Shown here one piece after another: positions 1-64,000 of a stretch of 64,000 nucleotides of DNA (within the stretch, counting starts at the first letter, position 1; every line of letters begins with the position of its first letter). The notes beneath the pieces were generated by a model. The model was not told where the DNA came from and ran no database searches. It worked only from the letters and a program-made list of their open reading frames with translations. Made by a program: the position numbers and the translations under genes. Origin of the DNA: Thermoplasmata archaeon (GTDB lineage Archaea > Thermoplasmatota > Thermoplasmata > Thermoplasmatales > Thermoplasmataceae); NCBI GenBank assembly GCA_021797555.1, contig JAJZZM010000012.1, forward strand, positions 67,775-131,774. The letters are read 5' to 3'.

Positions 1-686
1 ACAAGGTCTGAATTATCCAGTACATCGTTTGCAGCTTCCCTTCTTCCTATTAAATTTGACCCCACCAGATTTATATGGTAATGGTCTGGAAGCATTGAAT
101 AATTAAATATAGGTTCATTAGAATTTGTTACTGATGTTATAACATCTGCTTCCTTTAATACCGATAAATCCTTTGCCGGCTTTATATTCAAATCAAATTT
201 CTTTGAAAAATTCAATGCATGTCCATAATTTTTAGAATAAACATATACATTATTGAAATTATATATTGATGACATTGCCTTTAACTGTGTTTCTGCCTGG
301 AATCCTGAACCTATCAATGCAAAGTTTATATCGTTTTTATTTATTAAAAGAGATGTAACCATTGCAGATAAAGCCCCTGTTCTGATCTGGCCAAGAGTAT
401 TTGCATCAAATATGTATAATTTTTCAGGATTTGAAGTATCAAATATTATTACAATAAACCTTACTCCGTTTTTTGATGCAACATATGTTTTTAACCCTGC
501 TATATTATATTTTTCATAGTATGCAGGCATTGTATTAAGTATCATATTATTTTTAAAAATTTTATCCCTTGCACTGGCATCTGATTTTTTATTCCCGTAG
601 GAAATAAATGCATCTTTTAATTCGTCTATGCATTCATTCATATTTAGATATTTTTTTACATCCCCATCTGTGATATAATGAATCAT
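1..686 (-). CDS. Ornithine cyclodeaminase / mu-crystallin family protein (C-terminus outside window)
   Basis: The reading frame opens at an ATG whose complement ends at 686 and stays open for 228 codons to the window edge, so the C-terminus is missing. The family (ornithine cyclodeaminase, archaeal alanine dehydrogenase, mu-crystallin) uses NAD(P) to deaminate or reduce small amino and imino acids. Visible marks are GLKTY near residues 64-68 and IRTGA near 101-105, which carry the family's substrate-binding Lys and Arg, and the dinucleotide-binding loop GSGFQA near 126-131, followed by the conserved DVITSVTNS stretch near 181-189. Whether the substrate is ornithine, alanine or another amino acid cannot be read from sequence. 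The gene is divergent from the racemase-family gene at 744. Confidence 0.85.
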   Translation of the reverse strand, partial: MIHYITDGDVKKYLNMNECIDELKDAFISYGNKKSDASARDKIFKNNMILNTMPAYYEKYNIAGLKTYVASKNGVRFIVIIFDTSNPEKLYIFDANTLGQIRTGALSAMVTSLLINKNDINFALIGSGFQAETQLKAMSSIYNFNNVYVYSKNYGHALNFSKKFDLNIKPAKDLSVLKEADVITSVTNSNEPIFNYSMLPDHYHINLVGSNLIGRREAANDVLDNSDL

Positions 687-743
687 AGTTAACAATTAAT
701 TTATCATTATTAAATTTTTATAGTTTGAACATATATTATAATA

Positions 744-1409
744 ATGATAAGAATAGGATTAATTGTACCTGCAAACAATGTTGCAATGGAATACGATTTA
801 TATAAATTAGCACCTGAAGGTATAAGCTTTCATTCAACAAGGATGAAACCGTCCAAAGGCTGTGAGCCAAAATACCCGGGTCAATTTAAAAAGGAGTTAA
901 AGGAAACATATAATTTATTAAAAAATATATCAGGCATAATAGTTTATGGCAGGACATATGGAACACATAAAAACATTGATATTATAAAAAATGTAATAAA
1001 TAAAAAATTAATAATACCGGAAATTGCAGTTATGGATTATTTAAATGATAATAATATAAATAAAATGTTTATAGGAACCCCATATATAAAAGAAAGAAGT
1101 ATTGAGGAATCGAAATATTTTATGGATAATAATTTTGATGTTACCGGTTATGATGGATTAAATAAGGTATACGGCCTTGACATATCAAATACAGAGGAAA
1201 ATGAAATAATGGATTTATTAAATAGGAATAATGATAAAATAAAAGATTCTAATGCAATATATTTGGCATGCACAGCACTGCCAACATATAATATTTTAAA
1301 TAAAATAAGATCAAAATATAATAAGAATGTTATATCAGAAAATTCTGCAATATTGTATGAAATATCAAAAATATTAAATTATAAATTTTTTATTCCGGGA
1401 ATAAATTAA
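744..1409 (+). CDS. Asp/Glu racemase superfamily protein (maleate isomerase / arylmalonate decarboxylase-like)
   Basis: A 221-residue protein of the Asp/Glu/hydantoin racemase superfamily, whose members move protons or decarboxylate carboxylic acids with two opposed cysteines. The N-terminus IGLIVPANN and the C-terminal CTALPT loop (Cys near residue 176) match the maleate isomerase/arylmalonate decarboxylase branch. The first active-site loop, usually a CTS-type motif, reads YGRTYGT near residue 74 and has no cysteine. That one-cysteine pattern is the one known from arylmalonate decarboxylase, where glycine replaces the first Cys. A TATA-like AATTTTTATA about 27 nt upstream supports the ATG start as leaderless. 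It ends with a 4-nt convergent overlap with the DUF35 gene. Substrate unknown. Confidence 0.75.
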   Translation: MIRIGLIVPANNVAMEYDLYKLAPEGISFHSTRMKPSKGCEPKYPGQFKKELKETYNLLKNISGIIVYGRTYGTHKNIDIIKNVINKKLIIPEIAVMDYLNDNNINKMFIGTPYIKERSIEESKYFMDNNFDVTGYDGLNKVYGLDISNTEENEIMDLLNRNNDKIKDSNAIYLACTALPTYNILNKIRSKYNKNVISENSAILYEISKILNYKFFIPGIN

Positions 1410-1807
1410 TTTAATCTAAATTTATAACCATATTCTATTACACCATTTGTCCCATCTTCCCTAATTTTTCTGAATACCATATGTACTTTTTTGCCTGTAT
1501 TCACTTCATCGGGGTCACAATCAACGATCTGTGCTGTTATTACTGGCCCCTCATCCAATTTTACTAAAGCAAGTGTATATGGAACCTGCCTTTTAAATGC
1601 CGGTGGTGCATCATGAACTGTTGTGTACGATAAAATTTCACCATTTCCTGAAAATTTTACCTTTTCCATTTTTCCTATTGATTCCCTGTGGCAATAAGGG
1701 CATATATCCCTTGGGGGGAAATACGATCTTCCACAGTTATTGCATTTAAATCCGATTAGATTATATCTATATTCGGTTTCTCTCCATATCCTTGATAATT
1801 CCGTCAT
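1406..1807 (-). CDS. DUF35 OB-fold/zinc-ribbon protein of the thiolase-HMG-CoA synthase complex
   Basis: This small protein has an N-terminal zinc ribbon, CNNC and CPYC about 14 residues apart, followed by an OB-fold with the typical LSYTTVHDAPPAF and YTLALVKLDEGP stretches. In archaea such DUF35 proteins form the scaffold linking acetoacetyl-CoA thiolase to HMG-CoA synthase, so that the thiolysis equilibrium is pulled toward HMG-CoA. It is the last gene of the HMG-CoA synthase/thiolase/DUF35 operon. A GTG nine nucleotides upstream is possible, but GGGTGAG sits five nucleotides before the ATG at 1807, so I take that ATG as the start. It lies 1 nt after the thiolase stop codon. Confidence 0.9.
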   Translation of the reverse strand: MTELSRIWRETEYRYNLIGFKCNNCGRSYFPPRDICPYCHRESIGKMEKVKFSGNGEILSYTTVHDAPPAFKRQVPYTLALVKLDEGPVITAQIVDCDPDEVNTGKKVHMVFRKIREDGTNGVIEYGYKFRLN

Positions 1808-1808
1808 T

Positions 1809-2969
1809 TTACTCACCCAATATATGTACTATTGATGATGCACCGGTACCTGCCATATTATGCAACAGTGCATACCTTGCATTTTTTATCTGCCCTTCCC
1901 CGGCTTTTTCCATTAATTGCTTATATGCATCTACAACCTGTCCTATGCCCACAGCACCGTATGGATCACCCTTTGCCTTTAAGCCACCTGATGGATTTAC
2001 AGGCAATCTTCCATTTAATTTAATATCATCATATACCATATTTTTAGCCTTTCCCTTTTCTGCAAAACCTAAATCCTCCAGTTCAAGTAAACCATAAATT
2101 GAAAATGAATCATGCACCTCTAAAAATGATATATCATCCCTTTTTATTCCAGCCTTTTTGAACGCCTTCTCCGCCGCAAGTTTTGCCGAATTCAATGTAT
2201 ATATGGATTCTCTTGAACCAACGGATAAATAATCTTCGGCAACAGCCGAACTTAAAATTTTTACCCCTTCCTTTTTATTCTTTTTAACAAAATTTTCCGA
2301 TGCAAGGACTATGGCTGCCGCACCATCACTTATAGGCGAACAGTCCATCATATTTAATGGGTCTGCTATTGGAGTTGCTCCCATAGCCTGTTCCAGTGTT
2401 AGTTTGTTCCTGTACTGTGCATCCGGATTTTTTGACGCATTTAAATGGTCATTTACAGAAAACATGGATAATGCTTCCTTCTCAACATTGAAATCATTCA
2501 TGTATTTCCTTGCTATTAGTGCGGCCATTGCAGCCGGTGTTGCACCAAAAAATGCTTCCCATTCACGGTCTAAAATTGATGACATCTTTTCAAGTATGCT
2601 TGAACCATGGATATCTGTCATTTTTTCGACTCCACCAACAACAACCAAATCGTATTCCCCTGATTTTATTGATAAATAGGCTTCACGGACTGCAGCTGCT
2701 CCTGAGGCCGTTGATGCCTCAACTCTTAAAGCAGGTATACCTTCATTTGATAATCCAGAGAAATCTGCTATTAATGCACCTATATTTTCCTGTTCATTAA
2801 TAGTTCCGGCTAAGCCGTTAGCGCCATATATGGCATCTATATCCTTTGAATATACACCTGCATTTTCTATTGCCTTTAAACCTGCTTCCACAGCAAGATT
2901 TCTCAATGATTTATCCCACAATTCTCCAAATTTTGTCTCTCCTGCACCAATAATATAAACATTATTCAA
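1809..2969 (-). CDS. Thiolase-fold protein (SCP2/archaeal acetyl-CoA acetyltransferase family) with altered catalytic residues
   Basis: The protein covers the full thiolase fold (about 386 residues) and resembles archaeal acetoacetyl-CoA thiolases from [11 protein letters not shown] at the N-terminus to the [10 protein letters not shown] region. By position it should condense two acetyl-CoA for the mevalonate pathway, feeding HMG-CoA synthase encoded just upstream. Oddly, the nucleophile motif that normally reads ACASG reads STASG (Cys to Thr), HDCF reads HDSF, and the catalytic GHP motif reads GDP (His to Asp). It may be a scaffold or do other chemistry. I chose the TTG at 2969: GGTGAT lies four nucleotides before it and the resulting N-terminus fits the family. 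An in-frame GTG at 2978 is the alternative. Confidence 0.85.
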
Positions 2970-4017
2970 CACTATCACCTGTAATTATTATTTTTCTGAA
3001 TTTTGTGTACATACCATAATCTATAAATTTGACCTTTTCAATCAATTTCTTTACAGTAGGTGCATTATCCCTTTTATAATCCTTCATTTTATCTGTTACT
3101 GTAATATCAAAGGCATCTGAACCTGCTCCGGAACCGAATGATACTGCCAGTATTCTATCACCTGGCTTCGATTCATCCAGAACTGCAGATAAGCCTGTCA
3201 TCATTGAACCTGAATAGGTATTTCCGATATATGGAGTTAATAATCCTGTTTTGTACTGTTCCTCTGTAAATCCAAGGATTTTTGCTGCCCTCGTCGGAAA
3301 TTTACCATTTGGCTGATGGAATACAGCATAATCATAATCTGAATTTTTCATATCATTTCTTTCCATTATAGCCTTTGATGCTGCTATAACGTGCTTAAAA
3401 TATCCTGGTTCCCCTGTGAATCGCTCTCCGTGCTTTGGATAGGGTTCACCTTCCCTTCTCCAGAAATCTGGTGTATCCGTTGAAACGGATAATGTATCAT
3501 TTATTTCAGCTATTACATTATCTTTGCCGATAAGCATAGCAGTGCCTCCAGCAGATGCTGTGTATTCTAAAGCATCACCGGGTGCTCCCTGTGATGTATC
3601 GGATCCTATGGCAAAGCCGTATTTAATATAATTTGAATCTACCATTGCCTTTACATTTTGCATGCCTGCTGTACCTGCCTTGCATGCAAATTCATAATCT
3701 GCGGCAAAATATTCAAGTGGCATGCCTATTGCTGCGGCAACAATTGTTGCCGTTGGTTTAACTGCGTATGGATGTGACTCCGAACCTACATATATTGCGC
3801 CTATTTCCTCAGGGTTTATATCCTTTCTTTTCAATGCATTTCTTGCTGCCTCAACAGATATTGATGCGACATCCTCATCAGGAGATGGAACACTTTTGCT
3901 TAAAATAAATAAATTTTTCTTCATTCTTTCAGGTTCATCTCCCCATATTCTTGCAATTTCTTCTGGTTTTATTCTATAATATGGAATATATGAACCATAA
4001 CTGACTATTCCAGACAT
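2962..4017 (-). CDS. Hydroxymethylglutaryl-CoA synthase (archaeal type)
   Basis: This is HMG-CoA synthase, which condenses acetyl-CoA with acetoacetyl-CoA to HMG-CoA, the committed supply for archaeal isoprenoid lipids. The 351-residue length is that of the archaeal family. The general-base Glu is in [11 protein letters not shown], the nucleophilic Cys in [10 protein letters not shown] (near residue 111) and the acidic/histidine partner in [10 protein letters not shown], so the triad looks complete, unlike that of the neighbouring thiolase-fold protein. The gene leads a three-gene operon and its last codons overlap the thiolase start. It starts at ATG 4017 after an AT-rich intergenic stretch of 181 nt shared with the divergent SPFH gene. 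Confidence 0.95.
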
Positions 4018-4170
4018 AAATAGTTAAGCATTTATCTATATATAAAAATTAACGTTTTACATAACGTCAATTGACTATAATTTATTAATAACGTAAAAAT
4101 TTGTAAAAAATTTAATAATTTAATAATTTTCCATAATTTTTCAAATAAATAGGGAATGTTTTAACAAAGG

Positions 4171-4178
4171 TTTAAATA
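4171..4178 (+). promoter_or_regulatory. TATA box of the SPFH gene
   Basis: TTTAAATA is centred about 25 nt before the ATG at 4199, the archaeal TATA-to-start distance of a leaderless mRNA. It argues that the earlier in-frame ATG at 4178, which overlaps the box, is not the start. Confidence 0.6.
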
Positions 4179-4198
4179 TGTCTTTTCATTATTTAATT

Positions 4199-5023
4199 AT
4201 GGCAATAAGTGTAGGTTTAGTAGTTTTGATAATAGTAGTTTTAATAGTTGTTGCAATAATATTATCAGGAATTCATATATTGAAAGAATGGCAGAGAGCT
4301 CCTGTTCTAACTCTTGGTAGATATACAGGATTAAAGGGGCCGGGACTTGTTTATGTGACGCCAATTATAAGTAAAATAACCGTTGTTTTATCAACAAGGA
4401 TCCAGGCAGTTGCATTTAAAACAGAGTCAACTTTTACACAGGATAATGTTCCGGTAAATGTTGATGCCGTAATGTATTTTCAGGTTGTGGATGCCGATAA
4501 GACTGTTTTAAATGTAGAAAATTATGCAGGTGCAACACAGTTGGCCGCACAGACAACATTAAGGGAAGTTTTAGGAAAATCATCATTTGATGAAATATTA
4601 TCAGAAAGGGAGAAAATTGGAGAATCGGCAAGGCAGATTATAGATGAGAAAACAGAGCACTGGGGAATAAAAGTATCAGCTGTTGAAATAAGAGATGTTT
4701 TGGTTCCACAGACATTACAGGATGCAATGTCAAGGCAGGCAGCTGCAGAGAGGGAGAGAAGGTCCAGGGTTACACTGGCACTGGCAGAAGTTGAAGCTGC
4801 TGGTAAAATGGTTGATGCTGCAAAGCAGTATGCAAATAACCCAACAGCTTTCCAGTTAAGATGGATGGATATAGTTTATCAGATAGGACTGGAAGGAAAA
4901 GGTTCCTTGATAATGATACCGCAGAATGTACCCGTTGTAGGCGATACTTCACAGTTCTTTACAGCTACTGCATTGAATAATATATTAAGCAGGGATACTA
5001 ATTCAGGGAATCAAAAACAGTAA
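4199..5023 (+). CDS. SPFH/stomatin-prohibitin family membrane protein
   Basis: The protein begins with a strongly hydrophobic helix (about residues 1-25, rich in Val, Ile and Leu) and continues with a stomatin-type SPFH domain: GPGLVYVTPII, then VPVNVDAVMYFQVVDADK and the conserved LREVLGKSSFDEILSEREKI region. A charged helical stretch, RQAAAERERRSRVTLALAEVEA, follows. Such proteins oligomerise on the inner face of the membrane and organise lipid domains or scaffold proteases. No NfeD or protease partner is adjacent here, so its client is unknown. The TATA spacing favours ATG 4199 over 4178. The 3' end overlaps convergent ksgA by 26 nt. Confidence 0.9.
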   Translation: MAISVGLVVLIIVVLIVVAIILSGIHILKEWQRAPVLTLGRYTGLKGPGLVYVTPIISKITVVLSTRIQAVAFKTESTFTQDNVPVNVDAVMYFQVVDADKTVLNVENYAGATQLAAQTTLREVLGKSSFDEILSEREKIGESARQIIDEKTEHWGIKVSAVEIRDVLVPQTLQDAMSRQAAAERERRSRVTLALAEVEAAGKMVDAAKQYANNPTAFQLRWMDIVYQIGLEGKGSLIMIPQNVPVVGDTSQFFTATALNNILSRDTNSGNQKQ

Positions 5024-5720
5024 TTAATTCATTTATATTTAATTCATATGGCCTTTTATCCCCATAAATACCATTATATTTTAATATTGTTGATAATTTT
5101 TTTCTTCTCATTGAAAATATTTTTATTAAAAAATTATTAAATTTAATTATATCTATATCACATTTTTTCTTTTTAATTGAAATAACAGATGAGTCAACTT
5201 TTGGAACCGGAGAAAAAACATTTCTATTTACATTGAAAAGTATGTGTATTTCAGATCTTGTTCCTGCATTAACAGTTAATCTTGAAAAATCTTTTGTTCC
5301 AGGTTTTGCAATTAGCCGCAATGCAAATTCTTTCTGTACCATTAAAACTGAATAATCAAAATCAAAATCAAACAATTTAAAGATAATTGCCGATGATAGA
5401 TTATATGGTATATTCCCAATAATTTTATTATAGTATGATGGTTCTATTTCAAGAAAGTTTGCCTTTATTAAATTGAATTTTTTTGACTCTATATAATTAT
5501 TGTATTTTTCTGATAGATATTTATAGAACCTGTGATCAGGTTCTACTGATGTTAAATTTATATTGTATTTTAATAATATATCGGTAAGTATTCCATAGCC
5601 AGGACCTATTTCAAGAACATTATCATCATCATTCAAATCTAAGGCCTTGATTTCCTTAACTGCAAGATTTTTATCACTGAGAAATACCTGACCATATTTT
5701 TTTGAAAAATTATCATTCAT
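4998..5720 (-). CDS. ksgA: 16S rRNA adenine N6,N6-dimethyltransferase KsgA/Dim1
   Basis: KsgA dimethylates two adjacent adenines in the loop of helix 45 of 16S rRNA with S-adenosylmethionine and acts as a late checkpoint in small-subunit assembly. The sequence has the N-terminal GQVFLSDKN signature (residues 10-18), the SAM-binding LEIGPGYG motif near 36-43, an acidic SVEPD strand end near 58-62 and the catalytic NIPYNLSS motif at 103-110. The 240-residue length is slightly short for the family. It is the last gene of the long minus-strand information operon, and its start overlaps the DUF655 stop in an ATGA arrangement, implying translational coupling. Confidence 0.95.
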   Translation of the reverse strand: MNDNFSKKYGQVFLSDKNLAVKEIKALDLNDDDNVLEIGPGYGILTDILLKYNINLTSVEPDHRFYKYLSEKYNNYIESKKFNLIKANFLEIEPSYYNKIIGNIPYNLSSAIIFKLFDFDFDYSVLMVQKEFALRLIAKPGTKDFSRLTVNAGTRSEIHILFNVNRNVFSPVPKVDSSVISIKKKKCDIDIIKFNNFLIKIFSMRRKKLSTILKYNGIYGDKRPYELNINELITVFDSLN

Positions 5721-6265
5721 CTTGCTACAAATAATTTATATTTTTCATATCTGTTCTGGAGTTCATCCATTATTCTATTAACAATCATCTTTTTAGGGTT
5801 ATGAACACTTTTTACCCTTTCACTTAGATCATCAAATGATTTGAATGTTCCTTTTTTCCTTTCATCCAGAATTGCCCACATACTTTTGTTCCCTAAACCG
5901 GGTAAAAGCTCAAGTGTGTGCATTCTTGAGTTTATTGCCTCAGCATTATTGAAAAATGCTATAAATTTATCTGAATTTTTATCTATTATTGCCTCTATTG
6001 TATATGGCAATTCACTAATTGCCGCGCTTGTTAACTCCTTATATGTAATCCTTCTCTTTATTGATATTACTTTATCACGCAATTCAGGAGATTTACCTAT
6101 ATATATTCTATCGCCCACAGTTAGTACTGCATCAGGTTTAGGCAGTATCTCTAAAAGCTTAAATTCACTTTCTCCTATTGCAAGCACAAGAGGCGATTTT
6201 CTGAAATTTTTGTCTTCTGCCCTACCCTGCGGAAGATAATCAAGAATGTATGCATATTCTTCCAT
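5717..6265 (-). CDS. DUF655 family protein, probable RNA-binding
   Basis: A 182-residue member of the archaeal DUF655 family. It starts with the family hallmark YAYILDYLPQGR, has an OB-like beta-rich section (VLTVGDRIYIGK), and carries a C-terminal helix-hairpin-helix region with LELLPGLGNKSMWAILDERKK, a fold used for nucleic-acid binding. The gene sits between rpoF and ksgA, an order shared by many archaea, which suggests a role in rRNA maturation or translation; the biochemical activity is not established. The start is ATG 6265, with an AGGTTATATAA leader of weak Shine-Dalgarno character. Overlap with the ksgA start is 4 nt. Confidence 0.9.
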   Translation of the reverse strand: MEEYAYILDYLPQGRAEDKNFRKSPLVLAIGESEFKLLEILPKPDAVLTVGDRIYIGKSPELRDKVISIKRRITYKELTSAAISELPYTIEAIIDKNSDKFIAFFNNAEAINSRMHTLELLPGLGNKSMWAILDERKKGTFKSFDDLSERVKSVHNPKKMIVNRIMDELQNRYEKYKLFVAR

Positions 6266-6574
6266 TTATATAACCTGCATAAGATCCAGTATTCCATCAA
6301 GGGAACTATCGTCAAGGTTAATACTATATGAATTCAATATCGCTATCAATTCTTCCCTTGAATTTGGTTTTATATCAATTATTTTTATTATTGCCTCTTC
6401 AGGAATCTTATGAACCTTATTTATATTACTGGCGAGTTCCTTTATATTTATATTTTTATCATATTTTAAAAATTTTTCAACATATGATAATGTATCCGCC
6501 TCGCTTTTAGATTTATTTTCTACGTCTATTAACGTATTATAAACTTCAATGTTTGTCTTATATACTATTTTCAT
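6266..6574 (-). CDS. rpoF: DNA-directed RNA polymerase subunit F (Rpo4)
   Basis: Subunit F (Rpb4 homologue) pairs with subunit E (Rpb7 homologue) to form the stalk of archaeal RNA polymerase, which assists promoter opening and binds the emerging transcript. The 102-residue protein shows the family's helical pattern, with the variable N-terminus followed by the HRDC-like C-terminal helices ending in LDGILDLMQVI. The gene lies between rpl21e and DUF655, an arrangement conserved in archaea, and the ATG overlaps the L21e stop. The stalk partner RpoE is not in this window. Confidence 0.9.
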   Translation of the reverse strand: MKIVYKTNIEVYNTLIDVENKSKSEADTLSYVEKFLKYDKNINIKELASNINKVHKIPEEAIIKIIDIKPNSREELIAILNSYSINLDDSSLDGILDLMQVI

Positions 6575-6867
6575 TTGGTTAACCTCTTAAGATGGACGGG
6601 GGCCGATATAACTTTCCTTTCTGTATTTCCTATTTTAAGTTTAAGCACATAGCAATTGCCCTGCATCCCTGTTATCTTTCCTGTTCTGCCCTGAAAATTA
6701 TGGAACGGCATACCCTTCTGCACTGCTGGATTTACAACTACTGCTACAGTATCTCCTATTTCAAAGGTTTTTAATAAATCATTTACCTTTGGCATTCCTC
6801 TTTCCTTTATCTTTTTCGTTAACTTGCTTCTTGAACCTGATCTGGTTCCATTTGACATTTTCGCCAT
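6571..6867 (-). CDS. rpl21e: 50S ribosomal protein L21e
   Basis: Ribosomal protein L21e, a large-subunit protein confined to archaea and eukaryotes. The 98-residue sequence has the standard N-terminus NGTRSGSRSKLTKKIKERG, the VNPAVQKGMPFHNFQGRTG signature and a C-terminal SH3-like barrel ending in PVHLKRL. AGGTGAA five nucleotides before the ATG supports the start. It is followed with a 4-nt overlap by rpoF, so subunit stoichiometry of ribosome and polymerase is likely tied by one transcript. Confidence 0.95.
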   Translation of the reverse strand: MAKMSNGTRSGSRSKLTKKIKERGMPKVNDLLKTFEIGDTVAVVVNPAVQKGMPFHNFQGRTGKITGMQGNCYVLKLKIGNTERKVISAPVHLKRLTK

Positions 6868-6873
6868 TTTAAT

Positions 6874-8016
6874 TCACCTTCCTATATACACTACATCCAG
6901 ACTTATTACCTGCAAATTTGAATTACATATTGAAGATAAACTCGGCACAGTTCTGCCGTTATCTCCATTTATTAATTCTTTTATGTATGTGCCTGATTCT
7001 GCACATATTTTTATTCTGGCTATGTTGTTATGTATATCTTCTATATTTATATATTTTATTTCTTTTTTTCTTATTAAATCAGATCTATTGCCTAAAACCC
7101 TTAACGGGGTTCTCTGGTCTATTGTTTTATCCTTAAACAATAGAATATATTCCTTAAATCTGTTTATATCAATGCTGTCAGGTAATTCTATACTGGCTAT
7201 ATAAGTTTTATCATATTTTGCTTCCTTTATTTCCTTTATTTTTTCCTTATCTGTAAATTCTAAATTGTAAATAAATACATTTTTCTTTGAATCATTGACT
7301 TTCTCAATGAATTCATTTAATGAAATATTTCTTTTTTCGGGGTCTATTATTTCTATAACAAATTCACGACCATTTCCCAACATCATTACATCAACGTCTT
7401 CCCTTCCGGATCCGTGTAGTTTATAATTTTTGCCACCTGTTAATTCCTTTAATGGTTCTCCGATTATTGATTCAATAGAGTCGCCATTGCCATGGATCCA
7501 ACGTGTCTGTGGTATATCCCTTCTTTTTTTAATATATGTTCCATAGATATACAATGATTTTACTGTTATTTTAACATCATCGTATAATGTATTTATCTCA
7601 AATAAAATGTCCGGATTTTTTGAAAAGTCCTTTCCTGTTTTTAAACTGAAATATTTACCGAATTCACGATTAAATTCCTTTTTTATGCTTTCGCCCTTAT
7701 TGCCAAAGCTGTTCTGTATCTTTTCTTCATTTAATAATAGTTCATCATCAAATTTTGATCCTATTAAAAATGTATTATATTCATAATTTTTTATCCTATC
7801 GTTTATGATATTATAATATTTATCGAATTCATTGAATATATTGTTGCATAACCAGCATGAATCCTTTATCTCTATATCGCCATAAAAAGATTTGTATGCA
7901 AATAATAAAAATTTTCCCCTCTCAATATTTGTTAACCCTGTGTTTACATCTGCAAATATTCTTCCGGTACATCTTAAACATAAATTATTATTAAATAAGT
8001 CCTTAAAGTCTTTCAT
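6874..8016 (-). CDS. pus10: tRNA pseudouridine synthase Pus10
   Basis: Pus10 converts uridines 54 and/or 55 in the T-loop of archaeal tRNA to pseudouridine, the job TruB does in bacteria. The N-terminus holds a zinc-binding arrangement, CLRC near residue 13 and CWLC near 54, followed by a THUMP-like region. The catalytic Asp is in GREDVDVM near residue 207. C-terminal strands (TYIKELINGDNGRT and VISLDVVYIGR) complete the fold. At 380 residues the length is typical. The gene is embedded between rpoP and rpl21e on the same strand, with 7 nt to rpl21e and 15 nt from rpoP, consistent with one operon. Confidence 0.92.
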   Translation of the reverse strand: MKDFKDLFNNNLCLRCTGRIFADVNTGLTNIERGKFLLFAYKSFYGDIEIKDSCWLCNNIFNEFDKYYNIINDRIKNYEYNTFLIGSKFDDELLLNEEKIQNSFGNKGESIKKEFNREFGKYFSLKTGKDFSKNPDILFEINTLYDDVKITVKSLYIYGTYIKKRRDIPQTRWIHGNGDSIESIIGEPLKELTGGKNYKLHGSGREDVDVMMLGNGREFVIEIIDPEKRNISLNEFIEKVNDSKKNVFIYNLEFTDKEKIKEIKEAKYDKTYIASIELPDSIDINRFKEYILLFKDKTIDQRTPLRVLGNRSDLIRKKEIKYINIEDIHNNIARIKICAESGTYIKELINGDNGRTVPSLSSICNSNLQVISLDVVYIGR

Positions 8017-8031
8017 AAAAAATAAAAAAAT

Positions 8032-8163
8032 TTATCTGGCCTTTACAACCTTTTCTATATTTGGCCTTTCCTTTATAAATACTCTAGATCCGCATTCACA
8101 TTCTATATCTGCTGTTCCGAATGATTTCTCCAGAGGCCTACCGCATCTTATGCACTTATACAT
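8032..8163 (-). CDS. rpoP: DNA-directed RNA polymerase subunit P (Rpo12)
   Basis: A 43-codon gene encoding the zinc-ribbon polymerase subunit P (Rpb12 homologue), which anchors assembly of the Rpo3/Rpo10 platform. Translation from the ATG at 8163 gives two metal-binding pairs: CIRC at residues 4-7 and CEC at 22-24, followed by GSRVFIKERP, as in the family. The start is preceded by AGGTAA, which fits the operon's Shine-Dalgarno pattern. It lies 11 nt after rpl37ae and 15 nt before pus10, the usual archaeal order next to the exosome genes. Confidence 0.93.
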   Translation of the reverse strand: MYKCIRCGRPLEKSFGTADIECECGSRVFIKERPNIEKVVKAR

Positions 8164-8174
8164 TTTTATTTACC

Positions 8175-8432
8175 TCATTTAATGTTATTTATATCCTTTA
8201 ACACTTCACTGCTGTATTCAGGAGTGTATGACCCACCTGCAAATTTATATCCACAGTGCCTGCATTCCCAGATACCAGTTGCAACTCTTTTAACTTTCTT
8301 TTGCTTGCATGAGGGGCAGGTATAGAAGCTTACTTTCTGTTTATATATTTTGTTCCATTCCTTTCTTACAGTTACACCATACCTTGGACCAAAACGTCCT
8401 GAAGCCCCTACCTTTACTGTATGTTTTGTCAT
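8175..8432 (-). CDS. rpl37ae: 50S ribosomal protein L37Ae
   Basis: L37Ae (eL43) is a zinc-ribbon protein of the archaeal/eukaryotic large subunit. The 85-residue sequence has the N-terminal [11 protein letters not shown] signature and a four-cysteine zinc site, CPSC and CRHC, about 15 residues apart, then [17 protein letters not shown] precedes the ATG by five nucleotides. The gene directly follows rrp42, 5 nt downstream, and precedes rpoP: the order rrp4-rrp41-rrp42-rpl37ae-rpoP is the core of the archaeal exosome superoperon. Confidence 0.95.
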
Positions 8433-8437
8433 TTAAT

Positions 8438-9220
8438 TCACCTTAAATATTTTTCCCTTAATTTATTACCTATATCACTTGATGTTTTTATAGCTTTCTG
8501 TATCTCTTCTAAAGAGAATTCCCCAACTTCACCTTTCTGCATTGCATGTATATGGCCATCTTCTGAAATAGTTACGGTTATCCTTCCACTGGAAACCTGC
8601 TCTTCTTCTAAATTTGCATCACATATTAATTCGTCACCGAGTTTCCACATAGTTACTGATACAGGAGTAGCATTTACGGGCAACTTGAAATCTTTCTGCC
8701 CTATTTTTGATCCTGGTATAACTGCATTTTTTAATGCTGTTACTGCAGCCAGAGTGCATGCATCTATTATATTTCCATCATAGTTCAACACATCAATATC
8801 AACAAAGATCATCCAGACAGTTTTGCCTGATTCTATTACCAGTTTTGATGTGTCAATCATTTTGCTTTCCCTGATACCACGATCGACCACCCTTGAATAC
8901 TCTACTGCCTGCTCACTTGGTGGCCCTGATTCGAATGTTGGAAATGCCATTGGCAGTAATTCTATATTCAACAACATTACACCATTATCAGGGGAATCCT
9001 CAAATGGCTCTCCCTGCTCTATTTTTAGGCCTGCCACAACTTTTGTATTCCCAAGCTCAACCATTGCAGAACCTGCTGCCTTAGGTATAAAATTCTCTGT
9101 TATCTTTATTTCCCTGTATTCATCCAGGGACCTACCATCAAGCCTTTTGCCATTTTTTATGCTTTCAAGCATGAAATTTTTTCTTATTTCCGAAATAACC
9201 GCATTTGAATCCATCGGCAT
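8438..9220 (-). CDS. rrp42: Exosome complex subunit Rrp42
   Basis: Rrp42 is the non-catalytic RNase PH-like subunit that alternates with Rrp41 in the hexameric ring of the archaeal exosome and contributes RNA-binding residues. The RNase PH fold is clear: NGKRLDGRSLDEYREIKI near the N-terminus, AGSAMVELGNTKVVAG, and SGKTVWMIFVDIDVLNYDGN in the second half. I start it at ATG 9220, preceded by GGTGAATAAA; the in-frame GTG at 9229 lies inside that Shine-Dalgarno motif. The rrp41 stop overlaps the leader, so the two ring subunits are probably made in a coupled way. Confidence 0.94.
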   Translation of the reverse strand: MPMDSNAVISEIRKNFMLESIKNGKRLDGRSLDEYREIKITENFIPKAAGSAMVELGNTKVVAGLKIEQGEPFEDSPDNGVMLLNIELLPMAFPTFESGPPSEQAVEYSRVVDRGIRESKMIDTSKLVIESGKTVWMIFVDIDVLNYDGNIIDACTLAAVTALKNAVIPGSKIGQKDFKLPVNATPVSVTMWKLGDELICDANLEEEQVSSGRITVTISEDGHIHAMQKGEVGEFSLEEIQKAIKTSSDIGNKLREKYLR

Positions 9221-9221
9221 T

Positions 9222-9944
9222 TTATTCACCTTCCTCTATATTATATTTGTTCATCAAAGCATCTCTCTGAATTTCCGATATTCTCGGCATAGCATTCATC
9301 ATCATTGATACTGCCTCGTTAAATTCCTCATATGAGACGTTGCCATCAAGCTGCAATAATACAACTTTACCGGTTCTTGGCAGTATTGCCATAGGTATAT
9401 CCGCATCACCAAAGTTATCCTCATCCTTTGATAAATCTAAAACCATTTTGCCATCAGCTTTGCCTGCGGTGCAACCAACAACTAAATCTCTCATGGGAAC
9501 TCCTGCATCGGCAACTGCTACTGATGATGCAGTTAAACTTGCTATTCTTGTTCCAGCATCTGCCTCAAGAACCTGTATAAAAACATCTATTTCTGCTCTT
9601 GGCAATTTTTCAAGCACTATTGTTGATTCCAGTGCTTCTGTTATTACTTTGGATATTTCCATTGTCCTTCTATCCGGACCTGGACGTTTTCTTTCCTCTA
9701 CGGAATAACCGGACATATTATATCTTGCCTTTACAATTGCCCTGTCTATATTCTGTGCGTGCTTTGGATAGGCTTCACGTACATAAACTGCTGCAATAAT
9801 TTTATTTGCCCCCCATTCTATGTATGCGGAACCGTCTGCTTTTTCAATTACACCTGTTTGAATTTTAACTGGCCTCATTTCATTAAATGCCCGTCCATCA
9901 AGCCTTAAACCATCGTCTGTTATAAGTTTTATATTGCCTTCCAT
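9222..9944 (-). CDS. rrp41: Exosome complex catalytic subunit Rrp41
   Basis: Rrp41 is the phosphorolytic 3'-5' exoribonuclease and polyadenylating subunit of the archaeal exosome ring. The sequence contains RLDGRAFNEMRPVKI, the phosphate/RNA-binding ARYNMSGYSVEERKRPGPDRR segment near residues 69-91 and the catalytic aspartate region CTAGKADGKMVLDLSKDEDNFGDADIP near 158-184. Length (240) is typical. GGTGA sits just before the ATG. It overlaps the rrp4 stop by a nucleotide and is followed by rrp42, giving the full ring in neighbouring genes. Confidence 0.95.
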   Translation of the reverse strand: MEGNIKLITDDGLRLDGRAFNEMRPVKIQTGVIEKADGSAYIEWGANKIIAAVYVREAYPKHAQNIDRAIVKARYNMSGYSVEERKRPGPDRRTMEISKVITEALESTIVLEKLPRAEIDVFIQVLEADAGTRIASLTASSVAVADAGVPMRDLVVGCTAGKADGKMVLDLSKDEDNFGDADIPMAILPRTGKVVLLQLDGNVSYEEFNEAVSMMMNAMPRISEIQRDALMNKYNIEEGE

Positions 9945-10612
9945 TAATTTTCACCTTTCAATTTTTTTAAATATTCCGACATTCTATCTGTTAACCCAAT
10001 AGTATGTGCCTCTTTTTCAACTATTTTTATTGCTCCTATTGCATTTTTTACATTTTCTATGTCCCCGTCTACCCATATGAATCCGTTCTGGCCTACAATT
10101 ATTTTTGTATCAGTTTCGTTTTTTATCAGATTTATCATATTCCCGCTCTTACCTATTACCCTTGGAACCTTGGGTGGCTTTACCGATATTATTCTTCCGG
10201 TTTCAAGTTTTTTTAGGCCATTGTCCCTTAAGGATAACCAGCTTTCTTTTATTTCGTTTGACACAGATATTTTAGCGTATATATAATCGCCTATATTTAA
10301 ATATCTTGTTAAATCACCTGAATAAACATGCCATGGTGTATCGTTCATATGTAGCAATGAATAATATGGGGAATTAATATCAACGGTCCACATTGTTGCG
10401 CCTATATCCATAATTTTGCCTATGATTTTATCATTAACTCTTGGCAGATACGGGCTATTAAATGGAGCAATATCTACAAATTTCTCGCTTTTCTGGACAA
10501 CGCCAAAATATTCTGAAAAATATTCTGAATTGTTTTCGTACATGCCATTTCTTGGCTTAAGGTCACCTGTATCTATCTTATCACCAGGATAAACTATCTG
10601 TTTTGTTTCCAA
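9944..10612 (-). CDS. rrp4: Exosome complex RNA-binding subunit Rrp4
   Basis: Rrp4 forms part of the cap of the archaeal exosome and selects and threads RNA into the Rrp41/Rrp42 ring. Domains in order: an N-terminal strand-rich part starting IVYPGDKID, an S1 domain around residues 60-130 (VGKIMDIGATMWTVDINSPY region), and a KH domain around 140-200 with the IGKSGNMINLI loop. The start is a TTG: AAAGGTGAAAA lies six nucleotides before it and the IVYPGD strand begins right after, so no ATG fits. Csl4, the other cap protein, and DnaG are not seen nearby. It is separated by 111 nt from SBDS upstream. Confidence 0.93.
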   Translation of the reverse strand: METKQIVYPGDKIDTGDLKPRNGMYENNSEYFSEYFGVVQKSEKFVDIAPFNSPYLPRVNDKIIGKIMDIGATMWTVDINSPYYSLLHMNDTPWHVYSGDLTRYLNIGDYIYAKISVSNEIKESWLSLRDNGLKKLETGRIISVKPPKVPRVIGKSGNMINLIKNETDTKIIVGQNGFIWVDGDIENVKNAIGAIKIVEKEAHTIGLTDRMSEYLKKLKGEN

Positions 10613-10723
10613 TTATTTTCACCTTTGCTTATTTTTATGAAATATATCTTGTTTGTATATTTATTTTTAGTTTAAAATTGTAAATTAATATATAAAATAT
10701 TTTTATTATAAGTATCTTATAAA

Positions 10724-11416
10724 TTACTTTAACAATTTTACGTCAACATCGCCGTTAGTTTTCTTATTTAACATATCCATTAAATCTGCCTGCATGCCCG
10801 CTGGTATTTCAATTACACACATATATTCACCGCTATTGGACCATTCCTCCTTAAGTATTGACCCCATTCTTGATAAATCACCGTATACCTTGCCATATGC
10901 ATCACCGGATAGTTTTATGCCTAATCTTGCCTTTTCCATTCTTATGGGTATTAACACCCTTATTGCTTTCAGAACTGCCTGGACCTGGTCTTCAACACTT
11001 TTAAACGGATCTATCCTGATCTTCGCCTCATCCATTGCTTCCTCTATCCTTACTGCAGGTATAGGTGTATTTGTCTGTGGATTTATTGCTTCCCTTACAA
11101 TTTCACTGATTATCTGCTTCCTCTTAGATTCAACCATTTCCTTTCTCTGTTCTGTTGTTAACTGGATCTGACCTTTCTTTAATATCTGTATTGCAATTTC
11201 ACCGATGTCCGATGTTTTAAATACCTTTTTTAATATTTCCTCATTTGTCCGGTCTCCTTTTTTAGCGTCCTTGAAAACCTCTGGCGTTGCCAAATCTTTT
11301 TCTATATCTATTTTGCCTGACCTTATCCTTGATTCAGCATTGGGATCGACAAGTATTTCGAATTTATAACCGCCATATTCATATTTTGCTATTACGGCAT
11401 CATCAATATTTACCAT
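10724..11416 (-). CDS. SBDS family ribosome maturation protein
   Basis: Archaeal SBDS (Sdo1 homologue), a three-domain protein that in eukaryotes helps release eIF6 from the 60S subunit together with an EF2-like GTPase. Residues 1-90 match the FYSH domain, with YEYGGYKFEILVDPNA and the SDIGEIAIQILKKGQIQLTTEQR region, followed by the helical middle and a ferredoxin-like C-terminal domain (IEIPAGMQADLMDMLN). The 230-residue length is typical. It leads the exosome gene array, though the 111-nt gap before rrp4 is AT-rich and could hold a second promoter. Confidence 0.93.
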   Translation of the reverse strand: MVNIDDAVIAKYEYGGYKFEILVDPNAESRIRSGKIDIEKDLATPEVFKDAKKGDRTNEEILKKVFKTSDIGEIAIQILKKGQIQLTTEQRKEMVESKRKQIISEIVREAINPQTNTPIPAVRIEEAMDEAKIRIDPFKSVEDQVQAVLKAIRVLIPIRMEKARLGIKLSGDAYGKVYGDLSRMGSILKEEWSNSGEYMCVIEIPAGMQADLMDMLNKKTNGDVDVKLLK

Positions 11417-11445
11417 GAAACATAATTATTTATTTGGATAAATAA

Positions 11446-12561
11446 TTATACATTTGAAACTTTATTTTTTGGAATTGACAGTAATAAAAATGCTATTGCG
11501 AATATAGCTGATATTAAAACAAATATAAACGATGTTTCATGGCTTATTATGAACAGTGCAGCGAATACAGCACTGCCAAGGAAACCTGATATGGCTTTGC
11601 CTGTATAAAATACCCCATTGTTTGCAGTTGAAAATCTTGATCCGAATACATCTCCAATTAATGAGAAGTACATTGAAATCATGGAACCGCCAAAAAATCC
11701 AATTAATATTATTGCAACAACATAAATTCTTAATAATAGAAAGACCGCACCTATTATCGTAAATATATCAATTATTAAAACCATTTTTGTCCTGCCAAGT
11801 GAATCCGATATATAGCCTAAAATTGGTCTGCTTACGCCACTTAACAATGGGAACAGTGATACTAAAATTGTAAACTCGAATAATGGCAATGATGACCCAA
11901 GATAACCGAAAGATGCCGATATAACAATTAATGGTATTGTTCCAAGTATAAATGACATATATAATATCCAGAACCTTTTATTTTTAAGGTTTTTACCCGT
12001 TTTTTCTCCGGTTAATTTTGTATTTTCGGGGTATTTTGCTTTTATTAATAGTAATGGCAGTATTATTATTTCAGTTACCCCGATAATTAACATGGGTTCC
12101 CTGAAATTTACGACCCTTGCAATAAAGATATTTGCAACAGCGGCACCAAGACCAAACCCCAGTGAAACAAAGCCAACGGCAAAGCCGCGCCTGCCTGTAA
12201 ACCATTTTACAGCCATATTTGTTGCAAGGCCATATAATATGCCCTCACCGATGCTACCTATAGACCAGAATATATAGAATAGATATAAATTGTTTATAAA
12301 TGATGTGCCAATAAAACCGGATGATGCAAGTACTGCAGACAGTATGCCTATATTTCTTGGACCGTTTTTATCTGCAAAATAACCGCCAATTCCCTGAAAA
12401 CCTGTAGAGAATATTGCAAATAGTGTAAATGCAACCTGAATTTCAACCAAAGTAACATTTAAGCCTGTTTTTAATAATGGCTCAAATGTGTCCCATGAAT
12501 ACTGATACAGAGAGTTAAAGGACATGATAATGATGCCCATTATTAGGTATCCCCTCTTCAT
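11446..12561 (-). CDS. MFS transporter, oxalate/formate-antiporter-like
   Basis: A 371-residue integral membrane protein with about 12 hydrophobic segments. The major facilitator pattern is visible: FADKNGPRNIG between helices 2 and 3, MAVKWFTGRRGFAVGFVSLGFGLGAA in helices 4-5 and GVSRPILGYISDSLGRTKM between helices 8 and 9. The helix 4-5 pattern (KWFxxRRGxAxG) is characteristic of the OFA/monocarboxylate branch, so the cargo is probably an organic anion. The exact substrate is not predictable. It is a single gene with its own AT-rich upstream region of about 200 nt facing the sulfite-oxidase-like gene. Confidence 0.85.
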   Translation of the reverse strand: MKRGYLIMGIIIMSFNSLYQYSWDTFEPLLKTGLNVTLVEIQVAFTLFAIFSTGFQGIGGYFADKNGPRNIGILSAVLASSGFIGTSFINNLYLFYIFWSIGSIGEGILYGLATNMAVKWFTGRRGFAVGFVSLGFGLGAAVANIFIARVVNFREPMLIIGVTEIIILPLLLIKAKYPENTKLTGEKTGKNLKNKRFWILYMSFILGTIPLIVISASFGYLGSSLPLFEFTILVSLFPLLSGVSRPILGYISDSLGRTKMVLIIDIFTIIGAVFLLLRIYVVAIILIGFFGGSMISMYFSLIGDVFGSRFSTANNGVFYTGKAISGFLGSAVFAALFIISHETSFIFVLISAIFAIAFLLLSIPKNKVSNV

Positions 12562-12773
12562 CTTTTAATATTATATCCAGTTATAAAAAATTTATTTACA
12601 GTTAATAAAATAATATTTATGAAAACCTTAATAATATGCATCTGTTTCAAGGTTAATATATTTCTTTGTAATGAATGCAGTGGGATATAATTTTTCACAT
12701 TTAATTCTAGATAAATTTAATAATAAAAATTATTTTTAAAAACTGTTAAATATAGATTTTGAATATTTTATTA

Positions 12774-13391
12774 ATGGAAAATATGGAAAAAATAGATGTA
12801 AAAAATCCCGGACAGCGTTTTATCAATAACTGGATTATTTACAGTGCATTCGGAAATCCTGAAATAGATGAAAATAAATGGTCCTTAAAGATTTCGGGAC
12901 TTGTAAAAAAGCCCATGGAATATACATATAAGGAATTAAATGAAATGGAAAATCTGGAATATATTTCTGATTTCAACTGTGTAACAAAGTGGTCTATAAA
13001 GGATGTCAAATGGCAGGGGCCTTCATTAAAGGATTTAATATTAAAATCAGAGCCGTTAGACAATGTTAACTGGGTCATGTTTGAATGTGCCGATGGATAT
13101 GATACACCTATACCGTATGTAGATGCCATCAATGAAAAAAGCATAATAGCATTGAAAATGAATGACAAACCCCTAGAACCCATACATGGATTTCCGGCAA
13201 GGCCGTTCATGCCCTCATTATACGGGTGGAAAAGTGCAAAGTGGGTGATTGAAATATTATTAATGGAAAAATACGACGATGGCTACTGGGAAGCCTATGG
13301 CTACCATGAACGTGGTAAAATAGAGGAAGAGGAAAGGTTTAAGGGCTTTAAATGGAAATTTGTTAAAAGGAATTCAAAAATAGAAAAATGA
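12774..13391 (+). CDS. Sulfite oxidase/MsrP-like molybdopterin-binding protein
   Basis: This protein of about 205 residues has only the molybdopterin-binding oxidoreductase domain. The cysteine that ligates Mo in the family is in DFNCVTKWS (near residue 69), followed by VKWQGPSLKDLI, FECADGYDTPIP and the PLEPIHGFPARPFMPSLYGWKSAKWV pocket region. No heme, dimerisation domain or Tat signal is visible, so it is a cytoplasmic single-domain form and its electron partner and substrate are unknown. The frame extends to a TTG at 12759, but the TTAAATAT box near 12746 is about 25 nt before ATG 12774, which supports that start as leaderless. Confidence 0.88.
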   Translation: MENMEKIDVKNPGQRFINNWIIYSAFGNPEIDENKWSLKISGLVKKPMEYTYKELNEMENLEYISDFNCVTKWSIKDVKWQGPSLKDLILKSEPLDNVNWVMFECADGYDTPIPYVDAINEKSIIALKMNDKPLEPIHGFPARPFMPSLYGWKSAKWVIEILLMEKYDDGYWEAYGYHERGKIEEEERFKGFKWKFVKRNSKIEK

Positions 13392-13691
13392 TAATTTTTT
13401 TAATATTTTTAATATTATGAAATAAGTTGCGATATATATTCTGTTTTCGATATTCAATTTAGCCTATGTATTAAATAGATTATTTTATAATTAAATTATT
13501 TATTGTATTGTTAAATCTATATTATAATCATTTTTGCAACTATTGCTTTCCTTAAAACATTCCAGCTATAACCACCAGTATTTAATATCTACATCTATCA
13601 AATTAAATTTGTATAATGCCTGATTGAACCACCTGTTTAATTCTTCACAACCCGAATCCATTGCAACGTATGTATAACAAAATTTAAAACT
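13392..13691 (-). pseudogene. Gene-free gap with a decayed coding fragment
   Basis: About 300 nt without an intact gene. On the minus strand from about 13680 to 13569 the frame reads like protein (MDSGCEELNRWFNQALYKF near its start) for roughly 35 codons to a TAG at KYWW. The neighbouring frame then continues as GGYSWNVLRKAIVAKM, as if one frameshift broke a longer ORF. The composition looks coding (Trp, Gly, Cys) and contrasts with the AT-only DNA at 13392-13540. I cannot name the family; a transposase remnant is one possibility. Confidence 0.35.
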
Positions 13692-15077
13692 TTACCTTTT
13701 AAAAACTGAAATGCCGTTGATGAATGTTTCAACAGGTTTGTACATAGATATATCATTTAAATTTTTAAAGAAATTATCATCTAATATTATAAAATCTGCC
13801 TTATAATTATCTTCTATTTTGCCCATATAATTTTCTTTTTTTAATAAATATGCAGAACCGTATGTATAGGCTTTAATAGCTTCAAATATATTTATTCTCT
13901 GATTATCATATTTGCTATTTATGGCAAAATTTATTCCATAGAATGGATTAAATGGCATGCAATCAGACCCAAAGGCCAAATGCTTTCCTGAATCAAGAAT
14001 GTATCTAAAAGAATTATTTTTTGATAGCCATTCCTTGCCTAAATTATTTTCATATAGTCCATTGTCATTATTCCATTGCAGGTAATTTGGCTGTGATGAT
14101 ATTACTGTATTATCATTAACATTATTTACTGTATCATTATTCATTAACTCAAAATGTTCTATTGAATTTCTGATTTTTAATGGGCTTTTTGAAAATGCCT
14201 TTAGTGTTGTATCAATAGCTATTTCACCTATTGCGTGTACTGCCAGTGGCAGGTTTTTATTCCAGTAATTATATGCTATATTTATTAATGAATTCTCATC
14301 CATCTTTAAATTTTTATTATTTACATGTGCGGCTGTGCCTGCACCTATGGAACCGTCCATGAACAACTTTATGCCCCAGTCATTGATATTATTCCCAAAG
14401 CCATCAAAATAAAAATTATTATATATTGCCTTATAAACCTCAACATCACTTTCTATATTTTTATATGCATTGTATGTCCTTAGGTCAACAATATCCCTGA
14501 ATGCAGTTACACCAAATGATCTGGCAATATCAATGGATTTTTTTAATGCATTTATTATCTGTTCTTCATTTGGTTCTGTTATATATTCAATTTTTCTCAT
14601 TAATTCTTCGTTTATTATTCCATTTTTTGAATCTATATTTAAAAGTTTTAATGCAGATGAATTTAAGGTAGCCATATGCAAATCTATTCTGTATAATATA
14701 ACAGGCTTTTCTACAATGTCTATATCCTTTTTTGTTATATATTCATGATTTTTCCATAATGATTCGTCCCAGTTGTATCCTATTATTATTTTTTCATCAT
14801 TGTTTAATGACCTTTTATAAACCATGTCTATTACTGTATTAATATCATTTATATTTTCAAAATTCAACCTACTCTGCTGCAGGCCCAAAGTTAACATATG
14901 TGTATGTGAATCAATGAACCCGGGGATTACATATTTTCCTTCTAAATCTACTGTTTTTTTAGATGACCAATTTTCTTTTGTTTTTAATTTAAATGACCCA
15001 TTTTTTATTCCTACAGAATTTATAAATCCATAATCTGTTAAAATATTTCCATTTATAAGCTTTAAATCATAATCCAT
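13692..15077 (-). CDS. Amidohydrolase family 3 (YtcJ-like) metal-dependent hydrolase
   Basis: A 461-residue amidohydrolase of the family-3 type. The composite N/C-terminal beta sandwich starts with DLKLINGNIL and ends in ISVFKR. Metal ligands follow the family order: DSHTH near residues 56-60, the KLFMDGSIG segment carrying the bridging Lys, LAVHAIGE, a second His in IEHFELM, and the Asp in FGSDCMPF. The substrate is likely an amide or cyclic amide but cannot be specified. The upstream neighbour, a NicO-like membrane protein on the same strand, ends only 35 nt before, so co-transcription is possible. Confidence 0.88.
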   Translation of the reverse strand: MDYDLKLINGNILTDYGFINSVGIKNGSFKLKTKENWSSKKTVDLEGKYVIPGFIDSHTHMLTLGLQQSRLNFENINDINTVIDMVYKRSLNNDEKIIIGYNWDESLWKNHEYITKKDIDIVEKPVILYRIDLHMATLNSSALKLLNIDSKNGIINEELMRKIEYITEPNEEQIINALKKSIDIARSFGVTAFRDIVDLRTYNAYKNIESDVEVYKAIYNNFYFDGFGNNINDWGIKLFMDGSIGAGTAAHVNNKNLKMDENSLINIAYNYWNKNLPLAVHAIGEIAIDTTLKAFSKSPLKIRNSIEHFELMNNDTVNNVNDNTVISSQPNYLQWNNDNGLYENNLGKEWLSKNNSFRYILDSGKHLAFGSDCMPFNPFYGINFAINSKYDNQRINIFEAIKAYTYGSAYLLKKENYMGKIEDNYKADFIILDDNFFKNLNDISMYKPVETFINGISVFKR

Positions 15078-15112
15078 AAAATATCAGTTGATTATTGTAT
15101 AAAAATTTTAGT

Positions 15113-15718
15113 TTATATAAAAATAAAAAGTGCAGTTAATAATAATATTGCAGATACCATATAGTCAACGTTCCTTGGTGTAATTTTGCTTATTTTATTT
15201 TTTATTATTTTACTCAAACTTATTGTTACAAAGAATAATGATAATGCAGATACTATAATAAATAAAACAACCGTAATATAAACGAAATATCTGCCATAAA
15301 ATATTGCAAGCAATATAAATGGAACTATTGCTGGGTCTGGGATTATGCTTACAAGCAATATTGATTTGGTTATATCTCCATCCTTATTATTTTCATTTTT
15401 CTTATTTTCAAAGTATGCATTTACTGTTATATAGATAGCCACAAATATCAATAAGAATATTGAAAATATTTTAACGTAGTATGCAGGAAAAAAATAAATG
15501 CCAATAAAAACTATTGCCAGTGATAGCAAAGATGAGAATAAACCATGCATTAATCCAAGCGAGAGAGAAATTAATCCCGTTCTCTTTTTATCTATCCTGT
15601 TTTTTATTGAATATGATAATATAGGTGTCCAGTGGTCCGGAGCAAGCATGTGCATAAAGCCTATTATTGCCGATGTCAATAATATTGTTGCTGGCAATAA
15701 AATATAAATACTATACAT
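15113..15718 (-). CDS. Integral membrane protein with HxxxPDH motif (NicO/UreH-like)
   Basis: A 201-residue protein with about six membrane helices. The first helix ends in GFMHMLAPDHW (His 23, Asp 28, His 29), the His-x4-Asp-His signature used by nickel/cobalt transporters of the NiCoT/NicO kind and by related UreH/HupE-like proteins; helix 2 has LGLMHGLFSS, a second conserved His position. Between helices lies a charged loop, ENKKNENNKDGD. Transport of a divalent metal is a reasonable inference; a cytochrome-maturation-type (CcdA-like) role is an alternative. It precedes the amidohydrolase gene on the same strand. Confidence 0.65.
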   Translation of the reverse strand: MYSIYILLPATILLTSAIIGFMHMLAPDHWTPILSYSIKNRIDKKRTGLISLSLGLMHGLFSSLLSLAIVFIGIYFFPAYYVKIFSIFLLIFVAIYITVNAYFENKKNENNKDGDITKSILLVSIIPDPAIVPFILLAIFYGRYFVYITVVLFIIVSALSLFFVTISLSKIIKNKISKITPRNVDYMVSAILLLTALFIFI

Positions 15719-16039
15719 TTAAAAACATATCCAATGATAATATTTATATTTTTTTGAGCATGCTTTTTATTGCTTTTTATAACTGGATTGCGTTCCAGAA
15801 ATCATATATATTATGCATTTCTTTCCTGCGGTCTCTGAATATTCTCAACAATTACCTGATATGGATGGTAAAAACCATTCTTCATTAAATGCCATGAGGT
15901 ACTGCCACTCATGGTAAACATGTTACCGCAGAGGTTCAATCACATAAAAGTATTCTATTTTTATTTGTAATTATTGCATGCGCACCCGAATTAAAAAGTA
16001 ATGAAAAATTAAATTAAATAAGAAGGAATCAAATAAATA
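15719..16039. other. Gene-free gap containing a degenerate repeat copy
   Basis: About 320 nt. The outer parts are plain AT-rich DNA; the centre holds the degenerate repeat described at 15788-15863. On the minus strand, just upstream of that repeat, a short frame reads MFTMSGSTSWHLMKNG and runs to a stop about 36 codons on; it has no credible promoter or relatives that I recognise. Confidence 0.4.
15788..15863 (-). repeat. Degenerate dispersed repeat, copy A
   Basis: Read on the minus strand from CATATCAGGTAATTGTTGAG through GCAGGAAAGAAATGCATAAT to the GGAAC near 15797, this stretch matches 19033-19108 (plus strand) at most positions, with small indels. The sharp local match in an otherwise unrelated context suggests remnants of one mobile or duplicated element. 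No terminal inverted repeats or target duplication were found. Confidence 0.55.
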
Positions 16040-16267
16040 TTATTTTTTTAACATTTTATTCCTGAAACGATTGAATGCAAAAATTCCCCATACAAATTCA
16101 ATTACACCAAATGGATAAACGCCGGATAAAAATCCATATGAAGATGAGAACAAACAGGCAATTGCAAATAATAATGTATATTTATAGGATTTTGATTCCA
16201 GTATATAAAAAATCATCATTGCGGTTAGCACAGACGATCCATACAGGGTTAATAAGGTTACTATCAT
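16040..16267 (-). CDS. Small conserved-looking membrane protein, function unknown
   Basis: A 75-residue protein with two or three membrane helices: residues about 8-24 (SSVLTAMMIFYIL region), 29-50 and a third hydrophobic stretch around VIEFVWGIFAFNRF, ending in a basic tail, RNKMLKK. The YPFGVIEFVWGIFAFNRF pattern resembles a small-membrane-protein family in which a W/YPFGxxExxW motif is retained; that is from memory. It stands alone, convergent to nothing and divergent from glycerol kinase. No function can be assigned. Confidence 0.6.
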   Translation of the reverse strand: MIVTLLTLYGSSVLTAMMIFYILESKSYKYTLLFAIACLFSSSYGFLSGVYPFGVIEFVWGIFAFNRFRNKMLKK

Positions 16268-16409
16268 ATTACATAATTATTATATAATATTAAAATCTAT
16301 TATCAAAACTGTGTTCAATGATGCTTAATATTTACATTTTTATATTAGTTATATTATATCATAATTAATGAATTATATATAAAATTACTATATGTTCCTT
16401 AAAAATAAA

Positions 16410-16417
16410 TTTATAAA
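16410..16417 (+). promoter_or_regulatory. TATA box of the glycerol kinase gene
   Basis: TTTATAAA is centred about 25 nt before the ATG at 16438 and only about 10 nt before the earlier ATG at 16423. It therefore selects the later ATG for a leaderless transcript. Confidence 0.6.
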
Positions 16418-16437
16418 TTATAATGATTTATGTATAT

Positions 16438-17874
16438 ATGGAATATATTTTAACTATTGACCAGGGAACAACAAGCACTAAATCCACTATATATGACACT
16501 TCCGGAAATATAATAAGCATATCAAGATGTAGAATAAATCAGTTATATCCTGAAAATGGATGGGTAGAACAGCTGCCAGAAGAAATATGGGGATCTGTAA
16601 TAAAATCAATTAAAAACTCAATGCATATTGCAAAGATTGATTTTAAATCAGTTAGATCAATAGGAATTACAAATCAGAGAGAGTCCATATTATTGTGGGA
16701 TAAAAATACAGGAAAACCTGTTTACAGTATAATATCATGGCAGGACAGAAGGAAAAATGATTTAAATAAATTTAAGGAGTATTTTGATATAATTAAAAAT
16801 AAAACCGGATTGCCCCCAAATGCTTATTTCAGTTTGCCTAAAATCTTATGGATATTAAAAAAAATAAAAAATAAAAATATAGATAATTTATTTGCCGGCA
16901 CAATAGATTCATGGATAATATGGAAATTAACAGGCGGAAAGATACATGCAACGGATTATACAAATGCATCAAGGACAATGCTTTTTAACATACATACCTT
17001 AAACTGGGATTCTGATTTAATAGATATTTTTAAAGTGCCCGAAAATATACTTCCTGATGTTTATCCTTCAGGGCATGTCTTCGGTTATACCGACATAAAA
17101 TTTATGGGTAAACCAGTAGAGATAAATGCAGTTATGGGTGACCAGAATTCATCAATGCTAGGCCAGAATATTAATACCGGAGACATAAAGAATACATATG
17201 GAACCGGTTCTTTTATAATGGCAAATACCGGCAAAGAGATTAAAAAATCATGCAGATTAATAAGCACAGTAGGATATTCGGTATCCAAAAATGATGTTTA
17301 TTATGCGCTTGAAGGGAGCATTATGAATTCCGGATCTGTTTTTGAATGGTTGAATAGTGCAATAAAAATAAAAAATACTGAAAATTTTAATATATATAAT
17401 TACAAAAATGATTTGTATTTTGTTCCGGCATTCAGCGGATTAGGGTCTCCATACTGGGACGACAGTGCCAGGGGGCTTATTATAGGGATAACCCGTGAAA
17501 CAAAACCTGAGGATATATTTTCAGCAGGAATAATGTCTATAGCCTTTCAGACCGCGGATGTAATAAATGAGATTAAAAAAATATTTAATGTAAATAAAAT
17601 GAAAGTCGACGGCGCGGGTTCAAAAAATGATTATTTAATGAAATTCCAGTCTGATATATTAAATATAAAGATATTTAGATCGGAAAATACAGAAAATACA
17701 TCTTCCGGGATTTATTATCTATCTGGAATAAAATCAGGCCTCTGGAATATAAACGACATAAAAAATTTCTGGAAATATGATTATACATTTTATCCATCAA
17801 TTGATGAGAATGCAAGGAACAAACTTTATAAACGCTGGAATAAGGCTGTAAAAAGATCAATGAAATGGTTATGA
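16438..17874 (+). CDS. glpK: Glycerol kinase
   Basis: Glycerol kinase phosphorylates glycerol with ATP to sn-glycerol 3-phosphate, feeding catabolism. The FGGY fold is complete over 478 residues: the phosphate-1 loop TIDQGTTSTKS at about residues 6-16, SIISWQDRR in the glycerol-binding region, the NTYGTGSFIMAN phosphate-2 loop and the adenosine motif KVDGAGSKNDYLM. The substrate-determining Arg/Glu pair is in TNQRES, as in GlpK rather than other sugar kinases. An in-frame ATG at 16423 exists but overlaps the promoter. A DUF763 gene follows 40 nt downstream; no glycerol facilitator or dehydrogenase is close by. Confidence 0.93.
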   Translation: MEYILTIDQGTTSTKSTIYDTSGNIISISRCRINQLYPENGWVEQLPEEIWGSVIKSIKNSMHIAKIDFKSVRSIGITNQRESILLWDKNTGKPVYSIISWQDRRKNDLNKFKEYFDIIKNKTGLPPNAYFSLPKILWILKKIKNKNIDNLFAGTIDSWIIWKLTGGKIHATDYTNASRTMLFNIHTLNWDSDLIDIFKVPENILPDVYPSGHVFGYTDIKFMGKPVEINAVMGDQNSSMLGQNINTGDIKNTYGTGSFIMANTGKEIKKSCRLISTVGYSVSKNDVYYALEGSIMNSGSVFEWLNSAIKIKNTENFNIYNYKNDLYFVPAFSGLGSPYWDDSARGLIIGITRETKPEDIFSAGIMSIAFQTADVINEIKKIFNVNKMKVDGAGSKNDYLMKFQSDILNIKIFRSENTENTSSGIYYLSGIKSGLWNINDIKNFWKYDYTFYPSIDENARNKLYKRWNKAVKRSMKWL

Positions 17875-17914
17875 AAATAGAATAAATAATATATGTATTA
17901 ATTAATTACATAAT

Positions 17915-18970
17915 ATGAAAAATAATGGTATTTCAATAATGCCATTGCATTATGGCCACCCACCAGAATATTTATACAAAAGAATGGTAAATCTTGGTGG
18001 GATAATCTCAGACATAATGATAAAAAATTATGATACCAATTTCTTTTTAAATAAACTATCTGATCCATTCTGGTTCCATTCCTTTTCGCTGGCTATAGGA
18101 TTTGACTGGAATTCCTCGGGTACTACATCAACAACCCTGGGTGCATTAAAGGAATATATAAATAAAAGGGATGATGTAAGAATAATAGGTGGCAAGGGAA
18201 AACATTTAAATGATATTAAGAATGAATTCAATGAGGTAATAAATACCGGAAATATAGATGAAAAAACAGTATATAAAATAAAAAATGATGCGAAATTAAT
18301 TGCAAAAACGGATGAAAAATTTTTGCAGGATAATTTTGATTTATATATGCAGTTCATTATAATGGATTATCATGGCAATTATACAGTAATAAATCAGGGA
18401 ATGAACAAAAATTATGGATTGGCCAGAAGGTACCACTGGATCAAAAATAATAAAGATTTTTTAAATGATGGCAGGAATGGATTATCAGGATATGAACAGA
18501 ACAATATTCTTGATCTTTCAACATCCAGAAGTGAGAAAAATAAAAAAGATATAATAGACATAATTAAAGATAACCCTTTGAAATACAGCAAACAGAGGTC
18601 ATTAGATAATTACATGGAAAATTTGCCTGTATTAAATTTAAATTATAAAATAGACTGGAATAAAATGAGAGATTTGTATGAATATAACCCGGATAATTTT
18701 AATGAATTGTTGAATATAAAGGGCTTAAATAAATCTACCATAAGGGCATTGTCGTATATAGGTGAATTAATTTATGGTGATAAGCCATCATTTAATGACC
18801 CTGTGAAATATTCCTTCTGCCTTGGTGGAAAGGATGGTGTACCCAAACCCGTAAATGTTTATGATTATGATAAAACAATAGAATTTTATGATGAAATATT
18901 AAAAGGAAATCAATATTACAAGGAAATATCTGAAAGGTTGTCAAAAATGAGCTACAGGCTATCTAAATAA
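17915..18970 (+). CDS. DUF763 family protein
   Basis: A 351-residue member of the DUF763 family. The hallmarks are ISIMPLHYGHPPEYLYKRMVNLG at the N-terminus, a FWFHSFSLAIGFDWNSSGTTSTTLGALKE core and a GGKGKHL loop. Toward the C-terminus a helix-hairpin-helix-like element, LLNIKGLNKSTIRALSYIGELIYG, suggests DNA contact. The family is found in archaea and thermophilic bacteria and has no established function; a role in DNA repair or processing has been speculated because of the HhH motif. An AT-rich 40-nt gap separates it from glpK and its own TATA-like sequence makes it an independent unit or read-through partner. Confidence 0.85.
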   Translation: MKNNGISIMPLHYGHPPEYLYKRMVNLGGIISDIMIKNYDTNFFLNKLSDPFWFHSFSLAIGFDWNSSGTTSTTLGALKEYINKRDDVRIIGGKGKHLNDIKNEFNEVINTGNIDEKTVYKIKNDAKLIAKTDEKFLQDNFDLYMQFIIMDYHGNYTVINQGMNKNYGLARRYHWIKNNKDFLNDGRNGLSGYEQNNILDLSTSRSEKNKKDIIDIIKDNPLKYSKQRSLDNYMENLPVLNLNYKIDWNKMRDLYEYNPDNFNELLNIKGLNKSTIRALSYIGELIYGDKPSFNDPVKYSFCLGGKDGVPKPVNVYDYDKTIEFYDEILKGNQYYKEISERLSKMSYRLSK

Positions 18971-19032
18971 CTTAATTTGGATTTATTGCCAATATAAGTT
19001 TTATAAATAATGCTTATAAGTATTTGGACATA

Positions 19033-19108
19033 CATATCAGATAATTATTGAGAATGTATAGCGACTGCAGGAAAGAAATGCATAATAATGTATAATATTT
19101 CAGGAACT
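19033..19108 (+). repeat. Degenerate dispersed repeat, copy B
   Basis: CATATCAGATAATTATTGAG, then GCAGGAAAGAAATGCATAAT and TTTCAGGAAC, in the same order and spacing as the minus-strand copy at 15788-15863. The two copies are in opposite orientation and flank glpK-DUF763 and the small membrane gene. Substitutions and one-nucleotide indels show both are old. Confidence 0.55.
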
Positions 19109-19115
19109 GCCGCCA

Positions 19116-20360
19116 TTAGACTATTACAGATATAACGGCAGTTGAAACAATAAAACATGAGATTGCAATGAATAATTTAGACTCTTTGCCAGAAAGCACA
19201 AGGTCCCCCATAATCTTTTCATTCTTTCCAATAAACCAGAGTATTATTAAGGGAAAAATAAGCGCAAGAACAAAGAAAACTAAAAGGTATAATACTAATC
19301 TTACAAGCATTACCGGATTTATTAAAATAACTGCTACAACAGCGGGCAGACTTTCTAAAACATAAAGGACCCAGTAAGAGTTTTTCTTTAGATTTAATGA
19401 TTCGGCAACTCCCCATGCACTGCCCATTGAAATTATAATCAATGCAATAAATCCTGCAGCTATCAACCCTATTCCAAAGATATATGGTGACGCACTTCCT
19501 GCTATAGGGGTTAAAACCTTGCTGAGTTCTTCAGGCGTTGCAAAAAAGCTTGAATGTGAGGCACCTTTTATTCCGGTAAATGCCATTTCAGCTATTACCA
19601 TCATTAATTCTGTAACAATAGCACCGACAAAAGTTTCTTTTCTCATTATATTCAATTTCCTTTTTTTAGGTATATTTATTCCATTTTCACTGAGCTCAGC
19701 AGATTTTCTTCCTGTTGCGGATGCCTGAAAGAAGATCATGAATGGCATTATTACAGCTCCCGTATTTGCTGCAAGTAAAAAGTAAAAAGTCGGTGTATTT
19801 TCTATTAATACAGGATTTCCTATTGGAGACGATACGGAAATAAAACCTCTCATAAATAATGAAATTAATAGAGCTATTATGAGTATCATTGAAATTAAAA
19901 TTAATGATTTTTCAGCCTGTGAATATTTTCTTTTTGTTACTATTAATATATGTATTACATATATTACGGGTATGCTTAAAATTATAGGTATTCCCATTAT
20001 TTCTAATCCAATGGCTACGCCAAGATATTCTATTGCATACGTTACCATATCTGTTATTGCCATGGGAAATGATGCAATAGCTGCAATTCTTTTACCGTAG
20101 TTTTTCCTTATGACATTGCCAAGACCATCGTTTGTGCTAATGCTTATTCTTCCTGCTAATTCCTGTATAATATACAGAGGTATAATTAAAATAAGCATCA
20201 GCCAGATTAAGCCGTAACCAAAAACAGCACCGGTCTCAGCTGCACCTATATATGATGATGCGTCCATATCTGCCATCATTACCAACCAGGCGGGTCCGAA
20301 CATTAATAAAGTATCCCTGCTAAGTAATCGCCTTTTTAATTGATTATGATCTATGTCCAT
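19116..20360 (-). CDS. Nramp-family divalent metal transporter, divergent
   Basis: A 414-residue protein with about 11 membrane helices and the Nramp/MntH-like fold: FGPAWLVMMADMDASSYIGAAETGA in helix 1 and VIMPFMIFFQASATGRKSAE in helix 6. Canonical Nramp Mn/Fe transporters have DPGN in helix 1 and MPHN in helix 6; here they read DMDASS and MPFMIF, so metal choice may differ, as in Nramp-related subgroups. An ATG at 20381 is in frame, but GGTGATT sits just before ATG 20360, which I take as start. The leader contains a perfect inverted repeat, and the MntR-like regulator gene lies directly upstream on the same strand. Confidence 0.85.
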   Translation of the reverse strand: MDIDHNQLKRRLLSRDTLLMFGPAWLVMMADMDASSYIGAAETGAVFGYGLIWLMLILIIPLYIIQELAGRISISTNDGLGNVIRKNYGKRIAAIASFPMAITDMVTYAIEYLGVAIGLEIMGIPIILSIPVIYVIHILIVTKRKYSQAEKSLILISMILIIALLISLFMRGFISVSSPIGNPVLIENTPTFYFLLAANTGAVIMPFMIFFQASATGRKSAELSENGINIPKKRKLNIMRKETFVGAIVTELMMVIAEMAFTGIKGASHSSFFATPEELSKVLTPIAGSASPYIFGIGLIAAGFIALIIISMGSAWGVAESLNLKKNSYWVLYVLESLPAVVAVILINPVMLVRLVLYLLVFFVLALIFPLIILWFIGKNEKIMGDLVLSGKESKLFIAISCFIVSTAVISVIV

Positions 20361-20382
20361 TGAATCACCATCCTTACACATA

Positions 20383-20405
20383 TTACATATAGGTCTTATA
20401 TGTAA
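20383..20405. promoter_or_regulatory. Probable MntR/DtxR operator in front of the Nramp-like gene
   Basis: Perfect inverted repeat: TTACATATA, 5-nt spacer GGTCT, TATATGTAA. Such 9-5-9 symmetry is the shape of DtxR/MntR/IdeR boxes. It lies between a TTTAAATA-like box near 20426-20433 (minus strand) and the Shine-Dalgarno/ATG at 20360, i.e. at the expected transcription start, so bound repressor would block initiation. The gene for a DtxR-family regulator starts at 21095, upstream on the same strand. Confidence 0.75.
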
Positions 20406-20468
20406 GGATAACCTGACATTATTAAAGTATATTTAAAAGTTTATATTATAATATTAATTGTATAAAAA

Positions 20469-21095
20469 TTAATAAAAATAACGCATTGCCCGTGATATAT
20501 ATTCAGGTATTATAATTTTATCGAAAATAAGTTTTCCATCAATTTTTTCAACAGTTTTACCTGGTATGATGTTATATTTTCCAAGAAAATTAAGTATATC
20601 CTTATTTTCAAAAACTATTCTTGACACTATATATTTATTATTATTTTGTAGGTCTTTGTATTGAATATCATCAGGTTCGGTTACATTTCCATTTTTATCG
20701 GGAATCGGATTTCCATGCGGGCATTTACTGCAATTATATTTACTATATACAGACTCCTCTATTTTTTCTGTTATTCCGTGTTCTATCCCCATGGCTTCAT
20801 CATCAATTTCATTCCATGGCATATCTAAACAGTTATATAAAATAATTTCCGCAATTCTATGTTTCCTTAAAAAAATATTTGCTTCTCTCTCACCTTCCTC
20901 TGTCAATACATACTGACCTTTTCCCTTTTTTTCAACAATGTTGCTTTTTATTAATAAATTTATTTCATCATATGCACTCTGCCTTGTTATGTTTAGATAG
21001 TTTGATATATCCGTTAATGTTGTATACCCATTATATATCGTATATTCATCTATCAATTTCAGATAATCCTCTGAAGTTATTGACCTCTTTTCCAT
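20469..21095 (-). CDS. DtxR/MntR-family metal-dependent transcriptional regulator
   Basis: A 208-residue DtxR-family protein. The N-terminal winged helix runs over about residues 5-65 (DYLKLIDEYTIYNG, then TDISNYLNITRQSAYDEINLL), followed by the metal-binding/dimerisation domain with LRKHRIAEIIL, EAMGIEHGITEKIEE and CSKCPHGNPIP. A C-terminal FeoA/SH3-like part (about 140-208) is present, so it is of the long DtxR/IdeR kind. It most likely senses Mn(II) or Fe(II) and represses the neighbouring Nramp-like transporter through the inverted repeat at 20383. A TTACATATA half-site at 21130-21138, 35 nt before its own start, hints at autoregulation. A specific mntR name is not certain. Confidence 0.9.
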   Translation of the reverse strand: MEKRSITSEDYLKLIDEYTIYNGYTTLTDISNYLNITRQSAYDEINLLIKSNIVEKKGKGQYVLTEEGEREANIFLRKHRIAEIILYNCLDMPWNEIDDEAMGIEHGITEKIEESVYSKYNCSKCPHGNPIPDKNGNVTEPDDIQYKDLQNNNKYIVSRIVFENKDILNFLGKYNIIPGKTVEKIDGKLIFDKIIIPEYISRAMRYFY

Positions 21096-21399
21096 TATTT
21101 ATAATAATATATACTATGTATAATATTTTTTACATATATAATTTAATATAATTATAGAATTTAATATCTTTAGGATTTATTTTAACTATATAACTGTTCA
21201 ATTTTCAATGGATCTATTTTATGTATTCCCTGTTTATCTGCATAATCACGTTATTATAATATTTATAATATTAAAAATGAAAAATATCTATAAAATGATT
21301 ACCATATTGTTACAGACCAGAAAATATATCCTTTAAGGAAATGCCAAAAATTCAATGTTTCCATAACAAAATTAATAATATAATATTACATATAATTTT
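21096..21399 (-). pseudogene. Gene-free gap with a C-terminal coding remnant
   Basis: About 300 nt between mntR-like and hyuA. On the minus strand, 21182-21252 reads RDYADKQGIHKIDPLKIEQL and a short tail, then TAA. It has protein-like composition but no start, and an in-frame TAA just before it. It looks like the tail of a deleted gene. The remainder is AT-rich and holds the hyuA promoter region (box near 21370) and TTACATATA motifs at 21130 and 21386, which in such AT-rich DNA may be chance. Confidence 0.35.
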
Positions 21400-23361
21400 A
21401 TGGTAACAGTTTCTATAGATATAGGTGGTACATTCACAGATATAATAATAATGGATAATGAAAATATAAATTATTATAAGGTACCAACAACACCTAAAAA
21501 TCCTGAGGAAGGTGTATTAAACGGGTTAAAAAAATATTTAGGAAATAAAAATATAGATGAATTTTTGCATGCAACAACAATTGCAACTAATTCATTATTA
21601 GGCCAGTATGGTTTAGAATTGCCAAAAGCAGCCTTATTGACAACAAAGGGTTTTGAGGATGTAATAGAAATTGGCAGGCAGAACAGACCAGAATTATATA
21701 ATCTAAATTTTCACAGGCCAAAAATACTGGTGCCTGAAAATTTAAGATACGGTGTCAATGAAAGGGCAAATGTACATGGTAATATTATAAAAAAGATTGA
21801 TGAGGATGAAATATTAAAAATTTCGGAGGAATTAAAGAAAAAAAATGTAAAATCTATAGCAATATCATTTTTACATTCGTACAAAAATCCTGAAAACGAA
21901 ATTAAAACAAGAAAATTGCTGGAGAATAAATTTAAAAACATATCCATATCATATGATATTTCTCCGGAGCCAAGGGAATATGAAAGAACATCCACAACTG
22001 TTGTAAATTCAGTATTATCACCGGTAACATCAAATTATATATCTAACCTTGAAGATGTAATAAAAAATTTTGGGAATCCGGATATAAAAATAATGTCAAA
22101 TGCAGGTGGCTTAATATTCTCAGATGAGGCAATTAAGAAGCCGGTAAATATTATAGAATCCGGCCCGGCGGCAGGTGTAATCGCTGCGGGTGAGTTATCC
22201 AAAATACTTGGAATTAATAATGTTATAAGTTTCGATATGGGCGGAACTACATCCAAAGCAGGAACGGTCATAAACGGGAATATTGAAATTACATCTGAAT
22301 ATGAAGTTGGAGGGTCAACACACCATGGAAGGGTTGTGAAAGGCTCCGGGTATCCAGTAAGATTTCCATTTATAGATTTATCAGAGGTATCATCTGGTGG
22401 TGGAACCATAATATGGAATGATAAATCAGGTAGTTTGAATATAGGGCCCATGAGTGCAGGCTCAGACCCGGGTCCAGTATGCTATGACAAGGGTGGCAAA
22501 TATCCAACCCTTACGGATGCAAACCTTATTCTTGGAATTATCAATGATAAAATGTCAGGTTCGGATTTTAAATTGAGAAAGGATTTATCCATAAAATATC
22601 TATCAAAGCTCGGGGATTCTTATGCAATAGCCGAAGCAGCAATTCAACTTGCAACGCTTGAAATGGCCAGGGCTATCAGGCTTGTAACTGTTGAGCGCGG
22701 TTTGGACCCCGAAGAATTTACCATATTCGGTTTTGGTGGTGCAGGACCACAGTTCGTATTTAGAATAGCCGATGAATTGAATATTAAAAACGTAATTATA
22801 CCTCCTGAGCCCGGAGTTTTTAGCGCTTTAGGCTTAATATATTCTGATATGAAATATGAGGCAAGAAAATCTTATCCAGAAAATATTGAGAAGGATTTTA
22901 TAGACCTTGAAAATAAATTAAAAAGCAAATTAAAAAATCCTGAATTTATTTTATATGCTGACTGCCGTTATAAGGGCCAGGGATCCGAACTAACAATCAT
23001 AGTTAATGATGTTAATAAAAAGAATATAATGAATTCTTTTATTGAAACACATTATAAAACATTTGGATTCACCATGGATAGAGATGTGGAAATACTTACA
23101 ATCAGGGCATTTGCCGTTGAGAAAAGGATTAAACCTGATATATTCCAGAAAATTAATGGAAATTCCGGGCATTATAAAAGAAAGGTATATATTAATGGTT
23201 CCTGGATAGATATTAATGTTTATAATAGGAATAACCTAAATGAAAATTATGAAATAACAGGCCCTGCAATTATTGAGGAGAATGGATCAAGTACGTTTAT
23301 TCCGGAACACTGGAAAGCATGCAAAGGTAAATATAATGAGATAAGGGGTGTAAAAATATGA
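21400..23361 (+). CDS. hyuA: Hydantoinase/oxoprolinase subunit A (HyuA family)
   Basis: HyuA-type subunits bind ATP with an actin/hexokinase-like fold and work with HyuB to open cyclic amides such as hydantoins or 5-oxoproline, or to carboxylate ketones. This 653-residue protein has the N-terminal phosphate loop [11 protein letters not shown] at residues 6-16, [25 protein letters not shown] near 253, the second loop [12 protein letters not shown] near 275 and the hallmark [32 protein letters not shown] region near 330-360. It is followed by hyuB with a 4-nt overlap. The closest match by family pattern is N-methylhydantoinase A; the true substrate is undetermined. Confidence 0.92.
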
Positions 23362-24884
23362 GTTGGGAAATTATCGGAAAGGCAACACAGTTTATAGCAG
23401 AAGAAATGGGCGTTGCACTCAAAAGGTCTGCCATATCGCCAAATATACGTGAGAGAATGGACCATAGCTGTGCCGTTCTTGATAAAAATGGAAAAATCAT
23501 AGCACAGGCAGAACACATACCCGTGCATTTAGGGTCATTTAAAATTGGTTCAAGGAATATTATTGATTATATGTTAAGAAATAATATAAAATTAAAGGAA
23601 AATGAAATGCTTATAACAAATGACCCATATATTTCAGGAACACATTTAAATGATGTTACAATTATAGCTCCGGTATATTATAATAATAATATTTTCTGTT
23701 ATGTCATAAATAAAGCGCATAATGTTGATGTTGGAGGACCTGTATTCGGCAGTTTAAACCCGAGTGCAAAAAATTTATATCAGGAAGGATTGATAATACC
23801 TCCAGTTATAATAACAGATGATATAATAAAAATTATTTTGTCGAACTTCAAGGATCCTGAAACTGCATATGGTGATTTAAATGCACAGCAGGCTGCAAAT
23901 AGAATGGGAATTAACCGTATTAAAGAATTAATTAATAAATATGGTGAAAAGGAAATATTAAATTCATGGGATTTATTATTAAAACATTCAAGGGAATTGG
24001 CACTGTTTACACTCAAATCCTGGAAAAAAGGCGTTTACCATGCCGTTGATTATTTGGAGAGGGATAACGAAAAGATAAACATAAATATAGCTTTGAAAAT
24101 AGATGATAATGGAATTACAGCAGATTTTGATGGAACCCATGATGAAATAGAATACCCAATTAATGCCGTTGAGGGCGTAACATTTTCGGCTGTTGCATAT
24201 TCAGTAAGAAGTGCCATGAATATTGATATACCAACCAACGACGGTTTTTATTCAATTATTGATGTAAAAGCACCGTACAAATCATTATTAAATCCGGAAA
24301 AAAATTATCCTGTTTCAGGGGGGAATGTAGAAACAACACAGAGAATAGCTGATGTTACTTTAAGGGCGCTTGGTGAATTTTTATACTATATACCTGCGGC
24401 CTCATCCGGGACCATGATGAATATTATGCTAGGTGGGAAATATGGCGATAAATACTGGTCCTACTATGAAACAATAGGCGGTGGCAATGGTGCAAGGTAT
24501 GATTCCAATGGAGAATCCGGAATACACAGCAATATGACAAATACATTGAATACACCTGTAGAAATAGCTGAAAAGGAATATCCATTATTTTTCACGGAAT
24601 ATAATCTAAGGAAAAACAGCTATGGGAAAGGAAAATACCATGGCGGGGAAGGCGTAATAAGATCCTTTAGGGTTTTAAATGAAACAGATATATCAGTAAT
24701 AGCAGATCGTTTTATTATACCTCCCTGGGGGTCTCATGGCGGTGAGGATGCAAAAACCGGGAAAATATACATAGTAAGGGATAAAAAGAAAATGAAGATG
24801 AAGGGCAAGTTTTCATATATGCTCAATGAAAATGATGAGGTTATAATAGAAACTCCAGGTGGCGCCGGTTATGGGAGAAAATAA
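23358..24884 (+). CDS. hyuB: Hydantoinase/oxoprolinase subunit B (HyuB family)
   Basis: HyuB is the metal-dependent partner of HyuA. The 508-residue protein shows RSAISPNIRERMDHSCAVLD near the N-terminus, then HIPVHLGSF, ITNDPYISGTHLNDVTII, DADFDGTHDEIEYPINAV-like strands and the conserved GGGNGARYDSNGESGIHSNMTNTLNTP segment near 375-400. The ending ETPGGAGYGR is the family C-terminus. Its ATG overlaps the hyuA stop (ATGA), so synthesis is coupled and a HyuAB complex is expected. No transporter or racemase for the substrate lies next to the pair. Confidence 0.92.
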   Translation: MSWEIIGKATQFIAEEMGVALKRSAISPNIRERMDHSCAVLDKNGKIIAQAEHIPVHLGSFKIGSRNIIDYMLRNNIKLKENEMLITNDPYISGTHLNDVTIIAPVYYNNNIFCYVINKAHNVDVGGPVFGSLNPSAKNLYQEGLIIPPVIITDDIIKIILSNFKDPETAYGDLNAQQAANRMGINRIKELINKYGEKEILNSWDLLLKHSRELALFTLKSWKKGVYHAVDYLERDNEKININIALKIDDNGITADFDGTHDEIEYPINAVEGVTFSAVAYSVRSAMNIDIPTNDGFYSIIDVKAPYKSLLNPEKNYPVSGGNVETTQRIADVTLRALGEFLYYIPAASSGTMMNIMLGGKYGDKYWSYYETIGGGNGARYDSNGESGIHSNMTNTLNTPVEIAEKEYPLFFTEYNLRKNSYGKGKYHGGEGVIRSFRVLNETDISVIADRFIIPPWGSHGGEDAKTGKIYIVRDKKKMKMKGKFSYMLNENDEVIIETPGGAGYGRK

Positions 24885-24917
24885 TATAATTTTTATATTA
24901 TACAATTATTACAGTTT

Positions 24918-25673
<756 letters not shown>

Positions 25674-25758
25674 AATTTATAAAAACCTGATTTTATTTAT
25701 AAATTATCTTATTTCAGTTAAACAATATTTTAAAATACTATTTTGTAAATATAGGTAT

Positions 25759-27993
25759 ATGAAAGCCAATGATGGTATAATTCTCAGGGTGGCTGAAGCC
25801 AATGCCACAGACCCAGGAATGGCAAGGGTGCGTTTAGATGAAATATCACGTTTAAATTTAAATGTTGAAATTGGCGACGTTGTTTCCATAGAAAAGGTAA
25901 GGGCTACTGTTGGCAGGGTTTTCCGTGCAAGGCCTGAGGATGAAAATAAGGATATAGTAAGGATTGATAGTGTAATGCGAAATAACTGTGGTTCATCCAT
26001 AGGGGACAAGGTAAAGGTAAAAAGGGTTGAAGCTGATGAGGCAAAAAAAGTGGTTTTAGCGCCGATAATAAGAAAGGACCAGAGATTAAGGTTCGGCGAA
26101 GGCATTGATGATTTTGTCCATAAGGCATTGATAAGGAGGCCATTAATAGAGCAGGATAGTATAAGTGTACCTGGATTAACATTAGCCGGGCATACTGGTT
26201 TATTATTTAAAGTGATAAAAACAATTCCAAGCAAGGTCCCCGTTGAAGTGGGGGATTCAACACTGGTAGAAATAAGGGAGGAGCCTGCATCCGAGGTTTT
26301 AGAGGAAGTAACAAGGGTAAGCTACGAGGATATCGGTGGTTTATCAGAACAGTTAGGCAGAATAAGAGAAATCATAGAATTGCCACTGAAACATCCTGAA
26401 TTGTTTGAGAGATTGGGAATAACACCGCCTAAAGGTGTATTATTAAATGGGCCACCGGGAACAGGCAAAACATTAATAGCAAAGGCAGTGGCAAATGAGA
26501 GTGGTGCAAACTTCTATTCTATAAACGGCCCGGAAATTATGAGCAAATATTATGGGCAGAGTGAACAGAAATTAAGGGAAATATTCCAGAAAGCCGAAGA
26601 ATCAGAACCATCAATAATATTTATAGATGAAATAGATTCAATAGCGCCTAAAAGAGAAGATGTACAGGGGGAGGTTGAAAGAAGGGTAGTTGCACAGTTA
26701 TTAACACTGATGGATGGCTTAAAGGAACGCGGACATGTAATTGTTATAGGTGCAACAAACAGGCTTGATGCAGTAGACCCTGCATTAAGAAGGCCCGGCA
26801 GATTTGATAGGGAAATAACAATAGGCGTACCTGATAAAAATGGCAGAATGGAAATACTGGCAATACATACACGCGGAATGCCACTCGGTATGGACGATGA
26901 GAGGCGCGAGGAATTCTTTTCAAGAATTGCTGATATAACATATGGCTTTGTCGGTGCTGATTTGGCTGCATTAACACGTGAATCTGCAATGAATGCTTTA
27001 AGGAGGTATTTGCCGGAAATAGATTTAGACAAACCCATACCTACTGAAGTTTTAGAAAAAATGATTGTAACTGAAGATGACTTTATGGAGGCATTAAAAA
27101 CCGTAGAGCCAAGCAGTTTAAGGGAAGTTACGGTTGAAGTGCCAAATATAAAATGGGATGACATAGGCGGGCTTGAAAACGTTAAATCTGAATTAAGGGA
27201 AGCTGTTGAACTGCCATTACTAAACCCTGATGTATTTAAAAGGCTGGGCATAAGGGCACCAAAAGGATTTTTATTGTATGGCCCTCCCGGAACAGGCAAA
27301 ACATTACTTGCCAAGGCTGTAGCAAATGAAAGCAATGCAAATTTTATATCTGTAAAAGGACCGGAGGTTTTATCTAAATGGGTAGGCGAGAGCGAAAAAG
27401 CCGTAAGGGAGATATTCAAAAAGGCAAAACAGGTCTCACCCGCAATAATATTCATGGATGAAATAGATTCAATAGCACCAAGGAGAGGTGCATCAATGGA
27501 TTCAGGCGTAACAGAGAGAATAGTCAACCAGCTTTTAACATCAATGGATGGCGTAGAGGTATTAAACGGTGTGGTGGTAATAGCCGCAACAAACAGACCT
27601 GATATAATAGACCCGGCATTATTAAGAGCGGGCAGATTTGATAAAATAATGTACATACCACCTCCGGATGAAGATGGAAGGCTAAAGGTATTAGAGGTTC
27701 ACACAAAGAAAATGCCTCTTGCAAAGAGCGTAGATTTAAAGGAAATAGCAAGGAAAACAGAAGGCTATGTAGGTGCTGACTTAGAGAACCTGTGCAGGGA
27801 AGCAGGAATGATGGCATACAGGTCAAATCCTGATGCAATAGAGGTTAGTCAGGAAGATTTCTTAAAGGCAATGACATCAATAAGACCATCTATCGATAAA
27901 AATGTAATAAAATTCTACAGTGACCTGGCAGCAACTATGGGACATGATATAGGCAATAGAAAGAAAACCGAAGATTTAGGCTTATATCAGTAA
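25759..27993 (+). CDS. vat: VAT / CDC48-p97 AAA ATPase
   Basis: VAT is the archaeal p97/CDC48 unfoldase that feeds substrates to the proteasome. The 744-residue protein has the N-domain (residues 1 to about 190: double-psi barrel plus four-stranded barrel), then the D1 ring with [10 protein letters not shown] near 231, [14 protein letters not shown] and [21 protein letters not shown], and the D2 ring with [10 protein letters not shown] near 508, [14 protein letters not shown] and [20 protein letters not shown]. Both Walker A, Walker B and arginine-finger regions are intact. The AAAATA-type box about 26 nt upstream fits a leaderless ATG. The 3' end overlaps convergent channel gene by 7 nt. Confidence 0.97.
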
Positions 27994-28979
27994 AACCTTA
28001 TAAATATATAACTTTCTTCATTTATTTTTTCATTGCTGTTTTTTCTTAAATTTATTTTATCATTTTCCCTGAAACCTAAAACTATTTTATCATTTTTTTC
28101 CATTTCTGATATAAACTGGCTATATGTCATGTTTTTATAATTATTATCTATATTTTCCTCCATTATACTTTTTGATGACAACAGTTTATTAAAGAATTCA
28201 GGCATGCCCGGAATCATTATAGATGAATATATTAACATTGATGAAACATCGCCCTTTATTATTATATCGTCCATATAATTTATTGCGTGGTTGCGGCTTT
28301 CTGGATTTAATATTTCCCCTATTATTCTTATATTATTATTCAATTTTTTTGTTATCATTGCTGCAAGTATTGTTTCTGCATCAATTGCCATTGAATCTTT
28401 GTCTTCCAGTTTTGAAAATAATATAATTGATGATGCCTTTTTGATGCCGGCCTTAATCAAATCGTTTTCCCTTAAAAAATTGCCTTTTATAAACGTAAAT
28501 TCATTTGTCTCTTTTATTTCATTATCGTTTAATATTACTATATCTATCCCATCATTTTTTATTTTTTCAAGGACCTTCTTTGTAGTTTCATTATAATTGC
28601 ATAAAATTATATGCTTTTTTTCTGTAGCCATTTTATCACCTAACCTTGATGCTAACCTTATATCTATTAAAATACTTGTTAATGCGGCCATTAAATAACC
28701 TAATGAGCCTATGCCTAAAACCATTACAATAATTCCATTTACCCTGCCATGAAATCCATAAACCGGTGTATCGCCATAGCCTACAGTTGTAACTGTCTGC
28801 ATGGTCCACCATAAACTTGTAAATAAATTATGTATGCCACTTGACGGTATCCGGTTTTCAATATAATATTCGCTGAAAACTGAGTATATTATTACAGACA
28901 ATGCCAGTATCGATGCTTTTATTACATGGTTCCTTGAATATTTTCTGAATCTTTTAAAGAATAAAAAGAATGGGTTCAC
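27987..28979 (-). CDS. Potassium channel with RCK domain (MthK-like)
   Basis: A 330-residue two-helix potassium channel. Helix 1 is at about residues 20-36, the pore helix and selectivity filter TTVGYGDT at 64-71, helix 2 at about 84-110. The cytoplasmic part starts with [18 protein letters not shown], the Rossmann-like RCK/TrkA-N domain (about 120-250), followed by a short TrkA-C-like end. Like MthK it is probably gated by a cytoplasmic ligand such as Ca2+ or nucleotide. The start is a GTG; no upstream ATG exists, and a TAAATATA box about 22-25 nt before it fits a leaderless GTG. Confidence 0.92.
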
Positions 28980-29606
28980 GGTGACTTATATATTACATAT
29001 ATTTATTTTTTATTAATTTACATTATAGCAATGTATCTTTGAGCTAATTTTCTATTAACAAATTTATTTACCTCTTCTAAAGTTATACATGTTATCTTAA
29101 GATGTTGATGATGTAGAATATTTATTTTTAAACATATCTTTTAATATTTCAGATATCCTCATTGTTGATTCCATTGGAGCATAATGAAATTATCAAATAT
29201 TCAATGTCTAATTTTTATTTGCTTCTATTATGACATTGCGGAATTTATTATCATTGTTCCGTGGAACTTTTATTCCTTTTGTAAATGCATCACCTATAAT
29301 AATTAATAATAAAAACAGTATTCAAGATAAAATAAATGATAAATTAAGTTTTTTTAATGACTTACCAGTTTCCAATATTAATATATTTCTCTACTGTTCC
29401 CCCGGCAACCTATCTTCATTTAATCTATAATCCATGGCAATTATTATCATAGAAAGGCCAATTATCAATCAATTGAGATAATCTAAAGTTTAAATTATGA
29501 AAATATCAGAAATTCTTAAATAAAACTTTATAATATTTACTTGCAAGGGCGTAAGGCATTCCCCCTGTGGGGAAAAAGTTATGATAATTGATTAAGCTGT
29601 TTTCCT
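28980..29606 (-). pseudogene. Long gene-free gap with decayed minus-strand coding sequence
   Basis: The 627-nt gap has no intact gene. Read on the minus strand it carries protein-like pieces broken by stops and frameshifts: MDYRLNEDRLPGEQ then TAG (29433-29389); a membrane-like piece ILFLLLIIIGDAFTKGIKVP followed by RNNDNKFRNVIIEANKN to a TAG near 29213; and TLEEVNKFVNRKLAQRYIAI near 29085-29026. The middle piece has a hydrophobic helix. They may come from one lost membrane protein plus another gene. The right end (29524-29606) instead holds the promoter-like box and hairpin of the gene at 29607. Confidence 0.4.
29559..29574 (+). promoter_or_regulatory. GC-rich hairpin before the 29607 gene
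   Basis: TTCCCC, loop CTGT, GGGGAA: a perfect 6-bp stem in very AT-rich DNA. A CTTTATAATATTTA box at about 29525-29540 would start transcription near 29555, placing the hairpin at the extreme 5' end of the mRNA and about 32 nt before the GTG. It could be a leader structure or the end of a lost mobile element. Confidence 0.5.
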
Positions 29607-30323
29607 GTGAAATCAAATAAAAACTCACCATCCGCAAAAATATGGGAAGAAACATCATCAGGTGCTAAATTGGTTGGTGTTATTGCACTTGCTGTTGGTG
29701 GTCCTAATTGTCCTGAAGCTAGAACAAACACATTTCATATATGCCCTACCATATCTGTAAATGCAAAAAGTGGTTATACAGTAAATAAGATAAAACAGAC
29801 ATTTAGCTACATAAGTAATTCTGAAAATGCTCCGGGAGAAGCCGTACATTTAAAAATTGAGGATTCATATTATCAGAATCATGAATCCTCAAATAATTTA
29901 AAAACCGTTGTAAACGCTTTATTTACAGTAGCAAGTGCAATAGCAAGTTTATATGGGATACCAGTAATAAATCCATTTGATTTATTACAGCATGGAACTC
30001 CAAACACAAAGTTTGTAAATAGTTTCTCCAAATGCTATAATGAAGGCCAGGAATACAATAAAGGTCTTGGCAGGGAGGTTTACAATACTCTCGGAACAAC
30101 ATATTACAATTGTAATTGGCCATTTGAGCAGTTCCAACAACCATATATGTTTGGATTTATCATTAGAACATGGTTTGGTGGTTCTCCATATTATGACCAT
30201 CATAATATTAATAACCCTGTAGCAATTAAATTTAAATACTCCGTAAGTTTATATTTAACTAATAAATATGTTCTATTTCATACAACAACAACCATATATT
30301 TTAATGCAGGCGAATATAAATGA
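29607..30323 (+). CDS. Unrecognised protein of an accessory two-gene cassette
   Basis: I do not recognise this 238-residue protein. It starts at GTG 29607 (an in-frame TGA lies 21 nt upstream), with no clear Shine-Dalgarno. The sequence is polar and rich in Asn, Tyr, Thr and Ser, with a short hydrophobic run LVGVIALAVGG near residues 22-32, four cysteines (in NCPEA, HICPT, SKCYNE and YNCNWP) and alternating beta-like C-terminal stretches (KYSVSLYLTNKYVLFHTT). The composition is that of an exported or surface protein, yet no full signal peptide is visible, so the 5' end may be truncated. Its last codons overlap the next ORF (ATGA), so both are probably one operon. Confidence 0.6.
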   Translation: MKSNKNSPSAKIWEETSSGAKLVGVIALAVGGPNCPEARTNTFHICPTISVNAKSGYTVNKIKQTFSYISNSENAPGEAVHLKIEDSYYQNHESSNNLKTVVNALFTVASAIASLYGIPVINPFDLLQHGTPNTKFVNSFSKCYNEGQEYNKGLGREVYNTLGTTYYNCNWPFEQFQQPYMFGFIIRTWFGGSPYYDHHNINNPVAIKFKYSVSLYLTNKYVLFHTTTTIYFNAGEYK

Positions 30324-30856
30324 ATAAAAAAATAAAAATAATAATTTCGATATTAATAATATTATTCGTAATATTTTCTTCAATAGAATATATTAATATT
30401 CCTAACTATAAAGAAAATGTAACATCAGTGCATAAAAATAGTAATGAGGGTGCATCCATAGAATATTTTAATTCTACATATTCAAATTACAAATCATATT
30501 TTATGTTAATTATAGGTAGAGACTATTCTACATGGCATAATGCGGATGAAATGCATTTCTGCATTGGTGTGATTAAAACAAATCAAACACAAAGTTTTCC
30601 CTTTACAAATTCATTATTTATAATAAAAAATATAATAATAAATAATAGTAATAATAGCACCATAGCATATACTCATTATTCAAGCACATATGAAAATAAT
30701 AATACCGTTAATTTTGTTTTTAGAATGTACCCATACTATACATATAAACCACCATTTAATATTTCATTAACAATAAAAGGTGAATATGTTTTATATTCCC
30801 TTATCTATCATGTTAAAATAGACAAAACGTTAAATTATAATGTTGAAATTTTATAA
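30320..30856 (+). CDS. Secreted or membrane-anchored protein of the accessory cassette
   Basis: A 178-residue protein with a clear N-terminal signal-anchor: KKIKIIISILIILFVIFSSI, positive residues followed by a 16-residue hydrophobic core. The rest is predicted outside the cell and is rich in Asn, Ser, Thr and Tyr, with N-x-S/T sequons (NST, NNST, NIS) typical of glycosylated Thermoplasmatales surface proteins. The C-terminus reads IKGEYVLYSLIYHVKIDK and looks beta-stranded, as does that of its upstream neighbour, with which its ATG overlaps. No family recognised. The pair could be a surface structure, an adhesin or a secreted two-component toxin; nothing in the sequence decides this. Confidence 0.65.
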   Translation: MNKKIKIIISILIILFVIFSSIEYINIPNYKENVTSVHKNSNEGASIEYFNSTYSNYKSYFMLIIGRDYSTWHNADEMHFCIGVIKTNQTQSFPFTNSLFIIKNIIINNSNNSTIAYTHYSSTYENNNTVNFVFRMYPYYTYKPPFNISLTIKGEYVLYSLIYHVKIDKTLNYNVEIL

Positions 30857-30915
30857 TACATTTTTAATTTATGGGCATATTTTTTTATTTTATATTTTTA
30901 TTTAAAAAAATTAAT

Positions 30916-32154
30916 TTATTGATATAACTGTTTTTCAGGTATATATCTTAATATGCCAGCTAAACCACCGAAAGCGGTTTTTAATAGTCTCCCCTCATCA
31001 CTATCCTCAGAAACGAGTTCTATTTTTGTTCCTGAATTTTCTGCCATTTTATATAAATCCTCTATAAAATCATCCTCTTTTTCAAAGTTCATTGGAGTAT
31101 TGTCATTGTCACATAGTGGCTGTTCCTCAGGTTCTGTGGTAAATGTTTTCTCTGTATTGCATACCGGGCATCGATAGAAATATTTAATTCGCCTTATACT
31201 GTCCGAAACTATTAAAAGATCAAGATTTTTCATCTTTAATGCATTTAATATTGCATTTTCTCCATAAACTCCGAGGCCCCCATCCGATTTTTTAATTTCC
31301 ATCAGGAATCTGTTTATTATATCCTTTTCCTTTGATATCCTCATATCTTTTATTGACCCGGATGCTTTTTCAACAAGTTCATGCAATCCTGATTCATCTG
31401 TATAGCCTATATCAAATAAGTCTTTCATTTTTGCCTTTACTTCATCCCTTAGATACCCTCCATTAAGGAAATATTCCTTTGTAGCCCCAGGCCCTCCAAG
31501 GAATATTGCGGTTATATCTTTTATTACCGGTAAAAATGTTGTGTTGCATATTTCACCCATTTTCTTATAAAATTCATTTGCCTTGTTTTCTATTAATCTT
31601 TCAAACCTTCGCGATGACTGTCCACCCTGATGATGTTTGCTCGGTACTAATGAATATTCATAGTCTGATACCTCAATTTTTGTTCCCTTTAAAAATCCGA
31701 TTGTTGCTTCCTTTCGGTCTATTACTATTAGTCCATATAATTCTTTTTCCTTTAACTGATCAGTTAACTGCTCTAAATGAAAATTTGAATCACATTTATA
31801 TAAAAATGTTTGTATAGGCTGTGGCGGCTCTATAATCTTTGTGTACATTTCTGTCTGGTCACCTCGTGTTGCAATGTGGCCTACAAAGAATACAAGTCCA
31901 TGCTCCGGTGGCTGTTTGTAATATTTTAGCCTTGACATTATTGATTCTATTGCAGCTAAAACATTTTTTCTTGTTGATTTAGATTTTATATTTGCAGATG
32001 TTGAGTATTCATCCCTTAAGTACTGCACAACATCTGATATCTGCTTATCCGGTGGTATATATAATGATATTAATTCTGTCCCCCTTCCAGTTAATTTTGA
32101 TAATTCTTCCATTGCTTTTTTAAATTCGTATCTTTTATAATCTTCATCATCCAT
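30916..32154 (-). CDS. prf1: Peptide chain release factor aRF1
   Basis: aRF1 recognises all three stop codons and triggers peptide release in archaea. In the 412-residue protein the stop-decoding NIKS motif is at residues 55-58 (ANIKSKSTR), the YxCxxxF-type motif at [10 protein letters not shown] near 119-128, and the catalytic GGQ at 177-179 ([14 protein letters not shown]). The C-terminal domain carries a zinc-ribbon-like CPVC and CDND pair (near 338 and 357). The ATG at 32154 is close to, and divergent from, the pyrH start, 42 nt away. Confidence 0.96.
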
Positions 32155-32196
32155 AATAGAAAATTTTATAATAATATTTAACCTTAATGAAAATTA

Positions 32197-32874
32197 ATGA
32201 AATATATTGTAATATCTTTGGGCGGTTCGATAATATCAACAGATAAATTAAATCTTGAACTGATGGAAAAGTTTTCAGATACTGTAAGTGATATAAAATC
32301 CTATGATAAATTTGGCATTGTTGTTGGTGGTGGCAAACTTGCAAGGTCATACATATCAGATTTGAAAAGGTATAATGTTAATGATAATATTCTGGATGAA
32401 ATAGGCATAAATGCCACAAGAATAAATGCACTGGCATTAACAACATTTTTTGATGACGCCAATTCAAAAATACCAACAACGATAAATGATGCAACAGAAA
32501 TGGTACATAATTATAGATATGTGATCATGGGGGGTACAGAACCCGGGCATACCACAGATACTGTGTCAACATTGCTGGCAGAAAGAATAGGTGCAAAAAT
32601 ATTGATAAATGCCACATCTGTTGATGGTGTTTATTCTGATGACCCAAAAAAAAATAAAAATGCAGAAAAATTTAATGAACTTTCATATAACGATGCAATA
32701 GACCTATCAATTCGAAATTCTAAAGGGGCAGGAACAAATAATTTTATGGATATAACATCACTCACAATTGCAAGGCGTGCAGGAATTAAAATTTATGTTG
32801 TGAATGGCAATAATATGGAAGAATACAGAAATATCCTGTTAAATGGAAAATGCAATGGCACCATAATATCATGA
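32197..32874 (+). CDS. pyrH: UMP kinase (archaeal PyrH)
   Basis: Archaeal UMP kinase phosphorylates UMP to UDP with ATP and belongs to the amino-acid kinase superfamily. The 225-residue protein has the N-terminal SLGGSIIST loop (residues 6-14), [12 protein letters not shown] near 47-58, and the conserved [13 protein letters not shown] region near 115-127, then [17 protein letters not shown] near 146-162. Length fits the archaeal form. A TTTATA element about 28-30 nt upstream suggests a leaderless start. It is divergent from prf1 and followed 41 nt later by the small HTH gene. Confidence 0.94.
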
Positions 32875-32915
32875 ATAAAAGAAGTCAATAAATATTATAT
32901 TACCATGTATTAATC

Positions 32916-33128
32916 ATGAATGCATGTTCACAGATTAACAAATTTACAGAAAGAGAAAAAAATGTTTGCAACATAATTTGTAGTTCTGATAAGATAAGGT
33001 TTACTGATATTAAAAAGAAGAGTGACCTCCATCAGGAAATTCTTTCAAGAACATTGAAAAGAATAAAGGATGACTGCAGTATATCTAAATGCAGTGGTGG
33101 TTATAAATGCAATAAAAGTGGTCAATAA
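32916..33128 (+). CDS. Small cysteine-rich winged-helix-like protein
   Basis: A 70-residue protein with a winged-helix appearance: TEREKNVCNIICSSDKIRF, then TDIKKKSDLHQEILSRTLKRI as helix-turn-helix. Six cysteines (4, 18, 22, 54, 59, 65) are unusual for such a small cytoplasmic protein and suggest a metal or redox centre; CSGGYKC forms the C-terminal tail. It resembles the N-terminal DNA-binding part of archaeal regulators but lacks a separate effector domain. AATAAATATTA about 23 nt upstream fits a leaderless start. A 12-bp palindrome and another Cys-rich gene follow. The function is unknown. Confidence 0.65.
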   Translation: MNACSQINKFTEREKNVCNIICSSDKIRFTDIKKKSDLHQEILSRTLKRIKDDCSISKCSGGYKCNKSGQ

Positions 33129-33136
33129 ATAGCATT

Positions 33137-33148
33137 AATGCATGCATT
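33137..33148. promoter_or_regulatory. 12-bp palindrome between two Cys-rich genes
   Basis: AATGCATGCATT is self-complementary over all 12 positions. It sits 8 nt after the winged-helix gene stop and 14 nt before the ATG of the Cys-rich protein, where a bound dimer could control that gene. It may instead be chance in short repetitive GCAT sequence. Confidence 0.4.
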
Positions 33149-33162
33149 GATTAGTGAGAAAA

Positions 33163-33420
33163 ATGGAAGGAAAAGAGGTTGTGCAGAAGAATGATGGTGT
33201 TGAAATTATAATGCCAGAAAGTGCAGAGGTCAATGATGTTAACGAGGTTATTAGATCATGTGCTTCAGGCAAAAATTCATGCTGTTCTTCGGATTTTTTA
33301 AATGAAAATAAGGTCGGCGTATATGAATTGAATGGACATGCAGTTATAAAAATAACAGGCAATGTCAGAAAGGATGAAATAGAAAAGAAGATAAATAGCT
33401 GTTCATGCTTTGATAAATGA
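33163..33420 (+). CDS. Small cysteine-rich protein, function unknown
   Basis: From ATG 33163 (a GTG at 33154 is also in frame; its GTGAG doubles as a Shine-Dalgarno before the ATG), the protein has 85 residues and five cysteines: Cys 33, the adjacent pair 40-41 and the C-terminal CSC at 80-82. Between them is VGVYELNGHAVIKITGNVRKDEIEKKIN, a beta-beta-alpha pattern. No transmembrane segment or signal is present, so the cysteines are cytosolic and could bind metal, an iron-sulfur cluster or a thiol substrate. It follows the Cys-rich winged-helix gene, and the two may be regulator and effector of one small module. Confidence 0.6.
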   Translation: MEGKEVVQKNDGVEIIMPESAEVNDVNEVIRSCASGKNSCCSSDFLNENKVGVYELNGHAVIKITGNVRKDEIEKKINSCSCFDK

Positions 33421-33456
33421 AAATTTTAAATTTTTTATTAAATTTTAAAAGTATTT

Positions 33457-34266
33457 TTATTCCCTTATTTCCTTGTTTGAAACTACATATGTTATAATTA
33501 GCATAAACACTGCCAGTGCAAGCAACCCAAGCATATATATCAATACGGTATGGGACTCTGCACCGTTCAGGTTTCCATGTATTATTACAAGTCTTATGGA
33601 CTGTGCAGACCATGATACTGGATTGTATTTTGCCACATTTGATAACCAGTTTGCCATTAAATCAGGTGGGAACATTGCATAGCTGGCAAACATTAATGGA
33701 AGATTTATTAAATTGACAATTCCAAATATTGATTCCATTTTTGTGGTTCTGACAGCTATTATGCTGAAAAGTGATGAAAATATAAATGATATCATCAACA
33801 CTGCTGATACTATTATAACAATGTCCATGGCAGTTATCCCGTGGTCTATTTTTAATCCATCAGGAATTAGAAGGGCAACCACAAATAAAATAACAATCTG
33901 AACGCCTATCCTGGCAACGGATGATAGTATCCTGGAGAATACAATTGATGCCCTGTTTATGGGTGCTATAAGAAATCTCTGAAGTATTCCTAACCTTCTG
34001 TCCCATATTATATTAACACCGGAGAACATACCCGTAAATAATCCAATTATTGTAAGTATGCCTCCCATCAGGTATGTTATGTAATCAGGGGCACCCTCAA
34101 AAAATGCTGAGGATGCGCCACCGGCAGGCCCGAATTTGGCAATATCGAATGCACTTCCAAACAGTACTATCCAGAATATTGGCTGTATTACACCAACAAC
34201 TGCCGATACAGGATTTCTATACCATCTCTTTAAATCTCTTATTGTTAAAGGTATTAGGCCACCCAT
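33457..34266 (-). CDS. ABC-2 type transporter permease
   Basis: A 269-residue permease with six membrane helices, of the ABC-2 (DrrB-like) type: an N-terminal amphipathic stretch (LTIRDLKRWYRNPVSAVVG), then GILTIIGLFTGMFSGVNIIWDRRLGILQRFLIAPINR, the signature region between helices 2 and 3, and AVLMISFIFSSLFSIIAVRTTKMES. It pairs with the ATPase gene whose stop lies 2 nt upstream. Such pairs export hydrophobic drugs, lipids or polysaccharides. With a PadR gene heading the operon, efflux of a toxic compound is the likeliest role. Confidence 0.92.
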   Translation of the reverse strand: MGGLIPLTIRDLKRWYRNPVSAVVGVIQPIFWIVLFGSAFDIAKFGPAGGASSAFFEGAPDYITYLMGGILTIIGLFTGMFSGVNIIWDRRLGILQRFLIAPINRASIVFSRILSSVARIGVQIVILFVVALLIPDGLKIDHGITAMDIVIIVSAVLMISFIFSSLFSIIAVRTTKMESIFGIVNLINLPLMFASYAMFPPDLMANWLSNVAKYNPVSWSAQSIRLVIIHGNLNGAESHTVLIYMLGLLALAVFMLIITYVVSNKEIRE

Positions 34267-34268
34267 TT

Positions 34269-35252
34269 TTATCTCCTCCCCATCATTAATTTTGCATAAT
34301 CAGGCTTTTCCTGCTCAGCGTTTATATTCCTGCCCGTATATTCTATAAATACTTCATCCAGTGATGGTTTTCTTATGTTTATCGAATCCGGTGATATTTG
34401 ATTCTTTGAAAGAAATCCCATGAGTTCTGGTAAAACTTCATCGGAATTGCTTACCTTTATCCTTATATCCCCGGTTTCTATTTTCTTTATATCTATTGCA
34501 TCCTTAAATGACTTTAACTTTTCAAATTCAGAATCGTTTTTCAGATGCACAGTAATTATATCACCTTTTAAACTTTTCTTCAGTTCTGGAGAAGTACCGG
34601 AAACAAGTATTTTTCCATGGTCTATAATTGAAAGCTCATTTGCCAGTTCATCAACTTCATCAAGATAATGTGATGTTAAAATTATTGTAATTTGAAATTC
34701 TTTCTGTATAGAACGTATATATTTCCATAGGTTGCTCCTTGTTGTAACATCAAGCCCCAGTGTCGGTTCATCCAGAAATAATACATCAGGTTTGTTCATC
34801 AATCCGCATGCCAGTTCGAGCCTTTTTCTCATTCCACCGGAATATGTTTCCGCATGCCTATCCCTGACATCGTAGAGGTCAACCATATGCAGGAGCAGAT
34901 CTATACTCTCTAGGGCATCCTTTTTTGGGATATCATACAAATCTGCAACAAGCTTTAAATTTTCTTTGCCGCTTAAATCACCATCTGTTGTTAAATCCTG
35001 TGGAACAACGCCGGTAATCCTTCTAATTTTTAATGAATCGTGATTCAAATCGTAGCCCGCAATTTTTGCTGTGCCTGATGTTGGCTTAATTACGCCGGTA
35101 AGCATTTTTATCAGTGTAGATTTTCCGGCACCATTCTGGCCTAATAAACCGTAAATCATGCCTTTGCCAATTTTTAGGTTTACATTGTCAACTGCCTTTA
35201 CTTTACCGTTATATACCTTTGTTAAATTTTCTACTTCTATGCTATTTTCCAT
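34269..35252 (-). CDS. ABC transporter ATP-binding protein (DrrA-like)
   Basis: A 327-residue ABC ATPase with Walker A GQNGAGKSTLIKM (near 38-50), Q-loop VVPQDL, signature YSGGMRKRLELA (near 138), Walker B VLFLDEPTLGLD and the switch His in LTSHYLDEVDEL. The extra C-terminal region of about 90 residues (ending in NIRKPSLDEVFIEYTGR) is the DUF4162-type tail typical of DrrA/CcmA drug and lipid exporters. Its ATG follows the PadR stop by one position and the permease follows at 2 nt, so the three genes are one operon. Confidence 0.93.
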   Translation of the reverse strand: MENSIEVENLTKVYNGKVKAVDNVNLKIGKGMIYGLLGQNGAGKSTLIKMLTGVIKPTSGTAKIAGYDLNHDSLKIRRITGVVPQDLTTDGDLSGKENLKLVADLYDIPKKDALESIDLLLHMVDLYDVRDRHAETYSGGMRKRLELACGLMNKPDVLFLDEPTLGLDVTTRSNLWKYIRSIQKEFQITIILTSHYLDEVDELANELSIIDHGKILVSGTSPELKKSLKGDIITVHLKNDSEFEKLKSFKDAIDIKKIETGDIRIKVSNSDEVLPELMGFLSKNQISPDSINIRKPSLDEVFIEYTGRNINAEQEKPDYAKLMMGRR

Positions 35253-35669
35253 TTAATCACCATTTTTTATTTCTTCTGCTATTTTATTTATTTTATTAAT
35301 TATATTTTCCTGGTTAATTTTTATATAATCCTTGTCTGTATCCTTTATCACATCAAAAAGATTTTTTATTGCTTTTCTAAGGTTATTAAAGAAGATTTTA
35401 TTATCAATGAAATTTGAAACCATTTTATTATAATTATCATAATTTTCATTAAAATATTTTATGCCACTATCTGTTATTTCATAACCATAATCTGACTTTT
35501 TAATATAATAATTAGATAACAACCTTTTTAATGATGGATATATCATTCCCGTGCTTGGTTTATAATCAAAATCGAATTTATTTATTATACCCTTTATTAT
35601 TGCATATGGCTTTTTCTGACCGTATTTTAATTGCTCAAGTATAAACATATCGGATAGATGGAAATTCAT
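35253..35669 (-). CDS. PadR-family transcriptional regulator
   Basis: A 138-residue PadR regulator. The winged helix spans about residues 1-75: MFILEQLKYGQKKPYAIIKGI, then GMIYPSLKRLLSNYYIKKSDYGYEITDSG with the wing. The C-terminal helices (about 80-138) mediate dimerisation and ligand sensing. PadR proteins usually repress efflux genes until a toxic compound binds. It heads the ABC exporter operon, whose promoter carries three copies of TATATCTTT in and next to the TATA region, a plausible autoregulatory operator. Confidence 0.88.
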   Translation of the reverse strand: MNFHLSDMFILEQLKYGQKKPYAIIKGIINKFDFDYKPSTGMIYPSLKRLLSNYYIKKSDYGYEITDSGIKYFNENYDNYNKMVSNFIDNKIFFNNLRKAIKNLFDVIKDTDKDYIKINQENIINKINKIAEEIKNGD

Positions 35670-35678
35670 TATTTATTG

Positions 35679-35725
35679 TATATCTTTTTAGTATTTAGAT
35701 ATATCTTTATTGAAAAAAGATATAT
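35679..35725. promoter_or_regulatory. Candidate PadR operator: two direct and one inverted TATATCTTT
   Basis: TATATCTTT occurs at 35679-35687 and 35700-35708 (21 bp apart, two helical turns) and inverted as AAAGATATA at 35716-35724. The last two form a perfect 10-bp inverted repeat with a 7-nt spacer (35699-35725). The first copies straddle the CTAAATACT box about 25 nt before the padR ATG on the minus strand, so binding there would block TBP access. Confidence 0.6.
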
Positions 35726-36684
35726 TATTTTATAAATAATAATTCCTTTTCTGCATCGGATAAACTATTAATTTTCTCATTAAACTGCTTTATTAAATTA
35801 TCCCTAGCATTAAAATCATTTATTTTTAATAATTTCATTGCGTTTCCTACTGCAACGTGATAACCGTAAAATATTGTTATATCATTGAATTCACTTTTTA
35901 AATAAGTCCTTATGATTTCTGATTGCATAACACCACCTACAGACCCTATTATTACACTATTATCAAAATTTTTTTTCATGCCATATATCATCAATTTGAT
36001 TTCCTCAAAGGATAGGCGCAAAACCTCTTTGGCAATAAAATCACCTTCCCTTGCTGCATCATTTACTATAATGGCAAGAGATGCCATTAATCTCTTATCA
36101 AAATGGCTTTCAAGATTTGACACCAGGTCCCGCAGGGACAATTTAAAATAATCCTCAAATTTATTTATTAAAATGGTATTTTCAATTAATTTATCATAGC
36201 TTTTTTCGGACAATTCCAGTGCTTTTCTGGTTATCCAGTATCCTGATGCAACATCGTCTGTCAAGTAACTCCAGCCGCCTATCCTGTTTATATTTCCATT
36301 TTTTATATATGCACCTACAGACCCTGTCCCTATTGCGGTAACTATTCCATCATGGCCAAGGGTTATTAAATATGTTGCAGCCTCACCATCATTTGTTATT
36401 ACTGCATTTTTATTCATTGATTTTATAATAGAATCTAATTCCTCTGTATGGTATTTAGAATCACCGTAGCCTGCTATTCCATATATTGATTTATCTATTT
36501 TTTTAACATTTGCCATGGCCTTTGCATTTTTTATTGAACTTAAAATATTTTTTCTTGATGTTATTGCAGTAACACTTCTAACATTGCTAGGACCTGCAAC
36601 ACCTATGCCCCTAACAACCATATTTTTCTCATCTATTATAACCGCAAGTGTCTTTGTACCTCCACCATCAACTGCCAATATCAT
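35726..36684 (-). CDS. BadF/BadG/BcrA/BcrD-type ATPase, probable sugar kinase
   Basis: A 319-residue protein of the actin-like BadF/BadG/BcrA/BcrD fold that includes N-acetylglucosamine kinases and related sugar kinases. The phosphate-1 loop is AVDGGGTKTLAVI (residues 4-16), the substrate/phosphate-2 region DGEAATYLITLGHDGIVTAIGTGSVGAY lies near 98-125, and IGGWSYLTDDVASGYWI near 133-149 is the sugar-kinase signature. The adenosine region is VIIGSVGGVMQSEI. Whether the substrate is glucosamine, glucose or 2-keto-3-deoxygluconate cannot be decided. It is monocistronic, with the PadR operator region at its stop codon. Confidence 0.82.
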
Positions 36685-36737
36685 AACACTTAATGTGTTT
36701 TATATAAATGGTTTTTGCGATTTAAATTATATTATTA

Positions 36738-36763
36738 TACGAATTTAGTAAAAATAATACGAA
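36738..36763. promoter_or_regulatory. TACGAA direct repeats before the homocitrate-synthase-like gene
   Basis: TACGAA is found at 36738-36743 and again at 36758-36763, exactly 20 bp apart, just upstream of a CTTTTATTTA box near 36766. This spacing puts both on one DNA face, as for an Lrp/LysM-like activator. Related TACGAT/TTCGTA motifs lie upstream of the aconitase-like gene at 43294. Confidence 0.5.
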
Positions 36764-36801
36764 ACTTTTATTTATGGGGAAATAATATACTATAGATATA
36801 A

Positions 36802-37917
36802 ATGATAGGAATATTAGATTCAACATTAAGAGAAGGTGAACAGACACCCGGAGTTTTATTTAATATGGATCAGAGGGTTAATATTGCAAAACTATTATCA
36901 GATGCAGATGTGAAAATGATAGAGGCAGGCCATCCTGTTGTTTCAGAAGATATATTTAATTCAATAAAATATATAATGGAATTAAAAAATTCAGAAACAA
37001 TAAAATCTGAAATAATTGCACATAGCAGGGCTGTAAACTCAGATATAGATATTGCGTCTTCATTAAATATTGATAGAATAGCTATATTCTATGGCATAAG
37101 CGATTTACATCTAAAATATAAAACACATAAAACTAAAGAAGAAGCATTGAATATAATATATAATTCAATAAATTATGCAAAATCATATGGAATAAAAATT
37201 AGATTCACCGCAGAGGATGCATCAAGAACAGATATAAACTTTTTAAGAGATGTAATAAAAACTGCAGTTTCAGCAGGTGCTGACAGGATATCAATAGCCG
37301 ATACTTTAGGCATATTAACACCTGAAAGGACAAAGTATATCTTTAATAATATAAATGATATAAAAAATGTTGAATACGATTTCCACGGGCATAATGACCT
37401 TGGCATGGCAGTTGCAAATAGTTTGGCAGCGTTTGAATCAGGAGCAACGGTAATACATGCAACCGTAAACGGCTTAGGTGAACGTGTTGGGATAACACCA
37501 ACACAGGTAATTGGAACATTATTAAAATACCATTATAATTTAGATGTCATAAATTTGAGTTTATTAAGGGAGTTATCCAGTACTGTTGAAAAGTACAGCA
37601 ATATACAAATGCCATTAAATGAACCTGTAACCGGAAGCAATGCATTCATACACAAATCAGGTGTGCATGTCAATGGAATAATTAATAATCCTGAAACATA
37701 TGAATTCATGAATCCTGAAATATTTGGCATACAAAGGAGTTTTACAATAGATAAATATTCTGGAAAACATGCATTGATTCAAAAATTAAATAATTTAAAT
37801 ATAAAACCTGATGAAAATATAATATCATATGCATTAAATGAGATAAAAAACAGCAATAAAATATATAATGATAATGATATAATTTCAATGGTAAATAATA
37901 TAAAATCATATAATTAA
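36802..37917 (+). CDS. Homocitrate synthase / 2-isopropylmalate synthase family enzyme (LysS/LeuA-type)
   Basis: This 371-residue enzyme condenses acetyl-CoA with a 2-oxo acid. The catalytic barrel has ILDSTLREGEQTPG at residues 3-16, RFTAEDASRTD, ADTLGILTP and the metal-binding YDFHGHNDLGMAVANSLAA region. GLGERVGITPTQVIG resembles homocitrate synthases (GERNGITP) more than isopropylmalate synthases (GERAGN). The C-terminal regulatory domain of LeuA is missing; only a short helical tail follows. 2-Oxoglutarate is therefore the more likely acceptor, giving homocitrate for lysine. Direct TACGAA repeats sit upstream. The 3' end overlaps convergent arsB-like gene by 12 nt. Confidence 0.85.
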   Translation: MIGILDSTLREGEQTPGVLFNMDQRVNIAKLLSDADVKMIEAGHPVVSEDIFNSIKYIMELKNSETIKSEIIAHSRAVNSDIDIASSLNIDRIAIFYGISDLHLKYKTHKTKEEALNIIYNSINYAKSYGIKIRFTAEDASRTDINFLRDVIKTAVSAGADRISIADTLGILTPERTKYIFNNINDIKNVEYDFHGHNDLGMAVANSLAAFESGATVIHATVNGLGERVGITPTQVIGTLLKYHYNLDVINLSLLRELSSTVEKYSNIQMPLNEPVTGSNAFIHKSGVHVNGIINNPETYEFMNPEIFGIQRSFTIDKYSGKHALIQKLNNLNIKPDENIISYALNEIKNSNKIYNDNDIISMVNNIKSYN

Positions 37918-39192
37918 CGACACAACATATAATGACAGCAATGTAAAAAATAAAACCGGCAAAGCCAGAATTAATCCGATCTTCATATAATATTTATATG
38001 ATATTTTTATTGCATCTTTTCTTTCTAAGGTATATAACCATAACATTGTTGCAAGAGACCCTATTGGTGTAAATTTAGGGCCGATATCATTGCCTATTAT
38101 ATTTGAATACATTAATAATCCCGGATTTTTTAATCCAGATATTGCCAGGTCTCCAACCATTACAGATGGCATATTGTTCATTACCGCAGCATTAAACGCA
38201 AAGAAGAACCCTGAAAATATAAGTGAAAATGGATTCTTAAATGAAATTATATATTTTAAAATACCTATATATATTGCATTTAAACCCTCATTGCTTAGCC
38301 CGAATACTATAATATACATCCCAAGAGAAAATAATACAATCTGCCATGGTGCTATTTTTACTATGTGGTTTGCATCTATCTTGCCGTTTATTCTTGCGTA
38401 TATATAAAAGAATAATGCAAACGGCATTGCTATAAATGCGATATCTATTTTTATTATGCCTGATAAAAAGTAAAAAACCATTAACAGTATTATCATTGGA
38501 AATGCAATTTTAAATATCTTTTTATCCTTTATTAATAAATTAACATCCATATTTTTATCTATTTTATAATTTGTTATCTCCTTTCTATAAAATATATACA
38601 GAACGCCTATGCTTGCAATTATGGAAACAATATCTGGAAAGACCATTATTTCAGTGTATTTTATAAACGTAATATTAAAATAGCCTGCTGTTACCAGATT
38701 CACTAAATTGCTTACAATAAACGGTATGCTTGAAGTATCTGCTATAAAACCCGTTGCCATTATAAATGGCAGTATCTTATTTTTTGGTGTGTTTGACCTT
38801 ATTAAAATGGCATAAACAATAGGTGTTAAAATTAATGCTGTCCCATCATTTGCAAATACTGCAGATATGGCAGAACCAAGAAGTATAATGAGAACAAATA
38901 ATTTTTTCCCGTTGCCTTTCGCATATAGTGCAAGTTTATATGCAATATATTCAAAGAATCCCGCCTCGTCTAAAATAAGTGAAATAATTATTACTGATAT
39001 AAATGTGAATGTGGCATTCCATACTATATTAAAAACCGTTATTATATCAGTAAATGTTGATATCCCAAGTAATACAGTTATCAATGCCCCTATTAAGGCA
39101 GAATAGCCTATTCCTATATTTTTAGGCTTTTTTAATACCAAAATTAATGTTATTATAAATATAATTAATGCTATATAAAATAGGGCCTTCAT
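37906..39192 (-). CDS. ArsB/NhaD-type ion transporter, probable arsenite efflux
   Basis: A 428-residue protein with about 11-12 membrane helices of the ArsB/ion-transporter superfamily. The conserved SAVFANDGTALILTPIVYAIL segment near residues 108-128 and the matching second-half NNMPSVMVGDLAI and NDIGPKFTPIGSLATMLWLYTL are the family's inverted-repeat core. It follows the ArsR-type regulator with a 4-nt overlap (ATGA), which is why arsenite or antimonite export is preferred over Na+/H+ exchange. No ArsA ATPase or arsenate reductase is next to it, so efflux would rely on membrane potential. Confidence 0.85.
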   Translation of the reverse strand: MKALFYIALIIFIITLILVLKKPKNIGIGYSALIGALITVLLGISTFTDIITVFNIVWNATFTFISVIIISLILDEAGFFEYIAYKLALYAKGNGKKLFVLIILLGSAISAVFANDGTALILTPIVYAILIRSNTPKNKILPFIMATGFIADTSSIPFIVSNLVNLVTAGYFNITFIKYTEIMVFPDIVSIIASIGVLYIFYRKEITNYKIDKNMDVNLLIKDKKIFKIAFPMIILLMVFYFLSGIIKIDIAFIAMPFALFFYIYARINGKIDANHIVKIAPWQIVLFSLGMYIIVFGLSNEGLNAIYIGILKYIISFKNPFSLIFSGFFFAFNAAVMNNMPSVMVGDLAISGLKNPGLLMYSNIIGNDIGPKFTPIGSLATMLWLYTLERKDAIKISYKYYMKIGLILALPVLFFTLLSLYVVSLII

Positions 39193-39509
39193 TCATTACA
39201 CTCTACACAGTTGCAAATTTTATCTATTTTATTTCCGGCTATTTCTGTAATTTTTATAATGTTGATTAATGATTTATCCGATATTTTATATATAATGTTT
39301 TTTCCCGATCTATAGCTTATTAATAATCCATTTTCACGCAATTCCCTTAATTTGTGTGATATTAATGGCTGATCTATATTGAAGTTGTTTATTATATCAG
39401 AAACATTTTTCTCGCCGTTTATCAATAATTTTATTATTTTTAGCCTTATTTCATCTGATAACATTTTGTATACATTTAAATCTATAATTTTTTCAGGTTT
39501 TTTTTGCAT
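39189..39509 (-). CDS. ArsR-family transcriptional regulator with C-terminal Cys motif
   Basis: A 106-residue ArsR-type winged helix: LSDEIRLKIIKLLINGEKNVSDI, then the recognition helices DQPLISHKLRELRENGLLISYRSGKNIIYKI. The C-terminus ends in KICNCVECNE, three cysteines clustered as a probable As(III)/metal sensor, a different place from the classical CVCD in helix 3. It precedes the ArsB-like gene with overlapping stop/start codons. The divergent promoter region to 39579 holds the palindrome TTCATATGAA, a candidate operator. Confidence 0.88.
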   Translation of the reverse strand: MQKKPEKIIDLNVYKMLSDEIRLKIIKLLINGEKNVSDIINNFNIDQPLISHKLRELRENGLLISYRSGKNIIYKISDKSLINIIKITEIAGNKIDKICNCVECNE

Positions 39510-39542
39510 CTGTAGTTAATTATTATTATATATAAAATATTT

Positions 39543-39552
39543 TTCATATGAA
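39543..39552. promoter_or_regulatory. Palindrome in the ars/phosphoesterase divergent promoter
   Basis: TTCATATGAA is a perfect 10-bp palindrome about 35 nt upstream of the ArsR-family start and in front of the plus-strand TATA elements. ArsR-type sites often contain TTCA/TGAA half-sites, so an autoregulatory site is plausible. Confidence 0.4.
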
Positions 39553-39578
39553 TATTTATACATATAATTTATATAATT

Positions 39579-40286
39579 ATGAACAATATATATTGTATGA
39601 GGTTGTTTATTATATCGGATATACATGGTAATTACGATGCTCTGAAAACGGCATACGACAATGAAAAATTTGATAAATTAATTTTTCTGGGAGATGCAGT
39701 TGATTATGGACCAGAACCTGAAAAGGTCATAGATTTTTTAAAAATGAATTCGGATATAAATATAATGGGGAATCATGATAATGCAGTAATAAATAATACA
39801 TCGTGCAACTGTTCCTTTGATATGCTTGAATTAAGCGATTTTACAAGAAAAAATATATCAATGAAATTATTATCCAAGGATGACATAAATTTTATGAAAA
39901 CATTTAGTTTAAATAAGGAATTGGATATAGAAAATAAAAAATTCTATTTAACACATGCCTCGCCATATAACAATCTGGATGGCTATTTATTTGCCAGTGA
40001 AGCTGAAAAGGTTTTCAGGGATAAGGATTTTTTTAATAAATATGATTATACTCTTATCGGGCATACGCATTTTATGATGGTATATAGAAATAAAATAATT
40101 AATCCGGGAAGCATAGGGCAACCAAGGGATAATAATTATATGCCATCATATGCTATAATGGATACAGGTAGCAATGAAATTTTGTTTAAAAGATTTAAAT
40201 ATGATAATCAAAAAATGTTATTAAAGCTTAAGGAAGTATTAAACAACGATGAAATTTACAATAAACTTAAGAAATATTATTTATAA
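39579..40286 (+). CDS. Calcineurin-like phosphoesterase (YfcE/MJ0936 type)
   Basis: A 235-residue metallophosphoesterase. The metal sites are classical: FIISDIHGNYDAL near residues 10-22, FLGDAVDYGPEP, IMGNHDNAVI, LTHASPYNN and the GHTHFMMVYRNKIINPGSIGQPRD end. The family hydrolyses phosphodiesters or protein/sugar phosphates, and the physiological substrate is unknown. An internal ATG at 39597 (MRLFIISDIHG) is an equally good start: TATA-like ATTTATAC (39554) and ATTTATAT (39569) elements serve either one. It is divergent from the ArsR gene. Confidence 0.85.
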   Translation: MNNIYCMRLFIISDIHGNYDALKTAYDNEKFDKLIFLGDAVDYGPEPEKVIDFLKMNSDINIMGNHDNAVINNTSCNCSFDMLELSDFTRKNISMKLLSKDDINFMKTFSLNKELDIENKKFYLTHASPYNNLDGYLFASEAEKVFRDKDFFNKYDYTLIGHTHFMMVYRNKIINPGSIGQPRDNNYMPSYAIMDTGSNEILFKRFKYDNQKMLLKLKEVLNNDEIYNKLKKYYL

Positions 40287-40368
40287 TTAATTTTTATTGT
40301 GTTTATTATACTTTACTAAAATACTATTTTCAAATAAATTTATTAACATTGTATTAATTAAGCCCGAT

Positions 40369-41556
40369 ATGGATTACCGTGTCAGGGCTGCATTCGTACA
40401 CGGTGCCAGAGCATTGTATGCGTTAAACTGGATGGATATGGCACCTGCACTTACATATATAAAATCGTATATGAATTTAACAGTAGTTGAACTTGGCTTA
40501 TTAGTAACCTCATTTTATACAGGTATATCCATATTTCAGATTCTTGGAGGTTATTTATCATCATATATAGGTGATAAAAAAACATCATTAATTGGATTAT
40601 TACTTGTTGCAGTATTTGCCATAACTTCAGGCATATCAAATAATTTTACTGAATTAATACTCTCAAGGTTTTTTGCAGGATTATCCGCTGCATTATTCTT
40701 CTCGCCTGCATTAAGCTTATTGGCCTCGATAGTTCCTGAAGATAAATACGCATTCCATATTGGGATTTATAATGGCGCATTTAATGTTGGTGCAGGTGTT
40801 GGTATATTAGGATGGGCATTTTTGGACCAGTATATTGGATATAGAATATCATTTTTAATAGCAGGGATAATAACATTAATACTATTTATCATTTTAACAT
40901 TATTATTTAAGAATATAAAAAACATTAAAACAGAGAAATCAGATATAATTAAAAGCCTGAAAAAAGTATTTTCATCAAAAATGATAATGTTAATTGCATT
41001 TATAGGAATAGGAACAATGGTTGCAGAAACAATTATAGGACAGTTTTTTGTTTATTATCTTGAGACTAAGGGTTTCAGCATTTTATTATCAGGTTCAATA
41101 TCATCCTTATATTTATTTGTTGGATTCTTTGGTGGAATTATAGGTGGATATCATTTCTCAAGGACAAACCATAAAATATTAGTATTTATATTAATAAATC
41201 TTACATTATCATTATTTTTAATATTAATTGGTTTTGTTTATAATTATATATTTATAATAATAATTGCAATAATAATGGGCATGCTTGTTGTTTATGGCTT
41301 TTCAGTAACATACACATTTATAAGATATCTATCAAGGAGAGATTTGGTATCATTAAATTTATCCTTTGTTAACCTTATTCAATTATTAATTGCAGCCATA
41401 GTACCTGTAATATTTACATTTATGGCTGCACATTATAACTATGAAGTTTCATGGGTCCTAATGGGGATAATATCATTAATGTTTCTGCCTTTAATAATAT
41501 TTGTAAGCTCGGGGTTAAAAAATACAATAAATAATTATAAAATACAGAAATTATAA
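40369..41556 (+). CDS. MFS transporter
   Basis: A major facilitator with about 12 helices over 395 residues. Recognisable parts are LNWMDMAPALTYIKSYM, GGYLSSYIGDKKTSLIGL between helices 2 and 3 and SRFFAGLSAALFFSPALSLLASIVPEDK in helices 4-5; helix 1 has the acidic residue typical of drug/sugar porters. The frame runs back to a TTG at 40297, but those 24 codons (Ile/Phe/Asn/Lys rich) look non-coding, so I start at ATG 40369. Substrate unknown. It follows the phosphoesterase on the same strand and is convergent with the LeuD-like gene. Confidence 0.85.
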   Translation: MDYRVRAAFVHGARALYALNWMDMAPALTYIKSYMNLTVVELGLLVTSFYTGISIFQILGGYLSSYIGDKKTSLIGLLLVAVFAITSGISNNFTELILSRFFAGLSAALFFSPALSLLASIVPEDKYAFHIGIYNGAFNVGAGVGILGWAFLDQYIGYRISFLIAGIITLILFIILTLLFKNIKNIKTEKSDIIKSLKKVFSSKMIMLIAFIGIGTMVAETIIGQFFVYYLETKGFSILLSGSISSLYLFVGFFGGIIGGYHFSRTNHKILVFILINLTLSLFLILIGFVYNYIFIIIIAIIMGMLVVYGFSVTYTFIRYLSRRDLVSLNLSFVNLIQLLIAAIVPVIFTFMAAHYNYEVSWVLMGIISLMFLPLIIFVSSGLKNTINNYKIQKL

Positions 41557-42054
41557 TGGTCCTCCCAGCAATTTTTTATTTTTTAATATATTTATTATTC
41601 CTCCATTGTCTATAATGTCCATCAGGAACTGTGGAAGTGGCTTAAAATTTATTTTTTTATTGTTGCTTTTATTTATTATTTCATTGTTTTTTAAATCTAT
41701 ATATACTATATCCCCTTCAATTACAATATTTGTTATTCCCGGTGCCTGCAGTGCCAGAAATCCTGAATTGACTGAATTCCTTAAGAATAATCCATTAATT
41801 GACTCTGCTATTACACACGATATCCCCAAATTTTTAATATTGTCGGCTGCAGGCCTTGATGAACCCGTTCCAAAGTTTCTGCCTGCAACAATGATATCGC
41901 CACGGTTTACCATCCTGGACCATCCCGGCCTGTTTGCGGACATTGCATAGAATGGCTTCTCATCCTCATTTAATGTGTAGCATACCTGCGGATACATTAA
42001 ATCAGTATTGATATCGTCACCGAATAACCATATTTTCCCGTTAATATTATTCAT
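41551..42054 (-). CDS. Aconitase-family small (swivel) subunit, LeuD-like
   Basis: A 167-residue LeuD-type swivel domain, the partner of the large subunit whose gene precedes it with an 8-nt overlap. Family marks are WLFGDDINTDLMYP near residues 9-22 and GRNFGTGSSRPAADNIKNLGI near 59-79, where most LeuD proteins have FGCGSSREHA. The specificity loop near residue 25 reads QVCYTLN rather than the YLRT or YLVT seen in many isopropylmalate isomerases. Homoaconitase for lysine, isopropylmalate isomerase for leucine, or another hydroxy-acid isomerase/dehydratase are all possible; context favours the first. Confidence 0.82.
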   Translation of the reverse strand: MNNINGKIWLFGDDINTDLMYPQVCYTLNEDEKPFYAMSANRPGWSRMVNRGDIIVAGRNFGTGSSRPAADNIKNLGISCVIAESINGLFLRNSVNSGFLALQAPGITNIVIEGDIVYIDLKNNEIINKSNNKKINFKPLPQFLMDIIDNGGIINILKNKKLLGGPL

Positions 42055-43294
42055 TCAAACCACCTGATATATATCCTTTTATTGCTGATATTGCAACAGT
42101 TTTTGCAGATGCCAAATATATTTTTGCATCCTTTGACCCCATCCTTCCCTTGAAGTTCCTTGTTGTTGAACTTATTACGATATCTGTATCGCCAACAACG
42201 CCCATATGCCCTCCCAAACATGCACCGCATGTCGGGTTTGTTACAAGGCCGCCTGCCCCTGCAATTTCATCTATGTATCCAAGTTTTAATGCCTCCCGGT
42301 ATATTTTTGTTGAGGCAGGGGTTACTATAAGCCTTACATTTTTATTTACCCTATTATTATGAAGTATTTCCGCAGCATCCTTTATATCGGATAACCTTCC
42401 GTTGGCACATGAGCCTATTATGCATACATTTATTTCTGTTTTATTCATTTCCGATACGGGCCTTATATTGTTTATTATTCTGTCTGGTAGTGCCACCATC
42501 GGTTCTGTTTCACCCAGGTCAATATCGTATGTTCTATAATAATATGCATTATTGTCAGGTTTTATAGGATTATAATCGTATACATTGATATTGTCCATAT
42601 AGCTTTTCAAAACATTATCATATGGAAATACAGAGAACTCGGCACTTAACTCGGCACACATTGTTGATATTGATGACCTTTGATCCATGGTCAGATGCTT
42701 TATGCCATCGCCGTGGAATTCAATATTATTATTAGGTATATCTCCTGTAGCTTTTGCAATACTGAAGAATACATCCTTGGATGATGTATTATTTTTTATT
42801 TTCCCATTTAAATTTACTTTTATGGTTTCGCCGACCAAAAACCATGTCCTGCCCGTTGCTATTATATTCATAATCTCCGGGGTTCCCAGTCCGCGTCCGA
42901 TTGTATTGAACGCCCCCACTGCAATTGTATGCGAATCCGTATTTGCTATCAGGCTCCCGGGTTTTAAAAAACCCTTTTCAGCAGCTATAACATGGGATAT
43001 CCCACTGCTTCCGGAATCATAAAAATCCTTTATGTTCCATAAATTTGCCAGTTTCCTTAATTTATTTATCCTGTTTGAGATTTCAATATTCGGAGGCGGC
43101 ACAAAATGGTCAAATATTATTGCAATTTTATCGCTGTCAAATGGCCTTAATGGGGGATTGTTAATAAACTCGGGGTGAAGTGCGGCCATATCAGTAATAA
43201 TTGCCCTATCAACATTTACTGTTATTATATCGCCGGGAGAAACCTCTTTTATATTTTCTGAATGGTTTTTTAATATTTTTTCTATTATGTTCAT
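42047..43294 (-). CDS. Aconitase-family large subunit, LeuC-like (homoaconitase or isopropylmalate isomerase)
   Basis: The 415-residue large subunit binds the 4Fe-4S cluster and isomerises a hydroxy-tricarboxylate. Cluster and substrate motifs are VFDHFVPPPNIEI-like IIFDHFVPPP near residue 62, ANTDSHTIAVGAFNTIGRGLGTPE near 119-142, CIGSCANGRLSD near 291 and NPTCGACLGGHMGV near 351-364, the last two holding the three cluster cysteines. It forms an operon with the swivel subunit. Its upstream region contains a TACGAT/ATCGTA inverted repeat and a TTCGTA motif like those before the homocitrate-synthase-like gene, which links the two as one pathway. Confidence 0.88.
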   Translation of the reverse strand: MNIIEKILKNHSENIKEVSPGDIITVNVDRAIITDMAALHPEFINNPPLRPFDSDKIAIIFDHFVPPPNIEISNRINKLRKLANLWNIKDFYDSGSSGISHVIAAEKGFLKPGSLIANTDSHTIAVGAFNTIGRGLGTPEIMNIIATGRTWFLVGETIKVNLNGKIKNNTSSKDVFFSIAKATGDIPNNNIEFHGDGIKHLTMDQRSSISTMCAELSAEFSVFPYDNVLKSYMDNINVYDYNPIKPDNNAYYYRTYDIDLGETEPMVALPDRIINNIRPVSEMNKTEINVCIIGSCANGRLSDIKDAAEILHNNRVNKNVRLIVTPASTKIYREALKLGYIDEIAGAGGLVTNPTCGACLGGHMGVVGDTDIVISSTTRNFKGRMGSKDAKIYLASAKTVAISAIKGYISGGLNE

Positions 43295-43759
43295 GAAAGG
43301 TAATGATAATATTTTATAAAATTATTACTATTTTAGTATTATATATACGATAATCGTAATTAATATTAACATAACCATAGACCATGGCTAGAATTTACAG
43401 TATTTAAAACTATCTTCTATTTTTTCGTAATTCGTTTATTAATATTAATATTATAAATTAATATTTCAATATTTAATATTTTTTATTATTTTATTTAATA
43501 TTTTATGATTTAAAAAAACTAATACAGTAACATAATGTTTTTCTATATTATATATATGCACAAATAATATGTACTGCCAATATGCCTTAGTATTATTAAA
43601 AAATTTTTTAAAGAAATTTAATATATTGAAAAAGTTTTAAACTTTTTATATTACTAAATTATATAATAAAATACAACGTTAAATATTAATTTAAATGATA
43701 TATAAATAATAATATAAAGAATAATCTATAAATATATAGGACTGCTTAACTAAAATATT
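43295..43759. other. AT-rich gene-free gap with putative operator and a possible remnant
   Basis: The 465-nt gap is almost pure A/T. Besides the sites at 43346-43358 and 43424-43429 it contains, on the minus strand from 43636 to 43466, a 56-codon open frame without a start (with KAYWQYILFVHIYNIEKHYV in the middle) ending in TGA. That is long for chance in such AT-rich DNA and may be a decayed membrane-protein fragment. The right end carries the AAATATATAG promoter element of the MFS gene at 43760. Confidence 0.45.
43346..43358. promoter_or_regulatory. TACGAT-A-ATCGTA inverted repeat upstream of the LeuC-like gene
   Basis: A perfect 6-1-6 inverted repeat about 52 nt before the LeuC-like start and about 30 nt upstream of its TTTTATAAAA box (43310-43320, minus strand). 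A further TTCGTA (complement TACGAA) lies at 43424-43429. Together with 36738-36763 it suggests a shared regulator. Confidence 0.5.
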
Positions 43760-44857
43760 ATGTATGCAAATAAAAATATTATAAGTAATAAATTAAATTT
43801 CAATAAAATATTACCTGTATTTTCATATTCCATCGCAACATTCTTTCTGATGGACTTTGCCTTTTTCATAAATGACATTGTTTCAACACTGCATTTTACA
43901 TATTTAGAATCGTATATATTGCTTGGAATACCATTTGTAGGTAGAATGGTAACGCCTTTTGTTTACTCATCATTTGGCAGAATAGGTGTTCCAAGGCTGG
44001 CATTAACATCCATAACGTTAATGGCAATAATTTCTCTTTTAATGGGGTATGAAACATACTTCTTTGAGTTACTTATAAGCAGATTTGTAATAGGAATATT
44101 ATTCGGTTTAGCAACATCGGCAGCAATAGAGGTTGCATCTATAACAAGGAGCAGAGTCATTGTTGGTTTAACCATGGGAGGATGGGCAATTGGATGGCTG
44201 TTAGGCGCAATATTCTTTGCATTATTAAAATCATGGGAACTTGTTTCTATTGCCGGCATTATTTTTGTTCCTGCAATTTTATTTTCAAAGAAACATAATG
44301 TTATTTCGCCTGCTTTAAGGAAATTCCACTTTGATTTTTCATTTAAGGTATTTATAATATTTTTACTTGGATTCACACCTGCATATATTCTTGAAATTGT
44401 GCCATCATATCTTGGCAGTGCATCCTTTAAGGAATCTGTAATAGCATATTCAGTCGCAGTTTTTGCATATTTATTATTGCCATATATGCTAACCCGTTTT
44501 TCACTGAAAAAAACATTATACCCTTCACTGGTTATTGTTGCAATCAGCGGAATATTATTCTTCCTTACAAAGGATATATTATTGGCTGTGATATTTACAA
44601 TGGTCGGCCTCGGAATAAATTCGTTACTGCCAATAATAAGCAGGAATTTAAACGTTGAGCCTGATAAAATAGGACCGAGCATGAATTTCTCTGCTATTAG
44701 CGGTTTTATTCTGCCCGTTGTGCTTACAATAGGTTATGAATCATTAAATTCATTAGTCACAATAGCAATAGCAATGGTATTATTCTTCGTTTTCATGCAT
44801 ATTGAATTTAGCAATAGGAGTTATGCAAAAAGAATTTATATAATAAATAAAAATTAG
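43760..44857 (+). CDS. MFS-type transporter
   Basis: A 365-residue polytopic membrane protein with about 11-12 helices. Major facilitator features are PFVGRMVTPFVYSSFGRIGVPRLALTS in the helix 2-3 region and SRFVIGILFGLATSAAIEVASITRSRVIVGLTMGGWAIGWLLGA in helices 4-5, similar to sugar-porter/metabolite porters but shortened. The N-terminus has Asp/Phe-rich helix 1 MDFAFFINDIV. The substrate is unknown. A box about 26 nt upstream suits a leaderless start. It is convergent with the two-helix envelope protein at 44854, overlapping by 4 nt. Confidence 0.8.
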   Translation: MYANKNIISNKLNFNKILPVFSYSIATFFLMDFAFFINDIVSTLHFTYLESYILLGIPFVGRMVTPFVYSSFGRIGVPRLALTSITLMAIISLLMGYETYFFELLISRFVIGILFGLATSAAIEVASITRSRVIVGLTMGGWAIGWLLGAIFFALLKSWELVSIAGIIFVPAILFSKKHNVISPALRKFHFDFSFKVFIIFLLGFTPAYILEIVPSYLGSASFKESVIAYSVAVFAYLLLPYMLTRFSLKKTLYPSLVIVAISGILFFLTKDILLAVIFTMVGLGINSLLPIISRNLNVEPDKIGPSMNFSAISGFILPVVLTIGYESLNSLVTIAIAMVLFFVFMHIEFSNRSYAKRIYIINKN

Positions 44858-45384
44858 AATTGTATATTATCAATATCATATGGGTCATTGCTGGGATGCT
44901 TTGGTTCCTTCTTGATTGCTCCGAATATCATTATTATAAGTCCAATTACGCCTAAAATAATTCCAACAACAACAAGTACGCCGCCAACTTCAATTGAAAA
45001 CCCAGGAGCATTAATATATTTTATTGATGATGTGCTCCCAAATACAACATATGTATAGGCTCCTGATGATAAACCCAAATATATGCTTTCACTACTTATG
45101 TGTTCTGAAGGTTTTATTACCATGGATGAAAAATCTGTTGCATTAACCTTACTTAATTCAGAGGTTTTTACAAGGCCTGATGTATTTGTTGCACCTTCTA
45201 TTATAATATAATATCCTGATTTAACCGTTATGTTACTGGATATGTGCTCATTATTATTTATTAGTGTAAATTCACTATGAGAATAATTTGATAATGTGGT
45301 ATCTGATGAATATATGCCACCAAAGAACAGCGCTGCACCTACTATTAAAAGTACAAGCCCGATCATAAGTATCTTTTTATTCAT
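44854..45384 (-). CDS. Two-helix envelope protein, paralogue of the gene at 52396
   Basis: An uncharacterised membrane protein with an N-terminal helix (KKILMIGLVLLIVGAALFFGG), an external domain of about 100 residues with several N-x-S/T sequons (NYS, NIT, NTS, NAT) and a second helix (VGGVLVVVGIILGVIGLIIMIFGAI), ending in a short charged tail KKEPKHPSND. It is clearly related to the 177-residue protein at 52396-52929, with the same layout, the GLVKTSELSKVN segment matching GLIKSSDLSKVN, and the EPKxP tail. I use ATG 45384, which matches the paralogue's N-terminus; ATG 45402 adds six residues. Function unknown. Confidence 0.75.
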   Translation of the reverse strand: MNKKILMIGLVLLIVGAALFFGGIYSSDTTLSNYSHSEFTLINNNEHISSNITVKSGYYIIIEGATNTSGLVKTSELSKVNATDFSSMVIKPSEHISSESIYLGLSSGAYTYVVFGSTSSIKYINAPGFSIEVGGVLVVVGIILGVIGLIIMIFGAIKKEPKHPSNDPYDIDNIQF

Positions 45385-45460
45385 GGATGTATAATAATAC
45401 ATATTATATAATATTTCTTTGTTTTATCAAAGTTTATTTACCATTTCAAATTAACTACCT

Positions 45461-45802
45461 ATGAAAAATAATATTGACGATTATATTAAAAATATAATAG
45501 GCTCTGCACCATCTGAGGAAATGTATTTTGAGGCCATGCATGACGTATTTAAGGATTTAATAAAAGAATACATACGTAAAAAAATAAATGAAGACGATGA
45601 ATTGAAAAAACAGATAAGTGAGGTTCTTGAAGAATTTATGGAGGCAAAAATAAAGGAATATGATTCTATGGCCAAAATGGCTAAAGTAACGGCAAAAATA
45701 GGGATTACAAGTGCGCCAAATAGCGTAAAGGAGGAGGCAATTAATGATTTTATGAATACATTTAAGAAAGAAATAGATGAGATAATAAAAAGAACATTAT
45801 AA
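45461..45802 (+). CDS. Hypothetical helical protein
   Basis: A 113-residue soluble protein, predicted almost wholly helical and highly charged. It starts MKNNIDDYIKNIIGSAPSEE, has a possible coiled stretch FKDLIKEYIRKKINEDDELKKQISEVLEEFMEAKIKEYDSM from about 31 to 71, then a GITSAPNSVKEEAIND turn and a final helix. No known motif is visible. A GTTTATTTA box about 24 nt before the ATG supports it as a leaderless gene. It is convergent with the DNA polymerase DP1 gene, overlapping by 6 nt, which need not imply a functional link. Confidence 0.6.
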   Translation: MKNNIDDYIKNIIGSAPSEEMYFEAMHDVFKDLIKEYIRKKINEDDELKKQISEVLEEFMEAKIKEYDSMAKMAKVTAKIGITSAPNSVKEEAINDFMNTFKKEIDEIIKRTL

Positions 45803-47224
45803 TTTTTTAAAATCCTTTAATACTGTTGTTTTAGAATGGAGATCGAATAATGTCATTATTGAGGGGTTTGGCGAAAAATTCATCATTTTCTGGTATTCCG
45901 TCTGTGATTGCCATGTTGATGCATTTATATACCTCACACCCTTATAATTGCCCTGTGAAAAAGAATGTATATGGCCTGTAATAAATATATCAGGCACTTC
46001 TGAAATAACATGGTAATCCTTTTTATATGGTATAATAGGTGTTTTTCCTCCATAAACTGGTGCTAAATGCCGCCTTTTTAATAATTCCTCTATTGCGGAC
46101 CCGACGCTTCCATAACTTGCCCCTGGAACTAATTCAATCATATCATTTAATGCCATCCCGTGATAAATTAAAACATTTTTATCCTCTAACCTTAAGTTAT
46201 ATGGATTTGGCAATAATGTTACATTGTCGTTGAAAAAGGCCCTAATTTTTTTTGAAAACAATGGCTGTGGCTCTGCAAGCCTGACTATATCATGGTTTCC
46301 TGGCATTATAAAAATATTTATGTCCTCAGGTATCTGGTTTACATAATCTGCCAGGGTTTCATACTGTTTATATGGATTTAAAACCTCAAGGTCATTTTCC
46401 TGGCCAGGGTATACTCCTATACCATCTACAACGTCTCCGCTTAATATTAGATACTTTAATGATTCAGCCTCTTCATTTGACCCTTTAATCCATGAAATCA
46501 TTTTATTGAAATCATCTTTCCTAAATGTTTTGCTGCCTACGTGTATATCTGATAATGATGCAACATAAACAGGTGGTTTCTTCTCATCGTCAATCATTTT
46601 ATACGGTATGTCTGGGCGTATGATTTCATCTGCAAATAGCACAGGGTCTTTTCCTGAACTGCTAATTGATCCTATTACACCTATAACCTCATCCTCCAAA
46701 ATTAATTCATTGTTAAGGCCCTTGCTTTTTAGAAGGAAAACATTTATGTTATCATTTAAATCTTCCAGCAGTAATCTCTTATGGCCATTTTTTGTGGTGC
46801 TTATTTCAGATACCATACCAACTATTTTTACCTTGCCTGAGCTTTTCTTTGCTGCTTTTATTGCATATGTGCCCCTCATTTCTGATGACTGTATAATCAT
46901 TTTGTTTAAACTTTCATATCTGTCAACAAACATTTCCCTGAAATCTTCAACTGAACTGTGGGCCTTAATATCAGGCATGTAAACCTCAAAATCCATTTTT
47001 TTCCTTTCAGGCTTTTTTATAAGTTTTTTTACGTCATTTTCTGTTAAATACCCGGAACTCATTACCTCCGGGGAGGCCATTTCATTTAAAAACTGGCCCA
47101 TGCTGTTGTTTAAAATTATGTCCAGTGCTTCAGGAGAAACAAGTATACCGTGATTACCGAAGTATTCCAGTATTTTCTTCCTATCTTCAAAGAGTTCCAT
47201 TAAAACATTAATACAAACTTGCAT
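45797..47224 (-). CDS. polB: DNA polymerase II (family D) small subunit DP1
   Basis: DP1 is the 3'-5' exonuclease/accessory subunit of the euryarchaeal replicative polymerase D. The 475-residue protein has an N-terminal helical region, an OB-fold (about 125-215, GKVKIVGMVSEI) and a calcineurin-like nuclease domain with ASLSDIHVGSKTF near 235, LILSGDVVDG, IMPGNHDIVR, IYHGM and GHIHSFSQG. The metal-binding residues are intact. An ATG at 47200 (MELFEDRKK) is a rival start: the TTTTAAAC element near 47248 favours 47224 and protein-family lengths favour either. The large subunit DP2 is not in this window. Confidence 0.93.
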   Translation of the reverse strand: MQVCINVLMELFEDRKKILEYFGNHGILVSPEALDIILNNSMGQFLNEMASPEVMSSGYLTENDVKKLIKKPERKKMDFEVYMPDIKAHSSVEDFREMFVDRYESLNKMIIQSSEMRGTYAIKAAKKSSGKVKIVGMVSEISTTKNGHKRLLLEDLNDNINVFLLKSKGLNNELILEDEVIGVIGSISSSGKDPVLFADEIIRPDIPYKMIDDEKKPPVYVASLSDIHVGSKTFRKDDFNKMISWIKGSNEEAESLKYLILSGDVVDGIGVYPGQENDLEVLNPYKQYETLADYVNQIPEDINIFIMPGNHDIVRLAEPQPLFSKKIRAFFNDNVTLLPNPYNLRLEDKNVLIYHGMALNDMIELVPGASYGSVGSAIEELLKRRHLAPVYGGKTPIIPYKKDYHVISEVPDIFITGHIHSFSQGNYKGVRYINASTWQSQTEYQKMMNFSPNPSIMTLFDLHSKTTVLKDFKKL

Positions 47225-47313
47225 TAATTTTTATTGCTATGTTTAAAAACTATTTAATATAAATATTTAACTTATTATAAAAAATTTTATTTACGCTTAT
47301 GTACTATTCCACA

Positions 47314-48771
47314 ATGTTTAAAGAGAAATTTAAGGGCGTTATTGAAGGATATACATTTGATGATGTTTTATTAAAACCGTTAAAATCTTTTATAGAGCCA
47401 AAAAATGCTGATGTTTCAAGTTATTTTTCAAGGCATATCAGGATAAATATTCCCATTGTTAGCTCTCCAATGGATACAGTTACAGAAGACGGGATGGCAA
47501 TAGCAATGGCAAGATATGGTGCACTGGGTGTACTGCACAGGAATATGTCAGCAAATGAACAGATAGAAATGGTGAAAAAGGTGAAAAAGGAGGAGAGCAT
47601 AATAATAAGGGATGTTTTCTCAATAGACCCAGAAACACCAATAAATGTTGCCAGAACTATAATGACAACAAAAAACATTGCAGGATTGCCTGTAGTTTCA
47701 GCCGGAAAATTAGTAGGAATTTTAACAAAAAGGGACCTGGAATTTTCAGATTCCAATGGCAGAATAAAGGATATAATGACAAAAAACGTTGTAACGGCAG
47801 ATGAACATGTTTCAATTGAAGATGCAAAATATATTTTATATAAAAACAGGGTTGAAAAACTGCCACTGGTAGATAAAAACGGCAAATTAATGGGATTGAT
47901 AACAGCAAAAGATATAAAAACAAGAGAAAAGTTCCCCAACGCATCAAGGGATAAGGAAGGGCAATTAATGGTTGGTGCAGCAATAGGAGCATATGATCTT
48001 GACAGGGCAATAAATCTCGAAAAGGCAGGTTCCGATTTTGTTGTTGTTGATACAGCACATGCACATAATGAAAATGTGTTATCATCACTGAAAAAAATAA
48101 GGAAAAATCTTGATATAGATATTATAGCTGGAAATATTGCCACGGCGGAAGCAGCTGAAGATTTAATAGCAATAGGTGTTGATGGCCTAAGGGTTGGCAT
48201 AGGCCCTGGATCAATATGCACAACTAGGATTATTGCAGGTGTTGGAGTACCACAGTTGACTGCAATCTCTGATGTCTCTGATGTGGCTAAAAATAATAAT
48301 ATACCTGTTATAGCAGATGGGGGCATTAGATATTCCGGAGATATGGTAAAGGCATTTGCAGCAGGTGCCTCAACAGTTATGCTTGGATCCCTGTTGGCAG
48401 GTACAGAGGAAAGCCCGGGGTCCGAAATAATAATAAATGGCAGGAAGTATAAATCTTACAGGGGAATGGGGTCTATAGGGGCAATAACTGCAGGGAAATC
48501 GGATCGTTATGGCAAACTGGGCAACAATGAATTTATAGCTGAGGGTGTGGAGGGATCAGTACCATACCGTGGAAGGGTTTCGGAAAATTTATTCCAGTTC
48601 GTCGGAGGCATTAAAACAGGTATGGGATATCTTGGAGCAGAAAATATAAATGAACTGAAAGAAAAATCAGTATTCATAAAAATATCAAATAATGGCTTAA
48701 AGGAAAGCCATCCACATGACATAAGAATAGTTTCTGAACCACCAAATTACCAGAATTCAAATATATATTAA
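47314..48771 (+). CDS. guaB: Inosine-5'-monophosphate dehydrogenase
   Basis: GuaB oxidises IMP to XMP with NAD+, the first step of GMP synthesis. The 485-residue protein starts KFKGVIEGYTFDDVLLKP, has two CBS domains (about residues 90-210), then the catalytic barrel with GPGSICTTRIIAGVGVP (nucleophilic Cys in GSICT) and a mobile flap with KSDRYG, followed by the C-terminal RGRVSENLFQFVGGIKTGMGYLG. The frame has an earlier ATG at 47299, but TTTTATTT (47285-47292) is 26 nt before ATG 47314, so I use the latter. The GMP synthetase subunit is encoded at 57317. Confidence 0.96.
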   Translation: MFKEKFKGVIEGYTFDDVLLKPLKSFIEPKNADVSSYFSRHIRINIPIVSSPMDTVTEDGMAIAMARYGALGVLHRNMSANEQIEMVKKVKKEESIIIRDVFSIDPETPINVARTIMTTKNIAGLPVVSAGKLVGILTKRDLEFSDSNGRIKDIMTKNVVTADEHVSIEDAKYILYKNRVEKLPLVDKNGKLMGLITAKDIKTREKFPNASRDKEGQLMVGAAIGAYDLDRAINLEKAGSDFVVVDTAHAHNENVLSSLKKIRKNLDIDIIAGNIATAEAAEDLIAIGVDGLRVGIGPGSICTTRIIAGVGVPQLTAISDVSDVAKNNNIPVIADGGIRYSGDMVKAFAAGASTVMLGSLLAGTEESPGSEIIINGRKYKSYRGMGSIGAITAGKSDRYGKLGNNEFIAEGVEGSVPYRGRVSENLFQFVGGIKTGMGYLGAENINELKEKSVFIKISNNGLKESHPHDIRIVSEPPNYQNSNIY

Positions 48772-48776
48772 AAAGG

Positions 48777-48784
48777 TATAAATA
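48777..48784 (+). promoter_or_regulatory. TATA box of the 48805 gene
   Basis: TATAAATA centred 25 nt before the ATG at 48805 indicates an independent, leaderless transcript although the guaB stop is only 34 nt upstream. Confidence 0.55.
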
Positions 48785-48804
48785 AAATAATTTTTTTATA
48801 TATT

Positions 48805-49053
48805 ATGGACAAAGATGATATAATAAAAATTTTAAAAAATAATGAATTAACAGAGGATGAAATTATAAATAAAATAATTGGAAAACCAGATTTAACTGAT
48901 ACAACAAAGGAAGGATATTTAAAACTCGGTGCCCAGATATTAATGGAGAATGAAATAGAATTTATATTGAATGGCCTTTTAAAGAATAATATTATTGGAA
49001 TAAAAAAGAAAGACAACGGTTTACTTGAAAGAGAATATTATTATTTGAAGTGA
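48805..49053 (+). CDS. Small hypothetical protein
   Basis: An 82-residue, highly charged soluble protein of unknown family. A helical N-terminus (MDKDDIIKILKNNELTEDEI) is followed by KLGAQILMENEIEFILNGLLKNNIIGIKKKDNG, which resembles the helix-and-wing end of a winged-helix domain, and an aromatic terminus EYYYLK. A DNA-binding or protein-interaction role is possible but no motif proves it. It has its own TATA box (48777) and stands between guaB and a surface-protein gene on the same strand. Confidence 0.6.
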   Translation: MDKDDIIKILKNNELTEDEIINKIIGKPDLTDTTKEGYLKLGAQILMENEIEFILNGLLKNNIIGIKKKDNGLLEREYYYLK

Positions 49054-49089
49054 TTTTTTAAAATGTAATATTTCCCACAAATATAAAGG

Positions 49090-49097
49090 TTTAAATA
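49090..49097 (+). promoter_or_regulatory. TATA box of the surface-protein gene
   Basis: TTTAAATA is centred about 25 nt before the ATG at 49119, preceded by AAAGG as a purine-rich BRE-like element. Leaderless start. Confidence 0.6.
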
Positions 49098-49118
49098 GAA
49101 AAATTTGCTTTATATAAT

Positions 49119-49985
49119 ATGAACAAAAAAATAATAGGTGGCATAGTTATAATAATATTAATCGGACTTGCAATAGCACCGGTTTCATCGGCTTCTACCG
49201 TTACAGTACATTTAGATAAAAAAACAAATTCAGGCAATGTTACATATACAACAGATTCATACATAGTTTTTGAGAAGAATACAAGCAGCAATCAAAACAG
49301 GGCAAATATGACATTTAATTATATGAGGTTAATGTTCCAGAATAGCAGTTTTAAGGAATCCCTGGTGTTAAACTCTTCTGGCAATGATATGAGATACCAG
49401 GAAATGAGATATCTAATAGCACAGAATTCATCCATGAATATAACAGATATCAATGTATCCGTTGAAATGAAATATGTTAATGTCAGCTCAAATGAATTTA
49501 TAGTGTATTATAATTCAAGCTTACAGTTTAACATAACAAATATATTCCACGGAAATAAGGCAAATATGACATGGAGGGGCTTTGATATGAATGAAAACAT
49601 GTCCACGGCCGGGAATTACAGTTATCAGAAAACTTACATATCACACTTTAACAACATGAACTATTCTGTATTTGAAAAGTCATTGAACACATGGACAAGA
49701 ACATATAATGTATCGGCAAACGATACAATGTTTTCATACGATGCTGGAGATACTGTAAATACATATATGAATAATACTGTTCTAGGAATAGATATACATT
49801 ATGTATCTGACCCATCATATAATATAATAGTGCCGGGACATGCATATGCCAATGGCAATTATATAGTTCTTGGCAATCAGAATGCAGCAAATAATAGCGA
49901 TATGTACATTGCAGCAGGTGTAGGGGCAATAGCAATAGTATCACTTGCGGGAATAGCAGTAATAAGAAAGAAAAATAAAAACTAA
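49119..49985 (+). CDS. Secreted, C-terminally anchored surface glycoprotein
   Basis: A 288-residue envelope protein. It has a signal peptide (KKIIGGIVIIILIGLAIAPV, cleavage plausible after SSAS near residue 26), an external domain of about 230 residues and a C-terminal membrane anchor (MYIAAGVGAIAIVSLAGIAVI) followed by the basic stop-transfer tail RKKNKN. The external part is very rich in Asn, Ser, Thr and Tyr, with more than a dozen N-x-S/T sequons, the hallmark of heavily glycosylated surface proteins in Thermoplasmatales. No enzymatic motif is seen. It could be an S-layer-like or adhesion protein. Confidence 0.75.
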   Translation: MNKKIIGGIVIIILIGLAIAPVSSASTVTVHLDKKTNSGNVTYTTDSYIVFEKNTSSNQNRANMTFNYMRLMFQNSSFKESLVLNSSGNDMRYQEMRYLIAQNSSMNITDINVSVEMKYVNVSSNEFIVYYNSSLQFNITNIFHGNKANMTWRGFDMNENMSTAGNYSYQKTYISHFNNMNYSVFEKSLNTWTRTYNVSANDTMFSYDAGDTVNTYMNNTVLGIDIHYVSDPSYNIIVPGHAYANGNYIVLGNQNAANNSDMYIAAGVGAIAIVSLAGIAVIRKKNKN

Positions 49986-50034
49986 ATTTTTATAATTTTA
50001 ATTTATTTATTATATCAGTTTATAATCTACTTTT

Positions 50035-51279
50035 ATGGATGAAAAATTAATAGGAATCAATAATTATTCTTCAAAATCCGATGGATTTAATGGCAAAATA
50101 AAATATGACCCGGAAAGTTTTATAGTAAATGAAATACCATTGAATATAAAAAGAAATGATAATGGAAAATACAGTATTTTAAAAATCAGGTTATATAACT
50201 GGGATACAAATAAATTTTTGATATATCTGGCAGATGAATTAAAAATAAGCAAAAAGAGGATTACATATGCAGGCACAAAGGATAAAACAGGAATAACCAC
50301 ACAGTATTTCTGCGTAAATTTATCAGAGAAATACGATATAAAATCACTGAATATCAGGGATGCTGAATTAATTGAATCATTCAGGTCAAATGATATGATA
50401 AGGTTAGGCGATTTGAAGGGAAATGAATTTATAATAAAAATTTTATCTGATGAAAATAACAATGATAAAATATTAAACATATATAATGAAATCAATAATA
50501 ACGGTGGTTTCCCAAATTTTTATGGATACCAGAGGTTTGGAAATATAAGGATAAATACACATAAAATAGGAAAATTAATATTAAAAAATAGATATGAGGA
50601 TGCAGTTAAACTGTATTTATATGACCCGGAATATGACCATGAAGATTACAGAATTAATTTTAATGAAACTGAAGATGCTAAAAAAGCATTGAATGAGTTC
50701 CCTAAATATTTATCGTTCGAAAGATCATTATTGGGTTATATATCTGAAAATAATACATATAAAAATGCATTCAGTGTTTTCCCTAAAAATTTAACAATGC
50801 TGTTTATACATGCTTATCAATCATATTTATTTAATAGAATATTATCTGAAAGAATGGAGTCTATGGATAATTTATATGAAGTATTAGAAGGAGATTTGTT
50901 ATACAGCATAGATGATTATTTTAACCCGGATAAAAGAGAAATTATACATGCAAATAAATACAATTTAGAAAAATTAAATAAAATATCGAAAGAAAATAAA
51001 ATAAGAACTGCCATACCATTAATAGGCTATAAAACTGAATTATCTTCAGGCATTGAAGGAGAAATAGAAAAGAAGATATTAAATGAGGAAAATATAAATA
51101 TAAATGATTTTAATATTAAAAATAATAAAGATTTAAGCTCCTCTGGAGATTATAGAATCATATCTGTGGTACCGTATAATTTTAAGATAATAGACGAAAA
51201 TAAAATAAATTTTATTCTTGGTAAGGGCATTTATGCAACGTCCTTTGTAAGGGAATTTTTAAAAAATGGTCTTATATGA
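50035..51279 (+). CDS. truD: tRNA pseudouridine synthase D
   Basis: TruD isomerises uridine 13 of tRNA to pseudouridine. The 414-residue protein has the family-defining catalytic motif ITYAGTKDKTGITTQYF near residues 79-95 (catalytic Asp in TKDK), NGGFPNFYGYQRFGNIRINTH near 158-178 and the C-terminal LSSSGDYRIISVVPYNF and LGKGIYATSFVREFLKN elements. The large insertion domain with the sequence NLTMLFIHAYQSYLFNRILSERM is present. It is convergent with the TBP gene, with an overlap of 8 nt. Confidence 0.95.
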   Translation: MDEKLIGINNYSSKSDGFNGKIKYDPESFIVNEIPLNIKRNDNGKYSILKIRLYNWDTNKFLIYLADELKISKKRITYAGTKDKTGITTQYFCVNLSEKYDIKSLNIRDAELIESFRSNDMIRLGDLKGNEFIIKILSDENNNDKILNIYNEINNNGGFPNFYGYQRFGNIRINTHKIGKLILKNRYEDAVKLYLYDPEYDHEDYRINFNETEDAKKALNEFPKYLSFERSLLGYISENNTYKNAFSVFPKNLTMLFIHAYQSYLFNRILSERMESMDNLYEVLEGDLLYSIDDYFNPDKREIIHANKYNLEKLNKISKENKIRTAIPLIGYKTELSSGIEGEIEKKILNEENININDFNIKNNKDLSSSGDYRIISVVPYNFKIIDENKINFILGKGIYATSFVREFLKNGLI

Positions 51280-51826
51280 GACCAACTTTCTGCAATTCCT
51301 TTTTTACTTTTATTACTGCCTGCTCTATTTCACTTTCTTCCTTTGCACCGGTACATACAACCTTACCGGAACCAAATAATAATAATACGACCTTTGGCTC
51401 CTCTACACGGTAAACTAAACCAGGAAACTGCTCGGGCTCATATTCAACGTTCTCAAGTCCAAGTGACATTGCAATATCTGTTAAATTTAAATCCGATTCC
51501 AAATCATATACTGCAACAATATTCTGAACTATTATATCTGGATTGTCCGTTACTTCTATTCCGGCTTTTTTCATCTTGTCTATTATAATATCTATCGTTT
51601 TCTTAACATTTTCAAGATTTTTTGCACCTGTACAGTTTACCTTGCCACTTCTGAAAATTAAAACCGCTGTTTTAGGATCCTTTAATCTATAAATTAAACC
51701 CGGGAATTGCTCAGGTTCATATTCTGAACCTTCAAGTGCCAGTGCAATTTTGCTTAAATCCAGGTGTTCTGCTAATGATGTGGATGCTACTATATTTTCT
51801 ATTGTTATTTTTTCCATTTCACTCAT
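51272..51826 (-). CDS. tbp: TATA-box binding protein
   Basis: TBP recognises TATA boxes and recruits TFB and RNA polymerase. The protein of about 184 residues consists of two direct repeats of a half-saddle: IENIVASTSLAEHLDLSKI and EYEPEQFPGLIYRL in the first, IVQNIVAVYDLESDLNLTDI and EYEPEQFPGLVYRV in the second, each with a following SGKVxCTGAK motif. The frame extends to ATG 51835 (MIYMSEMEK); the usual N-terminal length favours ATG 51826. The promoter has a TATATAAA box and next to it a 14-bp palindromic TATA-like sequence. Confidence 0.95.
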   Translation of the reverse strand: MSEMEKITIENIVASTSLAEHLDLSKIALALEGSEYEPEQFPGLIYRLKDPKTAVLIFRSGKVNCTGAKNLENVKKTIDIIIDKMKKAGIEVTDNPDIIVQNIVAVYDLESDLNLTDIAMSLGLENVEYEPEQFPGLVYRVEEPKVVLLLFGSGKVVCTGAKEESEIEQAVIKVKKELQKVGLI

Positions 51827-51838
51827 ATATATCATTCT

Positions 51839-51862
51839 CTTTATATATAAAGGGTATATAAA
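51839..51862 (-). promoter_or_regulatory. tbp promoter: TATA box plus palindromic TATA-like element
   Basis: TATATAAA at 51855-51862 (as written on plus; TTTATATA on the minus strand) lies 23-25 nt before 51835/51833. Between it and the gene, CTTTATATATAAAG (51839-51852) is a perfect 14-bp palindrome that itself resembles a TATA box, at the transcription start. TBP binding there could reduce its own transcription. Confidence 0.45.
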
Positions 51863-52035
51863 GGTTTTAATTTATTTAAAAATTATATTGCATTGTAATT
51901 AAATTAGAAAATAAAATTTATACATAATTACGTGCAATATACATAGCATAACTTGGTTATAATTAAAATGCGAAAATTAATAAAATTTATAACACGGAAA
52001 TAAATGAGTTTTTAAACATATAAAAATTAATTAAA

Positions 52036-52335
52036 TTAGTACATATTTAACTGTTCCCTTGCATAGTCAGTCATCATGTCGGGATTCCACTGTGGGTCCC
52101 ATACCAGTTCTATATCTGCTGCCTCAACATCTGCAAGATTCTCAACTTCCTTCTGCGCTTCGGATAAAATCCATGGCGTCACCGGGCACGTTGGTGCGGT
52201 CATTGTCATTTTTATATATACATCATTGCCGTTTATCTGAACATCGTAGACTAAACCTAAATTAACAACATCCATGCCTATTTCAGGATCTGATACATTT
52301 TTTAATACTTCTAAAACTTCTTCTTTAGTTACCAT
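52036..52335 (-). CDS. MIP18/DUF59 family Fe-S assembly protein (SufT-like)
   Basis: A 99-residue single-domain protein of the DUF59/MIP18 family, which assists maturation of iron-sulfur proteins (SufT in bacteria, CIAO2 in eukaryotes). The conserved VLKNVSDPEIGMDVVNLGLVYDV region and the metal-contacting MTMTAPTCPVTPWI with its cysteine are present; the C-terminus VWDPQWNPDMM is also typical of this family. A TTTAAATAAT box upstream and ATG start suit a leaderless gene. No suf genes are adjacent; it sits alone between TBP and a membrane-protein gene. Confidence 0.9.
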   Translation of the reverse strand: MVTKEEVLEVLKNVSDPEIGMDVVNLGLVYDVQINGNDVYIKMTMTAPTCPVTPWILSEAQKEVENLADVEAADIELVWDPQWNPDMMTDYAREQLNMY

Positions 52336-52395
52336 AATTAAATTAATAATAATTGATTATTTAAACATTATTAATATATTTTATAATTTATTTTA

Positions 52396-52929
52396 TTACA
52401 TGTTGAATGTATCCTCTACAGGATTTTTTGGCTCTTTTTTCCTCAGTACAAGACCCACGATAAGAACTATAAATCCGATAAATGCTGCTATTGCACCTAT
52501 TATAAGCAATGCGCCACCAAGTTCGATTGTTGTCAATGGTGCATATTCATATCCAATTACTGGTGTGGAAGTATTAAATGCAACAAACAGATATGTACCC
52601 GCAGCCAGGCCGGTATATACATGGTCATCCGCTGCCGATGTTGTCGGAGTTATTACATAATGTGCTAAAGTGGTGTTATTGTTTACCTTTGATAGATCAG
52701 ATGATTTTATTAAACCCTCATGTGTATAATTTGATATAACTATTAACTCATAACCGGAAGATATACTCATATTACCTGTTATATACTCATTGTCCGTTGT
52801 GTTATATGCTTTAACCGTAGTATGCAAATCATGGCTTAATACGCTTGTGGTTTCATAGTATCCACCTGCAGCCATTGCAATACCTACTATAAGTATAACA
52901 AGGCCGATAACTGCAATTTTTTTCCTCAT
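52396..52929 (-). CDS. Two-helix envelope protein, paralogue of the gene at 44854
   Basis: A 177-residue protein with the same plan as its paralogue: N-terminal helix KKIAVIGLVILIVGIAMAAGG, an external domain with N-x-S/T sequons (NTT, NMS, NYT), a second helix from about residue 137 (LGGALLIIGAIAAFIGFIVLIVGLVL) and a charged tail RKKEPKNPVED. Shared motifs include GLIKSSDLSKVN and YxGLxxGxY. It lacks a catalytic motif. The pair could be structural envelope proteins, or subunits of a larger complex; neither has a telling neighbour. The start ATG at 52929 has no alternative nearby. Confidence 0.75.
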   Translation of the reverse strand: MRKKIAVIGLVILIVGIAMAAGGYYETTSVLSHDLHTTVKAYNTTDNEYITGNMSISSGYELIVISNYTHEGLIKSSDLSKVNNNTTLAHYVITPTTSAADDHVYTGLAAGTYLFVAFNTSTPVIGYEYAPLTTIELGGALLIIGAIAAFIGFIVLIVGLVLRKKEPKNPVEDTFNM

Positions 52930-53009
52930 AATTACACCTTATAGTTTATATAAAAACTACATACTTAAATATTTTTATGGTTATATAAATTTCCAGAGGG
53001 ACGCTATAT

Positions 53010-53975
53010 TTACTGTGTGTAAAGATCAGCCCTTAATCTTATTAAAAAGGCATTTCTGATTGATTCATATATTAAATCATATCTCTTAAGTTTATTATCT
53101 GAAATTAATCCTATTATCCCATTCTTTTTCCCTATATTTTTAACATTATACATTTTTTCAACATATTCATTTGTATAACCACCGGATTTAATAAAATCAA
53201 TAACATTGTCAGGTATTTCAAAGCCAGAACTAACTCCAGTTGTTATTTTACTGTATTTATCTATTACAGCACAGTAATGGAAATCGTAATAAACATTATT
53301 TATTTTATTATAAAATATTCCGGATTCAACACCAATAGAATAATCATTGTCCCTTAATCCATATAACGCCCTCTGGGTTGCATATTTTATTGTATCGTTT
53401 CCAAATGGCTGTTCGGAACATGTTTTGTAATCTAAATTTTTTGTTATTTCATAATTTTTCATATAATTTTTTAAAAAATTATTTAATGCATTTATTTTTA
53501 AATCATTATCCGTTGATATGCTGATTTTTATTTTTGTTTTTCTTTTTCCTGATTTTGTTATTTCCTTATTCATTACTCTTGTTGAGCTTATTGGAAATAA
53601 ATCTTCTGCAAGAACAAACGGTATCTTTATTATTCTTAATGGTTTTTTGTTAAGCCTTAACCTTTCACTATTTATTCTTAATGCATTGCTATATGTCTCA
53701 GGAGAAACCACAAGTTTTGCGTCATCCACATCAAGGGTATTGCCATATGAGTTATCCAGTGGATGTATTTCAAAATTATCTGTAAATTTTTTCATAAAAT
53801 TTTCTACACTATATTTTCTTTTTTGATAGCTTCTTTTTATGTTTTTGTTGGAATTAACGTATTTATCTGAGGTCAATCCAATTATTACATGATCATCTGT
53901 TTCATATGCTGCCTTTAATAATTTTTCATGACCCTTATGCAAACAATTAAATGTACCGCCAACAAGTGTTACCAT
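53010..53975 (-). CDS. Fusion: phosphopantetheine adenylyltransferase (CoaD/PPAT) with DUF84 NTPase
   Basis: A bifunctional 321-residue protein. Residues 1 to about 150 form an archaeal phosphopantetheine adenylyltransferase with GGTFNCLHKGHEKLL at 6-20 (HxGH nucleotidyltransferase motif in its archaeal form) and ISSTRVMN near 136, which makes dephospho-CoA from phosphopantetheine and ATP. Residues from about 150 belong to the DUF84/YjjX family of inosine/xanthosine triphosphatases: ISTDNDLKINALNNFL (SxNxxKxxA-like), YSIGVESGIF and KNGIIGLISDNKLKR. Joining coenzyme A synthesis to house-cleaning of non-canonical nucleotides is unusual; I recall similar fusions only in Thermoplasmatales. Confidence 0.85.
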   Translation of the reverse strand: MVTLVGGTFNCLHKGHEKLLKAAYETDDHVIIGLTSDKYVNSNKNIKRSYQKRKYSVENFMKKFTDNFEIHPLDNSYGNTLDVDDAKLVVSPETYSNALRINSERLRLNKKPLRIIKIPFVLAEDLFPISSTRVMNKEITKSGKRKTKIKISISTDNDLKINALNNFLKNYMKNYEITKNLDYKTCSEQPFGNDTIKYATQRALYGLRDNDYSIGVESGIFYNKINNVYYDFHYCAVIDKYSKITTGVSSGFEIPDNVIDFIKSGGYTNEYVEKMYNVKNIGKKNGIIGLISDNKLKRYDLIYESIRNAFLIRLRADLYTQ

Positions 53976-54009
53976 TACATGTGAATTGATAATTATTATA
54001 AAATATTAT

Positions 54010-55212
54010 TTAATAATTTTTCATTTCTTCATTTATTGTTTTCGCCAATCTTTTTATTCCTTCCTTTATATCATCGTCCTTAGAGTATGTGAAATTTAAC
54101 CTCATTGTATTTTTTTCAGGATTGTTATAATAAAATGCTGATCCGGTTACATATGCCACTTTATTTTCTATTGCCCTTTTAAGCATTTTTGATGAATCTA
54201 TGTTTTTATTTAATTTAACCCAGAGAAACATGCCGCCATCAGGCCTTGACCATTCGGCATTTTCCATATTGTCATCCAGTGATTCCAGCATTATATCTCT
54301 TTTTCTTTTATATAATTCTATTGTTTTGGGCACCTGTTCATATATAATTCCCCTTTTTAGGTATTCATATGCAATATACTGTGATAATGAATCACTTGCC
54401 AGATCCAGGGATTGCTTTAACATATTAAATCTATGTATAACCTCGGGCTGTGATAATGTGAATCCGGTCCTTAATCCGGGAGCCATAACCTTTGAAAACG
54501 TTCCTAAATATGTTACAATGTCATTTGCATCAAGGCTTTTTAATGTGGGCAATTTATTGCCTGAATACCTTAAATCACCATATGGGTTGTCCTCTATTAC
54601 CGGTATATTATAATCATATGCTATTTCTAATAAATGCTTCCTTCTATCAAGATCCATGGTATAACCTGCAGGGTTCTGGAAGGTAGGTATTGTGTAAATA
54701 AACTTAGGTTTTATCCCCATCGATTTTAACATTTTTAATTTGTTTTCCAGATCATCAGTAATCATGCCATGGTTATCCATGTTTACTGAAACTGCCCTTA
54801 CAGAATTCGCATTAAGCGATGATATCATACCCACATACGTTGGTGCCTCGGTTATTACATAATCATTCGGGTTTGCAAAAATTTTTGTTAATGCATATAA
54901 AGCCTGCTGTGAACCTGTTGTTATCATCATATTATCCGGATTTATGTTGATATTTTCATCCTTTAATAGATAATTTTTTAATTCATTTTTTAAATATGCT
55001 AAACCATCGGTCTGGCCATACTGCAAAGCTGATGATGCATAGTTATCTATTATGTCATCAAGTATATTTTTTATTTCCTGGGATGGGAAAGTTTCAGGAT
55101 TGGGCAATCCACCCCCAAATGATATCATATCGGATAAATGTATATATTTCAATAAATCTCTTATCTCGGATGATTTCACATTCTTTAAATTATCAGAAAA
55201 TTCAAAATCCAT
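54010..55212 (-). CDS. PLP-dependent aminotransferase, class I/II (LysN/2-aminoadipate-like)
   Basis: A fold-type I aminotransferase of about 400 residues. LSDMISFGGGLPNPETFP, MMITTGSQQALYAL, PTFQNPAGYTM and VIEDNPYGDLRY match the subfamily of LysN (2-aminoadipate transaminase) and aromatic or broad-range aminotransferases; the PLP Lys is in LGTFSKVMAPGLRTGF. The frame extends to ATG 55281, but that would overlap the divergent GTPase gene; TTTAAATA at 55233-55240 lies 24 nt before ATG 55212, which I take as the start (ATG 55227 is a further option). It may serve the alpha-aminoadipate lysine pathway. Confidence 0.85.
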   Translation of the reverse strand: MDFEFSDNLKNVKSSEIRDLLKYIHLSDMISFGGGLPNPETFPSQEIKNILDDIIDNYASSALQYGQTDGLAYLKNELKNYLLKDENININPDNMMITTGSQQALYALTKIFANPNDYVITEAPTYVGMISSLNANSVRAVSVNMDNHGMITDDLENKLKMLKSMGIKPKFIYTIPTFQNPAGYTMDLDRRKHLLEIAYDYNIPVIEDNPYGDLRYSGNKLPTLKSLDANDIVTYLGTFSKVMAPGLRTGFTLSQPEVIHRFNMLKQSLDLASDSLSQYIAYEYLKRGIIYEQVPKTIELYKRKRDIMLESLDDNMENAEWSRPDGGMFLWVKLNKNIDSSKMLKRAIENKVAYVTGSAFYYNNPEKNTMRLNFTYSKDDDIKEGIKRLAKTINEEMKNY

Positions 55213-55292
55213 AGAATATAATGTCATATCAATATTTAAATTTTCATTCAAAATAAAAAAACATTTTATAATTGATATCAATTAAAAGAACA

Positions 55293-55793
55293 ATGATTCA
55301 CAAAATTATATGGAAAGTTACAGTAACGGGGAAAAAAGGTTCGGGAAAAAGCTCCCTGATATCGTCGGTAGTTTACAATTCAAGTTCTCCTGTTGATATT
55401 AAGGGTTTTATAAGGAAAAAAATAGATATAAATTTTAATTTCGAAGACTATGATATAAACTTATTATTTCTTGAAATGCCGATGGAATTGCTGGACGATA
55501 GGATTTTATCAAAGTCCACGCTTGTATTGGTGACGGTGGATATAACAGATATGGATAGCCTCGAAGCTGCAGAAAAATTTATAATGAAATATAGCAATGA
55601 AATGGAAATATTCCTAATAGGCATGAAATCTGATTTAAGGTATATATCACAGTTCTGGGAAAATGATATGAACAAAGTGGCAGATAAATATAATATAAAA
55701 TATTATATATATAATAATAAATTAAATTTTGACGATATTATGAACGACATTTTAAAAAGTGTTTTGACAAAGATTTATAATCGTAATAAATAA
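55293..55793 (+). CDS. Small Ras-like P-loop GTPase
   Basis: A 166-residue GTPase of the Ras/Era superfamily. The P-loop TGKKGSGKSSL is at residues 12-22, the effector/G3 region is degenerate (INLLFLEMPMEL where DxxG would be expected), and the G4 base-recognition motif reads GMKSDL in place of NKxD, retaining Lys and Asp. Thus guanine binding is plausible but hydrolysis may be weak, as in archaeal Rag/Rab-like small GTPases. TTTTATAA near 55263 is about 27 nt upstream of ATG 55293; the earlier TTG 55272 is less likely. It is followed 9 nt later by endA. Confidence 0.7.
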   Translation: MIHKIIWKVTVTGKKGSGKSSLISSVVYNSSSPVDIKGFIRKKIDINFNFEDYDINLLFLEMPMELLDDRILSKSTLVLVTVDITDMDSLEAAEKFIMKYSNEMEIFLIGMKSDLRYISQFWENDMNKVADKYNIKYYIYNNKLNFDDIMNDILKSVLTKIYNRNK

Positions 55794-55802
55794 TATCCCC
55801 CG

Positions 55803-56672
55803 ATGGACATAATATGCAAAAATGCCAGTTTCATTACGTGTGATATAAGCATATCACAGATAATAAACAAATACCATATAGGAAGAATTATTGATAATAA
55901 TTTTTATATAAATCCATATGAGGCAGTATATCTTTATATAAAGAATAAAATAAAGCCTTTAAATTTAAATGGATTAGAGGACATAATGGAAAGATTATTT
56001 GATGATGATGTTTATTTATATTATGTTTATGAAATATTAAAAAATAAGGGTTACTATATAAAAAGAGAGAAAAATAAATTTTATTTTAAAAGGGAAAGTA
56101 AAGAAAAATACGATTTGCCTGTAATTTTAATAAAAGAAAATGAAGTGATAAATTTTTCTGATATATATAATGAATTGCCTTCAATATTCATAACCGTGGA
56201 TGAGGAAAAAAGTGTAACATATTTTTATGCCGATTATATAGACCCATATGGATGTGTAAACGAAGAAATAAACATTAAAAACGTAGAAAAAATTAATAAT
56301 GTATATTATACACGGGATAACACGCCTGAATGGTTTGGTGAAAACTTCCATATGATAAAAATCTTAAATGACTTTGAGGCAGATTATATTACAAAAACCA
56401 TAAAATCAAATGAGGATTTATTATACAATGATTTAATAAATAGGAAATTTATAGTAAAAAGTGGTTTTAAATACGGGCAAAATTTCAGGGTTTATAAGAA
56501 ATCAATGAATGAGCATGCTGAATATTTAGTAAGTTTTATAGATTCAGAGGAATGGTATAAAATAAGTAGGGCAATTAGACTATCAATAAGTGTGAGAAAA
56601 AAAACAATTTTTTCGGGATTTATAAATAAAGAAATAAAATATATTAAAATAGAGAGATTAAGGGATATTTAA
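55803..56672 (+). CDS. endA: tRNA-splicing endonuclease EndA
   Basis: EndA excises introns from archaeal pre-tRNA by recognising the bulge-helix-bulge. The 289-residue length and repeat-like organisation correspond to the homodimeric alpha2 form in which an N-terminal degenerate half precedes the catalytic half. The catalytic triad fits the family: Tyr 224 (SGFKYGQNF), His 238 (NEHAEYLV) and Lys 266 or 267 (VRKKTIF), with the SFIDSEEWYKISRAIRLS dimer/loop region between. It follows the small GTPase gene by 9 nt and is convergent with rps2, overlapping by 4 nt. Confidence 0.9.
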   Translation: MDIICKNASFITCDISISQIINKYHIGRIIDNNFYINPYEAVYLYIKNKIKPLNLNGLEDIMERLFDDDVYLYYVYEILKNKGYYIKREKNKFYFKRESKEKYDLPVILIKENEVINFSDIYNELPSIFITVDEEKSVTYFYADYIDPYGCVNEEINIKNVEKINNVYYTRDNTPEWFGENFHMIKILNDFEADYITKTIKSNEDLLYNDLINRKFIVKSGFKYGQNFRVYKKSMNEHAEYLVSFIDSEEWYKISRAIRLSISVRKKTIFSGFINKEIKYIKIERLRDI

Positions 56673-57271
56673 ATCTGTACTTCAAAGTCATCTATTTTTG
56701 CTGGCATATCATCGTATGATTTGATATCTCCACGGTTTTTCAATACTTCCCTTGCTAATAACCAGTATATAACAGCCAGGGACATCCTTCCCTTATTGTT
56801 TGTTGGTATAATCAAATCAACAAAGTCTGTTTTGTTATTGGCATCACATAATGATATTATAGGTATTCCTATTCTTATAGCTTCTTTCATTGCCTGTGTA
56901 TCTGCCAGCGGATCTGTTACAAGTATTATTTTTGCATTTGAATATGACCCTAAAACCGGGTTTGTTAATGTTCCGGGTATGAATCTTCCAATAATTGAAT
57001 TGGCACCAATAATTTCAGAGAATTTTGCAACAGGCTTGAAAGCATATTGCCTCTGTGCAACAACCAGTATATCCTGGGGTGCATACCTTGCAAGCATCTT
57101 TCCAGCTTCTATCAAAGCGTGATTTGTCCTTTTAATGTCCAGTATATATAGACCGTCGTTTCTTATCTTGAATATGTATTTATCCATATCTTTTGATTTA
57201 ACCTGGGTTCCTATATGAACTCCCGATTTCTGATATTCTTCTTCTGGTATCAATAATTGCTCTTCCATCAT
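56669..57271 (-). CDS. rps2: 30S ribosomal protein S2
   Basis: Archaeal S2 (uS2), a late-joining small-subunit protein. The 200-residue sequence has GVHIGTQVKSKDMDKYIFKIRNDGLYILDIKRT at residues 17-49, GRFIPGTLTNPVLGSYSNAKIILVTDPLADTQAMKEAIRIGIP near 90-132 and NNKGRMSLAVIYWLLAREVL near the end, all classic. AGGTAA just upstream serves as Shine-Dalgarno; the first ATG is followed directly by a second, and either may be used. The rest of the S2 operon (for example rpl13, rps9, rpoN, rpoK) is not here, so the gene is displaced. Confidence 0.95.
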   Translation of the reverse strand: MMEEQLLIPEEEYQKSGVHIGTQVKSKDMDKYIFKIRNDGLYILDIKRTNHALIEAGKMLARYAPQDILVVAQRQYAFKPVAKFSEIIGANSIIGRFIPGTLTNPVLGSYSNAKIILVTDPLADTQAMKEAIRIGIPIISLCDANNKTDFVDLIIPTNNKGRMSLAVIYWLLAREVLKNRGDIKSYDDMPAKIDDFEVQI

Positions 57272-57316
57272 AATAATTACCTTTTATTTTATATATGATT
57301 ATAAATTATTATATAA

Positions 57317-58240
57317 TTATTCCCATTCTATTGTTGCCGGAGGCTTATCTGTTATATCATAAACTATCCTGTTTATTTCTGGTATTTCATCTGTTATTTC
57401 ACTTGATATTGAGGATAATAATTCCCAGTCAGGCCTTGAAAATGTACCTGTCATCCCATCCAATGTATCAATAAACCTTATTGCTATAGTATTTCCATAT
57501 GACCTGTTATCACCATGGACACCTGTTGTTTTTACCGGCAAAAAAACACAGAAGTATTGCCATGGCTTATCACCATTATATTTTGCATTCACATATCTTT
57601 CTGTTATATCCGTAGCTTTTCTTAAAATATCTAATTTGTCCTCTGTTACTTCGCCTATTATCCTTATTGATAATCCAGGCCCGGGAAATGGCATTACTTC
57701 AGGCAAACCAAGGTATTTTGAGATTTCCCTTACTTCATCCTTATATAAATCCCTTAATGGCTCTATTAACCTTAATTTCATATCCGCTGGCAAACCACCT
57801 ACGTTATGGTGGCTTTTAATCGTATCCCTTGAGGCTCCACCGCTTTCTATCCAGTCGGGTGCAATTGTTCCCTGTAATAAATAATCTGCGCCATGGTTTT
57901 CCGCTTCTTTATTAAAAATATCTATGAATGTTCTGCCTATTATTTTTCTCTTTTCTTCGGGGTCTATTATGCCCTTTAAATTGTTTAAAAATATATTTTT
58001 AGCATCTATTAATTTATAATTTATATTGAATTTTTTGAATAAAGAGTCTACACGGTTTACCTCATTTAACCTTAATAATCCAGTATCAACAAAAATAATC
58101 CTTATATTTTTAAATGGCGCTGCAATAGCTGCAAGCAATGTACTGTCCTGGCCACCAGAGCATGCCATTATGGCTTTATTATCCTTTAATTCATTTTCTA
58201 TTTTTCTTCTGCTTTCTTTTATGAACTGTTCCGGATTCAT
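57317..58240 (-). CDS. guaA: GMP synthase (glutamine-hydrolysing) PP-ATPase subunit B
   Basis: The ATP-pyrophosphatase/dimerisation subunit of archaeal two-subunit GMP synthetase, which aminates XMP to GMP. The N-terminal PP-loop is [12 protein letters not shown] (near residues 27-38), then [29 protein letters not shown] near 148-165, and the dimerisation domain with [16 protein letters not shown] and the C-terminal [14 protein letters not shown]. The 307-residue length is that of subunit B. The glutaminase subunit A is not in this window; the IMP dehydrogenase gene is at 47314. Confidence 0.95.
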
Positions 58241-58555
58241 GAAACTATATTTATAATCAATTAATTAATATATTGCAATTACTATTATTAATTATTTAAA
58301 GACATTAAGTTTAGCATTTAAATGTTTAAAATTAGTTCAATATTATTATTAATTGCCACAATGTTTTTAATGATTGCATATTCATAGCCTGTTGACCATA
58401 ATATAAACAATATCAATTATAACAAAAATTTATTGCATATGCCCGAATATAAAAATTGAACTTATTTAATAAAATAATGATATTATCAATTTAATGGAAA
58501 AGATACAATATATTTTATTCTGGATAAACATATAATAAAAGATTTATGAAAATAA
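58241..58555 (-). pseudogene. Gene-free gap with a probable C-terminal remnant
   Basis: About 315 nt, AT-rich. On the minus strand 58416-58318 reads LILFILWSTGYEYAIIKNIV and on to NIELILNI before a TAA, preceded by an in-frame stop. The hydrophobic start followed by a polar end resembles the last helix and tail of a deleted membrane protein. No promoter or RNA gene is evident in the rest. Confidence 0.3.
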
Positions 58556-58861
58556 TTATGTTTTCATTATGGCTCCAAGGAATATTAATAAGCCTATTAT
58601 AACACCGATAATTGCAGCAATAATATAAAATATTGCGGGTTCCAGTACCTGTGCTATAAAACTTACGTGGAATATGTCATATGACCCGAATATTGTAAAT
58701 AACCCAAATATTATTCCAACAATAAATAGAATAACACCAACCATACGGCTTTTATTGCTGCCAAAATAGGCCGTCAAGATACCGAATATTATAAGGGAGA
58801 GTGCAAGCAGAGCTATCAACACCATTAAAAATACATCCCAGTTCCATGAAAACGCTACCAT
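58556..58861 (-). CDS. Small four-helix membrane protein
   Basis: A 101-residue protein with about three to four hydrophobic segments (VFLMVLIALLALSLIIFGILTAYF; MVGVILFIVGIIFGLFTIFGSY; FYIIAAIIGVIIGLLIFLGAIM), short loops with Arg/Lys inside, and no charged active site. The family is unknown. The gene starts 10 nt after the RAM-domain gene stop on the same strand, so the two are probably co-transcribed; the small regulator-type protein may control, or be linked to, this membrane protein. Confidence 0.6.
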   Translation of the reverse strand: MVAFSWNWDVFLMVLIALLALSLIIFGILTAYFGSNKSRMVGVILFIVGIIFGLFTIFGSYDIFHVSFIAQVLEPAIFYIIAAIIGVIIGLLIFLGAIMKT

Positions 58862-58871
58862 ATTATTTCAC

Positions 58872-59105
58872 CTATAATCTAATTTCTGTCAGAGTCTTTG
58901 TGTCAAGTACACCGCTTATAGACCGTATATCCTTTATAACTAGATTTCCAACTTCACCTATATCGTTAATATCTAATTTCGCTATCATATCATATTGACC
59001 CAGCAATGGGTGGACTTCGGTTATATATTTAAGCTGTGAAATCCGGTTATAGACCTCATGTTCCTTGCCTGGAATTATACTTATAAGCACAAATGCTATA
59101 GACAT
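58872..59105 (-). CDS. Stand-alone Lrp/AsnC ligand-binding (RAM) domain protein
   Basis: A 77-residue protein consisting only of the Lrp/AsnC C-terminal RAM domain, the alpha/beta amino-acid sensing module: IAFVLISIIPGKEHEVYNRISQLKYITEVHPLLGQYDMIAKLDI and the final IRSISGVLDTKTLTEIRL. There is no helix-turn-helix, so it cannot bind DNA by itself; such stand-alone domains are thought to bind small effectors or to assemble with full-length Lrp proteins. It leads a probable two-gene operon with the small membrane protein. A leader of AT-rich DNA precedes it. Confidence 0.85.
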   Translation of the reverse strand: MSIAFVLISIIPGKEHEVYNRISQLKYITEVHPLLGQYDMIAKLDINDIGEVGNLVIKDIRSISGVLDTKTLTEIRL

Positions 59106-59201
59106 TAAAAATGTAAGTAGTAATTTAAATATAAACCTTTTGAAAAAACTTTTTTTATTTGATTATGGATGCTATAAACATTAAATATATAGAGAACATG
59201 G

Positions 59202-60473
59202 TTATAAACTATCTATAAACTGTATGTATTTAATTGTTTCCTGTTCACCATTGCTCATGTTTTTTATTGTTATGCTATTATTTTTTATTTCATTATCTCC
59301 TATTATTATGGCATAATTGTATGATGATGCATTTTTTATCTGTGCTGATAATTTCCTGGTTGTTATATCAACCAGTGCAATTTTATCTTTATTTCTTATG
59401 TCATTTGCAATTTTTATAGGATAATTATAATTATCCGTAGTGCTGCATATATAGTATGAGGTTTTTAAATTATTATTTAGCCACAGATTATTTCTTTTTA
59501 ATAGTATTTCTATTACTGCATCCCCTATTGCAAATCCAGCCGCAGGTATTTCCTCGTCTGAGAATAGTGTCGATAAATTATTGTATCTGCCACCACCAAG
59601 GATTGCCCTTAATTCTCCCTGAATGTCAAATGCCTCAAAAACAATGCCTGTATAGTATGATAAACCCCTGACTACTGAAAAATCATAGTTTATTTTACTT
59701 TGGGTATAATAGTTTATAATTTCAAATGTTTTGCTTATCCTGTTTACACGGTCTTCTATATTATTATAATTGTTTAATACCTTTATTAGCTTTCTTTTTA
59801 GGTTTTTTATATTAATTTTTCCTGATAACAGGTACATAATTTTATCTATGCTTTTTTCATCAACATTTATTTCATTAAATAGTTTATAAAATGAATTTTT
59901 ATCTATTTTCCTATATTTATCTATTATTGAAAAAGCGGAATTTATATCGTTTACATTTAAATCCTTTAGAATATATTCCATTAAATACCTGTCATTTATA
60001 TTTATTTCATATACCCCTGACAGACCCAGGCTGTCAAGTATTTTTGATGCCATGCCTATAACCTCTGCATCTGCCTCTGGGGAATCAATGCCAAATAAAT
60101 CAGAATTAAACTGGTAATGTTCCCTGAATCTGCCTTCCTGTGGCTCCTCATATCTCCATACCTTTGGAAATGAATACCATCTTACAGGCCTTGGTAGATC
60201 TTTTCTTGATGTTAATAATCTCATGGTTGATGGGGTTGCCTCTGGAATTAATGTTACTTCCCTGCCTCCCTTATCGGTAAATGAAAATGTCTGGTTAACA
60301 AGTTCCGATCCAGATTTTAGTCGGTACATTTCAAGCAATTCCAGGCTAGGGAAATCTATCCTTTTATAGCCAAAATTTTCTGCGGTATCGGTTATTTTAT
60401 TGAATATAGAGTTTCTTATTTCCATATCCTCAGGGTAATGATCCCTGAAACCTTTTATTTTTTCTATTTTCAT
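59202..60473 (-). CDS. hisS: Histidyl-tRNA synthetase
   Basis: Class II histidyl-tRNA synthetase, 423 residues. Motif 1 lies near residues 40-60, motif 2 reads FSFPKVWRYEEPQEGRFREHYQFN (written here in part: SFPKVWRYEEPQ near 102-113) and the histidine-specific loops are VVRGLSYYTGIVFEAF near 274-290; motif 3 contains GGRYNNLSTLFS and AAGFAIGDAVIEIL. A shortened anticodon-binding domain follows to the end. The ATG overlaps the stop of the small DUF1059 gene (ATGA), so the two are translationally coupled. Confidence 0.95.
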   Translation of the reverse strand: MKIEKIKGFRDHYPEDMEIRNSIFNKITDTAENFGYKRIDFPSLELLEMYRLKSGSELVNQTFSFTDKGGREVTLIPEATPSTMRLLTSRKDLPRPVRWYSFPKVWRYEEPQEGRFREHYQFNSDLFGIDSPEADAEVIGMASKILDSLGLSGVYEININDRYLMEYILKDLNVNDINSAFSIIDKYRKIDKNSFYKLFNEINVDEKSIDKIMYLLSGKINIKNLKRKLIKVLNNYNNIEDRVNRISKTFEIINYYTQSKINYDFSVVRGLSYYTGIVFEAFDIQGELRAILGGGRYNNLSTLFSDEEIPAAGFAIGDAVIEILLKRNNLWLNNNLKTSYYICSTTDNYNYPIKIANDIRNKDKIALVDITTRKLSAQIKNASSYNYAIIIGDNEIKNNSITIKNMSNGEQETIKYIQFIDSL

Positions 60474-60667
60474 ATTTCCCCTTTATACTCTTCACCCTCA
60501 AAAATAACCTCATCTATTTTTTTTAATGTTTCTTCATCTATTTCATTTGTATCGTGTGCATAATGAAAATGTATTCTTATCCTTGGATACAAATCTTCTC
60601 TTTTCTCTGCATGGTTTTCGAATGAACAGTCCCATCCCAGATCCTTACATTTGAAATAATATGTCAT
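60470..60667 (-). CDS. DUF1059 family small protein
   Basis: A 65-residue protein of the DUF1059 family from ATG 60667: TYYFKCKDLGWDCSFENHA at the start (two cysteines, the F/C-x-C-GWxCxF signature), then the acidic helix DEETLKKIDEVIFEGEEYKGEI. The open frame continues upstream to 60856, but that part overlaps the epimerase gene on the other strand and does not look coding. DUF1059 members are small archaeal proteins of unknown function. The stop overlaps the hisS start by 4 nt, implying co-translation. Confidence 0.85.
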   Translation of the reverse strand: MTYYFKCKDLGWDCSFENHAEKREDLYPRIRIHFHYAHDTNEIDEETLKKIDEVIFEGEEYKGEI

Positions 60668-60725
60668 AAACCTATATCTATTTTTAATATAAAAACAATT
60701 ATTATTATAAAAACAATTAACTGTT

Positions 60726-61676
60726 ATGGAAAATAAAAATATATTAATAACAGGGGGAGCAGGTTTTATTGGATCAAACATGGTTGAAAAACTAATAGAT
60801 AATAATAATGTAACAGTAATAGATAATTTAAATAACCATGTTGGTGACCGTTTCATAAAAAAATTTTATAATAATAGGAATTTTAATTTTATAAATGCGG
60901 ATTTATTGTATTATGACCTAAACAAACTTGATAATGTTGATGTTATAATTCATTTTTCTGCAAATTCCGATGTTAGATACGGATCAGAGGACCCAGAAAA
61001 GGATTTCAAGAATAATGTGATGGTTACACAGAATATTTTAGAGCACATGAGAAAAAAGGATGTTAAGGAAATATTGTTTGCATCATCATCAACGGTATAC
61101 GGTGAGGCAAAAATAATGCCTACACCAGAGAATTACGGGCCATATATGCCAATATCATCATATGGGGCATCAAAAATGGCAAACGAGGGCTTTATCACAG
61201 CATATTCACATTATTACGGAATTAAAGGATCAATATTCAGATTTGCAAATATTGTGGGCAAAAACTCAACGCATGGCGTTATATATGATTTTATCAATAA
61301 ATTATTGAAAAATAATAGGGAATTAGAAATTTTGGGAGACGGCACGCAGAAAAAATCCTATATGCATGTTTCCGACTGTGTGGATTCTATGATATTTATA
61401 CATGAAAGGTTCAAAAAAACAGATATAATAAATTTAGGAAATGATAATACAACTTCAGTTAAAACAATAGCAGATTATGTTGTTAATGGGATGAATTTAA
61501 AAAATGTAAAATATAATTTTACAGGCGGAATAGATGGTAGGGGCTGGAAAGGCGATGTTAAAATAACATATTTAGCAATAGATAAACTAAAAAAACTTGG
61601 GTGGAAAAGTAAATACACAAGTGACCAGTCCGTAGAAGTTGCTGTAAAGGAAACTATAGAACAGCTAAAAAATTAA
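60726..61676 (+). CDS. NAD-dependent epimerase/dehydratase (UDP-glucose 4-epimerase-like)
   Basis: An extended short-chain dehydrogenase of 316 residues: the Rossmann loop ITGGAGFIGSNMVEKL at residues 7-22, DNLNNHVGDR, DVIIHFSANSDVRYG, the catalytic Ser-x-Tyr-x3-Lys set in SSSTVYGEA and SSYGASKMANEGFI (YGASK near 142-146), and the substrate-binding FRFANIVGKNSTHGVI near 164-180. It most likely interconverts UDP-sugars (4-epimerase or UDP-glucuronate/N-acetyl sugar forms) for glycoprotein or polysaccharide sugars. It is divergent from the DUF1059/hisS pair. Confidence 0.88.
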   Translation: MENKNILITGGAGFIGSNMVEKLIDNNNVTVIDNLNNHVGDRFIKKFYNNRNFNFINADLLYYDLNKLDNVDVIIHFSANSDVRYGSEDPEKDFKNNVMVTQNILEHMRKKDVKEILFASSSTVYGEAKIMPTPENYGPYMPISSYGASKMANEGFITAYSHYYGIKGSIFRFANIVGKNSTHGVIYDFINKLLKNNRELEILGDGTQKKSYMHVSDCVDSMIFIHERFKKTDIINLGNDNTTSVKTIADYVVNGMNLKNVKYNFTGGIDGRGWKGDVKITYLAIDKLKKLGWKSKYTSDQSVEVAVKETIEQLKN

Positions 61677-62123
61677 ACATATATTATTTATATAATATAA
61701 TGGATAAAAATAATTTTTATAAAATATTATTGATGAAAAAATTGATAAATTGAAAATTCATAAAGATTTAATATTAATATTTCTGTCTTAATTAAAAATG
61801 AAGGCACACGGCAATTTTGATTTTTATGCAGTTATAGATCATTCTATTGAAAATATTACCATTGAATTAATAATCAATTCAAAAAAATTAATACAAATAT
61901 TATAAATTTATTTAATATGTAATATGAATATTTGCCGGATAAATAAAAAATACATTAACTGCAAAAAATCAGCAAAATATATAGGCAAGTATTATAGCAC
62001 ACAATATTACATGGACCGAAATTAATACTACATATAAGATATCTGCATAAAAATTTTCCAGGAAATTGGGTGATCCAGAGATTAAAATAATAAATATTTA
62101 ATAATATAAACATATAATAACGT
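61677..62123 (+). pseudogene. Gene-free gap with two short coding-like fragments
   Basis: The 447-nt gap holds only two short plus-strand frames: 61798-61905 (35 codons, MKAHGNFDFYAVIDHSIENI and onward) and 61924-62031 (about 35 codons, with KYIGKYYSTQYYMDRN, then TAA). The second one looks like coding DNA continued in another frame (KIFQEIG). Neither has a known motif or clear promoter, and I think they are remnants of one or two lost genes, possibly mobile. The last 60 nt hold the promoter of the HPP gene. Confidence 0.3.
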
Positions 62124-62645
62124 ATGGGAAATGCCATAAACAATACTGAAATTTTAATAAGGAATAGTATTATTCCGGCAGTATTTATAGGAATTACAAT
62201 ATCATTTACAATATTCGCATTATCATTATTGCATATATATGTTGTACCTATAGCCAAATTCATAGTTTTTTCATCCTTTGCATCAAGCTCATTTCTTTTG
62301 TTTATGGAGCCGAAGCGATCTTCGTCCAGTATATCAAAATTTGTGAAAAGCTATATAATATCAGGGATAATAGGAGTTATTGGATTTTTTATTTCAGTAC
62401 ATATCGGGCTTTATTATACACTAGCAATTGTGGAAACAGCAATAGCATTATTACTGGTATTAACTAAATCAGAACATCCTCCAGCAATGGGAATTGGTGT
62501 TGTTTTTATACTTGAAAGGGCTAATATATTCGCACTTGTATTTTTAGTAACCGGAATGGTTATAATAATATTAATGGATAAATTTTTGAATAAATTTGTT
62601 TATGTTATTAAGAATGATATAAAGGTTGAAATAAAAAAATCATAA
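62124..62645 (+). CDS. HPP family membrane protein
   Basis: A 173-residue HPP-family protein with four to five membrane helices: SIIPAVFIGITISFTIFALSLL, VPIAKFIVFSSFASSSFLLFM, IISGIIGVIGFFISVHIGLYY and others, and the family-defining SEHPPAMGIGVVF segment near residues 115-127. In plants and cyanobacteria HPP proteins transport nitrite into plastids; here the cargo is unknown. A TATA-like element about 25 nt upstream is followed by ATG 62124. It is a single gene upstream of metG. Confidence 0.85.
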   Translation: MGNAINNTEILIRNSIIPAVFIGITISFTIFALSLLHIYVVPIAKFIVFSSFASSSFLLFMEPKRSSSSISKFVKSYIISGIIGVIGFFISVHIGLYYTLAIVETAIALLLVLTKSEHPPAMGIGVVFILERANIFALVFLVTGMVIIILMDKFLNKFVYVIKNDIKVEIKKS

Positions 62646-62680
62646 TAAAAAGTTAAATTTTTAATTGATATATCCTATAA

Positions 62681-64000
62681 ATGAAAGAGAGAATTTTGGT
62701 AAACTGTGCATTGCCATACGCTAATGGGCCATTGCATTTAGGCCATATTGCCGGCGCATATTTAGGTGCAGATATATTTGTAAGATTTAACAGGTTAAAT
62801 GATAAAGAAGTTTTATTTATTTCGGGAAGTGATGAATATGGGACCCCTATAACTATAACTGCAGAAAAAAATAATGTATCGCCGCAGGAAATAGCAGATA
62901 AATATAATAAAGAACAGTATGAAACATTCAAAGACATAGATATAATTTTTGATAAATTTACAAGGACTACAGATCCGGAACATGTGAAGGACGTAGATGA
63001 ATTCTTTTTAAATTTATATAATAAAAAATATTTAGAAAAAAGATATATGGTATCGCCATTCTGCAAAAAATTAAATAAATTCATGCCGGACAGGTATATA
63101 GAAGGAGAATGCCCTTACTGTGGTTATAAGGAAGCCAGGGGAGATCAGTGTGACAACTGTGGCAGAACCCTGGACCCGATAGAATTAATTAATCCAGTAT
63201 GTAAATTAAGTGATGAAAAACCAGAATTCAGGGTAACTGAGCATTTCTTTTTAAGATTAGACTTATTGCAGGATAAACTAATGGATTATTTAAATGGAAA
63301 GGATTTCTGGAAAAATAATGTTCTGGCCTTTACAAAAAATTTTGTAAATGACGGGTTAAGGCCAAGGGCAATAACTAGGGACCTTGACTGGGGTGTTAAA
63401 ATACCATTAGATAATTATAATGATAAGAGGATATATGTCTGGTTTGAGGCTTTAATAGGTTATATAACCGGTGCAAGAACATACTCCATGGAAATTAATA
63501 AGCCAGATTACTGGAAAGACTTCTATTTTGATAATAAAATAAAATCATATTATTTCATAGGCAAGGATAATATACCATTTCATACAGTTATATGGCCTGC
63601 AATGCTGATAGCCCATGGAAATTATAATATGCCATACAATGTTCCTGCAAATGAGTATTTGCGTTTTGAGGGAGAACAGTTTTCAAAAAGCCGTGGTATA
63701 GGATATACAGTAAATGAAATGTTAAAAATAATAGATAAAAATTCATTAAGATACTATATATCATCAATATTGCCTGAAACCGGAGACTCGGATTTCTCAT
63801 TAAAGGAATTCCAGGATAAGGTTAATTCAGAATTAATAGATAAATATGGAAATTATATATATAGATTAGAAAGTTTTATTGATAAAAATAAATTAAATAT
63901 AACAAAACCTGAAAAATTAGATGATAATGATGAGGACATTATTAATGTATTGAAAAGTAAATTTGATGATTATAAAAGTGAATTAAATAACCTGCACATT
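62681..64000 (+). CDS. metG: Methionyl-tRNA synthetase (C-terminus outside window)
   Basis: The frame is open for 440 codons from ATG 62681 to the window edge. Class I motifs are clear: the HIGH-type signature PLHLGHIAG (residues 17-25), SGSDEYGTPI, zinc-binding CPYC and CDNC near 144-160, and the KMSKS-type loop reading FSKSRG near 334-339. LDWGVKIPLD and YVWFEALIGYITG are also conserved. The anticodon-binding helices start near residue 380 and continue outside the window. The unusual KMSKS first residues (QFSKSRG) are common in this family. Confidence 0.95.
   Translation, partial: MKERILVNCALPYANGPLHLGHIAGAYLGADIFVRFNRLNDKEVLFISGSDEYGTPITITAEKNNVSPQEIADKYNKEQYETFKDIDIIFDKFTRTTDPEHVKDVDEFFLNLYNKKYLEKRYMVSPFCKKLNKFMPDRYIEGECPYCGYKEARGDQCDNCGRTLDPIELINPVCKLSDEKPEFRVTEHFFLRLDLLQDKLMDYLNGKDFWKNNVLAFTKNFVNDGLRPRAITRDLDWGVKIPLDNYNDKRIYVWFEALIGYITGARTYSMEINKPDYWKDFYFDNKIKSYYFIGKDNIPFHTVIWPAMLIAHGNYNMPYNVPANEYLRFEGEQFSKSRGIGYTVNEMLKIIDKNSLRYYISSILPETGDSDFSLKEFQDKVNSELIDKYGNYIYRLESFIDKNKLNITKPEKLDDNDEDIINVLKSKFDDYKSELNNLHI

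Follow-up and report, generated by a model that had tools for sequence, protein, structure and literature searches.

The same paired 13-base site at three lysine operons of a Thermoplasmata archaeon points to one putative lysine-sensing regulator

Comparable lysine regulons are those of LysM in Sulfolobus and FL11 in Pyrococcus, and a further Lrp protein, TvFL3 of Thermoplasma volcanium, reportedly has the SELEX optimum TACGA-WWW-TCGTA, a result ascribed to Yokoyama and colleagues in 2009. A review lists lysine as the ligand of TvFL3, FL11 and LysM in its table and describes archaeal Lrp proteins as binding at a minimum of two sites that face the same side of the helix and lie 2-3 turns from each other. 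Its tables give FL11 (PH1519) as a lysine-responsive Lrp and name genes of lysine and leucine biosynthesis as (potential) targets. For S. acidocaldarius, PMC8578740 describes a ten-gene expression module that includes the lysW operon, homocitrate synthase, the two genes of an aconitase-type dehydratase and an APC permease, with control of all ten genes by LysM put forward as the authors' hypothesis.

The window analyzed here is a stretch of 64,000 nucleotides from a 1.94-Mb genome (G000) in which the alpha-aminoadipate (LysW) pathway set is present, with homocitrate synthase, a homoaconitase-type pair, the LysW carrier, LysX and LysZ. The window holds a 371-aa homocitrate synthase of the LysS type (36802..37917, plus strand; TIGR02146, 447.4 bits against an equivalog cut-off of 413.55) and, on the minus strand, a 415-aa LeuC-like large subunit (42047..43294, start at 43294) and a 167-aa LeuD-like small subunit (41551..42054; TIGR02087, 140.8 bits against a cut-off of 108.95), predicted to be a homoaconitase of LysT-like and LysU-like subunits. 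Genomic context suggests this substrate for the LeuC/LeuD-like pair, and LeuC-like orthologues are grouped with lysW and the synthase in three relatives (G019, G011 and G057). A separate leuACDB operon occurs in the genome, its leuA on contig C24 being the paralogue of the synthase. The lysine loci read in G000 and G019 show no homoisocitrate dehydrogenase; elsewhere there are the leuB-like gene of the leu operon and, on contig C5, a 374-aa ORF judged dehydrogenase-like on visual inspection. The window has no Rfam RNA element at gathering thresholds, and an ArsR-family protein at 39189-39509 was rejected as the regulator as it adjoins arsB.

A sequence-only reading of the window had drawn attention to TACGAA and TACGAT words before the synthase and LeuC-like genes. 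These words are halves of a 13-bp palindrome, TACKAWNWTMGTA, and both promoters have such sites as a tandem pair, 20 bp apart, next to a TATA box, with one full and one degenerate site at the synthase and two full sites at the LeuC/LeuD-like operon. At the synthase, the TACGAA repeats were indeed found 20 bp apart on the plus strand (36738-36743 and 36758-36763), followed by the likely TATA box TTTTATTTAT (36766..36775) and the ATG at 36802. The first repeat is half of the near-palindromic distal site TACGAATTTAGTA (36738..36750) and the second opens the degenerate proximal site TACGAAACTTTTA (36758..36770), whose 3' half enters the TATA box and which may be partly a BRE/TATA element. Before the LeuC-like gene, on the minus strand, the palindrome of the earlier reading was recovered at 43346..43358 as the distal site TACGATTATCGTA (TACGATAATCGTA on the plus strand), the sole TACGA-WWW-TCGTA among the consensus matches of the genome. 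A proximal site that the reading had missed, TACTAAAATAGTA (43326..43338), lies 20 bp gene-ward, and the likely TATA box TTTTATAA (43314..43321) begins 4 bp past it. The additional TTCGTA proposed there is present (43424..43429, TACGAA on the minus strand) but is a doubtful component, having no palindromic partner; a similar word stands at that place only in the two closest relatives, G052 and G060.

The same reading had held the sharing to be notable since CG-containing words are rare in this DNA, an argument that by itself would fail on the counts: TACGAW occurs 35 times in the window against 37.4 expected from dinucleotide shuffles, CpG is only moderately depleted (observed/expected 0.66), and the hexamer was rejected as a signal. 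The consensus TACKAWNWTMGTA occurs three times in the window, every time at the two promoters, and five times in the genome against 2.4 expected under a dinucleotide model built from 178 kb of the same genome, so that its number alone is no strong excess and the weight rests on the places. Tolerating one mismatch raises the count in the window to 6 against 3.67 expected, and 21 of 100 shuffles reach 6; the reversed pattern, a control whose composition differs, gave 17 genomic matches against 18.2 expected.

Beyond the three sites in the window, the two remaining consensus matches of the genome each precede an amino-acid permease. The genome-wide scan proposed earlier for the remaining lysine and leucine genes uncovered a variant of the tandem module at the promoter of a third operon, lysW-Y-Z-J-X-K, which had played no part in defining the motif. 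Across the genome, a 33-bp tandem pattern, in which one position was relaxed after the lysW promoter had been seen, gave 8 matches with at most 3 mismatches at 5 places: the LeuC-like gene (0 mismatches), lysW (2), the synthase (3), a permease on contig C12 (3) and an AT run (3). As about 2.2 matches would arise by chance at 3 mismatches, and the reversed pattern used as a control matched twice on each strand, matches at this level are non-significant by number alone. The permease on contig C9 has a single site. For the C12 permease only four close orthologues were found: those of G052 and G060 have a changed site, and those of G019 and G036 lack it. At leuA there is no consensus match (the best in 250 bp has 2 mismatches, and the genome scan gave none on C24), and a joint leucine and lysine regulon was rejected on this ground.

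Conservation of the module extends over three genera. In Ferroplasma-type genomes 34 promoters were scored (13 of the synthase, 11 of the LeuC-like gene and 10 of lysW), and all fit it best at 20 bp, within a scored range of 19-21 bp that was picked after 20 had been seen, and 31 of them have at most 3 mismatches; the lysW promoters of G018 and G048 have 5. These counts come from close relatives, which are non-independent samples. Outside the 34 were the synthase of G035 (a gene split over two contigs and preceded by a consensus match), the synthase and lysW of G036 (partial or not found), and the lysW and LeuC-like promoters of UBA567 and the TL/WH genomes. The distal synthase site reads TACGAA[A/T]TTAGTA in 12 of 13 promoters, UBA567 having TGC for TAC. 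As a control we scored 306 upstream regions from 30 loci, each comprising 220 bp before a mechanically called ORF of at least 120 aa, spurious ORFs included (loci L146, L148 and L151-L153 were unused, and the LeuC-like genes of L211-L213 fell among the 306). Twenty-six regions scored 3 mismatches or fewer, every one a target or a divergent neighbor with a common intergenic region, and none of the remaining 280 did so. In the consensus listings of 11 genomes, 24 of 42 matches fall at synthase, LeuC-like or lysW promoters. Read by eye, the 16 matches in relatives beyond these promoters showed no lysine gene, and many lie within ORFs; one precedes an APC permease (G052:C28) by 270 bp.

The candidate regulator is a 129-aa Lrp-family protein (G000:C14:184015-184401) whose recognition helix carries Gly as the specificity residue, the TvFL3-type rule. 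Its nearest NCBIfam model is LysM, with a score of 108 bits against the NF040947 equivalog cut-off of 180, so we call it LysM-like and not LysM; its nearest solved structure is FL11. It is 52% identical to, and shares the recognition helix SEGTVRKRI with, a protein of G024, which we take to be Thermoplasma volcanium; this protein is presumably TvFL3, an identification that leans on Gly36 of TvFL3 (the Gly is residue 37 counting Met). The helix [S/T]EGT[I/V]RKR[I/V] occurs at 19 of 20 loci (L118-L137; TEGTIRKRI was read directly in G048), and G014 has SEAT. The gene is family-wide: 52 of 61 genomes give a best match at E<=1e-25, some of them without any close synthase found, and the protein must have other jobs. 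Because of this breadth and of the order 83aa-Lrp-Alba-GGPP synthase in most loci read, its nearness to lysK here is probably accidental, and linkage to the lysine operon was rejected as evidence of its role. Autoregulation through a full TAC-N7-GTA site was likewise rejected, none being present in the 3.4-kb locus of G000. Binding by the 129-aa protein is suggested by the site attributed to TvFL3, the helix identity with the presumed TvFL3 and the LysM-like gene set in Sulfolobus, and lysine would be its probable ligand by the same analogies.

We propose, with a probability of about 0.72, a lysine regulon of three operons (homocitrate synthase, the LeuC/LeuD-like homoaconitase and lysWYZJXK), possibly joined by an APC amino-acid permease, read by a TvFL3/LysM-like Lrp through putative binding at tandem 13-bp sites. 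At each core promoter, dimers of the 129-aa protein would occupy two sites 20 bp, or about two helical turns, apart on one helix face, the proximal one abutting or overlapping BRE/TATA, and lysine would alter their assembly. The sequence-only reading had suggested one Lrp/LysM-type regulator for two alpha-aminoadipate steps, and the synthase score, the lysW module, the conservation, the LysM gene set and the TvFL3-like protein all lend support to that putative arrangement. We lean towards repression, in which plentiful lysine would let Lrp block TBP/TFB, since in the aligned lysW and synthase promoters the proximal site runs into BRE or TATA positions. LysM/Ptr2-type activation by the same protein under lysine scarcity is a serious contender that we rate as somewhat less probable: LysM, Ptr2 and Ss-LrpB are reviewed as activators, established or strongly indicated, in which a dimer sits immediately before BRE and more sites lie farther upstream, and the 4-bp gap before TATA at the LeuC-like gene would suit this, whereas the overlaps at lysW and the synthase suit occlusion.

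That the repressive or activating regulon is real but read by another protein is unlikely. The genome encodes two further full-length Lrp proteins, of 152 aa (C10) and 177 aa (C5), an unrelated factor might also serve, and the 129-aa gene lies away from lysine genes in most relatives read; however, the other two Lrp proteins carry the helices IPRATIFERM and SEATVRRRI, without Gly, and it is the 129-aa protein that stands nearest to LysM and FL11. It is very improbable that the words are simply BRE and TATA of strong leaderless promoters without any regulator: the proximal synthase site does merge in relatives with GAAAAT-TTTATTTAT, which is BRE/TATA-like, yet the distal sites lie at least 15 bp before TATA, are near-palindromic and are kept in the alignment while their flanks vary, and the module is absent at the 3-mismatch level from the 280 other regions. 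Chance sharing of short AT-rich words by two of many promoters, with which the hexamer and one-mismatch counts agree, is extremely improbable in view of the held-out lysW promoter, the genomic places and the conservation in three genera.

In the sister genera, the same lysine genes instead carry a TGACC-N6-GGTCA palindrome, often beside a divergent ACT-domain gene. G007 has both: a LeuC-like gene with a perfect TACGAAATTCGTA, and lysW with the TGACC palindrome and the ACT gene. Tentatively, at slightly less than even odds, one family may run its lysine regulon on two unrelated regulators, an FL3/LysM-type Lrp with TACGA-W3-TCGTA in the Ferroplasma type and an ACT-domain protein with TGACC-N6-GGTCA in the sisters, G007 representing a hand-over or mixed acquisition. 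The contrast would offer a clean case for how one pathway swaps its regulator.

In a full-text search, with most subscription papers outside it, we noticed nothing that describes this operator or any lysine regulon of Ferroplasma or the Thermoplasmatales, and the Ferroplasma acidiphilum genome paper (PMC5473848) never mentions lysine, aminoadipate, amino acid biosynthesis or Lrp. If the proposal is true, the lysine-binding Lrp of Thermoplasmatales gains a concrete three-operon regulon, and the 33-bp module is a unit testable by a single gel shift.

Compared with the LysM module of Sulfolobus, the gene set here is a close match, the permease in part only; lysYZ lies within the lysW operon here and in a separate lysYZM operon outside the module there, and no counterpart was found here to the two anti-correlated genes of that module. 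The regulator itself differs, scoring 108 bits against the LysM cut-off of 180. FL11 has Ser in the alignment at the specificity position occupied here by Gly, and its optimum site is reported to differ from the site here; the leucine operon here lacks a consensus match. The Ptr2 consensus of Methanocaldococcus jannaschii, GGACGATTTTCGTCC, has the core ACGA-TCGT in common with our site. The targets that the review lists for Ptr2 are fdxA, rb2 and rbr. With TvFL3 the targets must differ at least partly, since a synthase search of G024 gave only a 28%-identical match, but the form of the operator is the same: a TACGA-WWW-TCGTA 13-bp palindrome, the sequence reported for TvFL3, or a close variant of it is present here, at a 20-bp pitch that places two sites on one helical face within the 2-3 turns of archaeal Lrp proteins, and the genome encodes a cognate protein that, if the G024 protein is TvFL3, shares its recognition helix and 52% of its residues.

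The promoters of the homocitrate synthase (LysS-type) gene and of the LeuC-like gene in the window (contig C5, 67775-131774) each carry two tandem sites beside the TATA box. TACGAA and TACGAT words picked out at these promoters by a sequence-only reading are there on re-reading, though not as rare words, since TACGAW occurs 35 times in the window vs 37.4 expected. Comparison with relatives revealed the units behind them to be 13-bp palindromes, TAC-N7-GTA. In the synthase promoter the distal site, TACGAATTTAGTA, is followed 20 bp later by a degenerate proximal site, TACGAAACTTTTA, that merges into the TATA box, and in the LeuC-like promoter TACGATTATCGTA is followed 20 bp later by TACTAAAATAGTA, with TATA 4 bp further on. 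In both modules of this genome the sites are at -64 and -44 relative to the start codon. A distance of 6.5 kb, holding arsRB and other genes, separates the two promoters. The synthase scores above the homocitrate-synthase equivalog cut-off, and the LeuC/D-like pair is very likely homoaconitase because it is clustered with the synthase and lysW genes in three relatives' genomes (G019, G011 and G057). In the lysine loci of this genome and G019 we saw no homoisocitrate dehydrogenase gene; both pathways may share LeuB or else a divergent dehydrogenase-like ORF (fetched loci L083 7993-9117; L068 7343-8422).

The consensus, TACKAWNWTMGTA, was derived from the synthase and LeuC-like sites, and the promoter of the lysW-Y-Z-J-X-K operon on contig C14 was read only later (LysW, LysX and LysZ were assigned by model matches; lysY, lysJ and lysK by position and sequence). 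This promoter has TACGAATTTAATA, a 7-bp gap and TACATAATTCGTA, with TATA next. A motif scan against the remaining lysine genes, which the sequence-only reading had proposed as a check, finds a variant of the module at the lysW operon, and relatives retain the pair in variant forms; the exact consensus occurs in 2 of 10 lysW promoters (G035 and G019) and is absent from that of the present genome. The same scan found no consensus match at leuA of the separate leuACDB operon. The lysW leader is long, with conserved stretches in 7 of 8 aligned genomes (L079 6379-6530) and a short form in G019, and a second BRE/TATA-like element lies near ACAAATATTTATTAA, 5' of the start codon.

Across 34 promoters from Ferroplasma-type genomes (13 synthase, 11 leuC-like, 10 lysW), a 20-bp pitch scores best in all, within an allowed range of 19-21 bp picked after 20 was already observed. 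Over 24 constrained positions these promoters have 0-5 mismatches, with three or fewer in 31 of the 34. Among 306 upstream regions from 30 loci, the 26 with three or fewer mismatches are targets or divergent neighbours sharing the same intergenic region, and the next best are two at 4 mismatches, one being the permease of contig C12 with a 19-bp pitch; the set of loci repeats the same genome in several, and its close species are not independent. Because the three promoters serve different genes, the common pitch counts as at least three cases. Alignments show the boxes kept against varying flanks. Relatives include a genus-mate, Ferroplasma acidarmanus Fer1 (G026; NC_021592.1).

The 1.94-Mb genome contains five consensus matches vs 2.4 expected under a dinucleotide model from 178 kb of it. 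The count alone is no strong excess; the telling part is the genomic places. Three of the five are in the synthase and LeuC-like promoters, and the remaining two are single sites upstream of APC amino-acid permease genes (L066 7113-7125 and L067 7134-7146), which are candidate lysine transporters. Ten relatives have 37 matches, and 24 of the combined 42, tallied from listings, are at synthase, leuC-like or lysW promoters; the 16 remaining matches in relatives were inspected by eye. The 33-bp tandem pattern, with one position loosened after the lysW promoter was seen, was scanned here with up to three mismatches allowed. It matches the leuC-like promoter exactly, the lysW promoter with two mismatches, and the synthase promoter, the C12 permease and an AT run with three each. 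Chance alone should yield about 2.2 such matches, and the reversed pattern, used as a control, had 2 per strand. At the C12 permease, G052 and G060 have a changed site and G019 and G036 have none, and no close orthologue of this permease was found in the other six relatives.

Sister genera carry another palindrome. TGACC-N6-GGTCA, with 0 or 1 mismatch, occurs in 12 of 12 lysW and synthase promoters (8 exact) from G007, G011, G033, G045, G053, G057 and YP3.bin60, two of the six lysW genes being second copies (G011 and G053), and the best TAC-type match in any of these promoters has at least 2 mismatches. Examples at lysine-gene promoters are at L154 8186 and 16403, L155 5655, L158 3137, L156 9285 and L159 5405; 15 clade-B promoters have at least 3 mismatches to this form. 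Divergent from a lysW gene in G011, G053, G033, G057 and G007 (in pieces in G007) is a gene for a protein of about 223 aa whose C-terminal part matches the ACT domain, above the Pfam cut-off in three of four tested and below it in G057. An exact TGACC-N6-GGTCA separates the two genes in G011, G057 and G007, and Ferroplasma-type genomes give matches to the protein of only 22-27% identity, or none. G007 (50% complete; GC-rich, 60% in the stretch read) carries both motifs: the TGACC form at lysW, and a perfect TACGAAATTCGTA 31 bp upstream of its leuC-like gene (L158 17699-17711), right behind a gene for an APC permease that shares 28% identity with the C12 one. By chance this site is expected 0.0014 times in that 20 kb and 0.12 times in 1.7 Mb. 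In a synthase tree built without G007, five sister-clade genes group (99/95), adjoining Thermoproteota and away from nine of ten Ferroplasma-type genes; the tenth, a long row from G019, has a weakly supported position beside the sister-clade group (83/77). The root is a long leuA branch, and therefore separate acquisition of the synthase genes is as possible as rewiring.

This genome has five AsnC-domain matches, three in ORFs long enough for a full Lrp. A 77-aa ORF in the window (58872-59105) encodes the ligand-binding (RAM) domain of an Lrp and is too short to hold a DNA-binding part as well. The candidate regulator is a 129-aa Lrp for which LysM is the nearest NCBIfam model (108 bits, under the 180 cut-off) and FL11 the nearest among solved structures. 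A protein of G024, which we take to be T. volcanium, is 52% identical to it with an identical recognition helix, and has Gly as residue 37 counting Met. The TvFL3 site reportedly described by Yokoyama et al. in 2009 is TACGA[AAT/ATT]TCGTA, with specificity said to be assigned to Gly36. Lysine is a listed ligand of TvFL3, FL11 and LysM in a review, which gives site spacings of two or three helical turns. The Lrp gene is family-wide and occurs too where a close synthase was not found. In most of 15 loci read it is flanked by Alba and a gene of 83-91 aa, with a GGPP-synthase-like gene next in order, so its linkage to lysK is no evidence. No full site was found in its own locus in this genome.

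At the lysW and synthase promoters the proximal site shares positions with BRE or TATA, and at the LeuC-like promoter it nearly does. Our first choice is that lysine would act as co-repressor, with TBP/TFB access blocked at the proximal site; LysM-type activation instead of repression, also proposed, comes close behind. The sequence-only proposal of one Lrp/LysM-type regulator, probably for the lysine pathway, is as a whole judged right, and is better founded than its reader could know. The lysine operons are a predicted lysine-responsive Lrp regulon, a type already known. The LysM expression module of S. acidocaldarius (PMC8578740) comprises ten genes, among them lysWXJK and those for homocitrate synthase, an APC permease and an aconitase-type pair. 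It includes two anti-correlated genes with no counterparts found here but leaves out lysYZ, and its authors put forward control of the whole set by LysM as a hypothesis.
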